From NCBI RefSeq assembly GCF_000023985.1, contig NC_013156.1, forward strand, positions 62,001 through 126,000: a stretch of DNA of 64,000 nt, in the 5' to 3' direction. A program made the translations under genes and the position numbers. Below, one piece after another: positions 1 through 64,000 of the stretch. Source of the stretch: Methanocaldococcus fervens AG86. Lineage in GTDB: Archaea; AGJL01; Methanococci; Methanococcales; Methanocaldococcaceae. The notes beneath the pieces were generated by a model. That model worked only from the letters and a program-made list of their open reading frames with translations, had not been told where the DNA came from and made no database searches. How positions within the stretch are numbered: the stretch's first letter is position 1; each line of letters begins with the position of its first letter.

Positions 1-309
1 TGAAATTATGTTTGCTGTTGCTGGATATATCAAAAGGCAGTCGCATTCATTGTATAAAAATATATGCTCAATATCTCCAGTAATTTCTTCATAAACATCA
101 TTTCCACAGCCAAATTTTAAGGCGTCTTTACCAATAATTTTTTTAACTTCCTCAGTAACTATGCAGTAAACCTCTGCTCCATGCCTTATTAATTCCCTCA
201 TTAATTTGGGAGATTCAATAGCAGCTATTGATGAAGTTACTGCAACCAATATCTTTTTTCCTTCTAAGAGTTTTGATTTAGTTCCTTTCAATAATTTGGT
301 TGGGTGCAT
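1..309 (-). CDS. coaBC: CoaBC (Dfp) bifunctional coenzyme A synthesis protein, N-terminal part
   Basis: Partial gene: the ATG lies at 309 and the frame is open to the window edge (103 codons seen). The flavoprotein decarboxylase domain starts with KILVAVTSSIAAIESPKLMR, the typical flavodoxin-like first strand and Ser-rich loop of CoaC, followed by an LLIYPATANIIS stretch that matches the family's PA-T-AN motif. The family decarboxylates 4'-phosphopantothenoylcysteine, and the C-terminal domain, outside this window, would make that compound from phosphopantothenate and cysteine. It is transcribed just after the small zinc-ribbon gene, whose stop lies 7 nt before this start. Confidence 0.88.
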   Translation of the reverse strand, partial: MHPTKLLKGTKSKLLEGKKILVAVTSSIAAIESPKLMRELIRHGAEVYCIVTEEVKKIIGKDALKFGCGNDVYEEITGDIEHIFLYNECDCLLIYPATANIIS

Positions 310-316
310 GATTTCA

Positions 317-475
317 CTATTCTCCTTTTAAGTTTATAATTGTCTTGCATTTTGGGCATATAACTTTATCTCCAACACATTTAAATTCATAAGAACAATT
401 GGGGCATTTAATCTTTTTTATAAAGTCATCTAAGCCATCTAAATCAATAACTGTAAATTTTTCTATATCTTTCAT
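317..475 (-). CDS. Small zinc-ribbon protein (52 aa)
   Basis: A 52-residue frame starting ATG at 475 and ending TAG at 317. The second half has two Cys pairs, CPNC and CPKC, spaced 13 residues apart as in rubredoxin-like zinc ribbons. It sits 9 nt after the aspartate dehydrogenase stop and 7 nt before coaBC, all on the same strand, so it is probably co-transcribed. No specific function can be read from it; a nucleic-acid or protein-binding zinc knuckle is the inference. Confidence 0.75.
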   Translation of the reverse strand: MKDIEKFTVIDLDGLDDFIKKIKCPNCSYEFKCVGDKVICPKCKTIINLKGE

Positions 476-484
476 AATCTCAAC

Positions 485-1288
485 TCATGTTCCAACTTTT
501 ATTGGCTCAGCTAAATCTCTTATTAATCTAACGGCGGAATATGCAGCCAATGCAGAAGTTCTTGGATTTTCTTCAAATGGAACATTTTCAACACAGACCT
601 TTAATTTCCCTATGGAGCTCTTAACAATTACTTCATGTTTGTTTAATTTAGCGTTAGGATCTGCAACAATCATAACTTTTGCTGGGAACTCTGCAGCTAT
701 TGATAAAGTTACTGAAACGTTTATATTTGCTGGAAATTCCTTTATAGCTTCAAAAACATCTCCTTCAAAAACAATTACGGGCTCTTTTATATCTTTTACA
801 TTGTAGCCGAGATTTTTTAAAGCATCTTCTAAGGCATTGACTGGCTTTGTTGTTTTTAAAATAACCTCCTTTATTTTTCCCAATCTCATGGCTTTTATAG
901 CATCTAATCCGCCAATGGCTCCTGATGGAAGATATATCTTTTTTCCAGCATTTTTAGCTAAATTTTGAAGCTTTAAAAATAAATTTTTATCTACCAACGC
1001 ACCAACGCTCATTATCAATACATCTTTTTTATTTGTCAATGATTTCTCAGCAACCTCTTCAACTGCCCTTACTGATGCAGCTTCAACAACTAAATCTAAA
1101 TCCTCTTTAACCAAATCATCAACGCTTTTGCATATCTTAGCCCCGGTTAATTTTGAAAGCTCTTCCATCTTATCCAAATTTTTATCATAAACAGCAACTA
1201 CCTTAGTGTTTTTTATGGTTCCATCTAAAACTTTTTTTGAAATAAAACTACCTATGGCTCCACAACCAACAATACCAATTTTAAACAT
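485..1288 (-). CDS. nadX: L-aspartate dehydrogenase (NadX type)
   Basis: A 267-residue Rossmann enzyme that begins [12 protein letters not shown] (dinucleotide-binding GxGxxG) and carries the family core [14 protein letters not shown] near residue 125 and [14 protein letters not shown] near residue 190. The family oxidises aspartate to iminoaspartate for NAD synthesis, or runs the reverse amination. The ATG at 1288 is chosen over an upstream in-frame start because it follows a GGGGGGATGATA Shine-Dalgarno region. NAD kinase is encoded close by on the other strand, a plausible functional neighbourhood. Confidence 0.88.
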
Positions 1289-1355
1289 TATCATCCCCCC
1301 AATAAATAAAAAACAAAAATCGACATAATTTTAGCTCAATTATGAAAAATTAAAT

Positions 1356-1625
1356 TTATTTCTTTAAAAACCCGTATCCTGATTCTGCTGGAGGTTTAAC
1401 CAATATTATGTTCCCAATAGCCGTTATTAAGTTGAATGGTAAAACAACTTTCTTACCCGGGGTGGTGATGTATTCTTTTAAACATCCATTTTGAATATCT
1501 GAGACAATTAAACCGCTAATAGCTCCTTTATTCAAATCGAGCATGACATCATAAACTTTTCCTACATATACTGCTGTTGTGGTGTATATTGGTTTTTCTA
1601 AAATGTCACTAACCCTAATTGCCAT
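1356..1625 (-). CDS. PRC-barrel domain protein
   Basis: An 89-residue protein beginning [22 protein letters not shown], then [18 protein letters not shown] and a [17 protein letters not shown] strand. This is the usual beta-barrel pattern of PRC-barrel proteins (as in RimM and photosynthetic reaction centre H subunits). The start at 1625 follows AGGTGAACGAC. Stand-alone PRC proteins are common in euryarchaea and their role is poorly known; RNA or membrane-associated functions have been suggested for relatives. It is divergent from the NAD kinase gene. Confidence 0.78.
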
Positions 1626-1705
1626 GTCGTTCACCTAACATATATACTTAAACTTTAAAAATTCTATTAACCAAATCTTTATTTAAATGTTTTTGTGTGA
1701 TGATT

Positions 1706-3421
1706 ATGGAAGGTTTTAAAATTGCAATGAAAGTTATTGACGAGATTGACAAAAAGATAAAACCCTTAATTGGTTGGGAAAAGGCAGATGAAGTTGTTAA
1801 AATAGGAGCAGATGGTACCCCAACAAAAAGAATAGATGTAATTGCTGAAAATATAGCAATAAATATATTGGAGAAGTTCAGTGGGGGAATTTTAATAAGT
1901 GAAGAGATTGGTTTAAAAGTTGTTGGTAATGATTTAAATTATATATTTATTTTAGACCCAATAGATGGAACTTACAATGCCTTAAAGTCAATTCCAATAT
2001 ATTCAACCTCAATAGCCGTTGCAAAAATTAAAGCTGAGGATAAGAAGCTAATTAGAGAAAATATAAATAATTTAGAATTTATTAAAAATTTTATGGCCAA
2101 TAACTATACAATAAACGATTTATATGTTGGGATTGTTAAAAACTTGGCTACTGGAGATTTATATTATGCAGTTAGGGGAGAGGGAAGCTTTTTAGAAAAG
2201 GATGGAGAAAAAATTAGAATAGAAACAAATAATGTAAAAAATTTAAATGAGGCATCAGTTGGATTGTTTGTTTATGGACTTTCTAACGATTTATTGGAGT
2301 TTTTAAAGGAAAGAAAGATTAGAAGGGTTAGATTATTTGGTTCAATGGCTTTGGAGATGTGTTATGTTGTTAGTGGGGCTTTAGATGCCTATATAAACGT
2401 GAATGAAAATACTCGACTGTGTGATATGGCTGGAGCTTACGTTATCTGTAGAGAGGGAAACGCCATAATAACAAACAAAAATGGAAAGCCGTTAGATATG
2501 AAACTCCATTTAATGGAAAAAACCTCATTAATTGTTAGCAATAATTATTTGCATAAGAAGCTTATAGCATTATTTGGAAATAAATGGGCGATAAAGCCTA
2601 CGAGATTTGGCATAGTGGTTAGGGAGGATAAAGAAGAGGCTATAAACTTAGCTATAGAGGTTTGTAAATATTTAAAAAATAAAAAAATCCCTTACTGTGT
2701 TGAGGATTTCTTAAGGGATAAAGTTGGAGGAGATAAGTTTGATATTTCAAAAATCTCACATATTATTGCTATTGGGGGGGATGGAACAATACTTAGAGCT
2801 TCGAAATTAGCCAATGGGGAAACAATACCTATAATATCAATAAATATGGGAAAATTAGGATTTTTGGCTGAATTTTATAAAGATGAGGTTTTTAAAGTAA
2901 TTGATAGGGTAGTTTATGGAGAGTATGAGATAGAGAGGAGAAGTAAATTGTCTTGCAAAATAATAAAAGATAATAAAGTTATAAAAACTCCTTCAGCATT
3001 GAATGAGATGGTTGTTATTACAAAAAACCCAGCAAAGATTTTAGAGTTTGACGTCTATGTTAATGATAAACTCGTTGAGAATGTTAGGGCTGATGGGATT
3101 ATAGTCTCAACACCTACTGGCTCAACAGCCTATTCTTTAAGTGCTGGAGGACCCATAGTTGAGCCAAGTGTTGATTGCTTTATAATATCTCCAATATGCC
3201 CATTTAAACTATCTTCAAGACCTTTGGTAGTTTCTGCATCAAATAAAATTAAATTAAAGCTTAAGTTAGAAAAGCCAGCTCTACTGGTTATTGATGGGAG
3301 TGTAGAGTATGAAGTTGGCAAAGATGATGAGTTAATCTTTGAAAAGTCTGAAAGCTATGCATATTTTGTAAAGGGGCAGAGTTTTTATGATAAGTTAAAT
3401 AGATGCTTTGGTGTAAAATAA
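1706..3421 (+). CDS. Bifunctional NADP phosphatase / NAD kinase
   Basis: A 571-residue fusion. Residues about 1-270 are an inositol monophosphatase-type domain with the metal-binding motif DPIDGTYNA and the later LCDMAGAYVICRE. Residues about 300-571 are an NAD kinase domain with GGDGTILRASK, SALNEMVV and TPTGSTAYSLSAGGPIVEP. The M. jannaschii homologue MJ0917 is known to make NADP from NAD and also to dephosphorylate it, so one polypeptide can set the NAD/NADP balance. ATG at 1706 follows GTGATGATT; earlier in-frame GTG or ATG codons are possible. The domain order and length match the known protein. Confidence 0.95.
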   Translation: MEGFKIAMKVIDEIDKKIKPLIGWEKADEVVKIGADGTPTKRIDVIAENIAINILEKFSGGILISEEIGLKVVGNDLNYIFILDPIDGTYNALKSIPIYSTSIAVAKIKAEDKKLIRENINNLEFIKNFMANNYTINDLYVGIVKNLATGDLYYAVRGEGSFLEKDGEKIRIETNNVKNLNEASVGLFVYGLSNDLLEFLKERKIRRVRLFGSMALEMCYVVSGALDAYINVNENTRLCDMAGAYVICREGNAIITNKNGKPLDMKLHLMEKTSLIVSNNYLHKKLIALFGNKWAIKPTRFGIVVREDKEEAINLAIEVCKYLKNKKIPYCVEDFLRDKVGGDKFDISKISHIIAIGGDGTILRASKLANGETIPIISINMGKLGFLAEFYKDEVFKVIDRVVYGEYEIERRSKLSCKIIKDNKVIKTPSALNEMVVITKNPAKILEFDVYVNDKLVENVRADGIIVSTPTGSTAYSLSAGGPIVEPSVDCFIISPICPFKLSSRPLVVSASNKIKLKLKLEKPALLVIDGSVEYEVGKDDELIFEKSESYAYFVKGQSFYDKLNRCFGVK

Positions 3422-3543
3422 CAATCCAAATATTTTTATACTCTTCTAAATAAATGGTATTATTTGTAAATATAAATATTATATTTATGTGAATATTTTA
3501 TATATTTAGTTTATTTCTATTTAGAGATATTGAGGGAGCAAAA

Positions 3544-4527
3544 ATGAGAGATGTGCTCCAAATAGTTGCAATACTAATCATGTGCATGTTTCTCTGTCCA
3601 ACTACTGCAGCAGCTGAGATGGAAATATGGGGATTGGCATCAAACGGGACACTGGCGATGGTGACATATCACACAAGCAGCGAGTTTCACACGGTTCTCT
3701 ACGATGGAAAGACCTTCTACGAGGTGCCTATCCCATCAAGGAAGGAAGACGTGAAGAAAACTCCCTTCTCCCTTCAGCCCGACGACTGGACTTACTTTGA
3801 CGGGCTGAACCCCTACGTCATCGGCTACTTCAAAGGCCTCTGGATTTTCGGCGGCGTCGAGAGGGTCGCGACCTTGGACGGGAAGACGTTTAGGGTGTAC
3901 TCAAACCCCGGCTGCTCAACCTGCCAGCCAATCGAGTTCAGAGCGGGACGTGATAGGGCGGCGCTCGTTATGGAGAAGACCACCATGATGACGTTTCAAA
4001 TCCTGGTCTGGTTCAACGGGACGGAATTCGAGACGACGAACCTGACAGCAGAGGAGATACATGTCGCGCCCATTGGGAGTGGATGGTTCATCTACACCAA
4101 GACTGGAAACCGAACGTCGCTTTACATCCAGCAAAACGATTTAAAGCTCCCAGTAGAGTGCCCAGGCAGGCTTGAAGTTTACTCGATGTCGTCGAACGGC
4201 TCGGCCGTGCTGATTGCCACAAACGATGGCCTGTACGCCTACGAAGGCGGAAACCTAAGGAAGGTTTCGGCCACGGGTGCGAGCTTAGCCGTCTGGAACG
4301 GGCACTGGTTCGTGTTCGACGGCGACACCGTCCTCGAGTACGATGGGAAGCACCTAAGGGAGGTCGCCCAACTCAACATCACGCCAACGTACGCTGTTCC
4401 CTTCAAGGGCTCCATTCTCGTTGCCGGCAGTAGGGGAACGGCAAAGTGGAAGCTGCTCATGGTTTCAGCGAACGGGGAAGTTGACGACCTAACGGAGAAA
4501 ATGGCATCCCCCAAGCCATGGGGATAG
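3544..4527 (+). CDS. Secreted beta-propeller-like protein, foreign GC-rich gene
   Basis: A 327-residue frame whose base composition is unlike the window: a sampled 60-nt row has 33 G+C (55%), with many CTC, GCC, GTC and AGG codons. The N-terminus is a signal peptide (hydrophobic VAILIMCMFLC stretch, then Ala-rich TTAAAAE). The body has repeated short strands of the form DGKTFxxV, FNGTEFE and YDGKHLREV, suggesting kelch- or propeller-like blades; a CSTC pair sits near residue 125. Composition and style suggest descent from a Thermococcales genome. The last residues are probably altered: beyond a run of five C near 4508, another frame continues for about 18 residues to a TAG near 4565. Function unknown. 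Confidence 0.75.
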   Translation: MRDVLQIVAILIMCMFLCPTTAAAEMEIWGLASNGTLAMVTYHTSSEFHTVLYDGKTFYEVPIPSRKEDVKKTPFSLQPDDWTYFDGLNPYVIGYFKGLWIFGGVERVATLDGKTFRVYSNPGCSTCQPIEFRAGRDRAALVMEKTTMMTFQILVWFNGTEFETTNLTAEEIHVAPIGSGWFIYTKTGNRTSLYIQQNDLKLPVECPGRLEVYSMSSNGSAVLIATNDGLYAYEGGNLRKVSATGASLAVWNGHWFVFDGDTVLEYDGKHLREVAQLNITPTYAVPFKGSILVAGSRGTAKWKLLMVSANGEVDDLTEKMASPKPWG

Positions 4528-4641
4528 GGATAAGACCCAGAAGGGAGGAAAAATCTGCGAGATAGGATTGTTGATATTCTTATGATTGTAATCCCATTCT
4601 TAAATAGGTCGAATTCATTCTGCCATCAACAGGTGATTGGT

Positions 4642-5010
4642 ATGGATTGGAAGAAAGTAGGGGGATTGTTAATTTATTTTTCAGGTATTTGTCTTGGAAT
4701 TATTAAACCTCCAATTGAAAGATTGGCTTGCATAAAAATCCCAAGTAATGAAGTCTGCATTGGAATAAATACGAACATGTTAGCATTTGAGCTTGCTCTT
4801 ATAATAATTGGTGCACTTCTAATGGGAATTTCTGGAAATTTTAAAAACTCCTTTCAGCTTAATGGATGGCTTAGCATCACTACTGGTTTGGGGGCAGCTA
4901 TTATTGGGGGCTACGCGGGTATATATCCTCTCATAATTTTTGGTGTAATACTTGCAACATTGGGATTAATTCTCTACAAATTAAAAGCAAATAATGACGA
5001 AAACAGCTAA
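4642..5010 (+). CDS. Small four-helix membrane protein next to the foreign gene
   Basis: A 122-residue protein with about four hydrophobic segments (GLLIYFSGICLGII, ELALIIIGALLMGI, SITTGLGAAIIGGYAGI and PLIIFGVILATLGLILY) and a short charged tail. The ATG at 4642 is chosen because AGGTGATTG precedes it; the open frame extends upstream to 4582. Composition is about 37% G+C in a sampled row, slightly above the local background but far below the preceding gene. It lies between that gene and trpC, where M. jannaschii has NAD kinase and trpC side by side, so it probably arrived with the insert. Function unknown. Confidence 0.65.
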   Translation: MDWKKVGGLLIYFSGICLGIIKPPIERLACIKIPSNEVCIGINTNMLAFELALIIIGALLMGISGNFKNSFQLNGWLSITTGLGAAIIGGYAGIYPLIIFGVILATLGLILYKLKANNDENS

Positions 5011-5026
5011 TGCTGTTAATAAAAAT

Positions 5027-5827
5027 TTATTTTCTAACCAATTCCATAACTTTTTCTTTTATATTTTCACTTTCCATTATTGAAGAGCCTATTAAAGCGG
5101 CATCAGCAAATTTTAAAATATAATTTAACTGTTCCTTTGTATAAATTCCACTCTCTCCAATTTTTATCTTATTTTTTGGAATTAGAGGAGATATTTTTTC
5201 AGTTGTTGACAAATCTATTTTTAAAGTTTTTAAATCTCTGTTGTTTATGCCGATAATCTTAGCTCCTGCATCTAAGGCTATATCAACCTCATCCTCACTA
5301 TGAACTTCAACCAAACACTCCAAATCATTTTCTTTTGCATAATCTAAGAACTCTCCTAAATCTTCTTTGAGAGCTGAGACAATCAATAAAATTGCATTAG
5401 CTCCAATCTCATTCGCTATATCAATTTGATAAAAATCAACAATAAAATCCTTCATCAATATTGGTATATCAACTTCTCTCGCAACAATTAGGTTTTTATA
5501 ACTTCCATTAAAGTATTTTGGCTCTGTTAAGATAGATAAAGCAATAGCTCCACCTTCTACCATCTCTTTGGCTATATCTTTAATATCTTCAAGAGTTATC
5601 TCCCTAATATTTCCTTTTGAAGGTGATGACGGCTTAATTTCAGTGATTATTGGATTTTTTATTTCTTTAGCTTTTTTTATAGCTTTGGATAACTTTAATT
5701 TTCTATTTTTTTCAATATCAATTCCTAACTCCCCAATAAAATCCCTCAAATCTCTAATTATATCTTTTCTTTTCTCCATATCAATTAATTTTCTTCTATT
5801 TGCGACAATCTCATCTAAGACTTTCAT
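5027..5827 (-). CDS. trpC: Indole-3-glycerol phosphate synthase
   Basis: A 266-residue TIM barrel that converts 1-(2-carboxyphenylamino)-deoxyribulose phosphate to indole-glycerol phosphate in tryptophan synthesis. Family motifs are clear: EIKPSSPSKG near residue 63 (catalytic Lys and phosphate contacts), ILTEPKYFNGS near residue 99, IPILMKDFIVDFYQI near residue 120, GINNRDLKTLKID near residue 193 and GESGI near residue 224. It stands alone, without other trp genes. Its 3' end is only 16 nt from the end of the convergent membrane-protein gene. Confidence 0.95.
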   Translation of the reverse strand: MKVLDEIVANRRKLIDMEKRKDIIRDLRDFIGELGIDIEKNRKLKLSKAIKKAKEIKNPIITEIKPSSPSKGNIREITLEDIKDIAKEMVEGGAIALSILTEPKYFNGSYKNLIVAREVDIPILMKDFIVDFYQIDIANEIGANAILLIVSALKEDLGEFLDYAKENDLECLVEVHSEDEVDIALDAGAKIIGINNRDLKTLKIDLSTTEKISPLIPKNKIKIGESGIYTKEQLNYILKFADAALIGSSIMESENIKEKVMELVRK

Positions 5828-5907
5828 AATCCCACATTAAAAAATAATTTTATTATATAAAAATAAAAAAAGAGTCATATTAAAATTTTAAATTGATTTA
5901 AAAAAGA

Positions 5908-6357
5908 TTATTCATTGCTTTGTTCTTTTTCTTCAGTTTTTTCTTTATTTTCCTTTCTAATGTTGCTTTCTTCTTTTTTCTCTTTAATGAGTTTTTCTAT
6001 AACAACATTTTTTGGAGTTATTAACAAGTGTTCTTCTCCCAGAATAATTAAGTTTCCTCCAAATTTTAGGGCTTCATTTCTCATTTTCTTAATAATTTCA
6101 ATAAATTCCTCATCAATCTCTTTTTCTAAGTTAGGAGTTTTTGCTATAACGATGTATCCAGCTTCAGCCATAACAACTGCATTTACAGCATCCTTTTCAT
6201 CTTCAATGCTACATACTTTTATTATGGTTTTTTCTTCTTCAACTGGTGTTATTGGGATTTCCTCAATCTCCTCCAAGTAATCGTCTATGGATACCGGAGT
6301 AGGTGTAGAAAGGCTGTTCTTCTTTCCTAAAATTCTTTTTAATTTGTCTATCATCAT
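5908..6357 (-). CDS. sepF: SepF-like cell division protein (archaeal COG2450 type)
   Basis: A 149-residue protein: a basic N-terminus (IDKLKRILGKK) that could be the membrane anchor helix, an acidic linker, then a beta-alpha core of the DUF552 type (IIKVCSIEDEKDAVNAVVM, GYIVIAKTPNL, GGNLIILGEEHLLITPKNVVI) and a strongly charged Lys/Glu tail. In other euryarchaea SepF ties FtsZ to the membrane. The start at 6357 follows GGTGATT, which lies just beyond the end of the preceding GTPase gene, so the two are translationally close. A second, more divergent copy lies at 44.2 kb. Confidence 0.62.
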   Translation of the reverse strand: MMIDKLKRILGKKNSLSTPTPVSIDDYLEEIEEIPITPVEEEKTIIKVCSIEDEKDAVNAVVMAEAGYIVIAKTPNLEKEIDEEFIEIIKKMRNEALKFGGNLIILGEEHLLITPKNVVIEKLIKEKKEESNIRKENKEKTEEKEQSNE

Positions 6358-6359
6358 AA

Positions 6360-6917
6360 TCACCTTTCCAAGTAGTTAATAATTATTCTTAACAGTTCGG
6401 GAATTCCTTCAAAAGTTTTTGCAGAGACAAATATAGGAGTATTTTTTATTCTTTTTTCAACATAATTCTTTAAATTTTCCCTATCATCATAATTTAATAA
6501 ATCACATTTATTGATTACTACTATAATAGGTTTTTGGTATCTAAACTTTAATAGGTGGTGAAGTCTTTCAAAACTTCTCAACAAACCAACGCTACCGTCA
6601 ATTACATGTATAATCATGTCAGCATCTTTAATCTCCTCATAAGTCTTTTCTAAAACTTTTGGAGTCATGATTGGTGATTGTTTGTCGGTTGTTGTATATA
6701 ACCCCCCTAAATCAACAAAAACTAAATTTACAAATTCTGGTTCCTCCTTAACTCTTCCAATTTTCAATTTTCCCCAATATTTTTTTATTGGCATCTTTGT
6801 AGTTCCTCCAACTTCAGAAACTAAGGAAACATATTTTCCAAATAATGCATTCATTATTGATGATTTTCCAGCATTTTCAGGGCCAATAATGGCTATTTTA
6901 AATTCTCTATCTTTCAT
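6360..6917 (-). CDS. Era/Ras-like small GTPase
   Basis: A 185-residue single GTPase domain with ordered motifs: G1 GPENAGKSS near residue 11, a G2-region GGTTK near residue 37, G3 as DLGG rather than the canonical DxxG context near residue 69, G4 NKCD near residue 138 and G5 SAK near residue 166. The family is COG1100-like. It lies between a methanogenesis marker gene and a SepF-like gene on one strand with gaps of 2-9 nt, so all three are probably one operon. The partner and target are unknown; the context hints at cell division or envelope regulation. Confidence 0.8.
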   Translation of the reverse strand: MKDREFKIAIIGPENAGKSSIMNALFGKYVSLVSEVGGTTKMPIKKYWGKLKIGRVKEEPEFVNLVFVDLGGLYTTTDKQSPIMTPKVLEKTYEEIKDADMIIHVIDGSVGLLRSFERLHHLLKFRYQKPIIVVINKCDLLNYDDRENLKNYVEKRIKNTPIFVSAKTFEGIPELLRIIINYLER

Positions 6918-6926
6918 AGTCTCACA

Positions 6927-7829
6927 TTACAGCTCAATATCCTCGCATAATTTTGGAGCTAATGAATGATGCTCAGCTAATCCTAAAGCTGCAACAGCTC
7001 CAATAATTCCTCCTTCTCCATTAACTGAGATTATTTTTATATTGTTTCTTAAAGCTATTGATTTTGCTTCCTCTAATGTAACCATTCCTTTTTTAGCTTT
7101 TAAAGCAAATAATTTCATGCTCTTTGATGGGAATAAACCGTAATAAACCGCCATTGCCGTATCATCAGATAAACTTCTCTCCTTTAATAACTTTTTAATG
7201 AACTTATCTAATTTATATTTGTATTCTGGATAAACTGCAAAACTTAAGGCGATAGATACACAGTTTTGTGTTTTGTTTGGATTTCCAGGATAGAGTTGGA
7301 TGATTGTGTGGTCTAAATAATAGCCTAATTTGTGCTTCTCAACTTCTAAACCAATCTCATGTGCTAAAACCCATGTAGCTCCTTCTTCTTTTGTATCAGT
7401 GTCGTCAATACCAACTATAACCTTCTCCATTTTTGGAGTTACGACCTCAGCTCTCCCAAGTTTTGAACCTCCTCCTTTTTCCAAAATATTTACTTCAATG
7501 ACATTTTCAGCTCCTTTTCTTAGCTCAGTCCCTACTCCCCCTCCAGCTAAGCCAGCATAGACAATATGGACCTTATCCTCTTTTACATAAACTTCCTCAA
7601 TTCCAGCTGCTGATAATGAAGGAACTAAATTTAATTTTTCTTTACCGATTTTTGTTACAAAGTAGTGTTTGTTGCCCTCTCTCCACGCAGATATGATTAG
7701 AGGGGAAGTTCTTTGATATTGATAGATAACCCATGCACTACCATTTGGGCAAGGATGCTCTTCAATTATCTCAACGAGATTTAAAGCATCATCTACCATG
7801 GCAATAACTCTCTTATAATTCACTGACAT
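6927..7829 (-). CDS. Methanogenesis marker protein 11
   Basis: About 300 residues. The middle contains IVGIDDTDTKEEGATW, an IDDTD motif shared with the tRNA-Ile2 agmatinylcytidine synthetase family, followed by TQNCVSIALSFAV and a C-terminal GEGGIIGAVAALGLAEHH. This combination matches the methanogen-specific marker 11 family, whose members occur essentially only in methanogens and whose reaction is not established. The IDDTD segment suggests an ATP-dependent modification. Start at 7829 follows GGTGATTTT; an in-frame ATG 15 nt upstream is less well placed. Confidence 0.78.
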   Translation of the reverse strand: MSVNYKRVIAMVDDALNLVEIIEEHPCPNGSAWVIYQYQRTSPLIISAWREGNKHYFVTKIGKEKLNLVPSLSAAGIEEVYVKEDKVHIVYAGLAGGGVGTELRKGAENVIEVNILEKGGGSKLGRAEVVTPKMEKVIVGIDDTDTKEEGATWVLAHEIGLEVEKHKLGYYLDHTIIQLYPGNPNKTQNCVSIALSFAVYPEYKYKLDKFIKKLLKERSLSDDTAMAVYYGLFPSKSMKLFALKAKKGMVTLEEAKSIALRNNIKIISVNGEGGIIGAVAALGLAEHHSLAPKLCEDIEL

Positions 7830-7901
7830 AAAATCACCTATCATATTAAATGATGATAAATAATAAGATAAAATAGCAGAGAATATTATTTATTAATTTT
7901 T

Positions 7902-8327
7902 CTAAAAGTCATTAATAATCTTTGAAAGAGCTCTAATTATATCCCCATCGGAAACAATCCCGACCAATTTGTTATCCTTATCAACTACGGGAAGTTGATT
8001 AATAATTTCATCCTTTTTTCCGTTGATATCCATTTTTTTAATAGCTTCCAATATATTTGCATCCTCGTCTATTGTGATAACGTCTTTTGTCATAACATCT
8101 CCAATTGTAGTTTCTAAGGTGTATTTATCCCTTATTAAATTATAGCCTATATCCGTTGTTGTCACTATTCCAATAACTTTATTTTCCTCGTCGATTACTG
8201 GTAAAGAGCTAATTTTATGTTTTAGCATTTTTTCGAAGGCTTCTACTACACCTTCGTCTTTTTTTGCGGTTATAACCTTTTTTGTCATTATATCTTTTAC
8301 TTTTATATTTTTAAGAGTATTAATCAT
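7902..8327 (-). CDS. CBS-pair domain protein
   Basis: A 141-residue protein that is almost entirely two CBS motifs: [21 protein letters not shown] at the start and [21 protein letters not shown] in the middle, each followed by LPV(I/V)D and a GIV(T/S) strand. CBS pairs bind adenine nucleotides or S-adenosyl compounds and act as sensors. It resembles the stand-alone M. jannaschii CBS protein family. No effector domain is fused, so it probably acts in trans. The start follows GGTGTTATA. It is separated by about 70 nt from the methanogenesis marker gene. Confidence 0.88.
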
Positions 8328-8471
8328 TATAACACCTAGAAATTTTATATCATAAACTTTTTGTAAAATTTATACAATATTAAATATATATAACTTAGAA
8401 TGATTAAAATAAAATAGAAATATATTTATAAAACAAAAGATAAAAGTAATAAGTTTTTATTGGGGGTTATC

Positions 8472-9359
8472 ATGAATATATTTAGATTTATTAGGAAAGA
8501 TAAAAAATCATTGTTTTTAATGTTTATTGGAACTACTGTTTTTATATTTATATTCATCCCTTTCCTTAAATTTAAAATGATAGGTCTGAATCACAAAATA
8601 AATGCATATCCCTGCTTATCTCCAATGTGTGGTCTTTTGTTAGGTTATATTTACGGATTTTTTGCAATATTTTTAACGGTATTAATTTATTTTCTTTTAA
8701 ATCCAAAGGCATTCTATTTTGGAGTTTATTCTTTAGTTCCACCAGCATTGGCGGTTATATCTGCAGGAGCGTTATCTGAGGGAAAATGGAAATATTCAGT
8801 AATAATTTTGGCTTTAGGCTTATTGATATTTTATTTAACAGATGTTGGAAGAGAAGTTTTTTATCACTCTTTCCTCTCGATTTCAGCCTTATTGATTATA
8901 ATTGCTTTTAGGGAGAAGATAAGTGAGTTTTTATTTAATAAAGATGATAAAAAGATTATATTAGGAGCTTTAATTTTGTCATTTTCAACAGTAATGATAG
9001 ACCATTTATATGGTTCAATTTTAGGAATTTTATATCTACATTTAAGTGCAGATGATTACATTAGGGTAATACCAACATTTATTGAAGAAAGAGCAATAAT
9101 GACCATTATGGGGGCATTTTTTGTAGTTTTAGTTGTTGAAATTACTAATTGTTTTTTAAGAAATGCTACAAAATTTAGAGAAAAATTATTGAAAAGTTAT
9201 ATTGAAGAAGAAGTGGAGATGAGATATAAAGATATAAATGTGGATGAAGAACTGCTGAAAAAATATAATGTAAGGATACCATTAAAAGAAGAGCAAAAAG
9301 AGGCTTTAGAAAGAATTGTAGAGGCTATGGCATCAAGCAATTATAAAAATAAATTATAG
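8472..9359 (+). CDS. Polytopic membrane protein with charged C-terminal tail
   Basis: A 295-residue protein with about seven hydrophobic segments between residues 15 and 225, including LMFIGTTVFIFIFIPFL, MCGLLLGYIYGFFAIFLTVLIYFLL, VPPALAVISAGAL, VIILALGLLIFYL and TIMGAFFVVLVVEI, then a hydrophilic, Glu/Lys-rich tail of about 70 residues. The arrangement is reminiscent of small-molecule uptake S-components, but no diagnostic motif was seen. ATG at 8472 follows GGGGGTTATC. It ends 6 nt inside the convergent MinD-like gene. Function not recognised. Confidence 0.72.
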   Translation: MNIFRFIRKDKKSLFLMFIGTTVFIFIFIPFLKFKMIGLNHKINAYPCLSPMCGLLLGYIYGFFAIFLTVLIYFLLNPKAFYFGVYSLVPPALAVISAGALSEGKWKYSVIILALGLLIFYLTDVGREVFYHSFLSISALLIIIAFREKISEFLFNKDDKKIILGALILSFSTVMIDHLYGSILGILYLHLSADDYIRVIPTFIEERAIMTIMGAFFVVLVVEITNCFLRNATKFREKLLKSYIEEEVEMRYKDINVDEELLKKYNVRIPLKEEQKEALERIVEAMASSNYKNKL

Positions 9360-10124
9360 CAAAGTACTTTCTTTTATTTTTTCGATAACCTTTGGAATAT
9401 CCCTATCCTTCACATCTTTTAATCCCTCTAAGGCATCAACGATTTTGTCAATTTCTTCAATAAACTTCTTATCTGAAGATTTTAAGTAAAAGATTTCCTT
9501 CTTTGCATAGGATTGCTCTACTGAAGGGTTTTTATGCACTATTGATATGCAGTCCAATCCCAATATTTTTTTAACATCGTTTATTACAGCCTCAGGCAAA
9601 TCTTCAGCTTTATTTATTATAAAACCAGCTGGGATGCTCTCTAAATAGTTCTTTCCAATAACTATTGTATTTATAGCCCCTTGCAAACTTGGACCAAATG
9701 CGGTGTAATCCAAAACAGGGATGAAGTAATCAGAGAGACCTAAAGCTAAGTAGGTTTCAACACCCGTTGATGTAGATGGAGCATCTACAAAGATGTAATC
9801 ATAATCTCCCAACTCCTTAAATCTTTTTAATACATCTAAATCAAACTTTAGATAATCAGTCAATGATTTTCCAACCAACAGCAGTTCAATATTTTCAATA
9901 GGGGTTTTAATGACAGCATCTTTTATTGAATACCCTTTTTCTATAACATCTGATAAAAATATGTTTGATTTTATGTTTAACAAGTGAGACAATGATTTTG
10001 AACCAATATCTCCATCAATTAATAAGATTTTTTTCCCTCTCTTAGCTAAAGCTGCTGCAACATTTGCTGTAATAATTGTTTTCCCAGTGCCCCCTTTTGC
10101 TATTGAAAATGTTATAATCTTCAT
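9354..10124 (-). CDS. MinD/ParA-family ATPase
   Basis: A 256-residue P-loop ATPase with the deviant Walker A KGGTGKT at residues 10-16 and IDGDIGSKSLS near residue 38, DYIFVDAPSTSTGVETYLAL (Walker B region) near residue 108, and GFIINKAEDLPEAV near residue 166. MinD-type proteins switch between ATP-bound dimers and monomers to position or load other factors. No C-terminal amphipathic membrane helix is obvious. It follows a winged-helix regulator by 10 nt, so the two are probably co-expressed; the upstream protein could be a partner or repressor. Confidence 0.86.
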   Translation of the reverse strand: MKIITFSIAKGGTGKTIITANVAAALAKRGKKILLIDGDIGSKSLSHLLNIKSNIFLSDVIEKGYSIKDAVIKTPIENIELLLVGKSLTDYLKFDLDVLKRFKELGDYDYIFVDAPSTSTGVETYLALGLSDYFIPVLDYTAFGPSLQGAINTIVIGKNYLESIPAGFIINKAEDLPEAVINDVKKILGLDCISIVHKNPSVEQSYAKKEIFYLKSSDKKFIEEIDKIVDALEGLKDVKDRDIPKVIEKIKESTLL

Positions 10125-10134
10125 TTCATCACCT

Positions 10135-10455
10135 TTATCTCTCTTTATCCCCTAACATGCCTATTATAATCTTTGGAATCTTCGCTTTCTTCCATTTATT
10201 CTCCCATTCTATAATATTTTCAATAATTTCTATCGCCTCTTCTCCTTTTTTTGTTAGGTAATATTTACCTCCATCTTTTTGTATTAAATTTTCTTCTTCT
10301 AAATCATTCAACCTCTCTGCCAACGTTCTCGTGCTTACCCCACAACCTTCCATATCCAAAGCATTTTTTATACTTGTGAAAGAATTTACACCATCTTTAA
10401 TTTTATGTAATACTTCTATAGTCCCTTTCTTTCCAAGCACACTGAAGATTGACAT
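10135..10455 (-). CDS. Winged-helix transcriptional regulator (HxlR/ArsR-like)
   Basis: A 106-residue protein: SVLGKKGTIEVLHKIKDGVNSFTSIKNAL (helix 1-2), a recognition region with STRTLAERLNDLEEENLI, then GGKYYLTKKGEEA, which is the usual wing hairpin. This is the HxlR-like layout in which the phrase TRTLxxRLxxLEExGLI is diagnostic. It heads the two-gene unit with the MinD-like ATPase. The AT-rich 190-nt gap upstream (10456-10646) is shared with the divergent PUA-protein gene and would be the natural place for its operator. Confidence 0.82.
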   Translation of the reverse strand: MSIFSVLGKKGTIEVLHKIKDGVNSFTSIKNALDMEGCGVSTRTLAERLNDLEEENLIQKDGGKYYLTKKGEEAIEIIENIIEWENKWKKAKIPKIIIGMLGDKER

Positions 10456-10646
10456 GTTACCACACTAAATTCATTTTGATATCACTAAAATTTATTTAAA
10501 TTTAAATATTATATAAAACTTTCTGGTTATAAAGTAATGTAAATTCAGCAATGTTTAGTTTAATAAAATATATTTTTAGTGTATAATATATAATAACCTA
10601 ATTCATAATACCATAATAACAATTACAATAATTAAAACGTGAAATT

Positions 10647-11126
10647 ATGAAACCAAGAAAATTAAAAGATTACGAAGTAGATTTAATAAAAGAGGAGTTG
10701 ATTAAATATATAAATAAAGATTTTGTTAAGAAATTTGATTATGAAAATTTAATAGCTTTGAAAGGAAAATGGACAACTATTTGTTATGCAAATAAACAAA
10801 CAATACGAAATTTAAATAAGTTTGATGAAATATTTTCAGTAGGAAATGTTTTTGGAGAAATAAAGAGAAAATTTAGACTATCTTTGGAAGGATTTACGTT
10901 AATATCTCCACATATAGTAAACAACTACGCAGTTATAAACGAAAAGGGGGAAGTTTTGTTCTTATATGGGAGAGATGTTTTTAAAAAATCGATTATGGAA
11001 GTTAAAGGCTCTGGAAGAATTGCAGTTTTTAATAAAAATAGGGAATTTTTAGGAATTGGAATCTTTGATGGAAAGATGATTAAAAATATAAAGGATAAGG
11101 GATGGTATTTAAGGGAGGGAGGATAA
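10647..11126 (+). CDS. PUA-domain protein, Nip7-like
   Basis: A 159-residue protein. An N-terminal alpha/beta part ([21 protein letters not shown]) is followed by a C-terminal PUA-like RNA-binding domain ([43 protein letters not shown]). The order matches UPF0113/Nip7-like proteins, which assist ribosomal RNA maturation in eukaryotes. The start is an ATG after GTGAAATT. It is divergent from the winged-helix regulator. RNA binding is a family-based inference. Confidence 0.78.
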
Positions 11127-11165
11127 TCTAATATTGTACCAAATTTAAATTTACTAGGTGGAATA

Positions 11166-11963
11166 ATGAAAGCAAAAGAATTAGCTCAAAAAATTTTATT
11201 GGACATTTACAGAAACTTAGATGAATTTTCAAAAGATGTAATCAGAGGAGATTTGGCTGATATCGAATTTAAAGGATTTTATTTAAAAGGAAAAAATGGA
11301 GAAAAAGTTTACATTAGAAGTTTAGAAGATTTTGAAAATTTAGAGGATTTTGAAGTAGAGATGAGAAAATATAAATTAAAAAGCATCAATTTAAAAAATT
11401 TGGATAGCGGTTTGATGATAATAAATCTATCCTCAAGAGCTAGTAAAGAATACAAATTTGACGCTAATGACTATTCAATCCTCTACCCATCAAACAACAC
11501 AACAGTAGAATTTAAAGAAAGAGTTTTAAAGTGGATGGAGTTGGAGGATGATGAATTAGATGAGAAAATTATAGAGTTTGATACAAAAATGAATGATATC
11601 CTTGAAGGGCTTTTGGAAGAGGTTGATATGGATAAAGAAATTTCCGTCTATATTGATGTATTTATGGATGTGAATAAAGTAGAGAATTTTGTGGAAAATG
11701 ATGAGGAAAGGATAATAATCTGGATTCATCCAGTATTTTTATTCTCAAATGATGATGTATTAAGGGGGCTTTTAGCTTATGAATTATCAAGGTTTAAAGG
11801 AAAATTTTTAGAAATTGGGTATAGAGATGTGATAAAATACTGTAAAGAGTTGAAAAAACTAACAAATAAAAAATTAAAAGTTCTCGAAAAGATTAAAGAT
11901 ATTGCCAATAGGCATGGAGATGTTGAATCTCTAAATTTAATAAATGAGATTGAAAATGAATAA
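11166..11963 (+). CDS. Conserved hypothetical acidic protein
   Basis: A 265-residue, Lys/Glu/Asp-rich soluble protein without a membrane segment or signal. Visible landmarks are a central VYIDVFMDVNKVENFVENDEER-like acidic stretch and DVLRGLLAYELSRFKGKFLE near residue 200, where AYELSRF is placed like the zinc-binding helix of some metallopeptidases but lacks the HExxH residues. It follows the PUA-protein gene by 39 nt, with a clear AGGTGGAATA ribosome site, and precedes the FAD oxidoreductase by 13 nt, suggesting a three-gene unit. Function not recognised. Confidence 0.7.
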   Translation: MKAKELAQKILLDIYRNLDEFSKDVIRGDLADIEFKGFYLKGKNGEKVYIRSLEDFENLEDFEVEMRKYKLKSINLKNLDSGLMIINLSSRASKEYKFDANDYSILYPSNNTTVEFKERVLKWMELEDDELDEKIIEFDTKMNDILEGLLEEVDMDKEISVYIDVFMDVNKVENFVENDEERIIIWIHPVFLFSNDDVLRGLLAYELSRFKGKFLEIGYRDVIKYCKELKKLTNKKLKVLEKIKDIANRHGDVESLNLINEIENE

Positions 11964-11976
11964 ATTTGGGATATAT

Positions 11977-13377
11977 ATGAGAGTAGGAATTGTTGGCGGG
12001 GGAATATCTGGGCTTTTAAGTGCTTTAGCTTTAGAGAAAGAAGGTTATGAAGTTGTGTTATTTGAAAAAGATAAAATAGGCGGGTTGTGTAGAAGTGAAA
12101 AAATAGATGGTTATCAAGTAGATATTGGAGTTCACGCAATAACCATGCTAAATAACGGGCCTTTAATAAGGTTGTTAAAAAAATATTCTAACTATCTTCC
12201 AAATTTTAGATCTTATGGTGATTACTATATAAGACTAAATAATGGACTGCATAAAATACCTGTTTCTTTACAAGAGTGGCTAACAACCCCTATAGTTCCA
12301 CACAAAGATAAAATAATAATTACTACAAAGACAATTGACTTAATGAGCATGGGTTTTGAAAAAGACACATCTGTTTATTGTGCAGTAAAAGGCTTGGGAT
12401 TAAGTGAAATTTCATTAAAATTTTTTGATACAATTTCTTATTTTTTATCTGGAGAGGATATGAGAAATACTCCACTTTGGAGGTTATTTACAGGGGCTGG
12501 ATACATACCTGAAGATGACATACTACCTTTCATTTACGAGGATTCAAAAATAAATCCAATGAAATCAATATTAATAAAGAAAATCAATCCTGAAAGAGTT
12601 AGAAATATTTTATCAAAGGGATTTCTAAAAACTATAAAAGATGGTTCTAAAAGCTACATCTCAAAATTTATAAGTGGAGAGAGGTATTCAACTCAAGGCT
12701 ACCCGCTCGGTGGAATTCAATCAATAACAAACTGCATATTAAACTCCTTAAAAAACACAAGAATAAAATATGAAGAAGTGATTTCAATTGAAAAAGATGA
12801 AAAAGAAAACAGTTATATCATTGGAACTAATGAAGACAGCTACAATGTAGATATTGTTGTTTTCTCAGCACCTTCAAGAATCCTCCCTGACATAGCAAAA
12901 AACATTGATGAAATTAAGAAATTGGAAAATTATCTAAAAAATATAAAATACACAACATCTTTAACTGTGTGGTTTGGTATTGATGAGGATAAAAATCCTT
13001 TAAAATACAAAGGTTCAGAGATTTGGATAGACCCTCCAGCATGGGCAAAGTGCATAACCAACTATGACAAATCCTTAGCTCCTGAAGGTAAGGCATTGAT
13101 AGGAGTTTCATTTGTTAATAAAACGGAAAAGGAAGCTTATGAAGCCATTGAAAAATATTTAAATATCGATGTTGAAAAAACTGATTTCTTACATGTTCAG
13201 AGGGCAATTCCTGAGCAGGCATCCTGCTGTATAGGGCAGTTTTTTGTCTATCCAAAAGTAAGCGATACCTTTTATATTGTTGGAACTGATGCAGACCCAA
13301 GAAGTATGGGAATTACAAGGGCTGCGTATTCAGTTGATGTAATGCTCTCTGAGATATTGAATAAAAAATCTCTTTAA
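11977..13377 (+). CDS. FAD-dependent oxidoreductase (amine oxidase / phytoene desaturase-like)
   Basis: A 466-residue flavoprotein. Residues 1-40 are a complete dinucleotide-binding fold, MRVGIVGGGISGLLSALALE ending in VVLFEKDKIGGLC. Near residue 235 is a YPLGGIQSITNCIL loop typical of protoporphyrinogen oxidase/phytoene desaturase relatives, and the C-terminus has YIVGTDADPRSMGITRAAYSV, the usual FAD-binding end motif. The ATG at 11977 is preferred because it starts the Rossmann motif directly; the frame extends upstream over the previous gene's end. Substrate unknown; isoprenoid or lipid reduction is one possibility. Its last 48 nt overlap the convergent GTPase gene. Confidence 0.82.
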   Translation: MRVGIVGGGISGLLSALALEKEGYEVVLFEKDKIGGLCRSEKIDGYQVDIGVHAITMLNNGPLIRLLKKYSNYLPNFRSYGDYYIRLNNGLHKIPVSLQEWLTTPIVPHKDKIIITTKTIDLMSMGFEKDTSVYCAVKGLGLSEISLKFFDTISYFLSGEDMRNTPLWRLFTGAGYIPEDDILPFIYEDSKINPMKSILIKKINPERVRNILSKGFLKTIKDGSKSYISKFISGERYSTQGYPLGGIQSITNCILNSLKNTRIKYEEVISIEKDEKENSYIIGTNEDSYNVDIVVFSAPSRILPDIAKNIDEIKKLENYLKNIKYTTSLTVWFGIDEDKNPLKYKGSEIWIDPPAWAKCITNYDKSLAPEGKALIGVSFVNKTEKEAYEAIEKYLNIDVEKTDFLHVQRAIPEQASCCIGQFFVYPKVSDTFYIVGTDADPRSMGITRAAYSVDVMLSEILNKKSL

Positions 13378-14349
13378 TTCATCCAACCCAATTTCTTTAT
13401 CAGCAGATATCTTTAGTATATTTTCAATTCCAACATCTTTTAGTTTCTCTTCAACCTCTTTAACTCTATTCTCATCTACTAAATCAATTTTGTTTATGGC
13501 TACAACAATAGGGACTTTAAACAGCTCTTTTATCTCTTTCAGTAAATTAATCTGCTCCTCTATTGTATAGCCGCAAAATTCACTTGCATCTATTATAAAT
13601 AAAATTAAATTAGCCAAATAATTCAGAGCTAAAATTGCCTGTAGCTCAATATCATTCCTCTCATACAAAGGTCTATCTAACAATCCGGGAGTATCTACCA
13701 TCTGAATATCATCGAGATAACCAACATTTATCCCCTTAGTTGTGAATGGGTAGCTATTTATTTCAACATCCGCTCCAGTAAGCTTTTTTAACAAGGTTGA
13801 TTTCCCAACGTTTGGATAACCCGCTATAACTACCGTTGGTAGCTCTTTAAAGGTTGGCATGTCTTTTAATTTTTCTCTTGCTACAGCAACAAATGCCATT
13901 TCTGGATGAATCTGCTCCAATATGGATTTAACTCTACCTACAAATTCTTTCCTTAATTTTGCAGCTTGTTGAGGAGTTCTTGCCGCCCTAATTTTTTTAG
14001 CATACTCATTTCCCAATTTTCTAACTAACTCAGATGCCCACTTAAACGCTCCCATTGACTTTTTAAAGTCATCTACTCCAACTAAAACCTCAACCATCTC
14101 TTGATAAAATTTAGGGAGCTTTCTTACTGGAGGAGTTTTATCTATAACCTTTTGTAAGTTGTCGGCAACAACTGAGGCGATGGTTCTTACCTTATGCTCC
14201 TCTACAGCTCTCGCTTTCAACAACCATGGTAGTTCTTTCTTCCTCATTTCATTTGCAACTTTTTCTCCTCTTCTTAAAGCTTTAGCCATCAATTCATCAG
14301 GCATCAATATTGTAGGCATTTTTTTAAATGGATTGGCATCTCTTCCCAT
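13330..14349 (-). CDS. Nog1-type GTPase
   Basis: A 339-residue protein: a roughly 155-residue helical N-terminal domain (MGRDANPFKKMPTILMPDEL) typical of archaeal Nog1, then an Obg-family GTPase domain with GYPNVGKSTLLKKLTGA, SYPFTTKGINVGY, DTPGLLDRP, NKIDLVD and SADKEIG. Eukaryotic Nog1 acts in large ribosomal subunit assembly; the archaeal role is presumed similar. The start at 14349 follows GGTGATGTTT. The gene's 3' end is encoded antisense within the last 16 codons of the oxidoreductase gene. Confidence 0.9.
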   Translation of the reverse strand: MGRDANPFKKMPTILMPDELMAKALRRGEKVANEMRKKELPWLLKARAVEEHKVRTIASVVADNLQKVIDKTPPVRKLPKFYQEMVEVLVGVDDFKKSMGAFKWASELVRKLGNEYAKKIRAARTPQQAAKLRKEFVGRVKSILEQIHPEMAFVAVAREKLKDMPTFKELPTVVIAGYPNVGKSTLLKKLTGADVEINSYPFTTKGINVGYLDDIQMVDTPGLLDRPLYERNDIELQAILALNYLANLILFIIDASEFCGYTIEEQINLLKEIKELFKVPIVVAINKIDLVDENRVKEVEEKLKDVGIENILKISADKEIGLDELKRFFIQYLREHYIN

Positions 14350-14421
14350 AAACATCACCAAAATAGTTTTTAATCCTTAAAATAGGAAAATATTAAAAAT
14401 AAAATAAGCCAAAATTTAATT

Positions 14422-14811
14422 TTATTTATTTAAAATTTTCACCACTCCTTTATTCCCATCAACGATAATTTTATCTCCAGTATTTATTTTTTCTATATCT
14501 ACTTTATCAACTAATGGGATTCCTCCCAAAATAGCTCCAGTGGCAACTATTGGCTCACATTCTTTATTAACTATTCCCTTTAAAATCCCTCTCTTTGCCA
14601 AACCGTATATTACATAAGAGCCAACCGTGCTACCTTTACCATAAGGAAATACAAAAATCTTCCCTTTTAAAGATTCCTCATATAAATCACTATCTTTATC
14701 TATAATATTTCCATCTTCATCAACCCCTCCCAAAAAAGAGAATGGTTTTTTAGAAACAATTGCTATTCCTTCAACTACTCCTTTAGATATTGCTCTTCCC
14801 TTTAATTCCAT
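14422..14811 (-). CDS. Aconitase X small subunit (DUF126), phosphomevalonate dehydratase type
   Basis: A 129-residue swivelling beta/alpha domain starting MELKGRAISKGVVEGIAIV, with FSFLGGVDEDGNI, FPYGKGSTVGSYVIYGL and PIVATGAILGGIPLVDK. These are the hallmark stretches of the DUF126 small subunit of aconitase X. In archaea with the modified mevalonate route this subunit and a large partner dehydrate 5-phosphomevalonate for isoprenoid lipids; the large subunit is not in this window. The start at 14811 follows AGGGATAAT and leaves the two upstream hairpins outside the coding region; an in-frame upstream ATG exists. Confidence 0.85.
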   Translation of the reverse strand: MELKGRAISKGVVEGIAIVSKKPFSFLGGVDEDGNIIDKDSDLYEESLKGKIFVFPYGKGSTVGSYVIYGLAKRGILKGIVNKECEPIVATGAILGGIPLVDKVDIEKINTGDKIIVDGNKGVVKILNK

Positions 14812-14837
14812 ATTATCCCTATAGATAATTCTAAGAG

Positions 14838-14870
14838 GCATTATGAGGGGCTTTAGCCCCCACATAATGC
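14838..14870. repeat. GC-rich long inverted repeat (hairpin)
   Basis: A 33-nt near-perfect inverted repeat: GCATTATG pairs with CATAATGC at the ends, and GGGGCT pairs with AGCCCC inside, leaving a TT loop. It is strikingly GC-rich for this genome. It lies in the short gap between pyrI and the aconitase X gene and would be transcribed from either neighbour. It could be a transcription or mRNA stability element for the two-gene region, or a small palindromic repeat. Confidence 0.75.
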
Positions 14871-14881
14871 ATCCGTTTTGA

Positions 14882-14904
14882 TGAACCTTTTTGAAAAAGG
14901 TTCA
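14882..14904 (-). terminator. Perfect hairpin at the pyrI stop codon
   Basis: TGAACCTTTTT and AAAAAGGTTCA form 11-bp perfect arms with a single-nucleotide centre. On the minus strand the first base triplet is the TGA stop of pyrI, so the hairpin begins at the end of that gene. It is a candidate 3'-end or processing element. Archaeal terminators rely mainly on U tracts, and this hairpin contains a five-T run. Confidence 0.5.
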
Positions 14905-15342
14905 TTCAAAGATTATCTCATTTAAAAACTTTTCACAGTAATAGCATCTAATTTTTAAAGGGTTTTTGTTTTCTATTTTAAATTTCCCTCTAATTTTTTC
15001 TTTGTTTGTTATACAGTTTGGATTTGTGCATTTTAATATGCCTTCAATTTTATCTGGAATTTGTGGTTTAAGTTTTTTAACTACTCTCCCATTTCTAATG
15101 ATATTGATAGTTACATCTGGAGATATTAGAGATATTTTATCAACATCTTCTTTTTTTAGTTCAATCCCTTCAATTTTTAAAATATCCTTCTTCCCCTTCT
15201 TTTTTGATTGAACATTTATAGCTATCATAACAGAGGTTTCTTTTGGAACATTTAAAATTTTAAAAACCATCAGTGCCTTTCCTGCATCTATGTGGTCTAT
15301 AACGGTACCGTTGGTAATCTTTTTTACCTTTAGCTCATCCAT
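14902..15342 (-). CDS. pyrI: Aspartate carbamoyltransferase regulatory chain
   Basis: A 146-residue PyrI: N-terminal allosteric domain (MDELKVKKITNGTVIDHIDAG, where the HIDAGKA stretch holds the nucleotide site) and a C-terminal zinc domain whose four Cys ligands are visible as CTNPNC and CYYC. PyrI joins the catalytic PyrB trimers and confers CTP feedback on pyrimidine synthesis. PyrB is not encoded nearby; pyrF lies at 38 kb. The start at 15342 follows AGGGGTTGTT. Confidence 0.93.
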   Translation of the reverse strand: MDELKVKKITNGTVIDHIDAGKALMVFKILNVPKETSVMIAINVQSKKKGKKDILKIEGIELKKEDVDKISLISPDVTINIIRNGRVVKKLKPQIPDKIEGILKCTNPNCITNKEKIRGKFKIENKNPLKIRCYYCEKFLNEIIFE

Positions 15343-15389
15343 AACAACCCCTATGTTCACTAAAAATTTAAAAATTTAAAAGAAAGGCT

Positions 15390-16646
15390 TTATTCTTCTT
15401 TCTTAAATTCTTCCGGGTTAAATTCTTCCTGCATTTGCTCTTTAATAACCTTACCAACATATTTTGGATGGTACTTTTCGAAATCTGCTTCTATCTGTCT
15501 TAACACTGATTCTAATGACTCTTTTAATACGTCAATAAATTCCCATCTTTCATGCTCTGAGGTGTAGGCTACATCTTCCCCTTCGGCTTCTAATTTATTT
15601 GGTAGTGAAGCTTTTGGTCTACCCTCTCCAACATATAATTTATTTGGAGTTTTAACGTATGTTGTTATCTTGTAGTATGGTAATCCTCCTTTATCTCTAT
15701 CTTTCTTAATGTTTATTTTTATCCAATGAACTTTTCCTGCTTGTTTAACCATTTTCTTAACTTCTGTTGCAATAATTCTTTCAGCAAGGTCTTTAAATTC
15801 TGGATCTAACATTCCATGTATTTCAACTTCGATCATTGCTCCTTTCTTCAATTCGGCAATATATTTTATAATATCCAATCTTGTAACAATTCCTCTCAAT
15901 GCATTTCCTTTAACTACTGGAACTCCTCTAATATCGTATTCTTGCATAACTCTCGCAGCATCTGCAGCGGTATCGTCAACGCTTATTGTTATTAGAGGTG
16001 TGTTCATAATTATCTTAACTGGCTGACCCATTCTCGGAACTTTTTCCCCTTTAAATTCACCAACGGTCATTTTTCTCTTAGGTTTAAAGACTTTCTTCAA
16101 TATATCAACTTCGGTAACCATTCCAATTGGATTTCCTTCGTCATCTACTACAACCAATCTACCGATGTTGTTATCTCTCATTAAAGCTCTTGCTTTACCA
16201 ATTGAGTCATTTTCATTTATTGTTATAACATTTCTTGTCATTATCTTTGTAACTTTTGTGTCTTTCATTATTTTTGACTTTGCAGCCCTTGCCATAATGT
16301 CGTAATCTGTTACAATACCAACTAACTTTCCTTCATCATTTACTATTGGAGCTGCCCTTTGTCCACTCTCTAACATCTCACAAACAGCATCTATAACTGG
16401 TGTGTCTTCATGTATGCAGTGTGCTTTGTACATTAATGAAGCAACTTCTTCATGTGTTGATGTAGCCAACAACAGATCTCTAATGCTTATTAGGTAGTAT
16501 TCTTCCTCACCATCTTTGTTATCAACAACTATTAAATGGTGAAATCCGTTCTCTTCCATTATGCCCAATGCCTTTGATACGGGTGTATCTGGTGTTACTG
16601 TAACTACATCTTTTGTCATTATTTCTTTTACTGGTTCATTCAACAT
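15390..16646 (-). CDS. Four-CBS protein with a C-terminal hibernation-factor-like domain
   Basis: A 418-residue protein. Residues 1-270 carry four CBS motifs, each with an IMTxxVxTxxxD-type start (VKEIMTKDVVTVTPDT; VTKIMTRNVITINEND; VKIIMNTPLITISVDD, and an unlabelled second unit). Residues about 275-395 form a beta-alpha-beta-beta-beta-alpha pattern (MIEVEIHGMLDPEFKDLAER, KVHWIKINIKKD, YYKITTYVKTPNKLYVG, then EFIDVLKESLESVLRQIE) that resembles the HPF/RaiA ribosome hibernation fold. The inference is a nucleotide-sensing switch on a ribosome-binding module. It is monocistronic, with an AT-rich upstream region. Confidence 0.8.
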   Translation of the reverse strand: MLNEPVKEIMTKDVVTVTPDTPVSKALGIMEENGFHHLIVVDNKDGEEEYYLISIRDLLLATSTHEEVASLMYKAHCIHEDTPVIDAVCEMLESGQRAAPIVNDEGKLVGIVTDYDIMARAAKSKIMKDTKVTKIMTRNVITINENDSIGKARALMRDNNIGRLVVVDDEGNPIGMVTEVDILKKVFKPKRKMTVGEFKGEKVPRMGQPVKIIMNTPLITISVDDTAADAARVMQEYDIRGVPVVKGNALRGIVTRLDIIKYIAELKKGAMIEVEIHGMLDPEFKDLAERIIATEVKKMVKQAGKVHWIKINIKKDRDKGGLPYYKITTYVKTPNKLYVGEGRPKASLPNKLEAEGEDVAYTSEHERWEFIDVLKESLESVLRQIEADFEKYHPKYVGKVIKEQMQEEFNPEEFKKEE

Positions 16647-16978
16647 AATTCCACCTTTAATGAAAATTTTGATGATTAATATTATAATGCAATTTGATAT
16701 TTAAACTTTAACTGTCATTCTATGATTTGAATTAAAAGTAGGTAAACAGCGATAATTAGCTAGTATATCTTATATTACTATTTCTAATTATTTTATGAAT
16801 TTTTAAGATTATTAAATTTTTAATTATTTTATTATGATTTTTGAAATAATAAATATTTGGTAATAATATTTTTAAAAAAATAGTAAAATTTATATGTTAT
16901 TTTTACGTAATATATAGCATAAGTAATATGATATACATAATAACCTACATAAATTAATAATAATACAAAATAATTATT
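16647..16978. other. AT-rich intergenic region with pilin 1 promoter
   Basis: About 330 nt of very AT-rich sequence between two divergent genes. It must hold the promoter of the CBS protein near 16.67 kb. For pilin 1, a TATA-like ACGTAATATATAGC at 16907-16920 lies about 25 nt ahead of an AACCTACAT stretch at 16942-16950, which is also present at the same distance in front of pilin 2. No open frame or RNA gene was seen. Confidence 0.55.
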
Positions 16979-17030
16979 ACCCGATGACAGTCTCCCATAA
17001 TAGGATACTCGAGGGAAAGGGCAGAGGTGA
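16979..17030 (+). ncRNA. Conserved structured leader of pilin 1 mRNA
   Basis: This G+C-richer stretch is nearly the same as the one in front of pilin 2 (18414-18464), differing at only a handful of positions, while the sequence between promoter and leader is not conserved. It contains GATGACAGTCTCCCATAAT, then ACTCGAGGGAAAGG, and ends in the GAGGTGA ribosome site. A stem is possible: GU.UCCCA against GGGA.AC around a UAA loop, weaker in this copy (a C-A mismatch) than in copy 2. It is probably a 5' UTR element controlling pilin translation or mRNA stability. Confidence 0.6.
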
Positions 17031-17035
17031 GAAAG

Positions 17036-18157
17036 ATGTTAGACTTTTTTAAAAATAAAAAAGCAATATCTCCAATATTAGCATTATTAATCGTTTTAGG
17101 AGTTACAATAGTTGTTGGAGCTGTATTTTATGCATGGGGTGGAGGATTATTTGAAAGTAGTCAAGAAAAGACACAGGCGGCAGTTAAGGGGGCATCTGCA
17201 ACAATGTCAAGCGATGTTCTTCCATACTACGTTAAGGTTGGAATTGTAGGACATGATGAAAGTCTAGCAACATTTGAGTATGTTTCAACTGATGTTGATG
17301 CAGATAACGACAAAGCAATTAAAAAGGCAGCCTCGTATAAACCAGGAACATACACTGGATGTACAAAAGATGAGAGGGTTATATTTGAAGTTCCAATCTA
17401 TATAAGAAATAACGCCCAAGATAAGACATTAAAAGGAGTTACTGCAAAAGTTCTCGGATTATCAGGACACTTATGGTATGCACTACACTTGAAATACGAT
17501 GAAACAAATGACCAATACATATTATGTAAAAAAGATGATACTGAATTCGTAGGATATATTGGTGCTACAGCAGTAAAAGAAGATAGTACAGGACTTAAAT
17601 ATGTATTTGCACCAGGTAGTCCCCTCTGCATAAACATGTCAAATCCTGGATACAAATTTAACGAATCATCTGGAGCACTTGAACCTCAGACCGCTTCTGT
17701 ATATTATGAAGATAAATACTACAACACATACTGGACAGAGGTGGAATATCAACAATATAAAAACTATACAACCAACTCATTTGCTGACAACGTTACAACT
17801 CCACTCAGACTTATAAGTGCTGATGGTGTAACTTATTTCATGAAAGCATTAACATCATCAGGTTACAGCAGGGCTGTTAATACACCAAACGTATTCTTTG
17901 GCAATATGAACTCCACATTCTACGGGGGAAGTAGTTACAGTGATTGTAAAACAACCTTTAACAACCCAACATACACAATTGGAGATGTTCCACCAAATAC
18001 AGTTAAAACTGTCAATGCATACATTATGTTCCACTGGATAGACTCTGAATACTTACCAGATATTGATGAAATAAGAATTAAAATCCAAGACAGCGAAGGA
18101 ACATTAGCTAAGACAATTCCATTGAAATTCCACATTGAAGACCCAGAGTGGTCATAA
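17036..18157 (+). CDS. Type IV pilin-like major surface protein 1
   Basis: A 373-residue protein. The N-terminus, MLDFFKNKKAISPILALL, is a short basic leader followed by the ISPILALLIVLGVTIVVGAVFYAW hydrophobic helix typical of archaeal DUF1628-type pilins; a prepilin peptidase would cut just before that helix, after the Lys-Lys-Ala. The remaining 330 residues are a secreted domain with aromatic-rich strands and several N-x-T/S glycosylation sites. The ATG at 17036 is chosen over the GTG at 17027, which overlaps the ribosome site. Pilin 2 follows with its own promoter. Filament-forming subunit is the inference. Confidence 0.83.
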   Translation: MLDFFKNKKAISPILALLIVLGVTIVVGAVFYAWGGGLFESSQEKTQAAVKGASATMSSDVLPYYVKVGIVGHDESLATFEYVSTDVDADNDKAIKKAASYKPGTYTGCTKDERVIFEVPIYIRNNAQDKTLKGVTAKVLGLSGHLWYALHLKYDETNDQYILCKKDDTEFVGYIGATAVKEDSTGLKYVFAPGSPLCINMSNPGYKFNESSGALEPQTASVYYEDKYYNTYWTEVEYQQYKNYTTNSFADNVTTPLRLISADGVTYFMKALTSSGYSRAVNTPNVFFGNMNSTFYGGSSYSDCKTTFNNPTYTIGDVPPNTVKTVNAYIMFHWIDSEYLPDIDEIRIKIQDSEGTLAKTIPLKFHIEDPEWS

Positions 18158-18170
18158 ATTCTCTAATTTC

Positions 18171-18180
18171 CTTTTTTTAT
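18171..18180 (+). terminator. T-tract terminator of pilin 1
   Basis: A run of seven T (CTTTTTTTAT) 14 nt after the pilin 1 stop, the usual form of an archaeal intrinsic terminator, ahead of the separate pilin 2 promoter. Confidence 0.5.
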
Positions 18181-18337
18181 TTGCCATATACATTTATAAA
18201 TTTAAATTTTTTAATATAAGAATCTCTTTTAAATTTTAAAATAAAATTTATGAAATATATTTACTTTCTTCATAAAAATTCGTATTTTAGGTTTTATTTT
18301 CATATTTAAAGTTTTCTAAATAATTCATAAAGAAAAC

Positions 18338-18352
18338 TTTATATAGAGAAAG
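18338..18352 (+). promoter_or_regulatory. Promoter of pilin 2
   Basis: CTTTATATA preceded by the purine-rich GAAAA (TFB recognition element plus TATA box) lies about 25 nt ahead of the AACCTACAT motif at 18369-18377 that is shared with pilin 1. Transcription starting there gives a 5' UTR of about 95 nt that contains the conserved leader. The rest of the 18158-18469 gap is AT-rich with no open frame. Confidence 0.6.
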
Positions 18353-18413
18353 TTTGTATATACATAACAACCTACATTAAAGAAAATTTAATAAAATATA
18401 AAGTAATCTTTAA

Positions 18414-18464
18414 TACCTGATGACAGTCTCCCATAATGGGACACTCGAGGGAAAGGCAGAGGTG
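18414..18464 (+). ncRNA. Conserved structured leader of pilin 2 mRNA
   Basis: The second copy of the pilin leader. Here the stem is best: GU-C-UCCCA and UGGGA-C-AC pair around a UAA loop with one C-C mismatch. Downstream come ACTCGAGGGAAAGG and the GAGGTGA ribosome site that serves the ATG at 18470. Two near-identical leaders in front of paralogous genes, with diverged sequence on both sides, point to selection on the RNA. Confidence 0.6.
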
Positions 18465-18469
18465 AAAAG

Positions 18470-19516
18470 ATGTTGGATTTGTTGAAGAATAAAAAGGCGT
18501 TATCACCAATACTGGCTCTACTAATCGTTTTAGGGGTTACAATAGTGGTAGGAGCTGTCTTCTACGCCTGGGGAGGAGGATTATTTGAAACTGGTCAAGA
18601 AAAGACAAAATCAGCAATTGAAGGAACAACATCATCAATGGCATATGATGCTGGAGCAATAGGAGTTTCAGTTCCAAAAGAAATTGACGTTGAGGGAGAC
18701 TTAGATTTAGGTGATGTTTTACAAACATCATATGGGGATTACCCTGACTACTCAAAATATAAACTAAACGCTTTAGCAAAAGATAGTGAATGGGGAACTC
18801 TCTATGATGAAAGAATTATAGTCCCAGTTCCAATAACAATTGAAAACTACTATGATTCAGCATTAACAAATGTAAAAATACAAACTGAGGGTGCTGAAGA
18901 AATTGCAGCATTACAATTAAAGAAAACTACAATAACAGATGCTGCAGGAAACAGCTACGAAGCTTATGTCTTATGTGATAAAGATGGAAATGAATTTACA
19001 GGGATTATAAATAGAACTGGAATATATCCTGGAGCTACTTGGGTTGGTGATGATGGTAACAACTACAGCAGTATAAAATATATATTTGCTTTGCCATCAG
19101 TTACAGGAGTTGCAGCAGTTAATGATAGCAAAGATTTATCAGTAACTGATGTAAGTACGTGGGGAAGCTCAACATACAGACAATCTATGAGGTTATATGC
19201 AGGAGGATTTAACAACTTCTACTACGCATGTGCATATGATACAAGTGCTAAGAAATTCATAGGTTGGAATACAGGCTGGGCATTCAATAAATATGATAAC
19301 CCGACAGATGCATACTTCTACACAAATGAATACAAAGTAGGAACATTACAACCAGGACAGAAAGTTCAAAAAGAAATATACTTCCTCTTTGGAGCTTCAA
19401 TGGGCTTTAATATTGGGGAATCTTTAAAGAGAACTGTTGAAATTCCTATAAAAGTGGTTTCTGACGAAGGAGTTTATAAACAAGTAAATGTTAAGATAAC
19501 ACTCCACGATAGATAA
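18470..19516 (+). CDS. Type IV pilin-like major surface protein 2
   Basis: A 348-residue paralogue of pilin 1. The first 40 residues are almost identical (LLKNKKALSPILALLIVLG then VGAVFYAWGGGLFE), while the secreted domain has diverged strongly and has a different length, a pattern expected for surface-exposed antigenic or functional divergence. It is preceded by its own promoter and leader. The prepilin peptidase and the assembly ATPase lie just downstream on the other strand. The second half is rich in Tyr, Asn and Gly and includes several possible glycosylation sites. Confidence 0.83.
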   Translation: MLDLLKNKKALSPILALLIVLGVTIVVGAVFYAWGGGLFETGQEKTKSAIEGTTSSMAYDAGAIGVSVPKEIDVEGDLDLGDVLQTSYGDYPDYSKYKLNALAKDSEWGTLYDERIIVPVPITIENYYDSALTNVKIQTEGAEEIAALQLKKTTITDAAGNSYEAYVLCDKDGNEFTGIINRTGIYPGATWVGDDGNNYSSIKYIFALPSVTGVAAVNDSKDLSVTDVSTWGSSTYRQSMRLYAGGFNNFYYACAYDTSAKKFIGWNTGWAFNKYDNPTDAYFYTNEYKVGTLQPGQKVQKEIYFLFGASMGFNIGESLKRTVEIPIKVVSDEGVYKQVNVKITLHDR

Positions 19517-19540
19517 ATTTTTTAGTTTTTCTCTTTTTTA
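19517..19540 (+). terminator. T-rich terminator after pilin 2
   Basis: Three T runs (ATTTTTTAG, TTTTTC, TTTTTTAC) follow the stop codon immediately, consistent with an archaeal U-tract terminator that separates the pilin gene from the convergent pilus operon ending at 19589. Confidence 0.5.
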
Positions 19541-19588
19541 CAATTTTCAATATTTCAAAAATAATATCAGTAGCAGAAATTAGAAAAT

Positions 19589-20350
19589 TTAAAAATGAGA
19601 TTTAACAACTAACTCTATTATCTTTAAAATTACTGGGAACGGATAAAACATATACAAAACATAAGAAAAACATATAAAAACTAAAAATGGAAGCTGAGGA
19701 GTAACCCAAACCTTCCCTTCATATACTATTTTTTCATTTTCTTCATTTATTTTTGGAATTAAAGATATTTTTTTATCATTCCCCATAACTGTTTCAAACT
19801 TTTTAACATCTTTAGCATCTTTTTTTAAAGCTATAAATAAAAGTATAAGATTTTTTAACCTCAATCCTCTATAATTTTTGTTTTTTAAGTTTATTAAGAA
19901 TATAATTATGCAATAAGGGATAACGAACAATATTGCATTTAAAAATATGATAAATGTAAAAACCATTCCTTTTAAATAGCTCAGTCCCATCAAAAATTTA
20001 CAATCTCCCCCACCCATAAGATTGCTATAATATAACAAAATCCCAACTAAATAAAACACTAAAAAAGATAACGCAAAATATGATTTAAAAACAACAAATG
20101 TCAATAAAAACAGAAACCCTCCAATGTAAAATAACTTACTAAATTTTTCATACTTAACTGCCATTGTAATAAATAAAATGGCAACAATTTCAATAAAAAA
20201 CAACATTAAATTCTTAATATGCAAGCTATGAAGAATAACTCCTATCCAAAGCATGGATATCCATAAAAAGTCAGAAACCTCTCTCTTTTTCCAATCCTCC
20301 ACAGCCCCATATATTGAGCATATTAACCCATATAAATAACTTAAATCCAT
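19589..20350 (-). CDS. Prepilin peptidase (A24 / PibD-FlaK family)
   Basis: A 253-residue membrane peptidase with the two catalytic aspartates visible: the first in EDWKKREVSD near residue 17, the second in LMGGGDCKFLMGL near residue 113 (the GxGD motif). About six hydrophobic segments surround them. It ends the pilus operon, 11 nt after the preceding gene. Its expected substrates are the class III signal peptides of the pilins on both strands. Length agrees with archaeal type IV pilus peptidases (EppA/PibD type). Confidence 0.9.
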   Translation of the reverse strand: MDLSYLYGLICSIYGAVEDWKKREVSDFLWISMLWIGVILHSLHIKNLMLFFIEIVAILFITMAVKYEKFSKLFYIGGFLFLLTFVVFKSYFALSFLVFYLVGILLYYSNLMGGGDCKFLMGLSYLKGMVFTFIIFLNAILFVIPYCIIIFLINLKNKNYRGLRLKNLILLFIALKKDAKDVKKFETVMGNDKKISLIPKINEENEKIVYEGKVWVTPQLPFLVFICFSYVLYMFYPFPVILKIIELVVKSHF

Positions 20351-20361
20351 TATTCCACCAA

Positions 20362-21480
20362 TTAGTTAATATTCCAGCTTTGATACTCAAATGAATTATT
20401 CAATGATGAGTAAAACAAATTAGGTTTTATAATAAATATATCTGCCAAAACAAAGCCTTTTGAAGAAATTCCTTTCTGTGGACTATAAATCGTTATGATA
20501 TGGCTGTTGTCATAATGTAAGGCGACATAAAGCATTGGTGCATCACCATAAATTACGTTGGAATAGTTATTTTTACAGGATTCATTTATAATAAGATAGG
20601 AAGTATCTGTAAAGTTTGTTATGCTTTCATTTAAGTTATAGCTAAAAATAACGTCTGAATAGTTATTTAAAAGCTTAACACAAACAGGGGGTGTAGTTTT
20701 AAAAATATAATTTTTGCTTTCATTAACTATGCAGGTGTAATTTTTATCAAAACTTATAACATGTAAATACCCAAAGAAGCTTCCATTTATCGAGATATTT
20801 ATATAGGTTTCATTGTTATTGGAGTATCCGCTTGTATTTATAAAAGAGACATTTCCACTTGAGCAATTAAAATTATCTTTTGCTAAAATAAATACAGCAA
20901 AATTTCCTTCTTTAGATGTATTCAATATATAATGATACAATGTTTTTGCATATACAGAATTGTTGTATATTGTTTTGTTAATTAGCAAATTCTCAAACTC
21001 ATCATAAACAGATACCTTAGCATAATTTTTATTAATGTCAATACTTCCATTAACTGAAATGTTTTCCTCAACATACAATGGAACACTATTGCCATCGAGT
21101 TTTAGAGTCCCATTAAATGCTCCACCAAATCCATGATTTGATATGTTATAGTAGAGGATATTATTTTTTAAAGAAAAATTGAATGTTAAGTTCTTTGCCT
21201 TATATTTTATAGTGGATAGTTTAATTTTTTTATAATCAATTTCAATGCCCTCCTCCTTATAATTATTTTTTAGATAAATTAAATTTTTTGTTAAATTTGA
21301 ATTTGAGATTAGAGAGTTTATTAAACATTTTTCTATACTGTTTTTGGCATCTTTCATTTTAAATACCAATAAATAACTATTATCGAAGCTATCTACATTA
21401 AAACTAAGTAAGAAAAACAATATCAATCCAATAGCTAAGATAACCCCACCAATGATAAAAAACTGCCCTTTTTTATTCAT
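20362..21480 (-). CDS. Pilin-like secreted protein with class III signal
   Basis: A 372-residue protein starting MNKKGQFFIIGGVILAIGLILFF, a typical basic n-region with Gly before the cleavage site and a Gln at +1. The remaining mature part is Asn- and Ser-rich with many N-x-S/T sites, consistent with an exported, glycosylated minor pilin or tip protein. The ATG at 21480 overlaps the upstream stop as ATGA, and GGTGGAG is the ribosome site, so it is translationally coupled. Confidence 0.78.
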   Translation of the reverse strand: MNKKGQFFIIGGVILAIGLILFFLLSFNVDSFDNSYLLVFKMKDAKNSIEKCLINSLISNSNLTKNLIYLKNNYKEEGIEIDYKKIKLSTIKYKAKNLTFNFSLKNNILYYNISNHGFGGAFNGTLKLDGNSVPLYVEENISVNGSIDINKNYAKVSVYDEFENLLINKTIYNNSVYAKTLYHYILNTSKEGNFAVFILAKDNFNCSSGNVSFINTSGYSNNNETYINISINGSFFGYLHVISFDKNYTCIVNESKNYIFKTTPPVCVKLLNNYSDVIFSYNLNESITNFTDTSYLIINESCKNNYSNVIYGDAPMLYVALHYDNSHIITIYSPQKGISSKGFVLADIFIIKPNLFYSSLNNSFEYQSWNIN

Positions 21481-21836
21481 CTCCACCATAATTTCAACCT
21501 TAGCTTATAAAAATTTACTGAGGAATTATTTTCAAATATAAAGTTCCTTTCAACAATTACTCCCTTTTTTGCATCACAATAACTTAAATTCCCATTTTTG
21601 TAAATCTCAAATCCGTAACCTACGTTACTCGGCAGTTTTATCTTCTCATAAAGGGAGCCGATATTTTCAAAATCACTCTCTTCAATATTTGCAGAATATA
21701 GGGAATTATAACCAATAAATTCTAATCCTACATTATAATTGAAATCTTGAGACACAACCAAATAGGAAAAAACTAATATCATTATAATGCTTGCAATTAC
21801 TGCCTCAAAAATTCTAACAAACCCTTTATTGTTCAT
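21477..21836 (-). CDS. Minor pilin-like protein (119 aa)
   Basis: A 119-residue protein starting MNNKGFVRIFEAVIASIIMI: a short positively charged leader, Gly at the likely cleavage site, and a Phe then Glu at the expected +1 and about +6 positions of type IV pilins. The hydrophobic helix runs to residue 32. A single Cys occurs in the C-terminal domain. Its start overlaps the preceding gene's end by 4 nt. Confidence 0.75.
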   Translation of the reverse strand: MNNKGFVRIFEAVIASIIMILVFSYLVVSQDFNYNVGLEFIGYNSLYSANIEESDFENIGSLYEKIKLPSNVGYGFEIYKNGNLSYCDAKKGVIVERNFIFENNSSVNFYKLRLKLWWR

Positions 21837-22387
21837 CTTCCCACTTCTAAAACTCCATAGTATTTTAACGATATAGCATCGTGATTATCAACAGCACAAA
21901 ATGGAGTTTCAAACAACTTGTGGCAATTAATCCTTGGAAACTCTCTATAGGTTATATTATAGCCTTTTGGATAGATTATCTCAACATCCTCATATTCATC
22001 TTTTTTATATTTTGCAGAGATGTTATAATATCCTATTATCTTTAGAAATTCCTCATTTTTTGTTACGATAAAGGTATCTTTAGATTTGGAATATGCAATA
22101 ATGTATGAGCCGTTAATATTGCTGAGATATTTTACCAATTCTCTACCTTCAGAAGTGTTTTTAAATACAAACCCTTCAATAACGTAGTTTATATCATTTA
22201 CTCTAAAATTAAATATTAAATCACCTTTTGAGCTTGAAAAATTATATTTTAAGTTATTATAATACATCAAAAATTCTTTTCTTGCATTTTCAATGTCATA
22301 AACACTATGTAAATTGACAGTTTCAGTGATAATATAAGCAGAAACTATCAAAAATATAGCTGTTGCAAGTAAATAATCTAATTCCAT
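21833..22387 (-). CDS. Pilus-operon protein with one N-terminal membrane helix (184 aa)
   Basis: Starts MELDYLLATAIFLIVSAYIITE, a helix without the obvious basic leader and Gly of pilins, then a soluble extracellular part of about 155 residues containing two Cys (HKLFETPFCAVD region) and N-x-S/T sites. The position between the platform protein and a minor pilin, with a 4-nt overlap and a 2-nt gap, supports a structural role in the pilus machinery. Specific family not recognised. Confidence 0.68.
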   Translation of the reverse strand: MELDYLLATAIFLIVSAYIITETVNLHSVYDIENARKEFLMYYNNLKYNFSSSKGDLIFNFRVNDINYVIEGFVFKNTSEGRELVKYLSNINGSYIIAYSKSKDTFIVTKNEEFLKIIGYYNISAKYKKDEYEDVEIIYPKGYNITYREFPRINCHKLFETPFCAVDNHDAISLKYYGVLEVGR

Positions 22388-22389
22388 CT

Positions 22390-24129
22390 TTATCCCCCAA
22401 TATAGAGTTTAAATATCAAATATCCAACAATTAACATAAACAAAACATGTTTTATTCCAGCAATAATTGATCTTTCAGTTAATATTCCTAAAGAAGCCCC
22501 AGAAAATATTGAGTATATTAAAATCCCCTGAAATAAATAATTCCTATAAAAATCAACACTCAATCCCTGAACATTTTTCAATAATGTTGGTAGAAGGGAA
22601 TGAACCATTATGTAGGAAGTCCCAATATACAGAAAAAATGTAAGGTAGATAACGACAACATATATAAACTGCCTGGAACTTATCTCCTTCTTCATCTCAC
22701 TCAATCTATAAGCGTGGACTGTTACTGAAGTTAAAATGTCTTTAATATCCCCACCAGAGACTGCACATTCTTTTAATATTGATGCAATTCTTTTAGCAAT
22801 TAAGGATTTTTCTGTTTTTTCTAAATCTGCAAATACTTCATTTATAGGCCTTCCCCACGACATCTGAACAGCCATTTTTTTAACAATTTTTGTTAAAGGA
22901 CCATAATTTGTTCTTGCACAAACTTGCATCGCTCTAATTATGTCCATACCGCTTCTCACAGCCATGGTTAAATCATTCAAAAATATTGGATAATATTTTT
23001 CTTTTTGATTTTCAATGATAAATTGCCAATAACTCGTTAAGATAAATGGAAGTATAGCAGCTAAAATTCCAAACATTAAAAAATCTTCCCCATAAAACAT
23101 GAAGATTGATTTTTTAGTGAAAAAGAACATAAAAGAGATTACAGAAAGTATCCAAAAGAATATGGTGATAAAATGTACAGGTTTCCATTTAAATTTCATT
23201 TTTATTCCTTCTATCTTTGGCTCATCAAACTCTTTTAAAACATCCAATAGGGAGACATTTAATTTAAAATCTTTTGGTAATATTCCATAAACTAATCCCA
23301 TAAATATTATTGATGCGATTGGAACCCATAAATAAAACGTTAGTGGAAGCAACATTGGATCTCCTAAGAACGATACACTTTGCAACACTGCACTAATTGA
23401 AGATGCTACAGGAACTGTCATTACAACAAAAAGAGGGATCATTCCACAGGCTATTACGTAGAATTCAGAAAGTATCTCAACTTTTTCAATAGCTCCCAAT
23501 AATTCTAATTTTCTATCTTCCATTAACCTCTCATGTATTTCATGAAAAATGTTTTTCATTTCAGCTCCAACGATTAAAGATGCTACTATGTTATAATATA
23601 CTGCCGATAATTTCTTACTTGGTGTTATTCTTGCTCTTCTTAGAAAACTAGTTATAATATCATAATTGAATATTTTAGTGTCTTTAATAATTTCTTTTGC
23701 TTCTTTACTCATCCCTCCGTAAATACCCTCCTTTGATAAAGAGTTGAATATCTCAACCACTGGAATATTTGCCGCTGATAGGGCAGATATAAAGGCAAAC
23801 GCATAAGGTAAATTTTCATCAATGCTTTTAGCTTTTTCTTCCATTACAATGTAGGGATATGAGATTCCCAATAAAATAATGGTAAAAACTGATACCAAAA
23901 ATCCAAAAATTGCATAAAATACATTAAAAAATATAAAGAGCATAACAAATATCATAAAACCTACAATAATTGCTGTTAAGAATATAACTGGTAGGTACGT
24001 TGAGGATATTGCGCTTATCCCAGATTTTAGTAAAATTTCATCAAATTTTTCATCCTCCATTTTAAAAAGCTTTATTGCCAACCTATAATACTTATTTTTT
24101 AAATTTTTAAAAAAGTCCAATTTAACCAC
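22390..24129 (-). CDS. Pilus assembly platform protein (TadC / T2SS-F, FlaJ-like)
   Basis: A 579-residue membrane protein made of two T2SS-F-type halves. The first half has AFAFISALSAANIPVVEIFNSL, the second GMDIIRAMQVCARTNYGPLTK and GDIKDILTSVTVHAYRLSEM, each ending in hydrophobic helices, about nine in all. This is the archaeal PilC/FlaJ layout, the inner-membrane base on which the ATPase works. It overlaps the ATPase gene by 8 nt, as is usual for the pair. Confidence 0.88.
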   Translation of the reverse strand: MVKLDFFKNLKNKYYRLAIKLFKMEDEKFDEILLKSGISAISSTYLPVIFLTAIIVGFMIFVMLFIFFNVFYAIFGFLVSVFTIILLGISYPYIVMEEKAKSIDENLPYAFAFISALSAANIPVVEIFNSLSKEGIYGGMSKEAKEIIKDTKIFNYDIITSFLRRARITPSKKLSAVYYNIVASLIVGAEMKNIFHEIHERLMEDRKLELLGAIEKVEILSEFYVIACGMIPLFVVMTVPVASSISAVLQSVSFLGDPMLLPLTFYLWVPIASIIFMGLVYGILPKDFKLNVSLLDVLKEFDEPKIEGIKMKFKWKPVHFITIFFWILSVISFMFFFTKKSIFMFYGEDFLMFGILAAILPFILTSYWQFIIENQKEKYYPIFLNDLTMAVRSGMDIIRAMQVCARTNYGPLTKIVKKMAVQMSWGRPINEVFADLEKTEKSLIAKRIASILKECAVSGGDIKDILTSVTVHAYRLSEMKKEISSRQFIYVVVIYLTFFLYIGTSYIMVHSLLPTLLKNVQGLSVDFYRNYLFQGILIYSIFSGASLGILTERSIIAGIKHVLFMLIVGYLIFKLYIGG

Positions 24130-25675
24130 CCATTACATTTTCTTCTCTATATCCACATATTCTCTTAACAAAATCTTCAAATCTAAGCTTTTCTTCACTC
24201 AAATTTTCTAAAAATTCAGCTCTTTTATGAAGCTCGTCAATAACATCTTTTTCTGAAATACCTGCAAATTCTGATATCCTTTTTAATAAATAACTCTTTC
24301 CAGAAAATTCAAAAGTGTCATCCTCAGGATTCCACCAAAAAACGTCATGTAAAATAACATCGTCAGTTTTTGGATCATATTCAACAACTTCGGTTATGCT
24401 TTTAGTTCTCCTAACGAACTTTCCTCTATATATTATTCTAACCTGCATACATATTGCATTTAATTGCTCGAGCATAATTTTTGGAATATTCATTGGCTCA
24501 GCATTCAATCTTCTTATAACCGCTTTAGGAGATTTGGCGTGTATTGTTGCCAATGCTAAATGTCCTGTAGTAATTGCCTGAAACAATATCTTAGCCTCTT
24601 CCCCTCTAACCTCCCCAACGATTAAGTAATCTGGCCTCTGCCTTAAAGCTGCCTTTAATAAATCCATCATTGTTACTTCATATTCCTCTCCACCAAAACC
24701 GCTTCTCGTAGTTCCAGCAATCCAGTTTTCATGAAACAATCTGATTTCGGGAGTATCTTCTATAGATACAATTTTCATTTTTGGTGGAATAAAGAGGGAG
24801 AATGCATTTAGAAGAGTAGTTTTTCCAGTAGCTACTTCTCCAGCAACCATAATGGAGTTTTTATATTCAATCAATAACCAAAGATATGCAAGCATTTCAG
24901 GAGAAATACTGCCGTACCTTATTAAATCGGTTGGCAAGATTGGGGAGTGTGTAAATTTCCTTATTGTAAATGTAGAACCATATTTGGAGATATCATTTCC
25001 AAGGGTTACATTTAACCTACTACCATCTGGTAAAGAGCCATCAACTATTGGATTGGCTAAAGTTAAAGATTTTCCGCATCTTTGAGCTAAAGATATACAA
25101 AATGAGTCTAATTCTTCTTCACTTTCAAATTTTATGTTTGTTTTTAGATGTTCGTATTTTCTATGGAATACATAAACCGGTTTTCCAACTCCAGTACAGC
25201 TAATATCCTCTAAATTCTCATCTTTCATAAGCACATCTATCTTTCCATAACCAATGAGGTGTTTAACCAAATAGTAAATTAATTTATGCTTTGTCATCTC
25301 ATCTATTGTTAACTTTAAATCATCAAAAATTTCAAAAATCCTTTCTTTTAAATATTCTTGCAATTTTTCTCTTTCTATTTCTTCCACAGGGACATCTAAC
25401 AACATTTGCACAATTTTCATTAATTTTAAAAATAATTCTACTTCTTCTTTCGTTAAAATTGGCTCAACAACTATGTACTTTCCCATTTTTTCTACTCTAT
25501 CGTAACCAATTATGACATCTGCCATATCAATTGTCATTTTTTCATATATTTCGAGGTTTTTAATTTCTTCATAAACTTCTTTCAAACTCTCCTCTATTCC
25601 AAGATTTTTTTCATCTTTTTTTTCTGATTTATTTTTAAATTTAAAAATCTTTTTTAGATTTTCAGTGATTCCCAT
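24122..25675 (-). CDS. Secretion ATPase (TadA / VirB11 / PilT-N type)
   Basis: A 517-residue hexameric-type motor ATPase. Walker A is GEVATGKTTLL near residue 282, the Asp box follows at SIEDTPEIRL, Walker B at DYLIVGEVRGEE near residue 350, and the His box at TTGHLALATIHAKSP. An N-terminal domain of about 170 residues precedes. It powers assembly of the filament from the pilins processed by the peptidase. The start at 25675 follows AAGTGATAG, 5 nt beyond the previous gene's stop. Confidence 0.92.
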   Translation of the reverse strand: MGITENLKKIFKFKNKSEKKDEKNLGIEESLKEVYEEIKNLEIYEKMTIDMADVIIGYDRVEKMGKYIVVEPILTKEEVELFLKLMKIVQMLLDVPVEEIEREKLQEYLKERIFEIFDDLKLTIDEMTKHKLIYYLVKHLIGYGKIDVLMKDENLEDISCTGVGKPVYVFHRKYEHLKTNIKFESEEELDSFCISLAQRCGKSLTLANPIVDGSLPDGSRLNVTLGNDISKYGSTFTIRKFTHSPILPTDLIRYGSISPEMLAYLWLLIEYKNSIMVAGEVATGKTTLLNAFSLFIPPKMKIVSIEDTPEIRLFHENWIAGTTRSGFGGEEYEVTMMDLLKAALRQRPDYLIVGEVRGEEAKILFQAITTGHLALATIHAKSPKAVIRRLNAEPMNIPKIMLEQLNAICMQVRIIYRGKFVRRTKSITEVVEYDPKTDDVILHDVFWWNPEDDTFEFSGKSYLLKRISEFAGISEKDVIDELHKRAEFLENLSEEKLRFEDFVKRICGYREENVMGG

Positions 25676-25680
25676 AGCTA

Positions 25681-26049
25681 TCACTTTACTTCAACTATGT
25701 AAGTGTCGTCAATCTTCTTACATGAGATTTTGGATATCTCCGAAAGCTTATTATGTAAAAAATGGACGTTATGGAATTTGTGAACATAGCTTTTATCTTG
25801 GAACATTATAACAAACGAATTGTTGATAAATTCAACGTCACAATCCAATTCTATCGTTTTATAAATGGTTATATTACCTTCATTTGCCAGAATTATAGCA
25901 TTCATAATTTCTGAGGTAATTTCTTTGTCTATCTTGTCTATGTATCTATATTTCCCAACCTCAATTAACTCATCATAAATCGTTGATGTAAACAATATAA
26001 TTGAGACAGAGATTAACATTAGAAGGGTAGATTTTACGATAATATGCAT
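25681..26049 (-). CDS. Small pilus-operon protein with N-terminal helix (122 aa)
   Basis: A 122-residue protein beginning MHIIVKSTLLMLISVSIILF; the rest is a soluble domain with two Cys (LDCDVEF and ISCKKID). The leader is short and lacks a canonical prepilin Gly, so it may be a single-span anchored component. It sits directly ahead of the ATPase and follows the next gene with 1-nt spacing. Family not recognised. Confidence 0.66.
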   Translation of the reverse strand: MHIIVKSTLLMLISVSIILFTSTIYDELIEVGKYRYIDKIDKEITSEIMNAIILANEGNITIYKTIELDCDVEFINNSFVIMFQDKSYVHKFHNVHFLHNKLSEISKISCKKIDDTYIVEVK

Positions 26050-26050
26050 G

Positions 26051-26551
26051 CTATCCCATTATTAGGTTGTAAATATAGATTTTTGAGTGATTGGTGTAGT
26101 AGTATCTCACGTTATTGGAATAATTTATCGTTAAATTTCCTCCAAATTCGCAAATTGATGAGTCTAAGTATTTTATGTAAGAGACATCTTGATATGGGGC
26201 TGAAATATTGTAAATAAATACGTATAATGTTCCTCTTTCCAGATAAACGTCATAGCTGATTCCATCAATAGTTGTAATATTTAATAATAAACAATTAGTC
26301 CCGTTGGAAATACTAACGGTTTGTTTTTTTGGATTAATTTTAATTTCATTGTTAAATGTTCTTTCAGAGTTTTTTCCACTACAAATTACATCGTTTATAA
26401 GGTTTTTTATGATCTTCATATCATTTTTCTCATTTTCTTTTGAAATTTGGGCTAAACTGTTATCTATTATGTTATTTCCCCATTCATAAGCCAGAGTAGA
26501 AAATACAAAAACTGTCATTACAACAAAAATTGTAGATGTGTAAACGTTCAT
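26051..26551 (-). CDS. Pilus-operon secreted/anchored protein (166 aa)
   Basis: Starts [25 protein letters not shown], one hydrophobic helix, followed by an Asn-rich soluble domain with N-x-S/T sites and Cys residues ([22 protein letters not shown]). Overlaps the upstream gene's stop by 4 nt. It resembles a minor pilin in overall layout but the leader is atypical. Extracellular location is the inference. Confidence 0.67.
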
Positions 26552-27402
26552 GTTCTTCCCCTTCTATCAAGGTAGATTGCCAATACTATAAGCCCAAAAC
26601 CTAAAATAATCCCAATAACTCCCAACAAACTTGGTGAGTTCCTTCTTTCTTCCAAAACTATTACATCATCTGGAGTTGAATCGTATAGCTTTACATAGAA
26701 ATATGGTTCTTTCAAGTATGCGGTATTATTTGAAACAAAAACGTTGTATTTTTTATCAAACGTGAATGTACCTTTTGAGTTTTTAATTATGTAAGAAGTA
26801 TTATTTTCACCAATGGATGTGGTATTTTTAACCATGTATCCATAAAATTCTGAACTGTTAAAGAATTTTGGATGGTAAATGTTACAAATTGATGAAATGT
26901 CATCTAAATAAATTAAACTTACAACTTTTTTGCTTGTTTTGTTATACTCTAAAATGTATTTTCCGTTAGTTTCAGCCAATTTATTTTCTGCAAATATTGC
27001 AATTTTTATATCATTTGGGGGAATTCTCATCCTAATTCTCCCAAGGGAACCTACATAATCTTCAAGTTGTGGAATCGTTATATTTATTGTGTTATTGAGT
27101 TTATCAACACTAAAGTTGTAGTAAAATACAATAGAACTTGAAGAATTTGTATAAAGTAGATATGAGTAATTACAACCGTAGATATCTTCATAAAGAACAA
27201 TTCCTGCAGATTTTACATAATGAGGAGTATTTGTTCCGTTTATTATATCTTTAACATACGCAGTGTCGTTTTTTATAGTTATGTATAAAATCTCGTTATA
27301 TTTCATATTATCATAATCTATACCTGAAGTATTAAATTCTGCAAAAGTAGAGTTAATTATGAGTAAGATTAACATACTTAACACATAATATGTTTTTTTC
27401 AT
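26548..27402 (-). CDS. Type I membrane surface protein with C-terminal anchor (284 aa)
   Basis: An N-terminal signal peptide ([21 protein letters not shown], cut after the Ala), an extracellular domain of about 235 residues rich in Asn-x-Thr/Ser sites, and a C-terminal helix [21 protein letters not shown] followed by the stop-transfer DRRGR. A surface-anchored subunit of the pilus or its base is the inference. It lies between the operon-leading pilin and a minor component, with a good GGTGATAAATAC ribosome site. Confidence 0.75.
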
Positions 27403-27423
27403 GTATTTATCACCTTTTAGTGT

Positions 27424-28128
27424 TTAGTTTATTTCAAACGTTATTTTTTTCTCTACATTTCCATATTTTGTAGAAGCAACAATTTTAAATATTGGAGTAT
27501 TTGGAATCTTTGTGTTATTTATTAGGATGTGGTAACTAACAGCTTTCTTAGAATTTCCTTTTAATAAAAAACTCTTTGTAGGGGAATTTAAGACAACTAA
27601 ATTGGTTAGATTTGATGTATTTGTTGAAGCATAATATAATCTCCCATCTTTATCGTAAAATTTCATCGAAGAATTGTAATATGTCTCGTTAAAATAGATA
27701 TAAACTCCATTATGATTGTAAGGATTTCCATTTCTATCTAATAATTGGTTGTTGTTATTTTCATCTATATTCACGGATGCCCAAGAAACGTTTGGAGTTA
27801 AGCAGTATATTCTCGTATCTACACTCAAATCCTCATCAATATTATTTATGAATTCAAGAATTACCGTTTGTATAAATCTTTCTTCAGGGGTATTTGTTAT
27901 TTTTAAATCGTTATTTAAATCGAGATTTGTAAAATAGTATGTCTCAATTGATGAAATTTCAATGGGTTTTATAACGTTACCTATGGATGATTTTATTGTT
28001 GGAGTCATTTTTTCTGTAGTATCTGCAAATATATCGTTACTCCAAGTGTAATACATAGTTCCAACAACAACCGCAGCTCCAATTAACAGTAACATGGTAA
28101 TTATTAATGATATGCCGGAGTTATTCAT
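27424..28128 (-). CDS. DUF1628-type pilin, first gene of the pilus operon
   Basis: A 234-residue protein beginning MNNSGISLIITMLLLIGAAVVVG, a short leader with Gly at the likely cleavage site, like the two major pilins' ISPILALL helix, then a secreted domain. The start at 28128 follows GGTGAACACA. It opens the ten-gene operon (28.1 to 19.6 kb). It could be the principal pilin of this machine or a minor one, with the two divergent-strand pilins as main subunits. Confidence 0.76.
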   Translation of the reverse strand: MNNSGISLIITMLLLIGAAVVVGTMYYTWSNDIFADTTEKMTPTIKSSIGNVIKPIEISSIETYYFTNLDLNNDLKITNTPEERFIQTVILEFINNIDEDLSVDTRIYCLTPNVSWASVNIDENNNNQLLDRNGNPYNHNGVYIYFNETYYNSSMKFYDKDGRLYYASTNTSNLTNLVVLNSPTKSFLLKGNSKKAVSYHILINNTKIPNTPIFKIVASTKYGNVEKKITFEIN

Positions 28129-28356
28129 TGTGTTCACCGTTAAGTTTATTATATACTTTGAAGTTTATTATACTAAAGCAAATTTTATAATATTTAAGAT
28201 TAACTTTATACATAAAAATATTTCTGCAAAATTTATGAATTATGAAGATAACCTATACTATTAATATTTCTATAATATTAATTGCAAAGTTATTAATAAT
28301 ATTTATACTTTGTATTATAAAAGTTGTGAATTATAAATAGTTAAGGTGCTAGAATT

Positions 28357-31335
28357 ATGGAATTCAAATATATCATACTACTTATATTTGTAGCAGGTTT
28401 AGCAACGTCAACAGTAGGTGGTTTAGAAATAAAAGATATTGAGTATTACGAGAATTCTCAAAATCTCGTTATAACGCTAAACAATCCAAACAGCGATATT
28501 AACGCTAATATCTCAATAATTGGATACATGGATAACAAAATAGATACAAAAGTTGAGATTTTTAATTACACAATCCCAAAAAATTCTTTATTATTTGTTA
28601 GAAAAAGAATGGTATTTAATGAAAAAGGGGAGCATACTGTATATGTGATAATTAAAAGTAATAATGCAACATATTCTTTTTTCAAAAAGATAGATATTAG
28701 TTATGCATATGATAATAGAATCCCAATTTATGAAGAAGAAGTCAAGAAAAATATTAACATAGAAGGGTTATATTTTGATAAAAACTCTGTTTATCCCTTT
28801 CCATTTTATGACTTCATTTATGTAATTGTGAAAAATAACGATGTTATTCCTCATTACGTAAATGTCTCATTAACAGCCTCGTTAGATGGGGAATATTATG
28901 CAACTGAAGATGGTAAAATAATAAAATCCAATCCACCAAACACTTTAGTAGTGAAATCCTGGAACCCTTCAATCTATATATCTCCAAAATCTACAAAAAT
29001 AATTCCAATGAAGGTAAATTTTAATTATGCTGGAAATTATAAAATAACAGTAAATGCCGTTGATGACGAAGGGCATAGGGATGAAGAGACATATGATAAA
29101 ATACTTGTAGAATGTCCATTATACATTTATAATATTACCTGCGAATGCGAATATGGCAATTATACATATTCCAACTGGTTTGATATTGAGATAAATAACA
29201 CTGTTGATTACGATGTTTATGGAACGTTAAATGTATTTTTATGTGAGAAAAAAGATGATAATTACATTATTCTAGATAACAAAACTATAAATAAGTATTT
29301 TTTAGCAAAAGGTTTCAATGGAGGATATTCTATTCCAGTTAAGCTCAACACTTCAGCATTGAATCCTTATGATGAGGATTTTGTAGTATTTGTAGCTTAT
29401 AATACTGGAACTATAAGAAATGTATATAAAAAATCTTTTAAAAAGCCTGTAAAAATCAACGGATTGGAAGTAAAGGATTATCCTGAAAATTACCACTTCA
29501 TTGATGAAACCATATTTTATGATTCATATGTTAATATAACAAACAATCTGGATGAATATATAAAGGTAAACGTCTCAATAGTTGATATTTACAATAAAAC
29601 CTATTCAAAAGAAGTTAAACTCGCCCCAAAGAAATATAAAAATTATACTATAGTAAAATTTGATGGACTAAAGATTAATGCAAAAGATTTATCCCATGAT
29701 GGAAAAATTAAACTAAGATTTACTATTACAGCTATTACGCCACCTTATGAAAAATACTACATCACTAAAAAGAATGAAATAGTTGAGGTATCTTTAATTC
29801 CTACACCACCTGTTTATGTTCAAAATACTTTAAATGATGAGGTTTTTGTTGGATATTATCAAAATCTATCCTTTACCCTTAAAAAAGTTGTAGGAAGAAC
29901 GGTTTATGCAAGAGTATATGTAACTGTTCCAGATGAGATTAATGATTCAGCGTTTTTTGAAGAAAAATATCTAAAAATTGGAACAATGGAGGAAATTCCA
30001 GTAAATATTAAAGCCCTATTTTTAAAGGAGTATAATGGACCAATATATATTCATGTTGATACAGATATGGGCGTTAGAGAATGCGTTGCTACAAGAATTG
30101 TTGAAGCAAAGCCCATAATCTCATGCGAAGACCTTTATTTAAATAACTACACTGTCCTTATAAAGATAAGGAACAGAACAGAAGGATTAACAATGAATGA
30201 GCCTATTGTAGGATATCCCGTTAATGTTACCTTATCTTTAAAAAGTTATGTTCCTAATTTAAAAGATATAGAGATATGGGCTTCTGCAATGGATGAAAAT
30301 AGAAGATTGATAAATTGTAGTGAGAAAAAAAGAATCAATATTTATGGAAATCACAGAAAAATTAATCTTGAGATTTTATTGAATGATTCACTGGAAGGTT
30401 ATTTGATAATATACGCCAAAACTGGAGAAGCTATAATTCCTTTATATTATAGGCCAATTATGGTTACCTATCCAATAACATTTGAATTAAATTATAATCC
30501 TTCAAACGCTTGGGCAAACTTAACGTTATCTCACAATTATCAAGTTCCATTGAAGGTTGTGGCTACAGTGGATAAATATTCTAAGGAAATAACCATTTAT
30601 CCATATAAGGATGTTGTTGTTCCATTTTACGTTGGAAAAGATAGAAAAAACGTATCAGTAACCATAGAATTATCAAATAGTGTCTCACCAATAAAGAAAT
30701 TCGAAAAGACATTTTATTTTGGGAAATTAGAAAAAAATAAAGATTATATGGAGAAAGATGATAAGATAAATAAATCTAAAGAAAAAAGCACGCATAATGT
30801 CAGTTTACCTCCGGATATTGGAACATGTGTAGGAGAAGGAACCAGAACATCTAAAAATGAGTCAGAGTTATCACACAAAGTTACTGGAATTATCTCCCTA
30901 AAAGATTTAATATATATTTTGGTAATTTTAATATGTAGTATATTTATTGGATTGGTAGTAATCTCATTAATCTATAAACCTACACACTTAAAAATTACAC
31001 CTATCTTCAATAAATTAAAACTCAAAAAGAAATATGAAAAAGAAAAGCATGTAAAGGCATTAGAACCTCCAAAAGTTTACATGTTTGATATAATTTATTC
31101 ATTTGGAGATGTTGTAAAAATGGAAATATTCTCTGAAGGAGATGTTGATGATACTTTATATGTACTCTCTCCAACGAATAAAAAATACAAAATAGAATTA
31201 GAGAAAGTTGGGAAAAATAAATATATTGGATCGTTTAAAATACCTGAAAATGAAGCTCCAGGGCAGTATTTTATTGTATACAAACCAGAAAACCTGGCAA
31301 TTTCTGGATTTTTAGTAGTTGACATTAAAAAATAA
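28357..31335 (+). CDS. Very large surface protein with Ig-like repeats, C-terminal helix and tail
   Basis: A 992-residue protein. Signal peptide at the N-terminus ([17 protein letters not shown]), then some 820 residues of beta-rich, Ig-like/CARDB-type repeats dense in Asn-glycosylation motifs, a Ser/Lys-rich linker, a transmembrane helix ([22 protein letters not shown], residues about 850-872), and a Lys-rich stretch with a further beta-rich segment of about 85 residues ending the protein. The divergent location opposite the pilus operon, about 220 nt away, suggests a shared regulatory gap and a role as adhesin or pilus-associated scaffold. No close family was recognised. Confidence 0.8.
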
Positions 31336-31337
31336 TT

Positions 31338-32198
31338 TTATAGCTCAATGTCATCTATTTTTATCTTTTTACTTGCCTTTCTATCAGCCCAGCATTGAAT
31401 GCAGATTCCAACAGGCAGAGATGCTGTATGACATCCAGCAATTTCTATAAATACATCTAAAGCTGTTACATCTCCACCTAACCCCATAGCTCCAATCCCT
31501 AAGCTATTTATTTCTTTTAAAATCTCTTTTTCAAGTTCAGCTACTTCTTTATCCTTATTTCTCTCTCCAATCTTTCTTAACAATGCTTTTTTAGCCAGTT
31601 TTAATGCAACATCTGCAGTTCCACCAATGCCAACTCCAACCACTATTGGCGGGCATGGCTTACCTTCAGCATCTGCTATTACTTGGAGTATAAATTTTTT
31701 TATTCCTTCTATTCCATCAGAAGGCTTTAACATCTTTAAAGCACTCATATTTTCGCTACCAGCACCTTTTGGAAATGCAGTTATCTCAATCTCCCTATCT
31801 AGGTTTTCATCAAACTCTATATTTATAAATGGGGAGTGCAATCCAACATTTGTTTTAAAGTTCTCCCTTGTTAAGGGATGAACTACATTAGGCCTTAAAG
31901 GAACCTCTTCTGTAGCTCTCTTTACTCCTTCTTTTATTTCTTCAATGATTTTTATTATTTCAGAGGAGTTTATGTTTTTTCCAATTTTTAAAAATATTAT
32001 TGGAACCCCAGTATCTTGGCAGAGGGGGACTTGTTTTTCTTCAGCAATCTCATTGTTTTTTATAATAGCTTTTAAAGTATTTTTTGATATTTCATTACTT
32101 TCTTTAATACAAGCTTCTTTTAACGCATCTTTTACATCTTTTGGTAAATATATAACTGCCTCTTTAAACAAATCAACCACTATATCAGATATTTTCAT
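31338..32198 (-). CDS. Class I fumarate hydratase alpha subunit
   Basis: A 286-residue iron-sulfur hydratase subunit. Cys ligands are visible in CQDTGVPIIF near residue 60 and GCHTASLPVGICIQC near the end, with GAGSENMSALKML, GVGIGGTADVALKLAKKALL and LGGDVTALDVFIE between. It hydrates fumarate to malate together with a beta subunit not seen here. The start at 32198 follows GGTGAAATA; an upstream in-frame ATG exists at 32237. Confidence 0.92.
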   Translation of the reverse strand: MKISDIVVDLFKEAVIYLPKDVKDALKEACIKESNEISKNTLKAIIKNNEIAEEKQVPLCQDTGVPIIFLKIGKNINSSEIIKIIEEIKEGVKRATEEVPLRPNVVHPLTRENFKTNVGLHSPFINIEFDENLDREIEITAFPKGAGSENMSALKMLKPSDGIEGIKKFILQVIADAEGKPCPPIVVGVGIGGTADVALKLAKKALLRKIGERNKDKEVAELEKEILKEINSLGIGAMGLGGDVTALDVFIEIAGCHTASLPVGICIQCWADRKASKKIKIDDIEL

Positions 32199-32358
32199 TA
32201 TTTCACCAAATCCTACTTTTAAGGTTACAACTTGCAAATATTATGAGTCAAAGAAAATATATATTCCTAACTTCAAAAAAATTTCGATAAATATATATTT
32301 TCGTTTTTCGTTTTAAAATATTATTAAATATAAAAATTGAACAAAGTTAGTGATAACT

Positions 32359-33069
32359 ATGATCGAATTAGTACAATACTTGCCAGAAATCTTAACAATA
32401 ATTAAAAAATTGTTAGATGAAATTATCAAACAAAGTAATCGAAAAAAATTAAAAAATTCAATTAAAATGTTGTTAGAAGAGGAAATCCTTAGTTTAGAAA
32501 GTTCTATGGAAAACTCTATAAAATGCATTCAAAAATTAAATGTTATCCTTGAAAATATAAATAATCTAAAAGAACCTGAAAAGGAAGCAGAAATGTTGGC
32601 ATATGAAATTAGTAACAATGTAAATAACATGATAGATTCTTTATTTAGTATATTAAAATTGTACTTAAATCATAAAGAAGACTTTCATATAGTATTTGAT
32701 AATAGCGAAGTAAAAATATTTTTTGATGGTCTTGCTAATACATTTAAAAAAGATAATGGAAGATATATTGTTGATTTTGATATATTTATTAATTATTTGC
32801 TCTACGCGATTAAAACTTTTAACGATAAAAACTTTAAAGGAAATATGAGTATTAATGAAAATATTAATGAGCTATACAAATGTATTTTTAATATTTTTGG
32901 GTTAATTCTAACTCATACTAATAATGAGTATTCTAAAGAATATAATTTATTTATTACTTCATTTAATAAAAAACTTAACGAGTATTGTCCAATTATTAAT
33001 GACCTAGAGAATTCTATAGTTAGAAAGTTTAGTCGTTATTTAAATGTGCATTCCGTTACCTTAAAGTAA
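32359..33069 (+). CDS. Orphan helical protein (about 236 aa)
   Basis: A soluble, mainly helical protein rich in Lys, Glu, Asn and Ile, with heptad-like stretches (LLDEIIKQSNRKKLKNSI, LEEEILSLESSMENSIK) suggesting coiled coil in the first 80 residues. No catalytic motif, Cys cluster or membrane helix is visible. The ribosome site is weak (GTGATAACT). It stands alone between two gene clusters on the other strand and is a candidate accessory gene. Function not recognised. Confidence 0.6.
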   Translation: MIELVQYLPEILTIIKKLLDEIIKQSNRKKLKNSIKMLLEEEILSLESSMENSIKCIQKLNVILENINNLKEPEKEAEMLAYEISNNVNNMIDSLFSILKLYLNHKEDFHIVFDNSEVKIFFDGLANTFKKDNGRYIVDFDIFINYLLYAIKTFNDKNFKGNMSINENINELYKCIFNIFGLILTHTNNEYSKEYNLFITSFNKKLNEYCPIINDLENSIVRKFSRYLNVHSVTLK

Positions 33070-33072
33070 TCG

Positions 33073-33729
33073 TTATATCCTTTTTAACAACGCTTTTGGA
33101 TAATCTAACAATGTTTTTTCCAACTCTTTATTTGTTAATCCAGCTCCCAAACCAACTTTTTTTGCAAATTCAGCATCAATTAAATCCTCTGGAGCATGGG
33201 TATCGGTGTTAATTAAAGTTTTTAATTCAAACTCTCTTGCAATATTGACAACATAGCCGTTGGTTATATTATGCCCTCTTCTTGAAGTAATCTCAACAAA
33301 TATATCATTTTCTTTTAAATTTTCAGCTGTCTCCTTATCTAAAAATCCAGGATGGGCTAAGATATCAACATCTTCAGATATTGAGGCATAATAATTAGTT
33401 TTTTCCTCTACCGGTTCAACGACTGTTTCACCATGAACTACAACAATCTCAGCTCCTAAATCTTTGCATTTCTTGGCAAGCTTTGGAATTGACTTTGGTG
33501 GAACGTGTGTTAGCTCAACACCAACAATAACAACAATATCATCCCAATATTTTTTTAATTCCTCCTTTGCAATAGTGGTTTTTTCTATAAGCTCTTTATA
33601 GTTGCTAAAATCAGCATGGTCAGTTATTGCTATAGCTTTATGTCTTAAAACCTTAGCCCTTCTAACTAACTCAGATGGGATTAGCTCCCCATCACTAAAA
33701 ACTGTATGTGTGTGGAAGTCAAATCTCAT
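33073..33729 (-). CDS. PHP-domain metal-dependent hydrolase
   Basis: A 218-residue PHP domain: DFHTHTVFSDGE at the N-terminus (metal-binding His-x-His), AITDHADFS near residue 36, VGVELTHVP near residue 68, IVVVHGETV near residue 95, LAHPGF near residue 126 and NTDTHAP near residue 195. These supply the usual metal ligands. Substrate cannot be told from the sequence; relatives act on phosphoesters. It is followed by taw1 on the same strand. Confidence 0.85.
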   Translation of the reverse strand: MRFDFHTHTVFSDGELIPSELVRRAKVLRHKAIAITDHADFSNYKELIEKTTIAKEELKKYWDDIVVIVGVELTHVPPKSIPKLAKKCKDLGAEIVVVHGETVVEPVEEKTNYYASISEDVDILAHPGFLDKETAENLKENDIFVEITSRRGHNITNGYVVNIAREFELKTLINTDTHAPEDLIDAEFAKKVGLGAGLTNKELEKTLLDYPKALLKRI

Positions 33730-33747
33730 GTATTCACCCTAAACATT

Positions 33748-34689
33748 TTATTCAAAAATTTTTGGATTTATTTTTCTATTTTCATTCTGCAATAAAGCCA
33801 CTCTACTATCTTCACTATCATCAATCAAATTGTATGAGCTATTTTCTTCCAAAATCTTAGCTAACTTTAATATCTCATCATGCTGTAGCATATCCTCCTT
33901 CTTTAACCTCTTCTGTGAATAGCCCACATGCATATAGGATTTCAATTCTATAAAATTAGCTTCTGCCCTTTCATAAAGCTCTACAAACTTTAAGATATCA
34001 TCGTTTAATCCCCTAATCAATGTAGTTCTTATACATGTTCTTTTTTTCTCCTTCAAAATGTCTAAAGTGTTTAAAATGCTCTCCCAATATTCTTTCTTTC
34101 CCCCACATATCTTTCTATAACTTTCTAAATCATAGGCATCTAAGGAGATATAAAGCTGAGTTGGCTCTATCTTTTCAATAACATCTGTTAATATTCCATT
34201 TGAGACAACAAAAGTGGTAAATCCATTTTTGTGGAATATTTTTATTAATTCATCTAAGTATGGATAAAGGGTAGGCTCTCCTGATAAAGATATAGCCACG
34301 TGCTTTGGTTCTAATGCCTCTTTAAATTTCTTCTCTCCAACTCTGTCCAAAACCCCTTTATATCCCATAATAATCTTTTTATGCATGGCTAAAATTTTCT
34401 CATAAACGACCTCTGGCTCATCCCATTTTGGTTCTTTAATTTTACTTACATCTATGCCAATATCTCTTGGCAACACCCTCCAGCAGAATATGCAGTTTTG
34501 CTGACACCAGATAACTGATGGAGTGCATTGAATACATCTATGTGTTTCAATGCCGTAAAATTTTGATTTATAACAACTTTTATCTTCTAACATCTTTTTT
34601 CTAACCCATCCGCACAGTTTAACTGCTGTGTGGTTATCTATTTGATACCTCTGCCTTCTTAAAATTTTGTAAATCTCTTCTGGAATCAT
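33748..34689 (-). CDS. taw1: tRNA 4-demethylwyosine synthase
   Basis: A 313-residue radical SAM enzyme that builds the tricyclic wyosine base at position 37 of tRNA-Phe. The SAM-cluster motif CQQNCIFC is near residue 64, with extra Cys at CGWVRKK, CYKS and HRCIQC for the auxiliary cluster, and the family end LISLSGEPTLYPYLDEL appears as ISLSGEPTLYP near residue 134. It matches the M. jannaschii enzyme in length. It is downstream of the coenzyme M genes on the same strand. Confidence 0.93.
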   Translation of the reverse strand: MIPEEIYKILRRQRYQIDNHTAVKLCGWVRKKMLEDKSCYKSKFYGIETHRCIQCTPSVIWCQQNCIFCWRVLPRDIGIDVSKIKEPKWDEPEVVYEKILAMHKKIIMGYKGVLDRVGEKKFKEALEPKHVAISLSGEPTLYPYLDELIKIFHKNGFTTFVVSNGILTDVIEKIEPTQLYISLDAYDLESYRKICGGKKEYWESILNTLDILKEKKRTCIRTTLIRGLNDDILKFVELYERAEANFIELKSYMHVGYSQKRLKKEDMLQHDEILKLAKILEENSSYNLIDDSEDSRVALLQNENRKINPKIFE

Positions 34690-34706
34690 AATCTCACTTT
34701 AAATAT

Positions 34707-35273
34707 TTAACTCCTTTTTATCGCTTCCATAAATCGATACTTCAAAACAACTGGGGGGATTTCAATATTAGGGCATTTTTCATTGTATGGGATTGTTTTG
34801 GCTATAATAACTTTGCATTTATTTTCATTTAATGCCTTTTTAAATTCTTTTTCAAATTCTTCCAAACTTTTTGTAGTTACAGCATCTAAGCCACAACCCT
34901 TAGCTACCTCTTCCAAGTTTGTATTTCTCTTTGTGTGGGTCTTTTGATTGCCAGTAGAACCATAAGCAGAGTTATCTATTATAACCAATATATAATTTTT
35001 TGGATTTAAATAACCTATTGTTGATAAAGAGCCGAGATTCATCAATATGGAGCCATCGCCATCTATGGCTATAACCTTATCTTCACAATTTAAAGCCAAT
35101 CCCAATCCAATTGATGAAGCTAAGCCCATTGAACCAAGCATATAAAAATTCCTCTCCCTATCTTTTACAAAATACAACTCCTTTGAAGGAAATCCTATAT
35201 TGCTAACTATTATCTCCTTATCTCCAACATTTTCAACAATTTTTTTAATTACTTCTATCCTCTTTGGATACAT
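34707..35273 (-). CDS. comE: Sulfopyruvate decarboxylase beta subunit
   Basis: A 188-residue thiamine-diphosphate-binding domain containing GDGSILMNLGSLSTI (the GDG-x-N motif) near residue 73 and NSAYGSTGNQ near residue 105. With ComD it decarboxylates sulfopyruvate to sulfoacetaldehyde in coenzyme M synthesis. The start at 35273 follows GAGATGATAATC. It is 15 nt from comD and the pair reads as an operon. Confidence 0.92.
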   Translation of the reverse strand: MYPKRIEVIKKIVENVGDKEIIVSNIGFPSKELYFVKDRERNFYMLGSMGLASSIGLGLALNCEDKVIAIDGDGSILMNLGSLSTIGYLNPKNYILVIIDNSAYGSTGNQKTHTKRNTNLEEVAKGCGLDAVTTKSLEEFEKEFKKALNENKCKVIIAKTIPYNEKCPNIEIPPVVLKYRFMEAIKRS

Positions 35274-35288
35274 GATTATCATCTCATC

Positions 35289-35798
35289 TTATTCTTCTAA
35301 ATCATACTCCCAATACAATGCATCAAATAACAAAGCCACAGGGTATGATATCTTAAACATATAGGAAGAGGCATATTTTATTAATTTACATGCCTCTTCT
35401 GGTGTTTTTGGTTTATAGGTGGGGATTTCACAAACATCCAACAATTTTTCAATCCATCTTCCCATTGGTATTTGGGCAGGTATCTGCTCTTTCAAATCTC
35501 CCCTATGGCTAATTATTAACAAAGTTGGAATTTGGAATGTCTTGTATAATGAGGCGATGGCATTTATTGAATTCCCAATACCTGAATTCTGCATTAATAT
35601 TGCTGTTTTCTTTCCTGCCAAATATGCTCCAGCACATATTCCAAATGCCTCCTCTTCCCTTGTTGCAGGTATGTAAGTTATATCTTTATCATTTTCAATT
35701 AATTTTATTAGATTTTTTAAATTTGCACATGGAACCGAACAAATAAAATCAATATTTGATTCTTTTAAGGCGTTATAGATTGCTAAGCTACCCTTCAT
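35289..35798 (-). CDS. comD: Sulfopyruvate decarboxylase alpha subunit
   Basis: A 169-residue pyrimidine-binding half of the thiamine-diphosphate enzyme, starting MKGSLAIYNALKESNIDFI, with VPCANLKNLI, ATREEEAFGICAGAYLAG (the catalytic Glu region) and MQNSGIGNSINAIASL. The ATG at 35798 follows GAGGGAC; the open frame reaches 35870. comA lies 150 nt away on the opposite strand, so a shared divergent promoter region controls the pathway's first and third steps. Confidence 0.92.
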   Translation of the reverse strand: MKGSLAIYNALKESNIDFICSVPCANLKNLIKLIENDKDITYIPATREEEAFGICAGAYLAGKKTAILMQNSGIGNSINAIASLYKTFQIPTLLIISHRGDLKEQIPAQIPMGRWIEKLLDVCEIPTYKPKTPEEACKLIKYASSYMFKISYPVALLFDALYWEYDLEE

Positions 35799-35948
35799 GC
35801 TGTCCCTCTTTTTTACTATTTGGAAATATATCACAAAAAATATATACTTAATTCCTTTATTTAGTATCAACTTTTTATAATTTTACAAAATATTTACATT
35901 ATAAGAAAAAACATTATATAAAATTTCTTAAAAGAATTTGGTGATATC

Positions 35949-36704
35949 ATGAGAGCATTTGAATTTTTATACAAAGATTTCGAAAGAGGGCTGACTGTTG
36001 TATTGGATAAAGGATTACCTCCAAAATATGTTGAAGATTATCTAAAAGTTTGTGGAGACTATATAGATTTTGTAAAGTTCGGATGGGGAACATCTGCAGT
36101 TATAAATAGGGATGTTATCAAAGAAAAAATCAACTATTACAAAGATTGGGATATTAAGGTTTATCCAGGAGGGACGTTATTTGAGTATGCGTATGTTAAA
36201 GGCAAATTTGATGAATTTTTAGATGAATGTGGAAAACTTGGATTTGAAGCTGTTGAAATCTCCGACGGTTCTTCAGATATAAGCTTAGAGAAAAGAAAAA
36301 ATGCTATAGGGAAAGCTAAAGATAATGGATTTGTTGTATTAACTGAAGTTGGTAAAAAATTGCCAGAAAAGGACAAAGAATTAACTATAGAAGATAGAGT
36401 TAAATTAATAAACTTTGACTTAGATGCTGGAGCAGATTATGTTATTATTGAAGGTAGGGAGAGCGGTAAAGGTATAGGGTTGTTTGATAAAGATGGAAAG
36501 GTAAAAGAAGATGAGTTAAATGTATTAGCTAAAAATGTTGATATAAATAAAATTATTTTTGAAGCTCCTCAAAAAAATCAGCAGGTAGCTTTTATATTAA
36601 AATTTGGAAGTTCCGTTAATTTGGCAAATATTGCCTTTGATGAGGTTATAAGCTTAGAAACATTGAGGAGAGGGCTTAGAGGGGACACATTTGGAAAAAT
36701 TTAG
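35949..36704 (+). CDS. comA: Phosphosulfolactate synthase
   Basis: A 251-residue TIM barrel that adds sulfite to phosphoenolpyruvate, the first step of coenzyme M synthesis. Conserved stretches include RGLTVVLDKGLPPKYVEDYL near residue 14, VKFGWGTSAVI near residue 38, YPGGTLFEYA near residue 74, EISDGSSDI near residue 96 and IIEGRESGKGIG near residue 160. Preceded by GGTGATATC. It is divergent from comD, and its stop is 10 nt from the duplicated radB tail. Confidence 0.94.
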   Translation: MRAFEFLYKDFERGLTVVLDKGLPPKYVEDYLKVCGDYIDFVKFGWGTSAVINRDVIKEKINYYKDWDIKVYPGGTLFEYAYVKGKFDEFLDECGKLGFEAVEISDGSSDISLEKRKNAIGKAKDNGFVVLTEVGKKLPEKDKELTIEDRVKLINFDLDAGADYVIIEGRESGKGIGLFDKDGKVKEDELNVLAKNVDINKIIFEAPQKNQQVAFILKFGSSVNLANIAFDEVISLETLRRGLRGDTFGKI

Positions 36705-36713
36705 TAAATAAAG

Positions 36714-36843
36714 TCAATCAATAATCTCAATCCCTCTCCCAACGAAACTTTATAACACCTCCTCGCTACGCTCGGAGGTGTAACTTAGATTGGGAAAGAT
36801 GCCCATATAAAATTTAGTCGATAATTTCAATCCCCCTTTCAAC
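36714..36843. repeat. Duplicated radB 3' end flanking a GC-rich hairpin
   Basis: The last 30 nt of radB (36814-36843) recur 100 nt downstream at 36714-36743. The downstream copy reads, on the minus strand, VGRGIEIID and then TGA, against VERGIEIID and TAA in the real gene. Of the seven differing bases most are third-position changes. Between them is a 70-nt piece with a hairpin, ACACCTCC pairing GGAGGTGT (36755-36762 and 36774-36781) around a TCGCTACGCTC loop. The GC-rich hairpin is unusual here. Confidence 0.75.
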
Positions 36844-37452
36844 TATTCTAAACTTAACCCTCTCCTCTCCAGCATGTAAATGTTTTTCCAATATAGCCAA
36901 CCTATCTCCATTAAGCTTTTCTAATCTTACTATACATTTACTCCAATATTCCAACAATCTCCCTCCAGAGGCCTCAAATCCATTAACTGTTTCCCTAACC
37001 TGATTAGTTATTAAAACAGCTAAATTGTAGGTTTTAGCCAACTTTAATAAGGTCTTTACTTGGTTGCCGAGCATTTTATTGAGCATGATGTTTTTACTTG
37101 CCTCATCACTCAACTCCAACCTATACAAAGATGTTATGTTATCAACAACTATTAAACTTGCGTTATTGGCGATTAATGGAATCTCCTTTTGTATTATCTT
37201 ATCTTGCTCATAAAAATCAAAAACGTTGTATATTATCATATTTTCCAATATTTTTTGGTAGTTATCCGGGGCTATTTGCTTAATCCTCTCTATTGAAAGC
37301 CCTCCCTCAGTATCCATGTAAATTACTTTTCCAAAATTAACAGCATTTATGGAGTTTATAATACATACATTTGTTTTTCCAACTCCTGGAGGACCGTAAA
37401 TCTGAGTTATTATTCCTTTTTCAGCATTTCCTAATAAAATTTCCTTTAGCAT
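36814..37452 (-). CDS. radB: DNA repair and recombination protein RadB
   Basis: A 212-residue RecA-fold core without the N-terminal HhH domain of RadA. Walker A is YGPPGVGKTNV near residue 20, Walker B is SLIVVDNITSLYR near residue 99, then QVKTLLKLAKTYNLAVLITNQVRE and GGRLLEYWSKCIVRLEK. RadB modulates RadA and Holliday junction resolution in euryarchaea. The last 9 residues are duplicated just downstream (see the repeat). It follows frhD by 10 nt. Confidence 0.93.
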   Translation of the reverse strand: MLKEILLGNAEKGIITQIYGPPGVGKTNVCIINSINAVNFGKVIYMDTEGGLSIERIKQIAPDNYQKILENMIIYNVFDFYEQDKIIQKEIPLIANNASLIVVDNITSLYRLELSDEASKNIMLNKMLGNQVKTLLKLAKTYNLAVLITNQVRETVNGFEASGGRLLEYWSKCIVRLEKLNGDRLAILEKHLHAGEERVKFRIVERGIEIID

Positions 37453-37462
37453 ATAATACCCC

Positions 37463-37930
37463 TTACTTTTTTATCTCCTCTAAAATCATCCCTATTGCCT
37501 TATCTACAGCTTTAGCAACTTCTTCAGATAACCCTGGCTTTATATCAGGCATTGTAAATTCCTTTCCTTGACAGCCGATAACTACAACCTCTATTCCATT
37601 ATCATGCAAATCCTTTAAAAATGGAGCCAATGGAACATTGTGGGCATCAAATGAATATTTTTTGATATTTGGAAGTTCATCAACATCTATTCTCTTTATT
37701 GTTCCAGGCTCTAAACCAAAATCAATGGCATCCACAACTATAACCTTTTTTATATCTTCATCAACCAATGTCATCAAATAATAAGCTCCACTTGCTCCTG
37801 CATCTATAACTTCAACGTTATCTGGCAGTTCCATCTTCTCCAATCTGCTTATAACCTCACATCCAAATCCATCATCTCCAAACAATAAATTTCCACAACC
37901 CACAATCAATATATCTTTCTTTTTTTTCAT
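37463..37930 (-). CDS. frhD: Hydrogenase maturation endopeptidase (FrhD type)
   Basis: A 155-residue HycI/HoxM-type protease: ILIVGCGNLLFGDDGFGCEVI (metal-binding Asp), VIDAGASGAYYL, VVVDAIDFGLEPG and SFDAHNVPLAPFL (metal-binding His). It removes the C-terminal extension of a NiFe hydrogenase large subunit after nickel insertion, here presumably F420-reducing hydrogenase. The substrate assignment rests on its resemblance to FrhD. It lies between pyrF and radB with gaps of 1 and 10 nt. Confidence 0.85.
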   Translation of the reverse strand: MKKKKDILIVGCGNLLFGDDGFGCEVISRLEKMELPDNVEVIDAGASGAYYLMTLVDEDIKKVIVVDAIDFGLEPGTIKRIDVDELPNIKKYSFDAHNVPLAPFLKDLHDNGIEVVVIGCQGKEFTMPDIKPGLSEEVAKAVDKAIGMILEEIKK

Positions 37931-37931
37931 C

Positions 37932-38576
37932 TTATCCCTTATTTAACATTTCTTTATACTTTTTGGCAGCTTCCTTAGGATTTTCTGATAGGTATATTGC
38001 CCTTCCAACAATTACATAATCATTTTCATCCAAAATATTTATAATATCCTCAACTTTTCCTCCCTGAGCTCCAACTCCTGGAGTTATTACAGGTAGTTTT
38101 GCAATTTCTTTAATCTCTTTAAGCCTCTCAGGTCTTGTTGATGGAGCTACAATAGCATCAACTTTAAGCTTTTTAGCCATTTCAGCTAATTTATCAGCTA
38201 TTGGTTGCATAAATTGAACAGCTCCAGGATGGCTCATTTCAGTAACCATTATTACTTTTTTGTTTAGCTCTTTGGCAACATCTTGAACTGCCTTAACTGA
38301 ATCTTCTCCAACAAAGCCATGAACTATTATTCCATCAGCATATTTTAGAGTTATCTTTGCTATTTTTTCATTTGTTGCTGGAATATCAGCCACTTTAAAA
38401 TCACAAATAACTTCTTTATTACAGAGTTTTTTTATTTCTTCCACTATCTTTAATCCTGCAGATAAAACTAAAGGATATCCAACTTTTATGGCATCAACGT
38501 AATCTTTAACATCTTCAACTATCTTTAAAGCTTCATCTCTATCTAAAACATCGAGGGCGAGCATTAACTTTGGCAT
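37932..38576 (-). CDS. pyrF: Orotidine 5'-phosphate decarboxylase
   Basis: A 214-residue TIM barrel with the catalytic quartet region CDFKVADIPATNEKIA near residue 67 (Asp-Lys-Asp), LALDVLDRDEA at the N-terminus, and GVGAQGGKVEDII and GRAIYLSENP at the C-terminal end for phosphate binding. It makes UMP from OMP. The start at 38576 follows GGGAGATAAA. It leads a three-gene strand with frhD and radB. Confidence 0.94.
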   Translation of the reverse strand: MPKLMLALDVLDRDEALKIVEDVKDYVDAIKVGYPLVLSAGLKIVEEIKKLCNKEVICDFKVADIPATNEKIAKITLKYADGIIVHGFVGEDSVKAVQDVAKELNKKVIMVTEMSHPGAVQFMQPIADKLAEMAKKLKVDAIVAPSTRPERLKEIKEIAKLPVITPGVGAQGGKVEDIINILDENDYVIVGRAIYLSENPKEAAKKYKEMLNKG

Positions 38577-38696
38577 TTTATCTCCCAATTTTTATGTTAT
38601 AGAGCACTATTACTTTGATAAAATTTATATAAAAAAGTTATATCAAAATAACCATAATGGATTTTAAATTTTCTTTAACTTTTCGAGGTGAGGATT

Positions 38697-39131
38697 TTGA
38701 TAAAGAAAATTGAACTTTTAAAGAAAATAAGAGAATTTCTTATCTTAAATTTAGAAATAAAAAAACTTATGCAAGATTTAAATGTAGATGATGATATATA
38801 TGAAGCTTATGAAGAAGTAACAAAAATCGTTAGAGAACCGAATATAAAACTCTATAGGAAATATTACGATGCAATAAAGGAAATATTTTATGAAGAATAT
38901 GGTAAGAAAAGAAAAGATATTCCATGGTATCCAAAAATTGATTATGAAAAATGCAAAAATTGTAAAAAATGTGTTTCTTTTTGCCTAAGAGGAGTTTATG
39001 ATGTAGAAAATGAAAAAGTTGTTGTTAAATATCCTTACAGCTGTATAGTTAATTGCAATGCCTGCTCCATAATGTGCTGTGAAAATAATGCCATAATATT
39101 CCCAGATGAAAAAATACCGCGTGTAAAATAA
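38697..39131 (+). CDS. Two-cluster ferredoxin-like protein
   Basis: A 144-residue protein: an 80-residue helical N-terminal region, then two 4Fe-4S motifs, CKNCKKCVSFC near residue 85 and CIVNCNACSIMC near residue 115, in the ferredoxin-like order. The start is probably TTG at 38697, because GAGGTGA ends 5 nt before it; a GTG at 38688 would sit inside the ribosome site. An electron carrier or a partial polyferredoxin is the inference. Confidence 0.82.
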   Translation: MIKKIELLKKIREFLILNLEIKKLMQDLNVDDDIYEAYEEVTKIVREPNIKLYRKYYDAIKEIFYEEYGKKRKDIPWYPKIDYEKCKNCKKCVSFCLRGVYDVENEKVVVKYPYSCIVNCNACSIMCCENNAIIFPDEKIPRVK

Positions 39132-39172
39132 TATGTTAACTTTTTAACTTAATTTATTTTGTTGCAACATTT

Positions 39173-39335
39173 GTTTCCATACCGAGACGGCCTTATTTTA
39201 ACTAAAAGAAGTTAATAAGTTATTTGGTGGAATTCTAACAGAGTTGTTTCCATACCGTTCCGGTCTGATTTTAACAAAGGAGAAAATGATAGAGCTCCTA
39301 AAAAAGTTTCCATACCGAATCGGTCTTATTTTAGC
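39173..39335 (-). CRISPR. Mini-CRISPR with three diverged repeats
   Basis: Three 30-nt repeats at 39173-39202, 39246-39275 and 39306-39335 separated by a 43-nt and a 30-nt spacer. On the minus strand each reads like the Methanocaldococcus repeat: a TTAAAATCAGACCG-type 5' half and a CGGTATGGAAAC 3' half. The three vary mainly in the loop between ACCG (GCCG in one) and CGGT, where the bases are GAA, TCT and ATT, so the hairpin is kept. No cas genes lie in the window. The AT-rich region at 39336-39780, upstream in this orientation, may be the leader. A 76-codon frame through it (39198-39428) is an artefact of the repeats. Confidence 0.85.
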
Positions 39336-39775
39336 AGGGCAATAATTCGAGACAAGTATATTTTTAGCACTCATAATATTTATGCTTTTCGTTACCTTAT
39401 AAGTCGAAGGGTACTCAACCCTATTCATTTATATACCTTCTTACGCATACAAACTTTACTTTTTAGAACTAAAAAAAGAGTTTTAAAGCTGTCAAATTTT
39501 AAAATACTAATTTTTTATTGTAGAAATTCCAACTTAAAAATAATTAGTTAAAATTTTTTAAAATTCCTTAATTCAAAATCTTTAAAATAAGCTATCCTTT
39601 AAAATTCTTTAAAAATCCTTAAAATAGAAAAATAAGTTATAAAAAATCATTATTTAAAAAATAAAATTTATTCAGCGAGATAAATGTAATTTGAATATTT
39701 AAACCAATAATTACAAAAGTAAAAAATTATTTATCTATGTTTATGTTAAAGTAGTTCCAATATTATAAAAAGTTC
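39336..39775. other. AT-rich region between the CRISPR remnant and nop5
   Basis: About 440 nt with no supportable gene. It probably serves as the leader of the mini-CRISPR (read right to left) and, near 39720-39775, as the nop5 promoter. AAAATTCTTTAAAAATCC-like tracts recur within it but no longer repeat was established. Confidence 0.4.
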
Positions 39776-39787
39776 GGAGGGATTATT

Positions 39788-41035
39788 TTGATTTACGTTA
39801 CTTTAACACCTTATGGAGCTTTTGGAGTTAGAGATAATAAAGAAGTTAATAGCTTTGGTGAGATAGAGTATAAAGAATTATTTAAAGAGGAAGAAATTCC
39901 AGATATAATGTTTAAATTAAAAACTCAGCCAAATAAGATAGCAAGTGAACTAAAAGAGAAATGGGGAGACGAAGTAAAATTAGAAACTCTTAGTAATGAG
40001 CCATTTAATATAGGAGAATTTTTAAGAAGTAATCTATATGAGGTTGGGAAAGAACTGGGATACTTCAAAGATTACGAAGATTTTAGAAAAAAGATGCATT
40101 ATTGGAGCACTGAACTAACAAAGAAAGTTATAAAGAGCTACGCTCAACAAAAGGATAAGATTATCATCCAAGTTGCAGAAGCAATATCTGATTTAGATAA
40201 AACCTTAAACTTACTATCTGAGAGGTTAAGGGAGTGGTATTCCCTTTATTTCCCAGAGTTAGATCACTTGGTTAATAAACATGAAGTCTATGCTAACTTA
40301 GTAACAAACTTAAAAAAGAGAGATAATTTTACAAAAAGCCAGTTAAAAAAGATACTTCCTTCAAAATTAGCTGGAAAAATTGCTGAAGCAGCAAAAAATT
40401 CCATGGGTGGAGAATTGGAAGATTATGATTTAAATGCTATTGTTAAATTTGCTGAAGAAATAAACCACCTATATGAAAAGAGGAAAGAGCTATATGGCTA
40501 TTTAGAAAAATTGATGAATGAAGAAGCTCCAAATATTACAAAACTTGCTGGTGTGTCTTTAGGGGCTAAGTTAATTGGCTTAGCTGGAGGGTTGGAAAAA
40601 TTATCCAAGATGCCAGCCTCAACAATACAAGTTTTAGGGGCTGAGAAGGCTTTATTTGCACATTTAAGAACTGGAGCTGAGCCACCAAAACATGGTATAA
40701 TCTATAATCATCCTTTAATCCAAGGCTCTCCATACTGGCAGAGGGGTAAGATAGCAAGGGCTTTAGCTTGTAAGTTGGCCATAGCTGCGAGGGCAGATTA
40801 TGCTGGAGATTACATAGCAGATGAGCTTTTAGAAAAGTTAAATAAGAGAGTTGAGGAGATTAGAAGGAAGTATCAAAAACCTCCAAAGAAAAAGAAGAAA
40901 GCAAAACCCGAAAAAAAGAAAAAAGAAAAGAAAAAAGACAAAAAAGAAAAACCTAAGAAAAAGAAAGATAAGAAAAAGGATAAAAAAGGAAAAATGAAAA
41001 GAAAAGTCATAGGGAAAACAAAGAGTAGGGACTAA
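39788..41035 (+). CDS. nop5: Nop5 (Nop56/58) core protein of box C/D sRNPs
   Basis: A 415-residue protein. N-terminal domain with SFGEIEYKELF, a long coiled coil (residues about 110-250), the Nop domain signature GGLEKLSKMPASTIQVLGAEKALFAHLRTG near residue 270, and a very Lys-rich C-terminal tail of about 60 residues. Nop5 ties fibrillarin and L7Ae to guide RNAs for 2'-O-methylation; fibrillarin is not in the window. The start is TTG at 39788 after GGAGGGATTAT, and the next in-frame Met is about 38 residues on. Confidence 0.95.
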   Translation: MIYVTLTPYGAFGVRDNKEVNSFGEIEYKELFKEEEIPDIMFKLKTQPNKIASELKEKWGDEVKLETLSNEPFNIGEFLRSNLYEVGKELGYFKDYEDFRKKMHYWSTELTKKVIKSYAQQKDKIIIQVAEAISDLDKTLNLLSERLREWYSLYFPELDHLVNKHEVYANLVTNLKKRDNFTKSQLKKILPSKLAGKIAEAAKNSMGGELEDYDLNAIVKFAEEINHLYEKRKELYGYLEKLMNEEAPNITKLAGVSLGAKLIGLAGGLEKLSKMPASTIQVLGAEKALFAHLRTGAEPPKHGIIYNHPLIQGSPYWQRGKIARALACKLAIAARADYAGDYIADELLEKLNKRVEEIRRKYQKPPKKKKKAKPEKKKKEKKKDKKEKPKKKKDKKKDKKGKMKRKVIGKTKSRD

Positions 41036-41197
41036 CTACCCCTATTTATTTTAATTTTACATCTATAATTTTAAGTATTTTGTTATTTACATCTATGAAA
41101 CTTCCGTCAAATAATTTTTTATGAAAAAGTTTAAATATTGGGTACCATATAATAAAAAATAAGGATAAAATATAATAAAAATTAAGGGGGGAGGGGT

Positions 41198-41686
41198 ATG
41201 ATACCATTAGTTCCAACATCAAAGACAGAAGTAGACAAATTAGAGCACATATTGGTGTTAGGGACCTTATTCAGACCAGAGATTTTAGAGTTGATAAAAG
41301 ACCCTACAGAGAAAGTTACATGGGTTGATTCATTAGCTATAGCTGCAGGATCTTTAGCAAGGGAAAAAGCTGGTTATACAATAAGAGAAATTGCAGATGA
41401 GTTAGGAAGAACTGAGCAAACAATTAGAAAGCACTTAAAAGGAGAAACCAAAGCTGGAAAACTTGTCATGGAAACCTATGAGATGATAAAAAGAGGAGAA
41501 TTAAATATTGAAGAAGTAGAGAAATTCTTAGAAGCTGCTATTAGAAAAGAAGAGCTCGAAAAATTAGAAGATGTTAAGAAATTAGAAGAAGAGATTGAAA
41601 AACTCAAGAAAGAAAATGAAGAATTAGCTAACAAATTAGAAAAAGTTAAAGAGAAGTTAAAAGAAGTATTAAGTGAGTTAGAATAA
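41198..41686 (+). CDS. Helix-turn-helix protein with C-terminal coiled coil
   Basis: A 162-residue protein. Residues about 65-90 hold a helix-turn-helix, YTIREIADELGRTEQTIRKHL, followed by GETKAGKLVMETY. The last 55 residues are an uninterrupted Leu/Glu/Lys coiled coil. An N-terminal domain (PTSKTEVDKLEHILVLGTLF) precedes. It looks like a dimeric DNA-binding regulator of an archaeal family. The ATG follows a very strong GGGGGGAGGGGT site, suggesting high expression. Confidence 0.8.
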   Translation: MIPLVPTSKTEVDKLEHILVLGTLFRPEILELIKDPTEKVTWVDSLAIAAGSLAREKAGYTIREIADELGRTEQTIRKHLKGETKAGKLVMETYEMIKRGELNIEEVEKFLEAAIRKEELEKLEDVKKLEEEIEKLKKENEELANKLEKVKEKLKEVLSELE

Positions 41687-41749
41687 GATTTTCTATTTTA
41701 TTTTTTGAAAAATTATATATTTTGTTATTTTGTTTTTTAGGTGGTTATT

Positions 41750-42043
41750 ATGAGGAAAGTTGTTGCTGAGGTCTCCATAATCCCCATGGGTAAAGGAGCG
41801 AGCGTTTCAAGATATGTTAAAAAAGCCATTGAAGTTTTTAATAAATATGAGTTAAAGGTTGAACCGAATGCTATGGGAACCGTATTGGAAGGAGATTTGG
41901 ATGAGATTTTAAAAGCTTTTAAAGAGGCACATTCAACAGTTTTGAACGATGTTGATAGAGTTGTTAGCACTTTAAAAATTGATGAAAGAAAAGATAAAGA
42001 GAATACAATTGAGAGAAAGTTAAAGGCAATTGGAGAGCTATAA
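41750..42043 (+). CDS. MTH1187/YkoF-type thiamine-binding protein
   Basis: A 97-residue ferredoxin-fold protein of the DUF77 family, MRKVVAEVSIIPMGKGASVS then YELKVEPNAMGTVLEGDLDEIL and LNDVDRVVSTLKID. Relatives bind thiamine or act in thiamine salvage. Start at 41750 follows AGGTGGTTATT. It is 14 nt before the carbamoyltransferase gene, so they are probably one unit. Confidence 0.85.
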   Translation: MRKVVAEVSIIPMGKGASVSRYVKKAIEVFNKYELKVEPNAMGTVLEGDLDEILKAFKEAHSTVLNDVDRVVSTLKIDERKDKENTIERKLKAIGEL

Positions 42044-42057
42044 ATTTTGGTGTTCCT

Positions 42058-43593
42058 ATGATTCTCGGAATTTGCGATGGACATAATGCAAGCTCTTCCC
42101 TAATAACTAAGGATGAGATTTTATTTGCAATGAGTGAAGAGAGATTTACAAGGAAGAAAAATCAGAGAGGATTTCCAGAGAACTCTATAAATTATATTTT
42201 AAATAAAGTTAAATCTGATGAAATTGATTATGTTTCTATTGGCGGAGTTTTTAGAAGAGGAGAGAGGATAAAAAAATTAAAAAACTTTCAAAACAAAATA
42301 AATAAGAAATTTATCTATTTTTACCACCACTTAGCACATTCTTATTTATTTAAGCTTTCTGACTTTAAAGAGGCGTTAGTTATTTCAATAGATGGGGGAG
42401 GAGATGGGCTATCTTTTTTAGCATCAATAGCAAATAAAAATAACTTAGAAGTTGTAGCTCAAAGTGATTTAATAGATTCTGTTGGAGATTTCTATGCATC
42501 TATAACCGAGCTTTTAGGATTTAAACCTATGGAGGATGAAGGAAAAGTTATGTCATTATCTTCATATGAAGGAAAAGACGATATAGAGTTAACAACAATA
42601 GATTATATAAGCGAATTAAAATCATTTAGGAAGTATTTGGGAGTTATAGGCTATGAAGCTACAAAGGCATTAAAAAAACTTATAACTATGGATAAAAATC
42701 AATTATCTTTTGAGGATAAAGTTAGAATATCAAAATTTGCCCAAAGAACTTTAGAAAATATTGTTTTAAAGGCTATTGACGATTTATCTAACGAATACAA
42801 TATAAAAAACATCGTATTTGTTGGAGGGGTTGCTCAAAACGTTAAATTAAATTCAAAAATAGCTGAAAGATATAATCTGTTTGTTCCACCTTTTATGGGA
42901 GATGAAGGGCTGTGTTTAGGGGCAAGCTTAGCTGATAAAAGGATAAGTAGGATAAGTATAAATAACACATACTTTGGCTATGGGATAGAAAATAAAAAAG
43001 CTGAAAAAATTTTAGAAGAATTAAAAAATAAATTAAGCGGTTATAAGATAGATTTTGTTGAAGAAAGAGACGTTCCTGAAGTTGTAGGAAATTTAATTTT
43101 AGAAAATAAGGTTGTTTGTTTAGCAAGGGGAAAAATGGAATTCGGACCAAGAGCTTTAGGGAATAGGAGTATTATAGCACTACCAACAAAAGAGAATAAA
43201 GAAAAAATTAATAAAAAATTAAAAAGAAGTTGGTTTATGCCATTTGCTCCAACAATACTTTATGAATATGTAGATGATTACCTAATAAATCCAAGATACT
43301 CTCCATTTATGACTCAAATATTTAAAGTTAGAGAGGATAAGATAAAAGAAATTGAAGGAGTAGTTCATGTGGATAAAACTACAAGACCTCAAACATTAAA
43401 AAAAGAATCAAACAAAACCTATTATGAGATAATAAAGTATATTTATGACTGCATAGGGATTCCAGTAATCTTAAATACATCATTTAATTTACATGGTGAG
43501 CCGATAGTTTGCAGTGAGGAAGATGCAATAAAAAGCTTTTTAAAAGCAGATTTTGATGCTTTATTGTTGGGGAATTATTTAATATCTAAGTAA
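42058..43593 (+). CDS. NodU/CmcH-family carbamoyltransferase
   Basis: A 511-residue protein. N-terminal ASKHA-type domain with ILGICDGHNASSSLI at the start, HHLAHSYLF near residue 87 (metal-binding His), SIDGGGDGLSF near residue 112 and a C-terminal domain with MEFGPRALGNRSI near residue 360 and NTSFNLHGEP near residue 470. The family transfers carbamoyl groups from carbamoyl phosphate onto hydroxyls of sugars or antibiotics. The acceptor here is unknown; a glycan or cofactor is possible. Confidence 0.88.
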   Translation: MILGICDGHNASSSLITKDEILFAMSEERFTRKKNQRGFPENSINYILNKVKSDEIDYVSIGGVFRRGERIKKLKNFQNKINKKFIYFYHHLAHSYLFKLSDFKEALVISIDGGGDGLSFLASIANKNNLEVVAQSDLIDSVGDFYASITELLGFKPMEDEGKVMSLSSYEGKDDIELTTIDYISELKSFRKYLGVIGYEATKALKKLITMDKNQLSFEDKVRISKFAQRTLENIVLKAIDDLSNEYNIKNIVFVGGVAQNVKLNSKIAERYNLFVPPFMGDEGLCLGASLADKRISRISINNTYFGYGIENKKAEKILEELKNKLSGYKIDFVEERDVPEVVGNLILENKVVCLARGKMEFGPRALGNRSIIALPTKENKEKINKKLKRSWFMPFAPTILYEYVDDYLINPRYSPFMTQIFKVREDKIKEIEGVVHVDKTTRPQTLKKESNKTYYEIIKYIYDCIGIPVILNTSFNLHGEPIVCSEEDAIKSFLKADFDALLLGNYLISK

Positions 43594-43603
43594 AGCCCTA
43601 TGC

Positions 43604-44137
43604 TTATCTAATCTCCAAAGTTAAATAATCAAAATATTTTTCCGTCCAATCTACAATCCCTTTTCTCTCTTTTTTATTTTTTATAGCTTCAATAATTTCA
43701 CTAACTATATCTTCTACATCCCTACCTGTTGTATCTATTTCATAAATCTTACCCTTACTTTCACATAGACAGACGTCTAAAATCTCAGCTTGAATATTCT
43801 CTAAAACCTTTTTTGGCTTATAACCTCTTTTCTCCAATCTTTCTTTAATAATCTCTGGATTGCATCTGAGCACGATGGTGTAATCAGGGTTTAAAAGATG
43901 GGAGACATGGCCATCCAATATAATAACTTTTTCCTTCTCTTCAATTTCTTTAATAAAATTTTCTAATTTCTCAAAATCAATGACATAAGAGTCCATTTCT
44001 TCATCTTTCTCAGTGTATAGCTTATGTTTTTTAACGGCCTCAGTTATATCAATAACCTTTATTCCAAATTTATTCCCTAAAACTTTTGACACTGTAGTTT
44101 TTCCAACTCCTGGGGTTCCAGTTATAGCAATCCTCAT
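43604..44137 (-). CDS. AK6/Fap7-type nucleotide kinase
   Basis: A 177-residue P-loop kinase with GTPGVGKTTVSKVLG at residues 7-21, DYTIVLRCNPEIIKERLEKRGY near residue 107 and a C-terminal YEIDTTGRDVEDIV. It is the archaeal adenylate kinase-like family, COG1936, related to Fap7, which helps ribosomal small subunit maturation. The start at 44137 lies after GGTTGA. It is 22 nt after the second SepF-like gene. Confidence 0.86.
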   Translation of the reverse strand: MRIAITGTPGVGKTTVSKVLGNKFGIKVIDITEAVKKHKLYTEKDEEMDSYVIDFEKLENFIKEIEEKEKVIILDGHVSHLLNPDYTIVLRCNPEIIKERLEKRGYKPKKVLENIQAEILDVCLCESKGKIYEIDTTGRDVEDIVSEIIEAIKNKKERKGIVDWTEKYFDYLTLEIR

Positions 44138-44159
44138 TCAACCACCAAAAAAGTAAAAA

Positions 44160-44624
44160 TTAAACATTCTCAACGTCATCGGTAATGTTTGATACATATT
44201 TATCTAATACTACATCGTCCCTGTAAGCCAATAAAACATTTTCTGCTACAAAACCTAATTTGTAGTTTAAAACGTTCATATAATCCTTAAATTCGTTAAG
44301 CTCTTTTATAATAGATTCAAAAGGCACTTCTTCAAGATTTACAATTATAGCATCATACTCTGGGATGTTGTCTTTTATATTCTCAAAGTCCAAAGGATGC
44401 TTAATCCTAACAACGTATAATTTTGGCAGAATCTTTTCTACTTTAACTACAACTTCTTCTTTTTCTTCTCTGGATTCTACGTCTGTTTCTGTTTCAGATT
44501 CATTTTCCAAGATGTATGCTGTTTTTTCCTCTCCAATAACAATATATTCGTCATCAGGAACTTCTACAGGTGTTGGCAAGTCTTTGTTTCCTCTAATCTT
44601 CTTAATAATTTTCTTTATAACCAT
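44160..44624 (-). CDS. Second SepF-like (DUF552) protein
   Basis: A 154-residue protein: basic N-terminus (VIKKIIKKIRGNK), an acidic linker, then VEKILPKLYVVRIKHPLDFENI, DAIIVNLEEVPFESII, LGFVAENVLLAYRDDVV and a short tail. The layout of a charged anchor helix, linker and globular domain with VIVNL-like strands resembles SepF and the copy at 5.9 kb, but identity is low, so this may be a paralogue with another partner. Start at 44624 follows GGGGGGAGTT. It precedes glmS on the other side of an AT-rich 60-nt gap. Confidence 0.5.
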   Translation of the reverse strand: MVIKKIIKKIRGNKDLPTPVEVPDDEYIVIGEEKTAYILENESETETDVESREEKEEVVVKVEKILPKLYVVRIKHPLDFENIKDNIPEYDAIIVNLEEVPFESIIKELNEFKDYMNVLNYKLGFVAENVLLAYRDDVVLDKYVSNITDDVENV

Positions 44625-44683
44625 AACTCCCCCCTCATCCAATTTTGAAATGTTATTTTATATTTTATTATTTAAGCTTAACT

Positions 44684-46486
44684 TTATTCAACAGTAACAC
44701 TCTTAGCCAAGCCCCTTGGTTTATCAACATCTCTTCCTAACTCAACTGCTTTATAATAAGCTAATAATTGAAAGGCAGGGGCATAGACAATGGGGGATAT
44801 CTCTTCAATAACATTTGGAACCAAAATATTTTTAACCCCATCTATCTCAACTGGGGTTATTGCTACAACCTTTCCATTCCTTGCTTTAACCTCTTCAATA
44901 TTCGATAATATAGAGTTAAATACCAATGAACTTCTTGGAGGGACAATGGCAATTGTATCCATATTTTCATCAATTAAAGATATTGTCCCATGCTTTAACA
45001 TTCCTCCACTCATTCCCTCAGCATGCAAATAGGTTATTTCCTTAAACTTTAAAGCCCCTTCCAATGCACTTGCAATATTTATTCCCTTAGATATAAATAT
45101 GTAGTTATTTGCTTTTAAATTATTGGCTATACCCTTAATAACATCTTTTTTATCTAAAACCTGTTTTACATAATCAGGAATTTTTTCAATCTCTTTTTCA
45201 TAAATGCTCATATCCCTACCCAAAACTTTTCCATATTCAACAAACAACCTATAAAGTATCATCAATTGGGAGGTGTATGTTTTTGTAGCACAGACAGATA
45301 TCTCTATCTCCGCCCCCATCATAATCGTTATATCTGCCTCTCTTGTGGCAGTGCTTCCCAAAACATTAACTATAACTCCTGTTTTAGCTTTATTTTTTTT
45401 AGCAAATCTTAATGCCTTTAAAGTATCGTAGGTCTCTCCACTCTGCGTAATTCCAATAACTAATGTTTTTTCATCAACAACTCCTTTATTTAAAAATTCA
45501 GAGGCATCACAGGCAATAACCAACTTTCCAAGTTTTGCAAACAAATACTCTGCAACCATTGCCGCGTGTAAGGAAGTTCCCATAGCCACAAAATAAACCC
45601 TATCATAATCTTTAATGCATTCAGCCAATTTTTTAATTTCTTCGGCAGATATTTTAGCAGAGACCTTTAAAACCTCTGGCTGTTCCATGATTTCTTTTAG
45701 CATGAAGTGAGGATAACCCATCTTTTCAGCAGAACTTATATCCCAATTAATCTCCATTACCTCCCTATTAACCACAACTCCATCATTCTCTATAATGATA
45801 TTGTAATCATCCCTATCCTTTTTAACAATTACAATATCCCCATCTTCCAATGGGATTGCTTTATTTGTGTAATCTAAGAAGGCAGTTATATCACTTCCTA
45901 AAAAATAGCAGTTATTTCCCACACCCAATATCAATGGACTTTCATTTCTTGCTCCAATCAACAGATTAGGGAAGTTTTTGTTTATTATAGCCAGTGCATA
46001 AGTTCCTTTTAACTTTTTAATTGCATTTATAACAGCTTTTATGTAATTTTCTTCATTAACTTCTTTAAATTTCTTTAACTCATCTTCAATTAAGTGAGGA
46101 ACTACCTCAGTATCCGTCTCTGATTTAAATTTATGCCCCTTCTTTATTAAGTCCTCTTTTATCTCTTTATAATTGCTTATAATTCCATTATGAACAACTG
46201 CAATCTCTCCTTTGCAATCAGTGTGTGGATGGGCATTTTCTCTGCTAACATTTCCATGTGTTGCCCATCTTGAGTGTCCGATTGCTACACTACCATTAAC
46301 ATCTAGAAATCCTTCTTTTTCAGCCACTTCCTCAACTTTCCCTACATTTTTTTTGATAATTAATTTATCATCATCAATAACACCTATACCACAGCTATCA
46401 TAGCCTCTATACTCCAACCTCCTCAACCCATTCAATAAGATTTTTGCTGCCTTGTCATCACCAATATAACCAATAATACCACACAT
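44684..46486 (-). CDS. glmS: Glutamine-fructose-6-phosphate aminotransferase
   Basis: A 600-residue enzyme of amino sugar synthesis. The glutaminase half begins MCGIIGYIG (catalytic Cys after the removed Met) with GHSRWATHGNVSRENAHPH. The isomerase half has two SIS domains: VAMGTSLHAAMVAEYLF, GITQSGETYDTLKAL, MGAEIEISVCATKTYTSQ and the terminal KSVTVE. Supplies glucosamine-6-phosphate for surface glycans. The start is taken at 46486, just after the in-frame MKC. Confidence 0.95.
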   Translation of the reverse strand: MCGIIGYIGDDKAAKILLNGLRRLEYRGYDSCGIGVIDDDKLIIKKNVGKVEEVAEKEGFLDVNGSVAIGHSRWATHGNVSRENAHPHTDCKGEIAVVHNGIISNYKEIKEDLIKKGHKFKSETDTEVVPHLIEDELKKFKEVNEENYIKAVINAIKKLKGTYALAIINKNFPNLLIGARNESPLILGVGNNCYFLGSDITAFLDYTNKAIPLEDGDIVIVKKDRDDYNIIIENDGVVVNREVMEINWDISSAEKMGYPHFMLKEIMEQPEVLKVSAKISAEEIKKLAECIKDYDRVYFVAMGTSLHAAMVAEYLFAKLGKLVIACDASEFLNKGVVDEKTLVIGITQSGETYDTLKALRFAKKNKAKTGVIVNVLGSTATREADITIMMGAEIEISVCATKTYTSQLMILYRLFVEYGKVLGRDMSIYEKEIEKIPDYVKQVLDKKDVIKGIANNLKANNYIFISKGINIASALEGALKFKEITYLHAEGMSGGMLKHGTISLIDENMDTIAIVPPRSSLVFNSILSNIEEVKARNGKVVAITPVEIDGVKNILVPNVIEEISPIVYAPAFQLLAYYKAVELGRDVDKPRGLAKSVTVE

Positions 46487-46536
46487 ACATTTCACCGATA
46501 AGCCTAAATATTTCCTAAAGTAATAAATAGTTAAAG

Positions 46537-46557
46537 GTTAATAAACAATATATTAAC
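46537..46557. promoter_or_regulatory. Palindrome in the glmS / UPF0147 divergent region
   Basis: GTTAATA and TATTAAC form perfect 7-bp arms separated by 7 nt (AACAATA), midway between the divergent glmS and UPF0147 genes. Operator-like, but short arms in AT-rich sequence make chance occurrence possible. Confidence 0.3.
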
Positions 46558-46611
46558 GTTTTACTTTCATTTCTCTTTATATTAATAATGTTTTGTTTTG
46601 GAGGTGAGATC

Positions 46612-46893
46612 ATGGTATTTGGTAGTGCAGCGAGTGAGAAATCACCTGAAGAAATATTAAAAGGAGTGGCATTAATGTTGGATGAGATAATTAACGATAC
46701 AACAGTTCCAAGAAACATTAGGGCAGCTGCAGAAAAAGCTAAAGAAGCTGTTTTAAAAGAGGGGGAGGAGCCAATTGTTAGAAGTGCAACAGCAATCCAT
46801 ATTTTGGATGAGATTAGCAACGACCCAAACATGCCACTTCACACAAGAACACAAATATGGAGTATTGTTAGTGAGTTAGAGAGAGTTAAATAA
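46612..46893 (+). CDS. UPF0147 family protein
   Basis: A 93-residue helical protein beginning MVFGSAASEKSPEEILKGV, with VPRNIRAAAEKAKEAV and NMPLHTRTQIWSIVSELERVK. It matches the small archaeal UPF0147 family, whose function is not established. The start at 46612 follows GGAGGTGAGATC, which argues against an upstream in-frame start at 46588. Divergent from glmS. Confidence 0.88.
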   Translation: MVFGSAASEKSPEEILKGVALMLDEIINDTTVPRNIRAAAEKAKEAVLKEGEEPIVRSATAIHILDEISNDPNMPLHTRTQIWSIVSELERVK

Positions 46894-46913
46894 ATTTAAA
46901 ATTTAAAAACATG

Positions 46914-47459
46914 TTATTCCTTTACAAGAAGTTTTAAAAGTGTGAGTTTTGCCTGCTCTTCTAAAACTTCCACCTTTACATAGGCATCTATTAAATCTTT
47001 TCCTAAGCAAACTACTCCATGATTTTTTAATATAATTACATCTTCATCTCTTTTTGCAGTTTCTTCAGCCAATTTTAAGCTTCCAGCTTCAAAATAATCG
47101 ACATATCCAATTCTCTTTAAAAATATTTTACCCTCTGGTGTTAAAAGATCAATCTCCTTATTTATTGTTGATAAAAAGGTTGAAACAAGTGAATGAGTAT
47201 GAATTATTGCATTTACATCATCTCTCTTTCTATAAATCATTAAGTGTAAGTTTTTTTCTGAAGTTGGCTTTCCTTTTATAATGTTGCCGTCTAAATCCAT
47301 CTCAGCAATATCATCCTCCTTTAAAAATCCTAAGATAGATCCGGTTGGCGTTAAATAGACTCTATTGCCTTCTCTAACTGATACGTTTCCCCCACTACCA
47401 ACAACGTACTTTCTTTCATAAAGCTTTTTACATATCTCAATAAACTGCCTTTTATCCAT
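46914..47459 (-). CDS. Class II aldolase (fuculose-phosphate aldolase-like)
   Basis: A 181-residue zinc aldolase of the FucA/AraD family with [10 protein letters not shown] (N-terminal Gly-rich phosphate loop) near residue 22, [10 protein letters not shown] near residue 91 (zinc His pair) and [10 protein letters not shown] near residue 149. In methanogens such an enzyme supplies lactaldehyde for coenzyme F420, an established role of the M. jannaschii homologue. Short gaps to UPF0147 and the next gene. Confidence 0.88.
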
Positions 47460-47470
47460 GATTTCACTTA

Positions 47471-47761
47471 TTATAGCTTTAAGAGTTTTAGTGTTAAAAG
47501 AATAACAGTTAGATAAAGGAATATAATTAAAGTTCCTAAAATAATAATGTTAATTCGGATTATTTTTAAACTTCTTTTTAAATCTTCTATGGTTTTTATG
47601 TATATGCCCAAAGCTATCAAAGCCTCTTGTTTTAATATTTTTTCAGCTTTTTCATTCAATTTTTTCTCATTTTCTTTTAGTTTTGCATCTACCCTTTTTT
47701 CGATTTCCAAGATTTTTTTATTCAATACTTCAAGCCTTTCTTCTATCTCTTTCTCATCCAT
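47471..47761 (-). CDS. Coiled-coil protein with C-terminal membrane hairpin (96 aa)
   Basis: A 96-residue protein with a Glu/Lys coiled coil ([19 protein letters not shown]), then [15 protein letters not shown] and a hydrophobic stretch [20 protein letters not shown] near the C-terminus. The ATG at 47761 after AAGGGCTAAT is preferred to a TTG at 47785, which would overlap Lon by 14 nt. Function not recognised; the location beside Lon may reflect co-expression. Confidence 0.65.
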
Positions 47762-47771
47762 ATTAGCCCTT

Positions 47772-49715
47772 TTAATTTTGCTCAATTTTTATATTATCCA
47801 AATCAAATACAAGAGGAATTATTTCATCTAAAGTTTTTACAGGAATAATTTCTATCCCTTCTGTCTCAATGACATCTACCATATTTGCCTCTGGGATAAT
47901 AACCCTCTTGAATCCATATCTTTTAGCGGCTTCTATCTTTTCGTTAACCCCACCAATTGCTAAAACGTTTCCACTTAAATCCAAGCTTCCAGTTATGGCA
48001 AAATCTTGCTTTAATGGAATATCCAATAGAGCTGAGATTATGGCTAAGCAAACAGCTGCTGTAGCACTATCTCCATCAATCTTTGAATATGACTGGCTAA
48101 ATTGTATATATATCTCCTTGTTATTTAAATCAATATCTTTCTTAGGTAGAGGAAGTTTTTTCTCAGCCACCAATTTTTTTGATAAGGCAGATGCCAAAGT
48201 TATGGAGTGCTTTGCAATATCCCCACTTATGTTTAACAGATGAGTTCCCGGATTCTTTGAGTCCAATATTTGAACTATAATTTTTGTCACATCGCCAATG
48301 CCTCCAGCTCCTAAGACAGCTAAGCCATAAACAACTCCAACTTTTGGCTCGTCATTTGGTACTATATGCTTGTATCTCTTGAAGTTTTTTATGTAGTTTA
48401 ATGCCACTTGCTTCTCCATGCTGTAGATTCCAGTATCAAACACCTTTCTTATATGCTCTGCAGTTATATAGACCTTGTTATTTTTATCTTTTTGAGTTTC
48501 TGGCTTGTAGTTTCCTTCTTCATCAAAGTTACCTAATATCTCCTCAATATCTTTACCCATTGCCACATCATTTGCCATTTTTATTATATTGGCTAACAAC
48601 CTCAACCTTAAGGTTAATTTATCTTTGGAGCCAGCTAAATATTGAGCAATTCTAACAACTTCGCAACATCCATCGTATGTCATTGGATTTAAGTTGTTGT
48701 TTTTTATCTCTTGTACTATAAACTGCAATAATTTATCCCTATTTTCTAAGGTATTGTCCATTTTGTTCTTTAAAACTATTTTATAGTCAATCCTATCCAA
48801 CAATGGAGCTCTTAAGTTATAAACATCATCCATATTTCCAGACATTATTAAGATGAAATCACAAGGTATTGGATTGGTCTCTACTGTAGCTCCACTTGAA
48901 TTTGGATTTCTTCCACTAATTGGAAGTTGTTTATCTTGTAAAGCAGTTAAAATATAATCTTGAACTTCCAAAGGCATTGTCTTTATTTCATCAACATATA
49001 AAATTCCCCTATGTGCTTCATGAATAGCCCCTAATATAATCCTTTTGTGTGGAGGAGTCCCTAAAGGTGGTCTTCCACCTAATGGGCAGTGCTTTATATC
49101 TCCTAATAGTCTTGTTACATTATATGCACTAGCTCTAACAAGAGGTCTTTTTTTGCATTCATATAAGAGGACTGGTTTTAAATCCATTGGATTTATGTTA
49201 TTTCCCATCGAAGCTTTTGAAGCTCCCATTATGCTCGTTAATATAATTACAAATCCAAAGATTAAAACTATTAAAGAAGTTATGGTTACAGCGGCAAGTA
49301 GATACTCTTGAGGTATGCCTTTTAAAAGATACTGGGAGAGCAAGATTGCAGCAACCATTATTAAGATTAGTGTTGTAGAGCTTGGGGTTTTAAAGTTCAA
49401 TTTTGGAATTTCTTTTAAATCCTCTTTGTACTCTCCATCTATGACTTCAACTATCGGTCTTTCCATATTCTTTAAATTTGGTTTAGCAATGACATAGTAA
49501 GGTGTAAATTCTCCAAAATCAGATAAAATTTCCCCAACTGCTTTAACTATCATGGACTTTCCTACACCAGGCTCCCCTAATAAAATAACATTTCTTTTAT
49601 TTTTTACAGCAGATAATACAATTTTAACAGCTTCCTCTTGTCCAATAACTTGGTCAATTAACCTTGGTGAAGGTTCAGGCAATTCTTCGGTAGTTTTAAA
49701 TTTTATTGAAAACAT
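47772..49715 (-). CDS. lon: Archaeal membrane protease LonB
   Basis: A 647-residue AAA+ protease. Walker A LLGEPGVGKSMIVKAVG near residue 46, an inserted pair of membrane helices (LILIMVAAILLSQYLL and LLAAVTITSLIVLIFGFVIIL) in the ATPase domain, Walker B and sensor regions with ILYVDEIKTMPLEVQ, then the proteolytic domain with the catalytic Ser in DGDSATAAVCLA and the Lys in GVNEKIEAAKRYGFK. LonB degrades membrane and misfolded proteins. Length and topology are typical. Confidence 0.96.
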   Translation of the reverse strand: MFSIKFKTTEELPEPSPRLIDQVIGQEEAVKIVLSAVKNKRNVILLGEPGVGKSMIVKAVGEILSDFGEFTPYYVIAKPNLKNMERPIVEVIDGEYKEDLKEIPKLNFKTPSSTTLILIMVAAILLSQYLLKGIPQEYLLAAVTITSLIVLIFGFVIILTSIMGASKASMGNNINPMDLKPVLLYECKKRPLVRASAYNVTRLLGDIKHCPLGGRPPLGTPPHKRIILGAIHEAHRGILYVDEIKTMPLEVQDYILTALQDKQLPISGRNPNSSGATVETNPIPCDFILIMSGNMDDVYNLRAPLLDRIDYKIVLKNKMDNTLENRDKLLQFIVQEIKNNNLNPMTYDGCCEVVRIAQYLAGSKDKLTLRLRLLANIIKMANDVAMGKDIEEILGNFDEEGNYKPETQKDKNNKVYITAEHIRKVFDTGIYSMEKQVALNYIKNFKRYKHIVPNDEPKVGVVYGLAVLGAGGIGDVTKIIVQILDSKNPGTHLLNISGDIAKHSITLASALSKKLVAEKKLPLPKKDIDLNNKEIYIQFSQSYSKIDGDSATAAVCLAIISALLDIPLKQDFAITGSLDLSGNVLAIGGVNEKIEAAKRYGFKRVIIPEANMVDVIETEGIEIIPVKTLDEIIPLVFDLDNIKIEQN

Positions 49716-49848
49716 AATCTCACACCCTAAGATTGAAAATTATTATTTTACTGTAAATTGATACACTTCAATATATAATAATAATTAAAACTATTATTGA
49801 AAATGCCGAAGCTAATATTTATATGTTTTTATATAAAAAGTGTTTCAG

Positions 49849-50757
49849 TTAAATAACTATCTCCCACACTCCAATAACTATCAAAGACAACGCTGTTGTA
49901 ATAAATATAGATGAGGCTATTAGCTTAATATCCAACTCATACAACGTTCCTAAGACAAGAGACATCATAGCTGAAGGCATAGAACTCTCAATTAATAAAA
50001 CATCTCTATCTAACCCTTTTATATTGATTAGCTCAGCTAAAGTAATAGCTGATGCTGGGGATACAACAAATCTAAGTATTGAAACTAAAATTCCCCAAAA
50101 AACTCCAAACCTTAAAGCTCTTGGTGAGAGAGATAAGCCCAAAGACATCATAATTAAAGGGACTGTTGCTGAAGATAAATAATTTAAAGATTTTAAAATA
50201 AAATTTGGAAGATATTCTAATTTAAAACCTAATAAAGCCAATATTATAGTAAAAATTCCTATTATTAATGGTGGAAATTTAGCCATTTCTTTTAAAACAC
50301 TTTTGTTTTTACTTTTCCCAAATTTTATTCCAACGTAAGTTCCCAATAACATTGTAGCAAAAACTCCACCCAAATCACAAAATATGGCCCTTGCTAAGCC
50401 AGCCTCACCAAACATTCCTAAACATACTGGATATCCTAAAAATCCAGTATTTCCAAGCATTGAAACTAAAATCAAAGCTCCAAGTTTTTCATCTTTTAAT
50501 TTAAAAAAGTATTTTCCAACTATATATGCTAAGATTCCAACAAACAGGCAGGATATAAAGATAACCAGTGGAAGCTTTAAAAAATTTAATATTTGTGATG
50601 AAGGGTTTTTTAAGATGGTTAAAAATATTGTTGAGGGCATTGCTATATATATAACAATGTTGTTTAAAATTTTTGCATGCTCCTCCTTCAAAATATCAAA
50701 TACCTTTGAAAAATACCCTACTAAAACTAAAATTAAAACAATTAGGACAACATCCAT
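49849..50757 (-). CDS. AEC-family permease (auxin efflux carrier type)
   Basis: A 302-residue transporter with about ten hydrophobic segments. Family features are VVLIVLILVLVGYFSKVF at the start, IYIAMPSTIFLTIL near residue 36, GFLGYPVCLGMFGEAGLARAI near residue 107 and SMPSAMMSLVLGTLYELD near residue 258. The AEC family exports or imports organic acids and other anions; the substrate here is unknown. It ends 9 nt after coaD on the same strand. Confidence 0.87.
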   Translation of the reverse strand: MDVVLIVLILVLVGYFSKVFDILKEEHAKILNNIVIYIAMPSTIFLTILKNPSSQILNFLKLPLVIFISCLFVGILAYIVGKYFFKLKDEKLGALILVSMLGNTGFLGYPVCLGMFGEAGLARAIFCDLGGVFATMLLGTYVGIKFGKSKNKSVLKEMAKFPPLIIGIFTIILALLGFKLEYLPNFILKSLNYLSSATVPLIMMSLGLSLSPRALRFGVFWGILVSILRFVVSPASAITLAELINIKGLDRDVLLIESSMPSAMMSLVLGTLYELDIKLIASSIFITTALSLIVIGVWEIVI

Positions 50758-50766
50758 AGTATCCCA

Positions 50767-51219
50767 TTATTTTTTAATTACCCTCCCTTCTTCATCAATT
50801 TCTCCTTTTCTTATTCTTGTTGTTGATATAATCTTTCCATCCTCAGCCAATATATCTCTAAAAACAATAATTTCTAATGGCTTTAACCCCTTAATTTTTC
50901 TAATCTCATTAATTTTTTCAGCATTTTTTAGCGTTTCTTTGGTGACAACTATTATGTCATAATCTTCAGTTATCGCATCCCCATAAGCGTCATTTATAAC
51001 TTTAATTTCATAATCTGCCTTTATATTATCTAAAAATTTTTTTAAATTCTCAATCCTTGTTTTTAAATCATTTACCTCATGTTTCTTATATTTTTTCACA
51101 AATTCATCGCTTGTTATACCTACAGTTAATTTTCCCAAAGATGATGCAAATTTTAAAAGCTCTCTATGCCCTTTATGTAAAATATCAAACGTCCCCCCTA
51201 CAACAACCTTTTTTTTCAC
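50767..51219 (-). CDS. coaD: Phosphopantetheine adenylyltransferase (archaeal type)
   Basis: A 150-residue nucleotidyltransferase: [20 protein letters not shown] at the start (HxGH active site), [17 protein letters not shown] near residue 34 and [12 protein letters not shown] near the end (ATP-binding ISSTxIR-type motif). It makes dephospho-CoA from phosphopantetheine, the step after coaBC. The start is GTG at 51219, whose ribosome site (AGGTAGAT) lies at the end of ksgA. Confidence 0.93.
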
Positions 51220-51225
51220 GAATAT

Positions 51226-52032
51226 CTACCTTTTAAGAAATTTGTAGAGTTCATTTGAAAGCTTAACAATTTCCCCTACAGAGAGTTTAAAAACCTTCTC
51301 ATTCATTAAATTTTCATGTTCTTTTGAAAATTCTTCCAATATTTTTTTCATCTCATTCTTACTATAATTTAATTCTTTGGATGAGTCAATTAAAGCTCTT
51401 CTAACTGATTTATTTCTGTGTTGGAATATAGCTCTCAAAAAGTTATCAAAGAAATCTTCATTCTCTATGTGGTATTTATTTTTATTTGGCTTTATCTTTA
51501 CAATAGCTGAGAAAACCTTTGGTTTTGGAGAAAAGGCATTTGGCGGAACTTTGGCTATTATCTCAACGTCAGCTCTTGACTGAACAGCTACAGATAACCT
51601 CCCATAATCCTTTGTTCCTTCTTTAGCAACCATCCTCTTAGCAAACTCATACTGATACATCAAAACTGCTAAATCAAATCCTTTTTTTAGTAATTTAAAG
51701 GTTATTGGTGATGAAATTTGATATGGAAGATTGGCAACAACCTTGTTAAAATCTAAATTACTTAAATCAACTTTTACTGCATCTCCCCAAATGATTTCAA
51801 TGTTGTTATATTTTTCTTTCAATCTATTGGCATAGGGCTCTAAATTTTTATCAATCTCAATAATATAAACTTTTTTAGCATTTTTAGCCAATTCTTCTGT
51901 TAAAATTCCTTTTCCTAAACCAATTTCTAAAACTACATCATCTTTTGTTAAATTTGCTGCTTCCACAGCTTTATTAACAAAATTTTTATCTATTAGAAAG
52001 CACTGCCCCAATTTTTTCTTTGGTTTAAACAT
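51226..52032 (-). CDS. ksgA: rRNA adenine dimethyltransferase
   Basis: A 268-residue SAM methyltransferase that dimethylates two adenines in helix 45 of 16S rRNA. Motifs: [18 protein letters not shown] at the start, [16 protein letters not shown] (motif I) near residue 34, [15 protein letters not shown] (catalytic motif IV, NLPY) near residue 99 and the C-terminal domain with [14 protein letters not shown]. It overlaps or abuts coaD in translation; the pair reads as an operon. Confidence 0.95.
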
Positions 52033-52054
52033 TATTTCACTCTGTAAATTAGAA

Positions 52055-53496
52055 TTATCTAAAGTTGCAGTTTGAATATTTAATTTCTATTTTTCCATAT
52101 TTTTCAGGATTTTTGTTTTTGAGATATTCTAAATATAACTCCCAATGTTCTTTATTTTCCAGTCTTGGTCCAAAAATTATTTCTTTAATATAATCTCCTA
52201 AATCTTTTCTTATTTCGACATACAATTTTGGTGGTGTGTTTTTTGTATCTAATTTTATTTTATCTTTGTGGAATGTTAAATTATAAACCTTCACGATTCT
52301 ACACTCATTTTCTTCCTTGTAATATTTTGATTTTACTAAGTATCTAATGTCATCCAATAGCGATTTTATAAGTAATCTTATTGGTTCATAGATTTCCAAC
52401 GTTTCATTTCATTAATAATTTCATTAAATTCTTTTAATTTTTACATTTAATTCTATAGGAATTTTATCTTCTGAAAGTACATCTGTTATTATTTTCTGTA
52501 ATTTTTTTAAGTCTTTATAATAATTGACGTTATCATTTTTAGAAATTCGTAATAATAAAATATTAAATACTATGCTTATCCACAATAAGAATTCATTAAT
52601 GTTTTCTAATTCATCTTTTATATATGTGTCTATTAAAGTATTTAGATTCTTTGAAAATTTAATTAATTTTTGATATTCTTTTTCATTAATTGTATTTAAT
52701 TCTTGAATTAATACATTTACTAAATCATCTACTTCTTTTAACACATTTTTTAATAATTCATATTTTGAACAATTAGAACATTTTTTATTTTCATTACTTT
52801 CATAAATTACGTAATATAAACAAAATGTGTCTTCACTATTACTTTCAAATCAATATTTTTAGAAATCTCCAAATATCCATATTTATCAAAAAAATCTTTT
52901 TTTATACCAATGCAGACTCCCTTTGCTTCTTCTTTATTTTCATCTTTTCCATAAGTTCTCCATAAAAACAGATTGTTCCCCTCATAATCATCAACAACAA
53001 AACTTCCAATAAATACTTGAAACTCATTATCTTCCCTAAAATTTTGTATTTCAAACTCATGTTCAATTTCATAGATATATTTTAAACTATTAAAACCAAA
53101 TTTTTCGTTAGTAATCATTCTCAAAAATGTTCTACCTTCTTCAGGATCATTCATACAGGATACATTATATAATCTAAAACAAGAACCTTCTAAAAGATTT
53201 TTTACAACTACCGGTTTAGTATAGTGATAGATTATTTCTCTATCTTCAACCATAAGCTGCTTTTTAAAATCCATTATGAGAAATGTGATTCTACATAATA
53301 TTCCAAAAATTTTTACAAATTTATTACCATCAATTTTACCTTTTTTATGCAATTTCTGTTTTAAATATTTATATATATCAACAATGGTGTCATGAAAATT
53401 TTATCTATTTGTAGTAATTTTTCAAAACATTTTACTGCTTCTTCAAATCTTTCTAATCTCGCAAATGCTACCCCTTTATTGTTCCAAGCATGAGAA
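52055..53496 (-). pseudogene. Decayed TPR-DUF2971 gene
   Basis: Fragments of one gene lie in different frames in the right order on the minus strand: a TPR unit (AWNNKGVAFARLERFEEAVKC, 53397-53493), then the DUF2971 start (EIIYHYTKPVVVKNLLEG and CMNDPEEGRTFL, 53352-52807), a middle part with CSNCSKYELLK (52744-52424) and a C-terminal part with EENECRIVKVYN and IKEIIFGPRLE (52399-52055). The frame changes near 52820-52850 and again near 52410-52440, with readable protein continuing in the next frame, which is how frameshift decay looks. DUF2971 genes often occur in accessory regions. The 290 nt beyond, to 53784, may hold a further TPR remnant but nothing clear. Confidence 0.8.
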
Positions 53497-53784
53497 AATA
53501 TTTTAATTATATTTTTTTAATATATATTTTTATGTTTTTCTTATTAAAAAATATTTCAATAGCATCCTTTATTTCTTTTCTATTTATATTACTATCTCTA
53601 TTACTATTGATAATATTATCATAATAAAAATACAAATACGTATATTAAATTTTTGATTCATATTCTTTAAATCAAAGAAATTTCTTTTGGTATCTTAAAA
53701 TCACTAAACTTCATATTCAAACACTTTTTAAATAAGCAAAATAACTTTGTATTAAAACCTAAACTTACAAAAAATAAAAAATAA

Positions 53785-55755
53785 TTATTCTAACAATTTA
53801 ACAACCCTCTCCTCAATCTCATCAACTGGCTTATTCAATATATTAGCCAATGCCTCGGCAAATATCCTTGCATACTTCATAACATACTTCCTCTTTTTCT
53901 CCTCCTCCGCCTCTCTTCTAATTCTTGATAGATACTTTTCCAACTCCCTACCACAAATCATTAACGCATGCCTTATCTCATTAAAAATCTCTTCATTTTC
54001 ATTTTCACTGCATGCAACTGCCTGTTTTCCTGCCGAAGTGTAAGGTATAAATGTGGATATTAAATTAACAAATACCGTTATTGGAGCATCCTCTCCTCTC
54101 AGCCCATACCTTCTCCAATTTATACTCTTAACTGCTCTTGTCAATCCACATGCTGAAGCATCATACAATAAAGGAACGTGGTTTGCAAATCTCATTATTT
54201 CCATTCTTCTTCCTTCATCACTCTGCCTTCCTGCATTTCCTCCATAAGCGATGGCAACTTCAACGGCAAATGGGATTCCTCCTTTGTAAGTCTTTGGATT
54301 TCTTGTAATTGCCTTAACGAAATCTGGCTGTAAAAGTTCTTTTAATGATTTTTCTATATTTTCAGCTCCAATAGGTCTTAACCCTGTTGTAGGTGGAGCC
54401 ATAAACTCCATGCTTTGGAGGCAATTAACAATCATCTCTGCTTCATCCCAGGTTAGCTCTTTAGGATTTTTATTTAAGATTTTTTTAACTTCATCTTCAA
54501 ATCTTTTCAGTTCTTCATCTGATATTAGCCCTTTATTTTTTATTTCAGCAATAAACTCATCTGGACTTTTTACTATGTTTTTAACTTTTTTATTCAATTC
54601 ATCAACAACTGTAGCTGATAAATAATTCTTCTCAGCCCATTCCATGAAGTTTTCAGGTATCTTTTTAAAGTGGTTCTTTAATTTGTTTATCTCTTCCTCG
54701 CTTAGCTTATTAAACAAATACTCTATTGTTAAGTATTTTAAAGCGTATCTCTTTAAATCATCTAAGCTCTCTGGAAGGTTTTTAATTATAGTTTTAACGG
54801 TTTCTATTTCATCATCACTGATGTAATCTTTAAACTTATTTAGATAGCTTTCAATATCCATATTTAAATAGCAGGAAACAACCATATTCCAAAATACGCT
54901 ATCTTTGAATTTTTTCAATATTAAGTCTCTTAGCAAATAGGTAGAGAGCTCTTTAATTCTTTTTGTTGTAACCCTTGAAAGTTCAGAAACGAGCATTGAA
55001 GAAACTTTCTTTGAGTTTGTTTTTCTTGCAATATACAAAAGTTCATCTGTAGTTAAACCATAAGGGTGAGGTTTCATTTCTTCTGGTTTTTTTGGTAGTT
55101 CATCAACAACTCTATCAAATAAAACATCTCCATAGGGGTCTTTTAATAAAATCTTTGCATGTGGTGTTGCTAAACTTATCCTTCTTAAGTATTCAAAAGG
55201 TCCAAACTCTCCTCTATTGTAGCTAACTTCTTTAAATTCTCCTTCTACTCTTGTTCCTCTCCATTTTCCTTTTCTAACTTTTTTTGATACAATTTCCCCT
55301 TCATTTTTTTCAACATTCATCTTTACTTCAACTTCGTAGATATTGCCATCTCCAGTAGATGTTGTGATCTTCAATGGCTTTCCCGTAGTTATTTGTGAGA
55401 ATAATAAGACACCTGCAGCTCCAATCCCCTGCTGTCCTCTTGATTGTATAAATCTATGCATCTTAGAACCGGCTAACATCTTCCCAAATACTTTTGGAAT
55501 AAATTCTAATGGAATTCCTGGACCGTTATCTTCAACTGCAACTTTGTAATGGTCAGCTCCCAACTTCTCAATCTCAACTTTTATATCTGGTAAAATGCCA
55601 GCTTCTTCACATGCATCTAAGCTGTTTGTAACCAATTCGTGAATTATTGTTGTTAGGCTCCTAATCTTTCCACTGTATCCAAGCATGTGTTTATTTTTCC
55701 TAAAAAATTCAGCAACTGAGTGCTCTTTAAATTCTTTAAATAAATCTTCACTCAT
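53785..55755 (-). CDS. top6B: DNA topoisomerase VI subunit B
   Basis: A 656-residue GHKL ATPase subunit of the type IIB topoisomerase. ATP-binding motifs are [14 protein letters not shown] near residue 35, [12 protein letters not shown] near residue 64, [18 protein letters not shown] near residue 97. The transducer domain follows, with [22 protein letters not shown] near residue 450. Works with subunit A (not in the window) to relax and decatenate DNA. Start at 55755 follows GGTGGGATGT. Confidence 0.95.
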
Positions 55756-55901
55756 ACATCCCACCATCATAATATTGATAGTTGATAATTGTTGATAATA
55801 TTGAAGCTCAGTAGTTATATGTTACAGGGAATATATAAATTTAGATATAAATTAAAAATTTTAGTAAAATGTTATAAAAAAATAGAAAAATAGATTATCA
55901 G

Positions 55902-57026
55902 TTATTTAGCCTTTTCTTTGATGACAATTAATCTATCTGTACATGTAAAGCATGGGTCACAGCTTGCTATAATTAACTCAGCATCTGAAACATGATGCCC
56001 AGGCAAAATAGCTTCCATACATGCTAAGTTAGTTGCTGTTGGCGTCCTAACCTTTGCCTGCCTGACCCTTCCATTTTCATCCAATCCATAGGAATAATAA
56101 ACTTGCCCCCTTTGAGCTTCATTATAAACGTTTATTGGCTTAAATGGCTTTAATTCATAGTTTGGATTATAGATTTTTTTATCTAAATTTGGCAACTCCT
56201 TTAATCCCTGTCTAATTATCTTAATGCTTTCAAAGCACTCATAAAATCTAACTGCCAATCTGCTAAACACATCCCCATCATCAAACAATATCTCTTCAAA
56301 TTCAAAGTTATCATAAACAGGAACCTGCCCCATCTTTCTCATATCGCTGTGAATTCCAGAACCTCTGGCTGTGGGTCCTACAGCATGTAATTTTTTAGCG
56401 GTTTTTTTATCTAAAACGCCAACATCCTTAATTCTCGCCATAATCATTGGGTCATTTACAGTTCTCTCTAAAAGCTTCTTTAAATTCTCTTCAAACTTTT
56501 CTAACCTCTCTAACAAACCAGGTATTTTGCTCTCATTTATATTGCATCTCGGTCTAATCCCACCTATTATTGGACAGGAATATTGAGCTCTTCCACCGGT
56601 AATTTCCCCTAAAATTTGCATTATTGGCTCTCTAATCATAAATGCCCTAAAAGCCATTGTTTCAAAGCCCAAAACTTCAAATGCGTGCCCAAACAATAAC
56701 ATGTGTGAGTGTAGCCTTTCTAACTCTTCAACTATAGCTCTTATATAGTCTGCCCTCTCTGGAACTTCTATATCACATCCTCTTTCAGTAACCATCACGT
56801 TAGTCCATACGTGTATGTGAGAGCAGATTCCACAAATTTTTTCTGACAATATGCTAATCTTTTCTGGAGGAAGACCTTCCATAATAAGCTCTATTCCTCT
56901 ATAATTTACTCCAATGGTTAGTTCAGCATCTTTTATAATTTCATCTTCAATAAACAATCTCAATCTATGCGGTTCAAGCATTGTTGGGTGAACTGGACCT
57001 ATTGCTATTTCTCCTTCATACTTCAT
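55902..57026 (-). CDS. ehbN: Energy-converting hydrogenase B large (catalytic) subunit
   Basis: A 374-residue NiFe hydrogenase large subunit of the Ech/Ehb class. The nickel ligands are present: CGICSHIHV near residue 64 and CDPCFTC close to the C-terminus, so it is probably an active catalytic subunit. It lacks the long C-terminal extension seen in many processed hydrogenases. Ehb uses the ion gradient to reduce ferredoxin for carbon assimilation. Other Ehb subunits are not adjacent except ehbM/ehbO at 62.6 kb and beyond. Start at 57026 after GGTGTTGTTT. Confidence 0.93.
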
Positions 57027-57108
57027 AAACAACACCTAATAATTATAAACCATTTAAACCATTATGACCTAAACTAAAGTAATGCCTTAACATAATGATT
57101 TGGTTATA

Positions 57109-57134
57109 ATTTATCATAATTAATAATGATAATT
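57109..57134. promoter_or_regulatory. 26-bp palindrome between ehbN and thiC
   Basis: ATTTATCATAA, four bases TTAA, TAATGATAATT. Arms are nearly perfect inverted repeats. It lies exactly mid-way: 82 nt from each start codon (57026 and 57217). The thiC TATA-like element follows at about 57141 (CTTTTATATAC), and the site is directly upstream of it. A related element is found in front of ehbM. A regulator-binding site is the inference. Confidence 0.5.
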
Positions 57135-57216
57135 TACCTAACCTTTTATATACTTTTGTTTTAATAAAGTTATCGGATTTTATTTTTGTATGATTATTAA
57201 AAGTTTGGTGATGGTT

Positions 57217-58497
57217 ATGACTCAAATGGACGATGCAAAGAATGGTATTATTACTGAAGAAATGAAAATTGTTGCTGAAAAAGAAAAAATTGATGTTGAA
57301 AAACTTAGAAAGCTTATAGCTAAAGGATATGCGGTTATTCCAAAAAACGTTAATAGAGAGACAGAACCTGTAGGGATTGGGCAGTATTTAAGAACTAAGG
57401 TAAATGCAAACATTGGAACATCTCCAGATTGCGTTGATATAGATTTAGAGATAAAAAAGGCAAAAATTGCTGAAACGTATGGAGCAGATACAATTATGGA
57501 TTTAAGTACTGGAGGTAATTTAGAGGAAATTAGAAAAGCAATAATGGATGCTGTTAAAATGCCAATTGGTACTGTTCCAATCTATGAAGTTGGAAAATTG
57601 GCGAGAGAGAAGTATGGAAGAGTTGTAGATATGGATGAGGATTTGATATTTAATGTAATTGAAAAACAGGCAAAAGAAGGAGTAGACTTTATGACGTTGC
57701 ATTGTGGTATAACTAGGCAGTCAGTAGAAAGGCTGAAAAAAAGTGGAAGGATAATGGGCGTTGTAAGTAGAGGAGGGGCGTTTTTGACAGCTTATATCTT
57801 ATATCATAATGAAGAGAATCCATTATATAAAAACTTTGATTATTTGTTGGATATCCTTAAGGAGTATGATGTAACCATAAGCTTAGGGGATGGGATGAGA
57901 CCAGGTTGTTTGGCAGATAATACAGATAGAGCCCAAATTGAAGAACTGATTATCTTGGGGGAGTTGGTTGATAGATGCAGAGAGAAGGGAGTTCAATGCA
58001 TGGTTGAAGGGCCAGGACATATTCCTATAAACTACATAGAAACAAACATCAAATTGCAAAAGAGCTTATGTAAAAACGCTCCATTCTATGTATTGGGACC
58101 GATAGTTACAGATATAGCTCCTGGTTATGACCACATAACAGCCGCTATTGGAGGAGCATTAGCTGGCTACTATGGGGCTGATTTCCTTTGCTACGTAACT
58201 CCAGGTGAGCATTTAAGATTGCCTACAATTGAGGATGTTAAAGAAGGGGTTATAGCTACCAAAATAGCTGCTCAAGCAGCGGATGTTGCGAAAGGAAACA
58301 AACTGGCATGGGAAAAAGAGGTAGAGATGGCTTATGCAAGGAAAAATCACGATTGGGAGAAACAATTTGAATTGGCAATAGACAAAGATAAAGCAAAGAA
58401 AATGAGGGGAGAAATTCCTTCAAAAGAAGAAAGGGCTTGCTCAATTTGTGGAGATTATTGTGCTTTGTTGATGGTTGAAGAGTTAGGAAAGAGATAA
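57217..58497 (+). CDS. thiC: Phosphomethylpyrimidine synthase (ThiC)
   Basis: A 426-residue radical SAM enzyme that makes the pyrimidine of thiamine from aminoimidazole ribotide. Conserved blocks include GTSPDCVDIDLEIKKA, DLSTGGNLEEIRKA, TLHCGITRQSVERL, ISLGDGMRPGCLADNTD and VEGPGHIPINYIETN. The C-terminal cluster is CSICGDYC, spaced C-x2-C-x3-C, one residue shorter than the CX2CX4C of bacterial ThiC; I cannot tell whether this is standard for archaeal members. Start at 57217 follows GGTGATGGTT. No thiamine riboswitch was seen. Confidence 0.92.
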   Translation: MTQMDDAKNGIITEEMKIVAEKEKIDVEKLRKLIAKGYAVIPKNVNRETEPVGIGQYLRTKVNANIGTSPDCVDIDLEIKKAKIAETYGADTIMDLSTGGNLEEIRKAIMDAVKMPIGTVPIYEVGKLAREKYGRVVDMDEDLIFNVIEKQAKEGVDFMTLHCGITRQSVERLKKSGRIMGVVSRGGAFLTAYILYHNEENPLYKNFDYLLDILKEYDVTISLGDGMRPGCLADNTDRAQIEELIILGELVDRCREKGVQCMVEGPGHIPINYIETNIKLQKSLCKNAPFYVLGPIVTDIAPGYDHITAAIGGALAGYYGADFLCYVTPGEHLRLPTIEDVKEGVIATKIAAQAADVAKGNKLAWEKEVEMAYARKNHDWEKQFELAIDKDKAKKMRGEIPSKEERACSICGDYCALLMVEELGKR

Positions 58498-58581
58498 ATA
58501 TTGCTATTTTTTAACGTATATTACAACTTTTAAACTTTTAAACTAAAAATAAAATCAATAAAATAAACTTAAGGGAGCTTT

Positions 58582-60249
58582 ATGATTGTTTTGAAAAATG
58601 CAAGGATTGTTGATGTTTATACTGGAGAAGTTATTGAGGGAAATGTGGGATTTGAAAAAGATAAAATCTCTTTTGTAGATTTAAATAATGAAATTGATAA
58701 GATAGTCGAAAAAACAAAAGATGTTAGGGTTATTGACTTAAAAGGGAAATATTTATCTCCAACATTTATAGATGGGCATATACACATAGAATCATCACAT
58801 TTAATACCTTCAGAGTTTGAAAAATTTGTGTTAAGAAGTGGAGTAACAAAGGTTGTTATAGATCCACATGAAATAGCAAACGTCTCTGGAAAAGAAGGAA
58901 TTTTGTTTATGTTGAATGATGCCAAAATATTGGATGTTTACGTTATGCTCCCTTCCTGTGTTCCAGCCACGAACTTAGAGACGAGTGGAGCTGAGATAAC
59001 AGCTAAGGATATTGAAGAGTTAATTTTATTGGATAACGTTTTGGGCTTAGGAGAAGTTATGAACTATCCAGCAGTTATAAATGAAGAGGAAGAAGTTTTA
59101 AAAAAGATAAAAGTGGCTAAAAGATACAACAAATTGATAGATGGACACTGTCCAAAGCTGAGAGGTTTGGATTTAAATAAATACATATCTCATGGAATAA
59201 TGAGCGACCATGAGTGTGTTGATGAAGATGAGGCATTAGAAAAGCTCAGATTGGGGTTAAAACTAATGATTAGGGAAGGAACTGCATCAAAAAACATTTA
59301 TTTGCTTAATATGACTAAAAAGATAAAAGATTTTAGAAATATAATGTTGGTTAGCGACGATGTTTGTGTTAGAGATTTGGATGGCTATATGTTAAATATC
59401 TTAAGAAAAGCTTCTAAGTATGTTTCTCCAATTGAAGCCATTCAAATGGTTACAATAAACCCTGCCAATTATTTTGGATTTGATGTTGGAATTAAAGCTG
59501 GAAATGAAGCAAGTTTTGTAATTTTTGAAGATTTAAACAATTTTAAAGTTTACGATATTATTGTAAAAGGGAGATTTTTGAAGGATGTTTTAAATGAATT
59601 AAATAAAAATAAAAAAAGAAACATTCCTGAAAAGCTCATGAACACTTTAAAATATACATATAAGAATGAAAATGATTTTTTAATTAAAGGAATTGACTAT
59701 AAAGAGAGGGAAAGATTTGTTAGGGTAATTAAACCACTAAAAGACTCTCTAATAACTGAAGAGCTAACATTTAGCACTGAGGAGATAAAAATTCTACTGA
59801 ATGAAAATGTTGTAAATAAAATCTTTGTCATAGAGAGGCATAAAAACACTGGAAATATTGGGAAAGGTTTAATCTATAATTTTTTAGAGGAGGGGGTTTT
59901 AGCCTCATCCTATGCCCACGATTCCCACAACGTAATAGCCATAGGAAATAATGAGAAGGATTTAGCGTTAGCTGTAAATAAATTAAAGGATATTGGAGGA
60001 GGATTTATAGCTGTTAAAGATGGGGAGGTTGTTGAATGTCTCCCATTACCAGTTGGAGGAATAATGGGGGATGATGGAAAATACATTTTTGAGAAAATCA
60101 ACGCATTATATAGAAAAATAGAAAATTGGAGTTCATTTGAAAATCCATTTTTGAGTATGAGCTTTTTCTCTCTACCTGTAATTCCAGAGTTGAAGATAAC
60201 TGATAAAGGTTTAGTTAAGGATATGCAGTTGGTTGATTTATTTGTTTAA
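58582..60249 (+). CDS. ade: Adenine deaminase
   Basis: A 555-residue amidohydrolase: [20 protein letters not shown] (metal His-x-His) near residue 63, [13 protein letters not shown] near residue 92, [19 protein letters not shown] near residue 186, [15 protein letters not shown] near residue 208, and a C-terminal ADE domain with [16 protein letters not shown] near residue 444 and GGIMGDD. It converts adenine to hypoxanthine in purine salvage. Preceded by AGGGAGCTTT. Stands alone. Confidence 0.94.
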
Positions 60250-60280
60250 TTTATTAACTTTAATAACATTTTCTAAAGTT

Positions 60281-60529
60281 TTAGTCCCCGTTTCCTTCAA
60301 TCTCTATAACTTTTACATAGATTGGATGCTCTTTAAGTTGTTGATAAACCTTTTCAGCAGCTCTCCTTGACCTTGCAAGCATGACAAACGCAACATCTCC
60401 GCTATATCTTGCCTCTGTAAATGATAAAATATCTCCTCTTGCTATTCCCTCTCCAATTATTCTCCTAATTAAATCTTCGTACTTTGTAGCATGTTTTTCT
60501 GGGATATTTAATAAAATACCATAAATCAT
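60281..60529 (-). CDS. Conserved small protein (82 aa)
   Basis: An 82-residue protein, MIYGILLNIPEKHATKYEDLIRR then RGDILSFTEARYSGDVAFVMLARSRRAAEKVYQQL, with a likely ferredoxin-like beta-alpha fold. The start at 60529 follows GAGGTGAA. It is probably archaeal-conserved. Function not recognised. It lies next to a 233-residue gene of unknown function on the same strand. Confidence 0.7.
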   Translation of the reverse strand: MIYGILLNIPEKHATKYEDLIRRIIGEGIARGDILSFTEARYSGDVAFVMLARSRRAAEKVYQQLKEHPIYVKVIEIEGNGD

Positions 60530-60580
60530 CATTTCACCTCAATCAATTATTTATCATTATTATTTTAATTTACAATTTAT

Positions 60581-61282
60581 TTATTCAGAAACCTTTAAAA
60601 TTCCTAAAGTTTGATCTACTTTTTTAGCAATATCCAAGTCAAATAATGCAATTGTTGGTAATAGCCAGCTAAACCTGTATCTTGGCTCCCCATCTTTTGT
60701 TTCTCCATAGTATGCAAATGACAATCTTCCAAATCCAGTTTCTTTCTCAACTTTCCTTACACTTCTTATGAACCTCCTTGCAATGTTTGGAAGTTCCTCA
60801 TAACTCAGTGGCTTTCCACCAGCACCATTTTGCATGGAAAGTTCTAAGCTAATTCCAACATTTTTTATGGCTTTGATTAAGTTTCCTAATTTGTTCTTTT
60901 TAAGGAAAGCTAACAATAAAGTGGCTGCTGGAACTCTTAAAACCTCTGTATTTTTCTCGTCTTCATCTCTTAACTGGCAAACTATGTATGCTTTACCCAT
61001 TTCCATCTCTATGTGTGCATATAATTCAGTATTTTTTGGTAACTCTTCAAGGACTTCAATAACCTCATACTCTTTTCCATCCTTTGAAAATTTATCCCCT
61101 GCTTTTCTTTCATCCAACTCAGCGGTAAAGTATGTTTCTTTTCCATCTATTTTACCAAATATTAAGTCAAATCCCCATCTTTTTAATGACTTTAATTTAA
61201 ATTCCCTCTCTTTCTCTGGATTTCCTAATGTTTCAAAAACTAATGTATTTATCATTTCAACTTCTTTTGCATCCACTACCAA
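60581..61282 (-). CDS. Conserved hypothetical protein (233 aa)
   Basis: A 233-residue soluble protein with [32 protein letters not shown] in the first half and [25 protein letters not shown] and [33 protein letters not shown] in the second. No motif of a known enzyme was recognised. The start is TTG at 61282, with AAGGTGAT 4 nt earlier. Gap of 51 nt to the 82-residue gene downstream. Confidence 0.68.
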
Positions 61283-61455
61283 AATATCACCTTTTATTCA
61301 TATTTTTTGCTAATATTTTCATTTTCTATTTTTAAATGTGTTTGAAGTTCTATATATACTTTTCTATAATCTATAAATTTACAGATTTATTTAATTACAG
61401 TTACTGATAAAAGTATAAATGAAACTAACGCATTAAAATTCTTTAGGTGATTATC

Positions 61456-62559
61456 ATGAGATACAAGAAAGTGCCAGTTAAAAAGATAGTGAATAATATT
61501 ATTGATGAATGTGATGTTATTTTATTAGTATTAGATGCGAGAGACCCAGAGATGACGAGAAACAGAGAGTTAGAGAAGAAAATTAAATTAAAAGGTAAAA
61601 AATTAATTTACGTATTGAATAAAGCTGATTTGGTTCCAAAAGAGATTTTAGAAAAATGGAAAAAAATTTTTGGAGAAAATACTGTTTTTGTATCTGCTAA
61701 AAGAAGATTAGGAACAAAAATTTTAAGAGAGATGATTAAAAAATCTTTAAAAGAAATGGGTAAAAAAGAGGGTAAAGTAGGAATTGTGGGCTATCCAAAC
61801 GTTGGGAAATCTTCCATTATAAATGCTTTAACTGGAAAGAGAAAGGCATTAACTGGAAGTGTAGCTGGGTTAACCAAAGGAGAGCAGTGGGTTAGATTAA
61901 CTAAAAATATTAAGCTAATGGATACTCCGGGAGTTTTAGAGATGAGGGATGAAGATGATTTAGTCATAAGTGGTGCTTTAAGATTGGAAAAAGTTGAAAA
62001 TCCCATCCCTCCAGCTTTAAAAATTTTAACTAGGATAGATAATTTTGATAACACAATATTAAAGGAGTATTTTGGTGTTGATTATGAAAAAGTTGATGAA
62101 GAGTTGTTAAAAAAGATTGGAGATAAGAGAGGATATTTAGCTAAAGGTGGAGAAGTGGATTTAATTAGAACTGCTAAAACAATTATAAAAGAGTATCAAG
62201 ATGGAAAACTCAACTATTACAGAGTAGATTTAAAGAAATACGGTCAGGATAGAGAAAGAGATATATCATTCATAACCAAATATTTGAAGGATTTTCCATT
62301 TATTGAAGATGCTAAAATGGTTGTAACTCATTTAAAAGATTTTGATGAGCTTTACAAAAAAATAAAAAAACCGGTATTAGGTTTTGAAGAGATAGAAGGA
62401 AATGTAGTTGTTGTATCCTTTGGAGAGAAAACAAAAGACGCATGTAGGAAAAAAGTAGAAAATCTATGTAAAGAGAAAAATATAGAGGTTTTTTCTAAGT
62501 TTGGGGACAAAATTGGTGCTAACAACATCTACATAGCTGTTGGTAAATTTAAGCAGTGA
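61456..62559 (+). CDS. Circularly permuted YlqF/YawG-type GTPase
   Basis: A 367-residue GTPase in which motif order is permuted: G4 NKADLVP near residue 53 and G5 SAKRR near residue 76 precede G1 GYPNVGKSSIINALTG near residue 112 and G3 DTPGVLE near residue 156. A C-terminal domain of about 170 residues follows, with RDISFITKYLKDFPFIEDAKMVVTHLK. Relatives help assemble the large ribosomal subunit. Start at 61456 follows AGGTGATTATC. Confidence 0.9.
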   Translation: MRYKKVPVKKIVNNIIDECDVILLVLDARDPEMTRNRELEKKIKLKGKKLIYVLNKADLVPKEILEKWKKIFGENTVFVSAKRRLGTKILREMIKKSLKEMGKKEGKVGIVGYPNVGKSSIINALTGKRKALTGSVAGLTKGEQWVRLTKNIKLMDTPGVLEMRDEDDLVISGALRLEKVENPIPPALKILTRIDNFDNTILKEYFGVDYEKVDEELLKKIGDKRGYLAKGGEVDLIRTAKTIIKEYQDGKLNYYRVDLKKYGQDRERDISFITKYLKDFPFIEDAKMVVTHLKDFDELYKKIKKPVLGFEEIEGNVVVVSFGEKTKDACRKKVENLCKEKNIEVFSKFGDKIGANNIYIAVGKFKQ

Positions 62560-62594
62560 AATAACCATAACCTATTTATATTTTAATTATATCA

Positions 62595-62620
62595 ATTTGT
62601 CATTAATGATAATGATAAAT
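62595..62620. promoter_or_regulatory. 26-bp palindrome upstream of ehbM
   Basis: ATTTGTCATTA, four bases ATGA, TAATGATAAAT: arms of 11 with one mismatch (G-T). Ends 14 nt before the ehbM ATG, so it could overlap transcription start or block translation initiation. It matches the ehbN/thiC element at 21 of 26 positions, including the spacing. Confidence 0.5.
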
Positions 62621-62634
62621 TACTGGTGACAGTG

Positions 62635-63078
62635 ATGATTAAAAAAACGGCAAGGAAAAAATGCATTCATGTAATGCTCGTCTATACCGGCGGATGCAAC
62701 GCATGTGATATTGAAGTTGTTAATGCCATATTTTCTCCTTTTTATGATGCTGAGCAGTATAATGTTTTTTTAACATTTAACCCAAGAGAGGCGGATATTT
62801 TAGTTGTTACTGGATGCGTAACTAAAACTGTTGCCGAATCTTTAAAAAAGATTTATGAGAAGATTCCCGAGCCTAAAGCTGTTGTTGCCGTTGGAGCGTG
62901 TGCATTGATGGGAGGAGTTTATAAAAATATAGGGGGAGATTTGGGAACATCAGACTTTGTAGCTGGACCTGTTGAAAATATCATTCCAGTAGATGTTAAA
63001 GTGCCTGGATGTGCTCCAAGACCTGAAGATATTATAACTGGAATAATTAGGGCATTACCTAAAGTTATTGAGGGATAA
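62635..63078 (+). CDS. ehbM: Energy-converting hydrogenase B small subunit
   Basis: A 147-residue NuoB/NiFe small-subunit-like protein: four Cys for the proximal cluster are visible in [29 protein letters not shown] and [10 protein letters not shown]. Sits between the catalytic and membrane subunits of Ehb. Followed after 2 nt by ehbO. Start at 62635, with GGTGACAGTG directly upstream. Confidence 0.92.
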
Positions 63079-63080
63079 TT

Positions 63081-64000
63081 ATGATTGATGAAATAGTTTC
63101 AATAATTGGCATTCCTGCTTTAGCATTTGCAATCTCCACATATATCCCCGGAATTCAAAGAAAAATAGAGGCAAGGATACAGCAAAGAATAGGGCCAAGT
63201 ATATTAGCTCCTGGATTTTGGGCACTTTTTAAATTTTTGTATAAGGAAGTAAAAACACCAGATGCAAATTTACCAAGATTATACAACTTATTACCTTTAT
63301 TATCTATAACTGTGTTGTGGATACTGTTAGCAATAACATCGTTAACCTCATTTCATATTTTATCCAACGAGATTGGTATTGTTGGTTTGCTAAAATTGGA
63401 GGAGATGATGTATGTCATTCTCGGCTCTTTAGCGTTTTCAATTATGGGCTGGAGAATGCCATTTATAGATGAATGTAAAGGAACTTCATTCATAAAAACC
63501 TTAAAACTTTCATTGGAACAATTGGGGGCAGTAAGGAGCTTTAAAATGATAACCATTGGTTCATTTCCATTTTACTTAGCTACATTCTTACCATTTGTTC
63601 AAAAAAAGAGTATATTTTTAAAAGATGTAATTGGCGAGCCATTTTTATTCTCATTGGCTGGAATATTTGGGGCGATATGTTACTTTATAGGTTATGTTAT
63701 AATGGTTAAGGAGTATCCTTTTTCAATAACACACACAAAGGCAGATGTTATTGAAGGACCTGCAATGGAATTGATGGCTAAGTATAGGGCTTTGTATTTG
63801 GCAAGTAAGGAGCTTTTATTAATAACTTTGGGAAGTTTATTCGCCACTTTATATTTAGGAATACCTCCAGATATACAAAATCCAATAACAATAGTTGAGA
63901 ACTTTGTCATAGCAATAATATTCCCTATATTGGCTACATTTGTTAGAGCGTTCTCTCCAGTACTCTTATTTAAGCAGATATATCCTATGTCCTATATTGC
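63081..64000 (+). CDS. ehbO: Energy-converting hydrogenase B membrane subunit EhbO (partial)
   Basis: Open from ATG at 63081 to the window end, 306 codons with no stop. It resembles NuoH/complex I subunit 1-type integral membrane proteins: IPALAFAISTYIPGIQRKIEAR and QQRIGPSILAPGFWALFKF near the start, the segment GDVIGEPF-like KDVIGEPFLFSLAGIFGAI, and EGPAMELMAKYRAL, with many membrane helices. Together with EhbM/EhbN it forms the ion-translocating branch of Ehb. Confidence 0.9.
   Translation, partial: MIDEIVSIIGIPALAFAISTYIPGIQRKIEARIQQRIGPSILAPGFWALFKFLYKEVKTPDANLPRLYNLLPLLSITVLWILLAITSLTSFHILSNEIGIVGLLKLEEMMYVILGSLAFSIMGWRMPFIDECKGTSFIKTLKLSLEQLGAVRSFKMITIGSFPFYLATFLPFVQKKSIFLKDVIGEPFLFSLAGIFGAICYFIGYVIMVKEYPFSITHTKADVIEGPAMELMAKYRALYLASKELLLITLGSLFATLYLGIPPDIQNPITIVENFVIAIIFPILATFVRAFSPVLLFKQIYPMSYI

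Follow-up and report, generated by a model that had tools for sequence, protein, structure and literature searches.

L7Ae is the kink-turn (k-turn) protein of archaea, where it serves both as a ribosomal protein and as a core protein of the box C/D and H/ACA sRNPs. Control of mRNAs by L7Ae is experimentally known for l7ae itself, to which RIP-Seq has added a small number of Sulfolobus mRNAs, among them that of nop5-fibrillarin. The protein binds k-turns tightly, and in vivo it binds and represses leaders with a GAU-bulge k-turn, including that of its own mRNA (Daume et al. 2017, PMC5539422); the k-turns known from l7ae leaders have this GAU bulge together with tandem G:A pairs (Huang et al. 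2019, PMC6298567). The 2017 RIP-Seq paper (PMC5539422) does not mention pilins, and among the openly available papers that we searched, none contains both "kink-turn" and "pilin". While k-turn leaders bound by L7Ae are already known, their occurrence on pilin genes, as proposed here from sequence comparison, would be new.

The window that we analysed, a stretch of 64,000 nucleotides from Methanocaldococcus fervens AG86, carries two pilin genes on its plus strand. The first (17036-18157; 373 aa) has a type IV pilin N-terminus with a class III signal peptide, matching TIGR02537 above and the UpsA N-terminus below the respective cut-off, and a GTG start at 17027 falls within its Shine-Dalgarno sequence. 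The second (18470-19516; 348 aa) also matches TIGR02537 above cut-off and has orthologues in six other genomes of the genus; a search of solved structures found no useful pilin relative. Facing the pilin genes on the minus strand is a type IV pilus cluster (19589-28137) with an A24 prepilin peptidase, a UpsF/ArlJ-like membrane protein, an apparent secretion ATPase and several small pilin-like proteins, and CRISPR repeats (Rfam CRISPR-DR13) are found on the same strand at 39173-39335.

Each pilin gene has a leader (16979-17030 and 18414-18464), and a previous sequence-only reading of this DNA had described the two as near-identical, unusually GC-rich and separated from their promoters by diverged segments. 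We indeed confirmed both leaders at these positions and found 84% identity between the two M. fervens genes over the 62 nt 5' of the ATG, compared to 54% for their promoter segments (-170 to -62), as well as a GC content of 45-48% in the hairpin described below versus 7-28% in the intergenic flanks. Perfect copies of the 14-mer GATGACAGTCTCCC number exactly two in the window and likewise two in the whole genome, where a third, imperfect match belongs to sequence that reads like a coding region and lacks the hairpin. Searching Rfam gave no match at gathering score at either leader.

Both leaders are predicted to fold into a standard k-turn hairpin, an assignment that we consider well supported and very probably correct. 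In the first leader, the hairpin (16980-17015, plus strand; covariance score 62.8 bits) comprises a C-stem of CCC/GGG (16980-16982 with 17013-17015), a GAU bulge (16983-16985), GA facing GA (16986-16987 with 17011-17012), C·C at 3b·3n (16988/17010) and an NC stem with a UAA-type loop (16989-17009), with the Shine-Dalgarno sequence GAGGTGA (17024-17030) following 8 nt downstream. Its counterpart in the second leader (18416-18451, plus strand; 66.1 bits) has a C-stem of CCU/GGG, a GAU bulge (18419-18421), GA/GA (18422-18423 with 18447-18448), C·C at 3b·3n (18424/18446) and an NC stem with UAA loop (18425-18445), and ends 7 nt before GAGGTGA (18459-18465). The short stem around UAA that had been noticed from sequence alone, and judged best in the second copy, is thus correct but represents only the outer half of the k-turn hairpin; this stem is complete in copy 2 and contains one C·A mismatch in copy 1. 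Across both strands of the 64 kb, a strict k-turn scan with GAU bulge detected only these two hairpins, with 0.03 expected from shuffles. The single-sequence folding energy of the leaders does not stand out (z from +1.2 to -1.4), and the evidence for their structure is therefore comparative. A pairing of 5' ACCU (18370-18373) with AGGU of the Shine-Dalgarno sequence was also considered and dropped because ACCU is lost in two genomes of the genus (G008 and G013).

Of the 14 genomes of the genus, seven have pilin homologues. In G007, the two genes appear to be those at C1:1363318-1364352 and 1364674-1365738 (minus strand). The DNA upstream of the pilin genes gave an alignment of 12 leaders with nine distinct hairpins, which precede all seven orthologues of the second gene and five of seven orthologues of the first. 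The two hairpin-less first-gene orthologues are G011A, which lies far from the second gene of its genome, and G004A, whose genome has the two genes on different contigs. All 12 leaders follow the standard simple k-turn pattern, in which a C and an NC helix enclose a 3-nt bulge and the G·A and A·G pairs after it. Their C-stem is formed by (U)CCC or UUCC with GGG(A) or GGAA, their bulge is GAU (AAU once) followed by GA facing GA on the opposite strand, and their 3b·3n position never pairs, being C·C, U·U, U·C or C·U. The NC helix consists of GGU/ACC or AGU/ACU, a C·C or C·U mismatch, UCCC(A/G)/UGGGA and the UAA loop. Invariant are bulge positions L2-L3 (A and U), both GA steps and the first two G residues of the C-stem, and L1 is G everywhere except in G007B.

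Across these leaders, 93.5% of cells are paired in the proposed structure, and RNAalifold arrived at the same two helices without prompting. Compensated changes affect 5 of the 12 pairs, compared to 1.4 in shuffles (of which 0 of 500 reached five) and 0-2 in slid controls. Four of the pairs with changes on both sides belong to the NC helix and one to the C helix, so that C-stem covariation is modest. Among the independent changes, the strongest are found in G011/G004 (U-A to C-G and C-G to U-A), in G007B (C-G to U-A) and at position 13-33 (A-U/G-C/G·U). A covariance model run on 36 genomes of the order returned 12 strong matches (56.8 to 68.5 bits), all of them pilin leaders, and found the hairpin nowhere else in these genomes, with scores next falling to 21 bits; the weak matches that we inspected (E 0.06 to 5) sit in apparent coding sequence. 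Searching the genus for the pattern CCGATGA...GAGG likewise revealed no other obvious leader among the matches examined, which were mostly coding sequence or tnpB-linked repeats. Separately, we noted k-turn-like hairpins, CCGATGAGAGGGCTCTGCCTTCGAGG and CCGATGAAGCTATGGGCTGAGG, that several species have in multiple copies (L168, L173, L182 and L183), at the end of what is apparently tnpB coding sequence and also in short copies of a repeat.

The covariance search had been suggested by the sequence-only reading as a way to find further copies and compensatory changes; that reading proposed an RNA element regulating pilin translation or mRNA decay, and favored a recent duplication if the leader were confined to the two genes and had no compensated pairs. 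While the leader is indeed restricted to two gene families, further copies were found in the genus and it is kept in seven genomes with compensated pairs, which fits a conserved RNA element that is probably read by a shared trans-acting factor. Within species, the leaders of the two genes are 65-97% identical (84-97% in four of five species) and the first 40 codons 82-100%, compared to 52-60% for the promoters, which is the background level for such AT-rich DNA. The signal-peptide codons (17036-17155 and 18470-18589) evolve in concert with the leader, and the remainder of the genes has diverged. The old split of the two genes predicts less similarity of leader and signal-peptide codons than is seen within species, so conversion does take place between them, and the 12 leaders are consequently not independent. 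This similarity could also mean that the leader is a relic of duplication or gene conversion devoid of function, but maintenance of the hairpin across seven genomes, its compensatory pairs and the near-invariant k-turn core make such an explanation highly improbable.

Each gene is preceded by a canonical BRE/TATA element of alternating T and A on the plus strand, TAGTAAAATTTATATG (16879-16896) for the first pilin, whose orthologues have TCGTAARATTTATATAT at -147/-148, and AAGAAAACTTTATATA (18330-18345) for the second, conserved in seven orthologues at -131 to -137. The two elements are unrelated to each other and each is conserved among orthologues, with the A-type element being retained even in hairpin-less G011A and G004A. 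Given a TATA centre at -26/-27 relative to the transcription start (PMC5512572), TATA position alone predicts starts near 16919-16920 and 18368-18369, i.e., ca. 60 and 48 nt 5' of the hairpin. In the 12 leaders, the hairpin spans -61 to -18 and the Shine-Dalgarno sequence starts at -11 to -13; with a conserved BRE/TATA ca. 131-148 nt upstream of each gene, the hairpin is therefore predicted to be transcribed. An AT-rich ATATAAA located 12-16 nt 5' of the hairpin, though weaker than the BRE/TATA, could act as a second TATA and place the start inside the hairpin. The conserved DNA would then be a promoter element under EarA-like TACATA sites and no k-turn would be made, which is consistent with the resemblance of upstream ACATAAYNACCTACAT to the EarA box, A(C/G)(C/G)TACA(T/C) (PMC10665913), and its recurrence before archaellin genes. 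We regard this scenario as distinctly unlikely, since ATATAAA is broken in the first copy of the window (copy A; ATACAAA), the canonical BRE/TATA is conserved in both paralogues even where hairpin and ATATAAA are absent, and both the compensatory changes and the exact match to k-turn rules in the two strands of the stem would be left unexplained. The ACATAAYNACCTACAT block itself (16935-16950 and 18362-18377) also stands before archaellin flaB genes of the genus (L134-L142, with an exact copy at L134), hinting at a common transcriptional control of pili and archaella.

The k-turn identity of the hairpin points to L7Ae as the likely trans-acting factor, and the local L7Ae hardly differs from the chain in PDB 1sds, which we take to be the M. 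jannaschii protein bound to a k-turn. Any surplus of free L7Ae would bind the k-turns of both pilin 5' UTRs, and with only 5-12 nt between the end of the hairpin and the Shine-Dalgarno sequence, the bound complex may hinder entry of the small ribosomal subunit and lower pilin translation. Such a translational brake would be common to pilins and l7ae, tying pilus output to ribosome and sRNP production. Within the genus, the l7ae leaders of G000, G001, G011 and G012 carry CCAC-GAU-GA...GA-GUGG and that of G003 a similar form with AAU, and the remaining l7ae leaders inspected lack this k-turn. We infer binding, repression and the transcription start, and assign a probability of roughly 60% to the reading that L7Ae binds the pilin k-turns upstream of the Shine-Dalgarno sequence and lowers translation. 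As a counterpoint, G011A and G004A manage without the hairpin. Apart from the k-turn present in some of them, l7ae leaders of the genus (L088, L094, L095, L096, L086, L087, L097 and L098) share the conserved hairpin GGGCAAT..CCTCCGGATTGCCC; its CCUCC may be able to pair with GGAGG, the Shine-Dalgarno sequence of l7ae. A similar CCCTCCGGA precedes an L30e-like gene (L109).

Folding of a k-turn in Mg2+ without L7Ae is predicted by 3b=C together with -1b:-1n=C:G (PMC4382518, PMC6298567), a combination present in most pilin leaders, with the G008 leaders having U·U. The pilin hairpin may therefore not act as an on/off switch, leaving room for a role without L7Ae such as protection of the 5' region of the mRNA from decay or a fixed spacer that keeps the Shine-Dalgarno sequence, which is not part of the stem, open in a highly expressed mRNA. 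It nonetheless seems unlikely to us that the hairpin works without L7Ae, given that the GAU bulge and GA steps recognised by this protein are kept, that the G008 leaders are predicted not to fold in ions alone and that L7Ae folds every k-turn analysed, so that an exposed k-turn should be bound. If L7Ae acts as a brake on pilin translation, occlusion must be steric since the Shine-Dalgarno sequence lies outside of the hairpin.

More tentatively, and with odds that we see as leaning against it, L7Ae could sense ribosome and sRNP assembly in general and, through its free level, set the output of a cell-surface filament via an ion-prefolded k-turn outside the Shine-Dalgarno sequence, possibly even aiding initiation instead of blocking it. 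If true, there would be a post-transcriptional link between ribosome biogenesis and the formation of pili for attachment in hyperthermophilic methanogens. A conserved pilin k-turn would extend L7Ae control to a surface structure and give genetic work in M. jannaschii a concrete candidate target of this protein. It would also be a natural k-turn that folds by other rules (3b=C) than most of the known l7ae leaders.

Box C/D RNAs are defined by a C box (RUGAUGA) and a D box (CUGA). The G008 leaders come close to these with AUGAUGG...CUGA and share the U·U at 3b·3n with box C/D RNAs, but the boxes of the pilin leaders are joined by one 21-nt hairpin and located in an mRNA leader. The leaders do not qualify as box C/D guide sRNAs, as there is a conserved hairpin between the boxes and neither a guide segment nor a C'/D' pair nor an Rfam match. 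G007B, with CCAAUGACGG...CCCGAGG, is presumably close to the k-turn of the U4 snRNA 5' stem-loop, a likeness that we treat as a lead only. U4 mostly has G-C or G-U at 3b·3n (PMC4382518), whereas the pilin leaders have pyrimidine·pyrimidine. With the k-turns of l7ae 5' UTRs (PMC5539422, PMC6298567), the pilin leaders share the GAU bulge, tandem G·A/A·G and a position close to the Shine-Dalgarno sequence of an archaeal mRNA, their hairpin likewise being predicted to lie in the 5' UTR. Unlike in l7ae leaders, where the Shine-Dalgarno sequence lies in or flanking the hairpin and, in A. fulgidus, is occluded by the k-turn stem, that of the pilins starts 5-12 nt beyond it. The pilin k-turns further differ in having mostly C·C at 3b·3n and C:G at -1b:-1n, with predicted ion-induced folding, and in sitting on pilin genes with a sequence that is tightly conserved across the genus.
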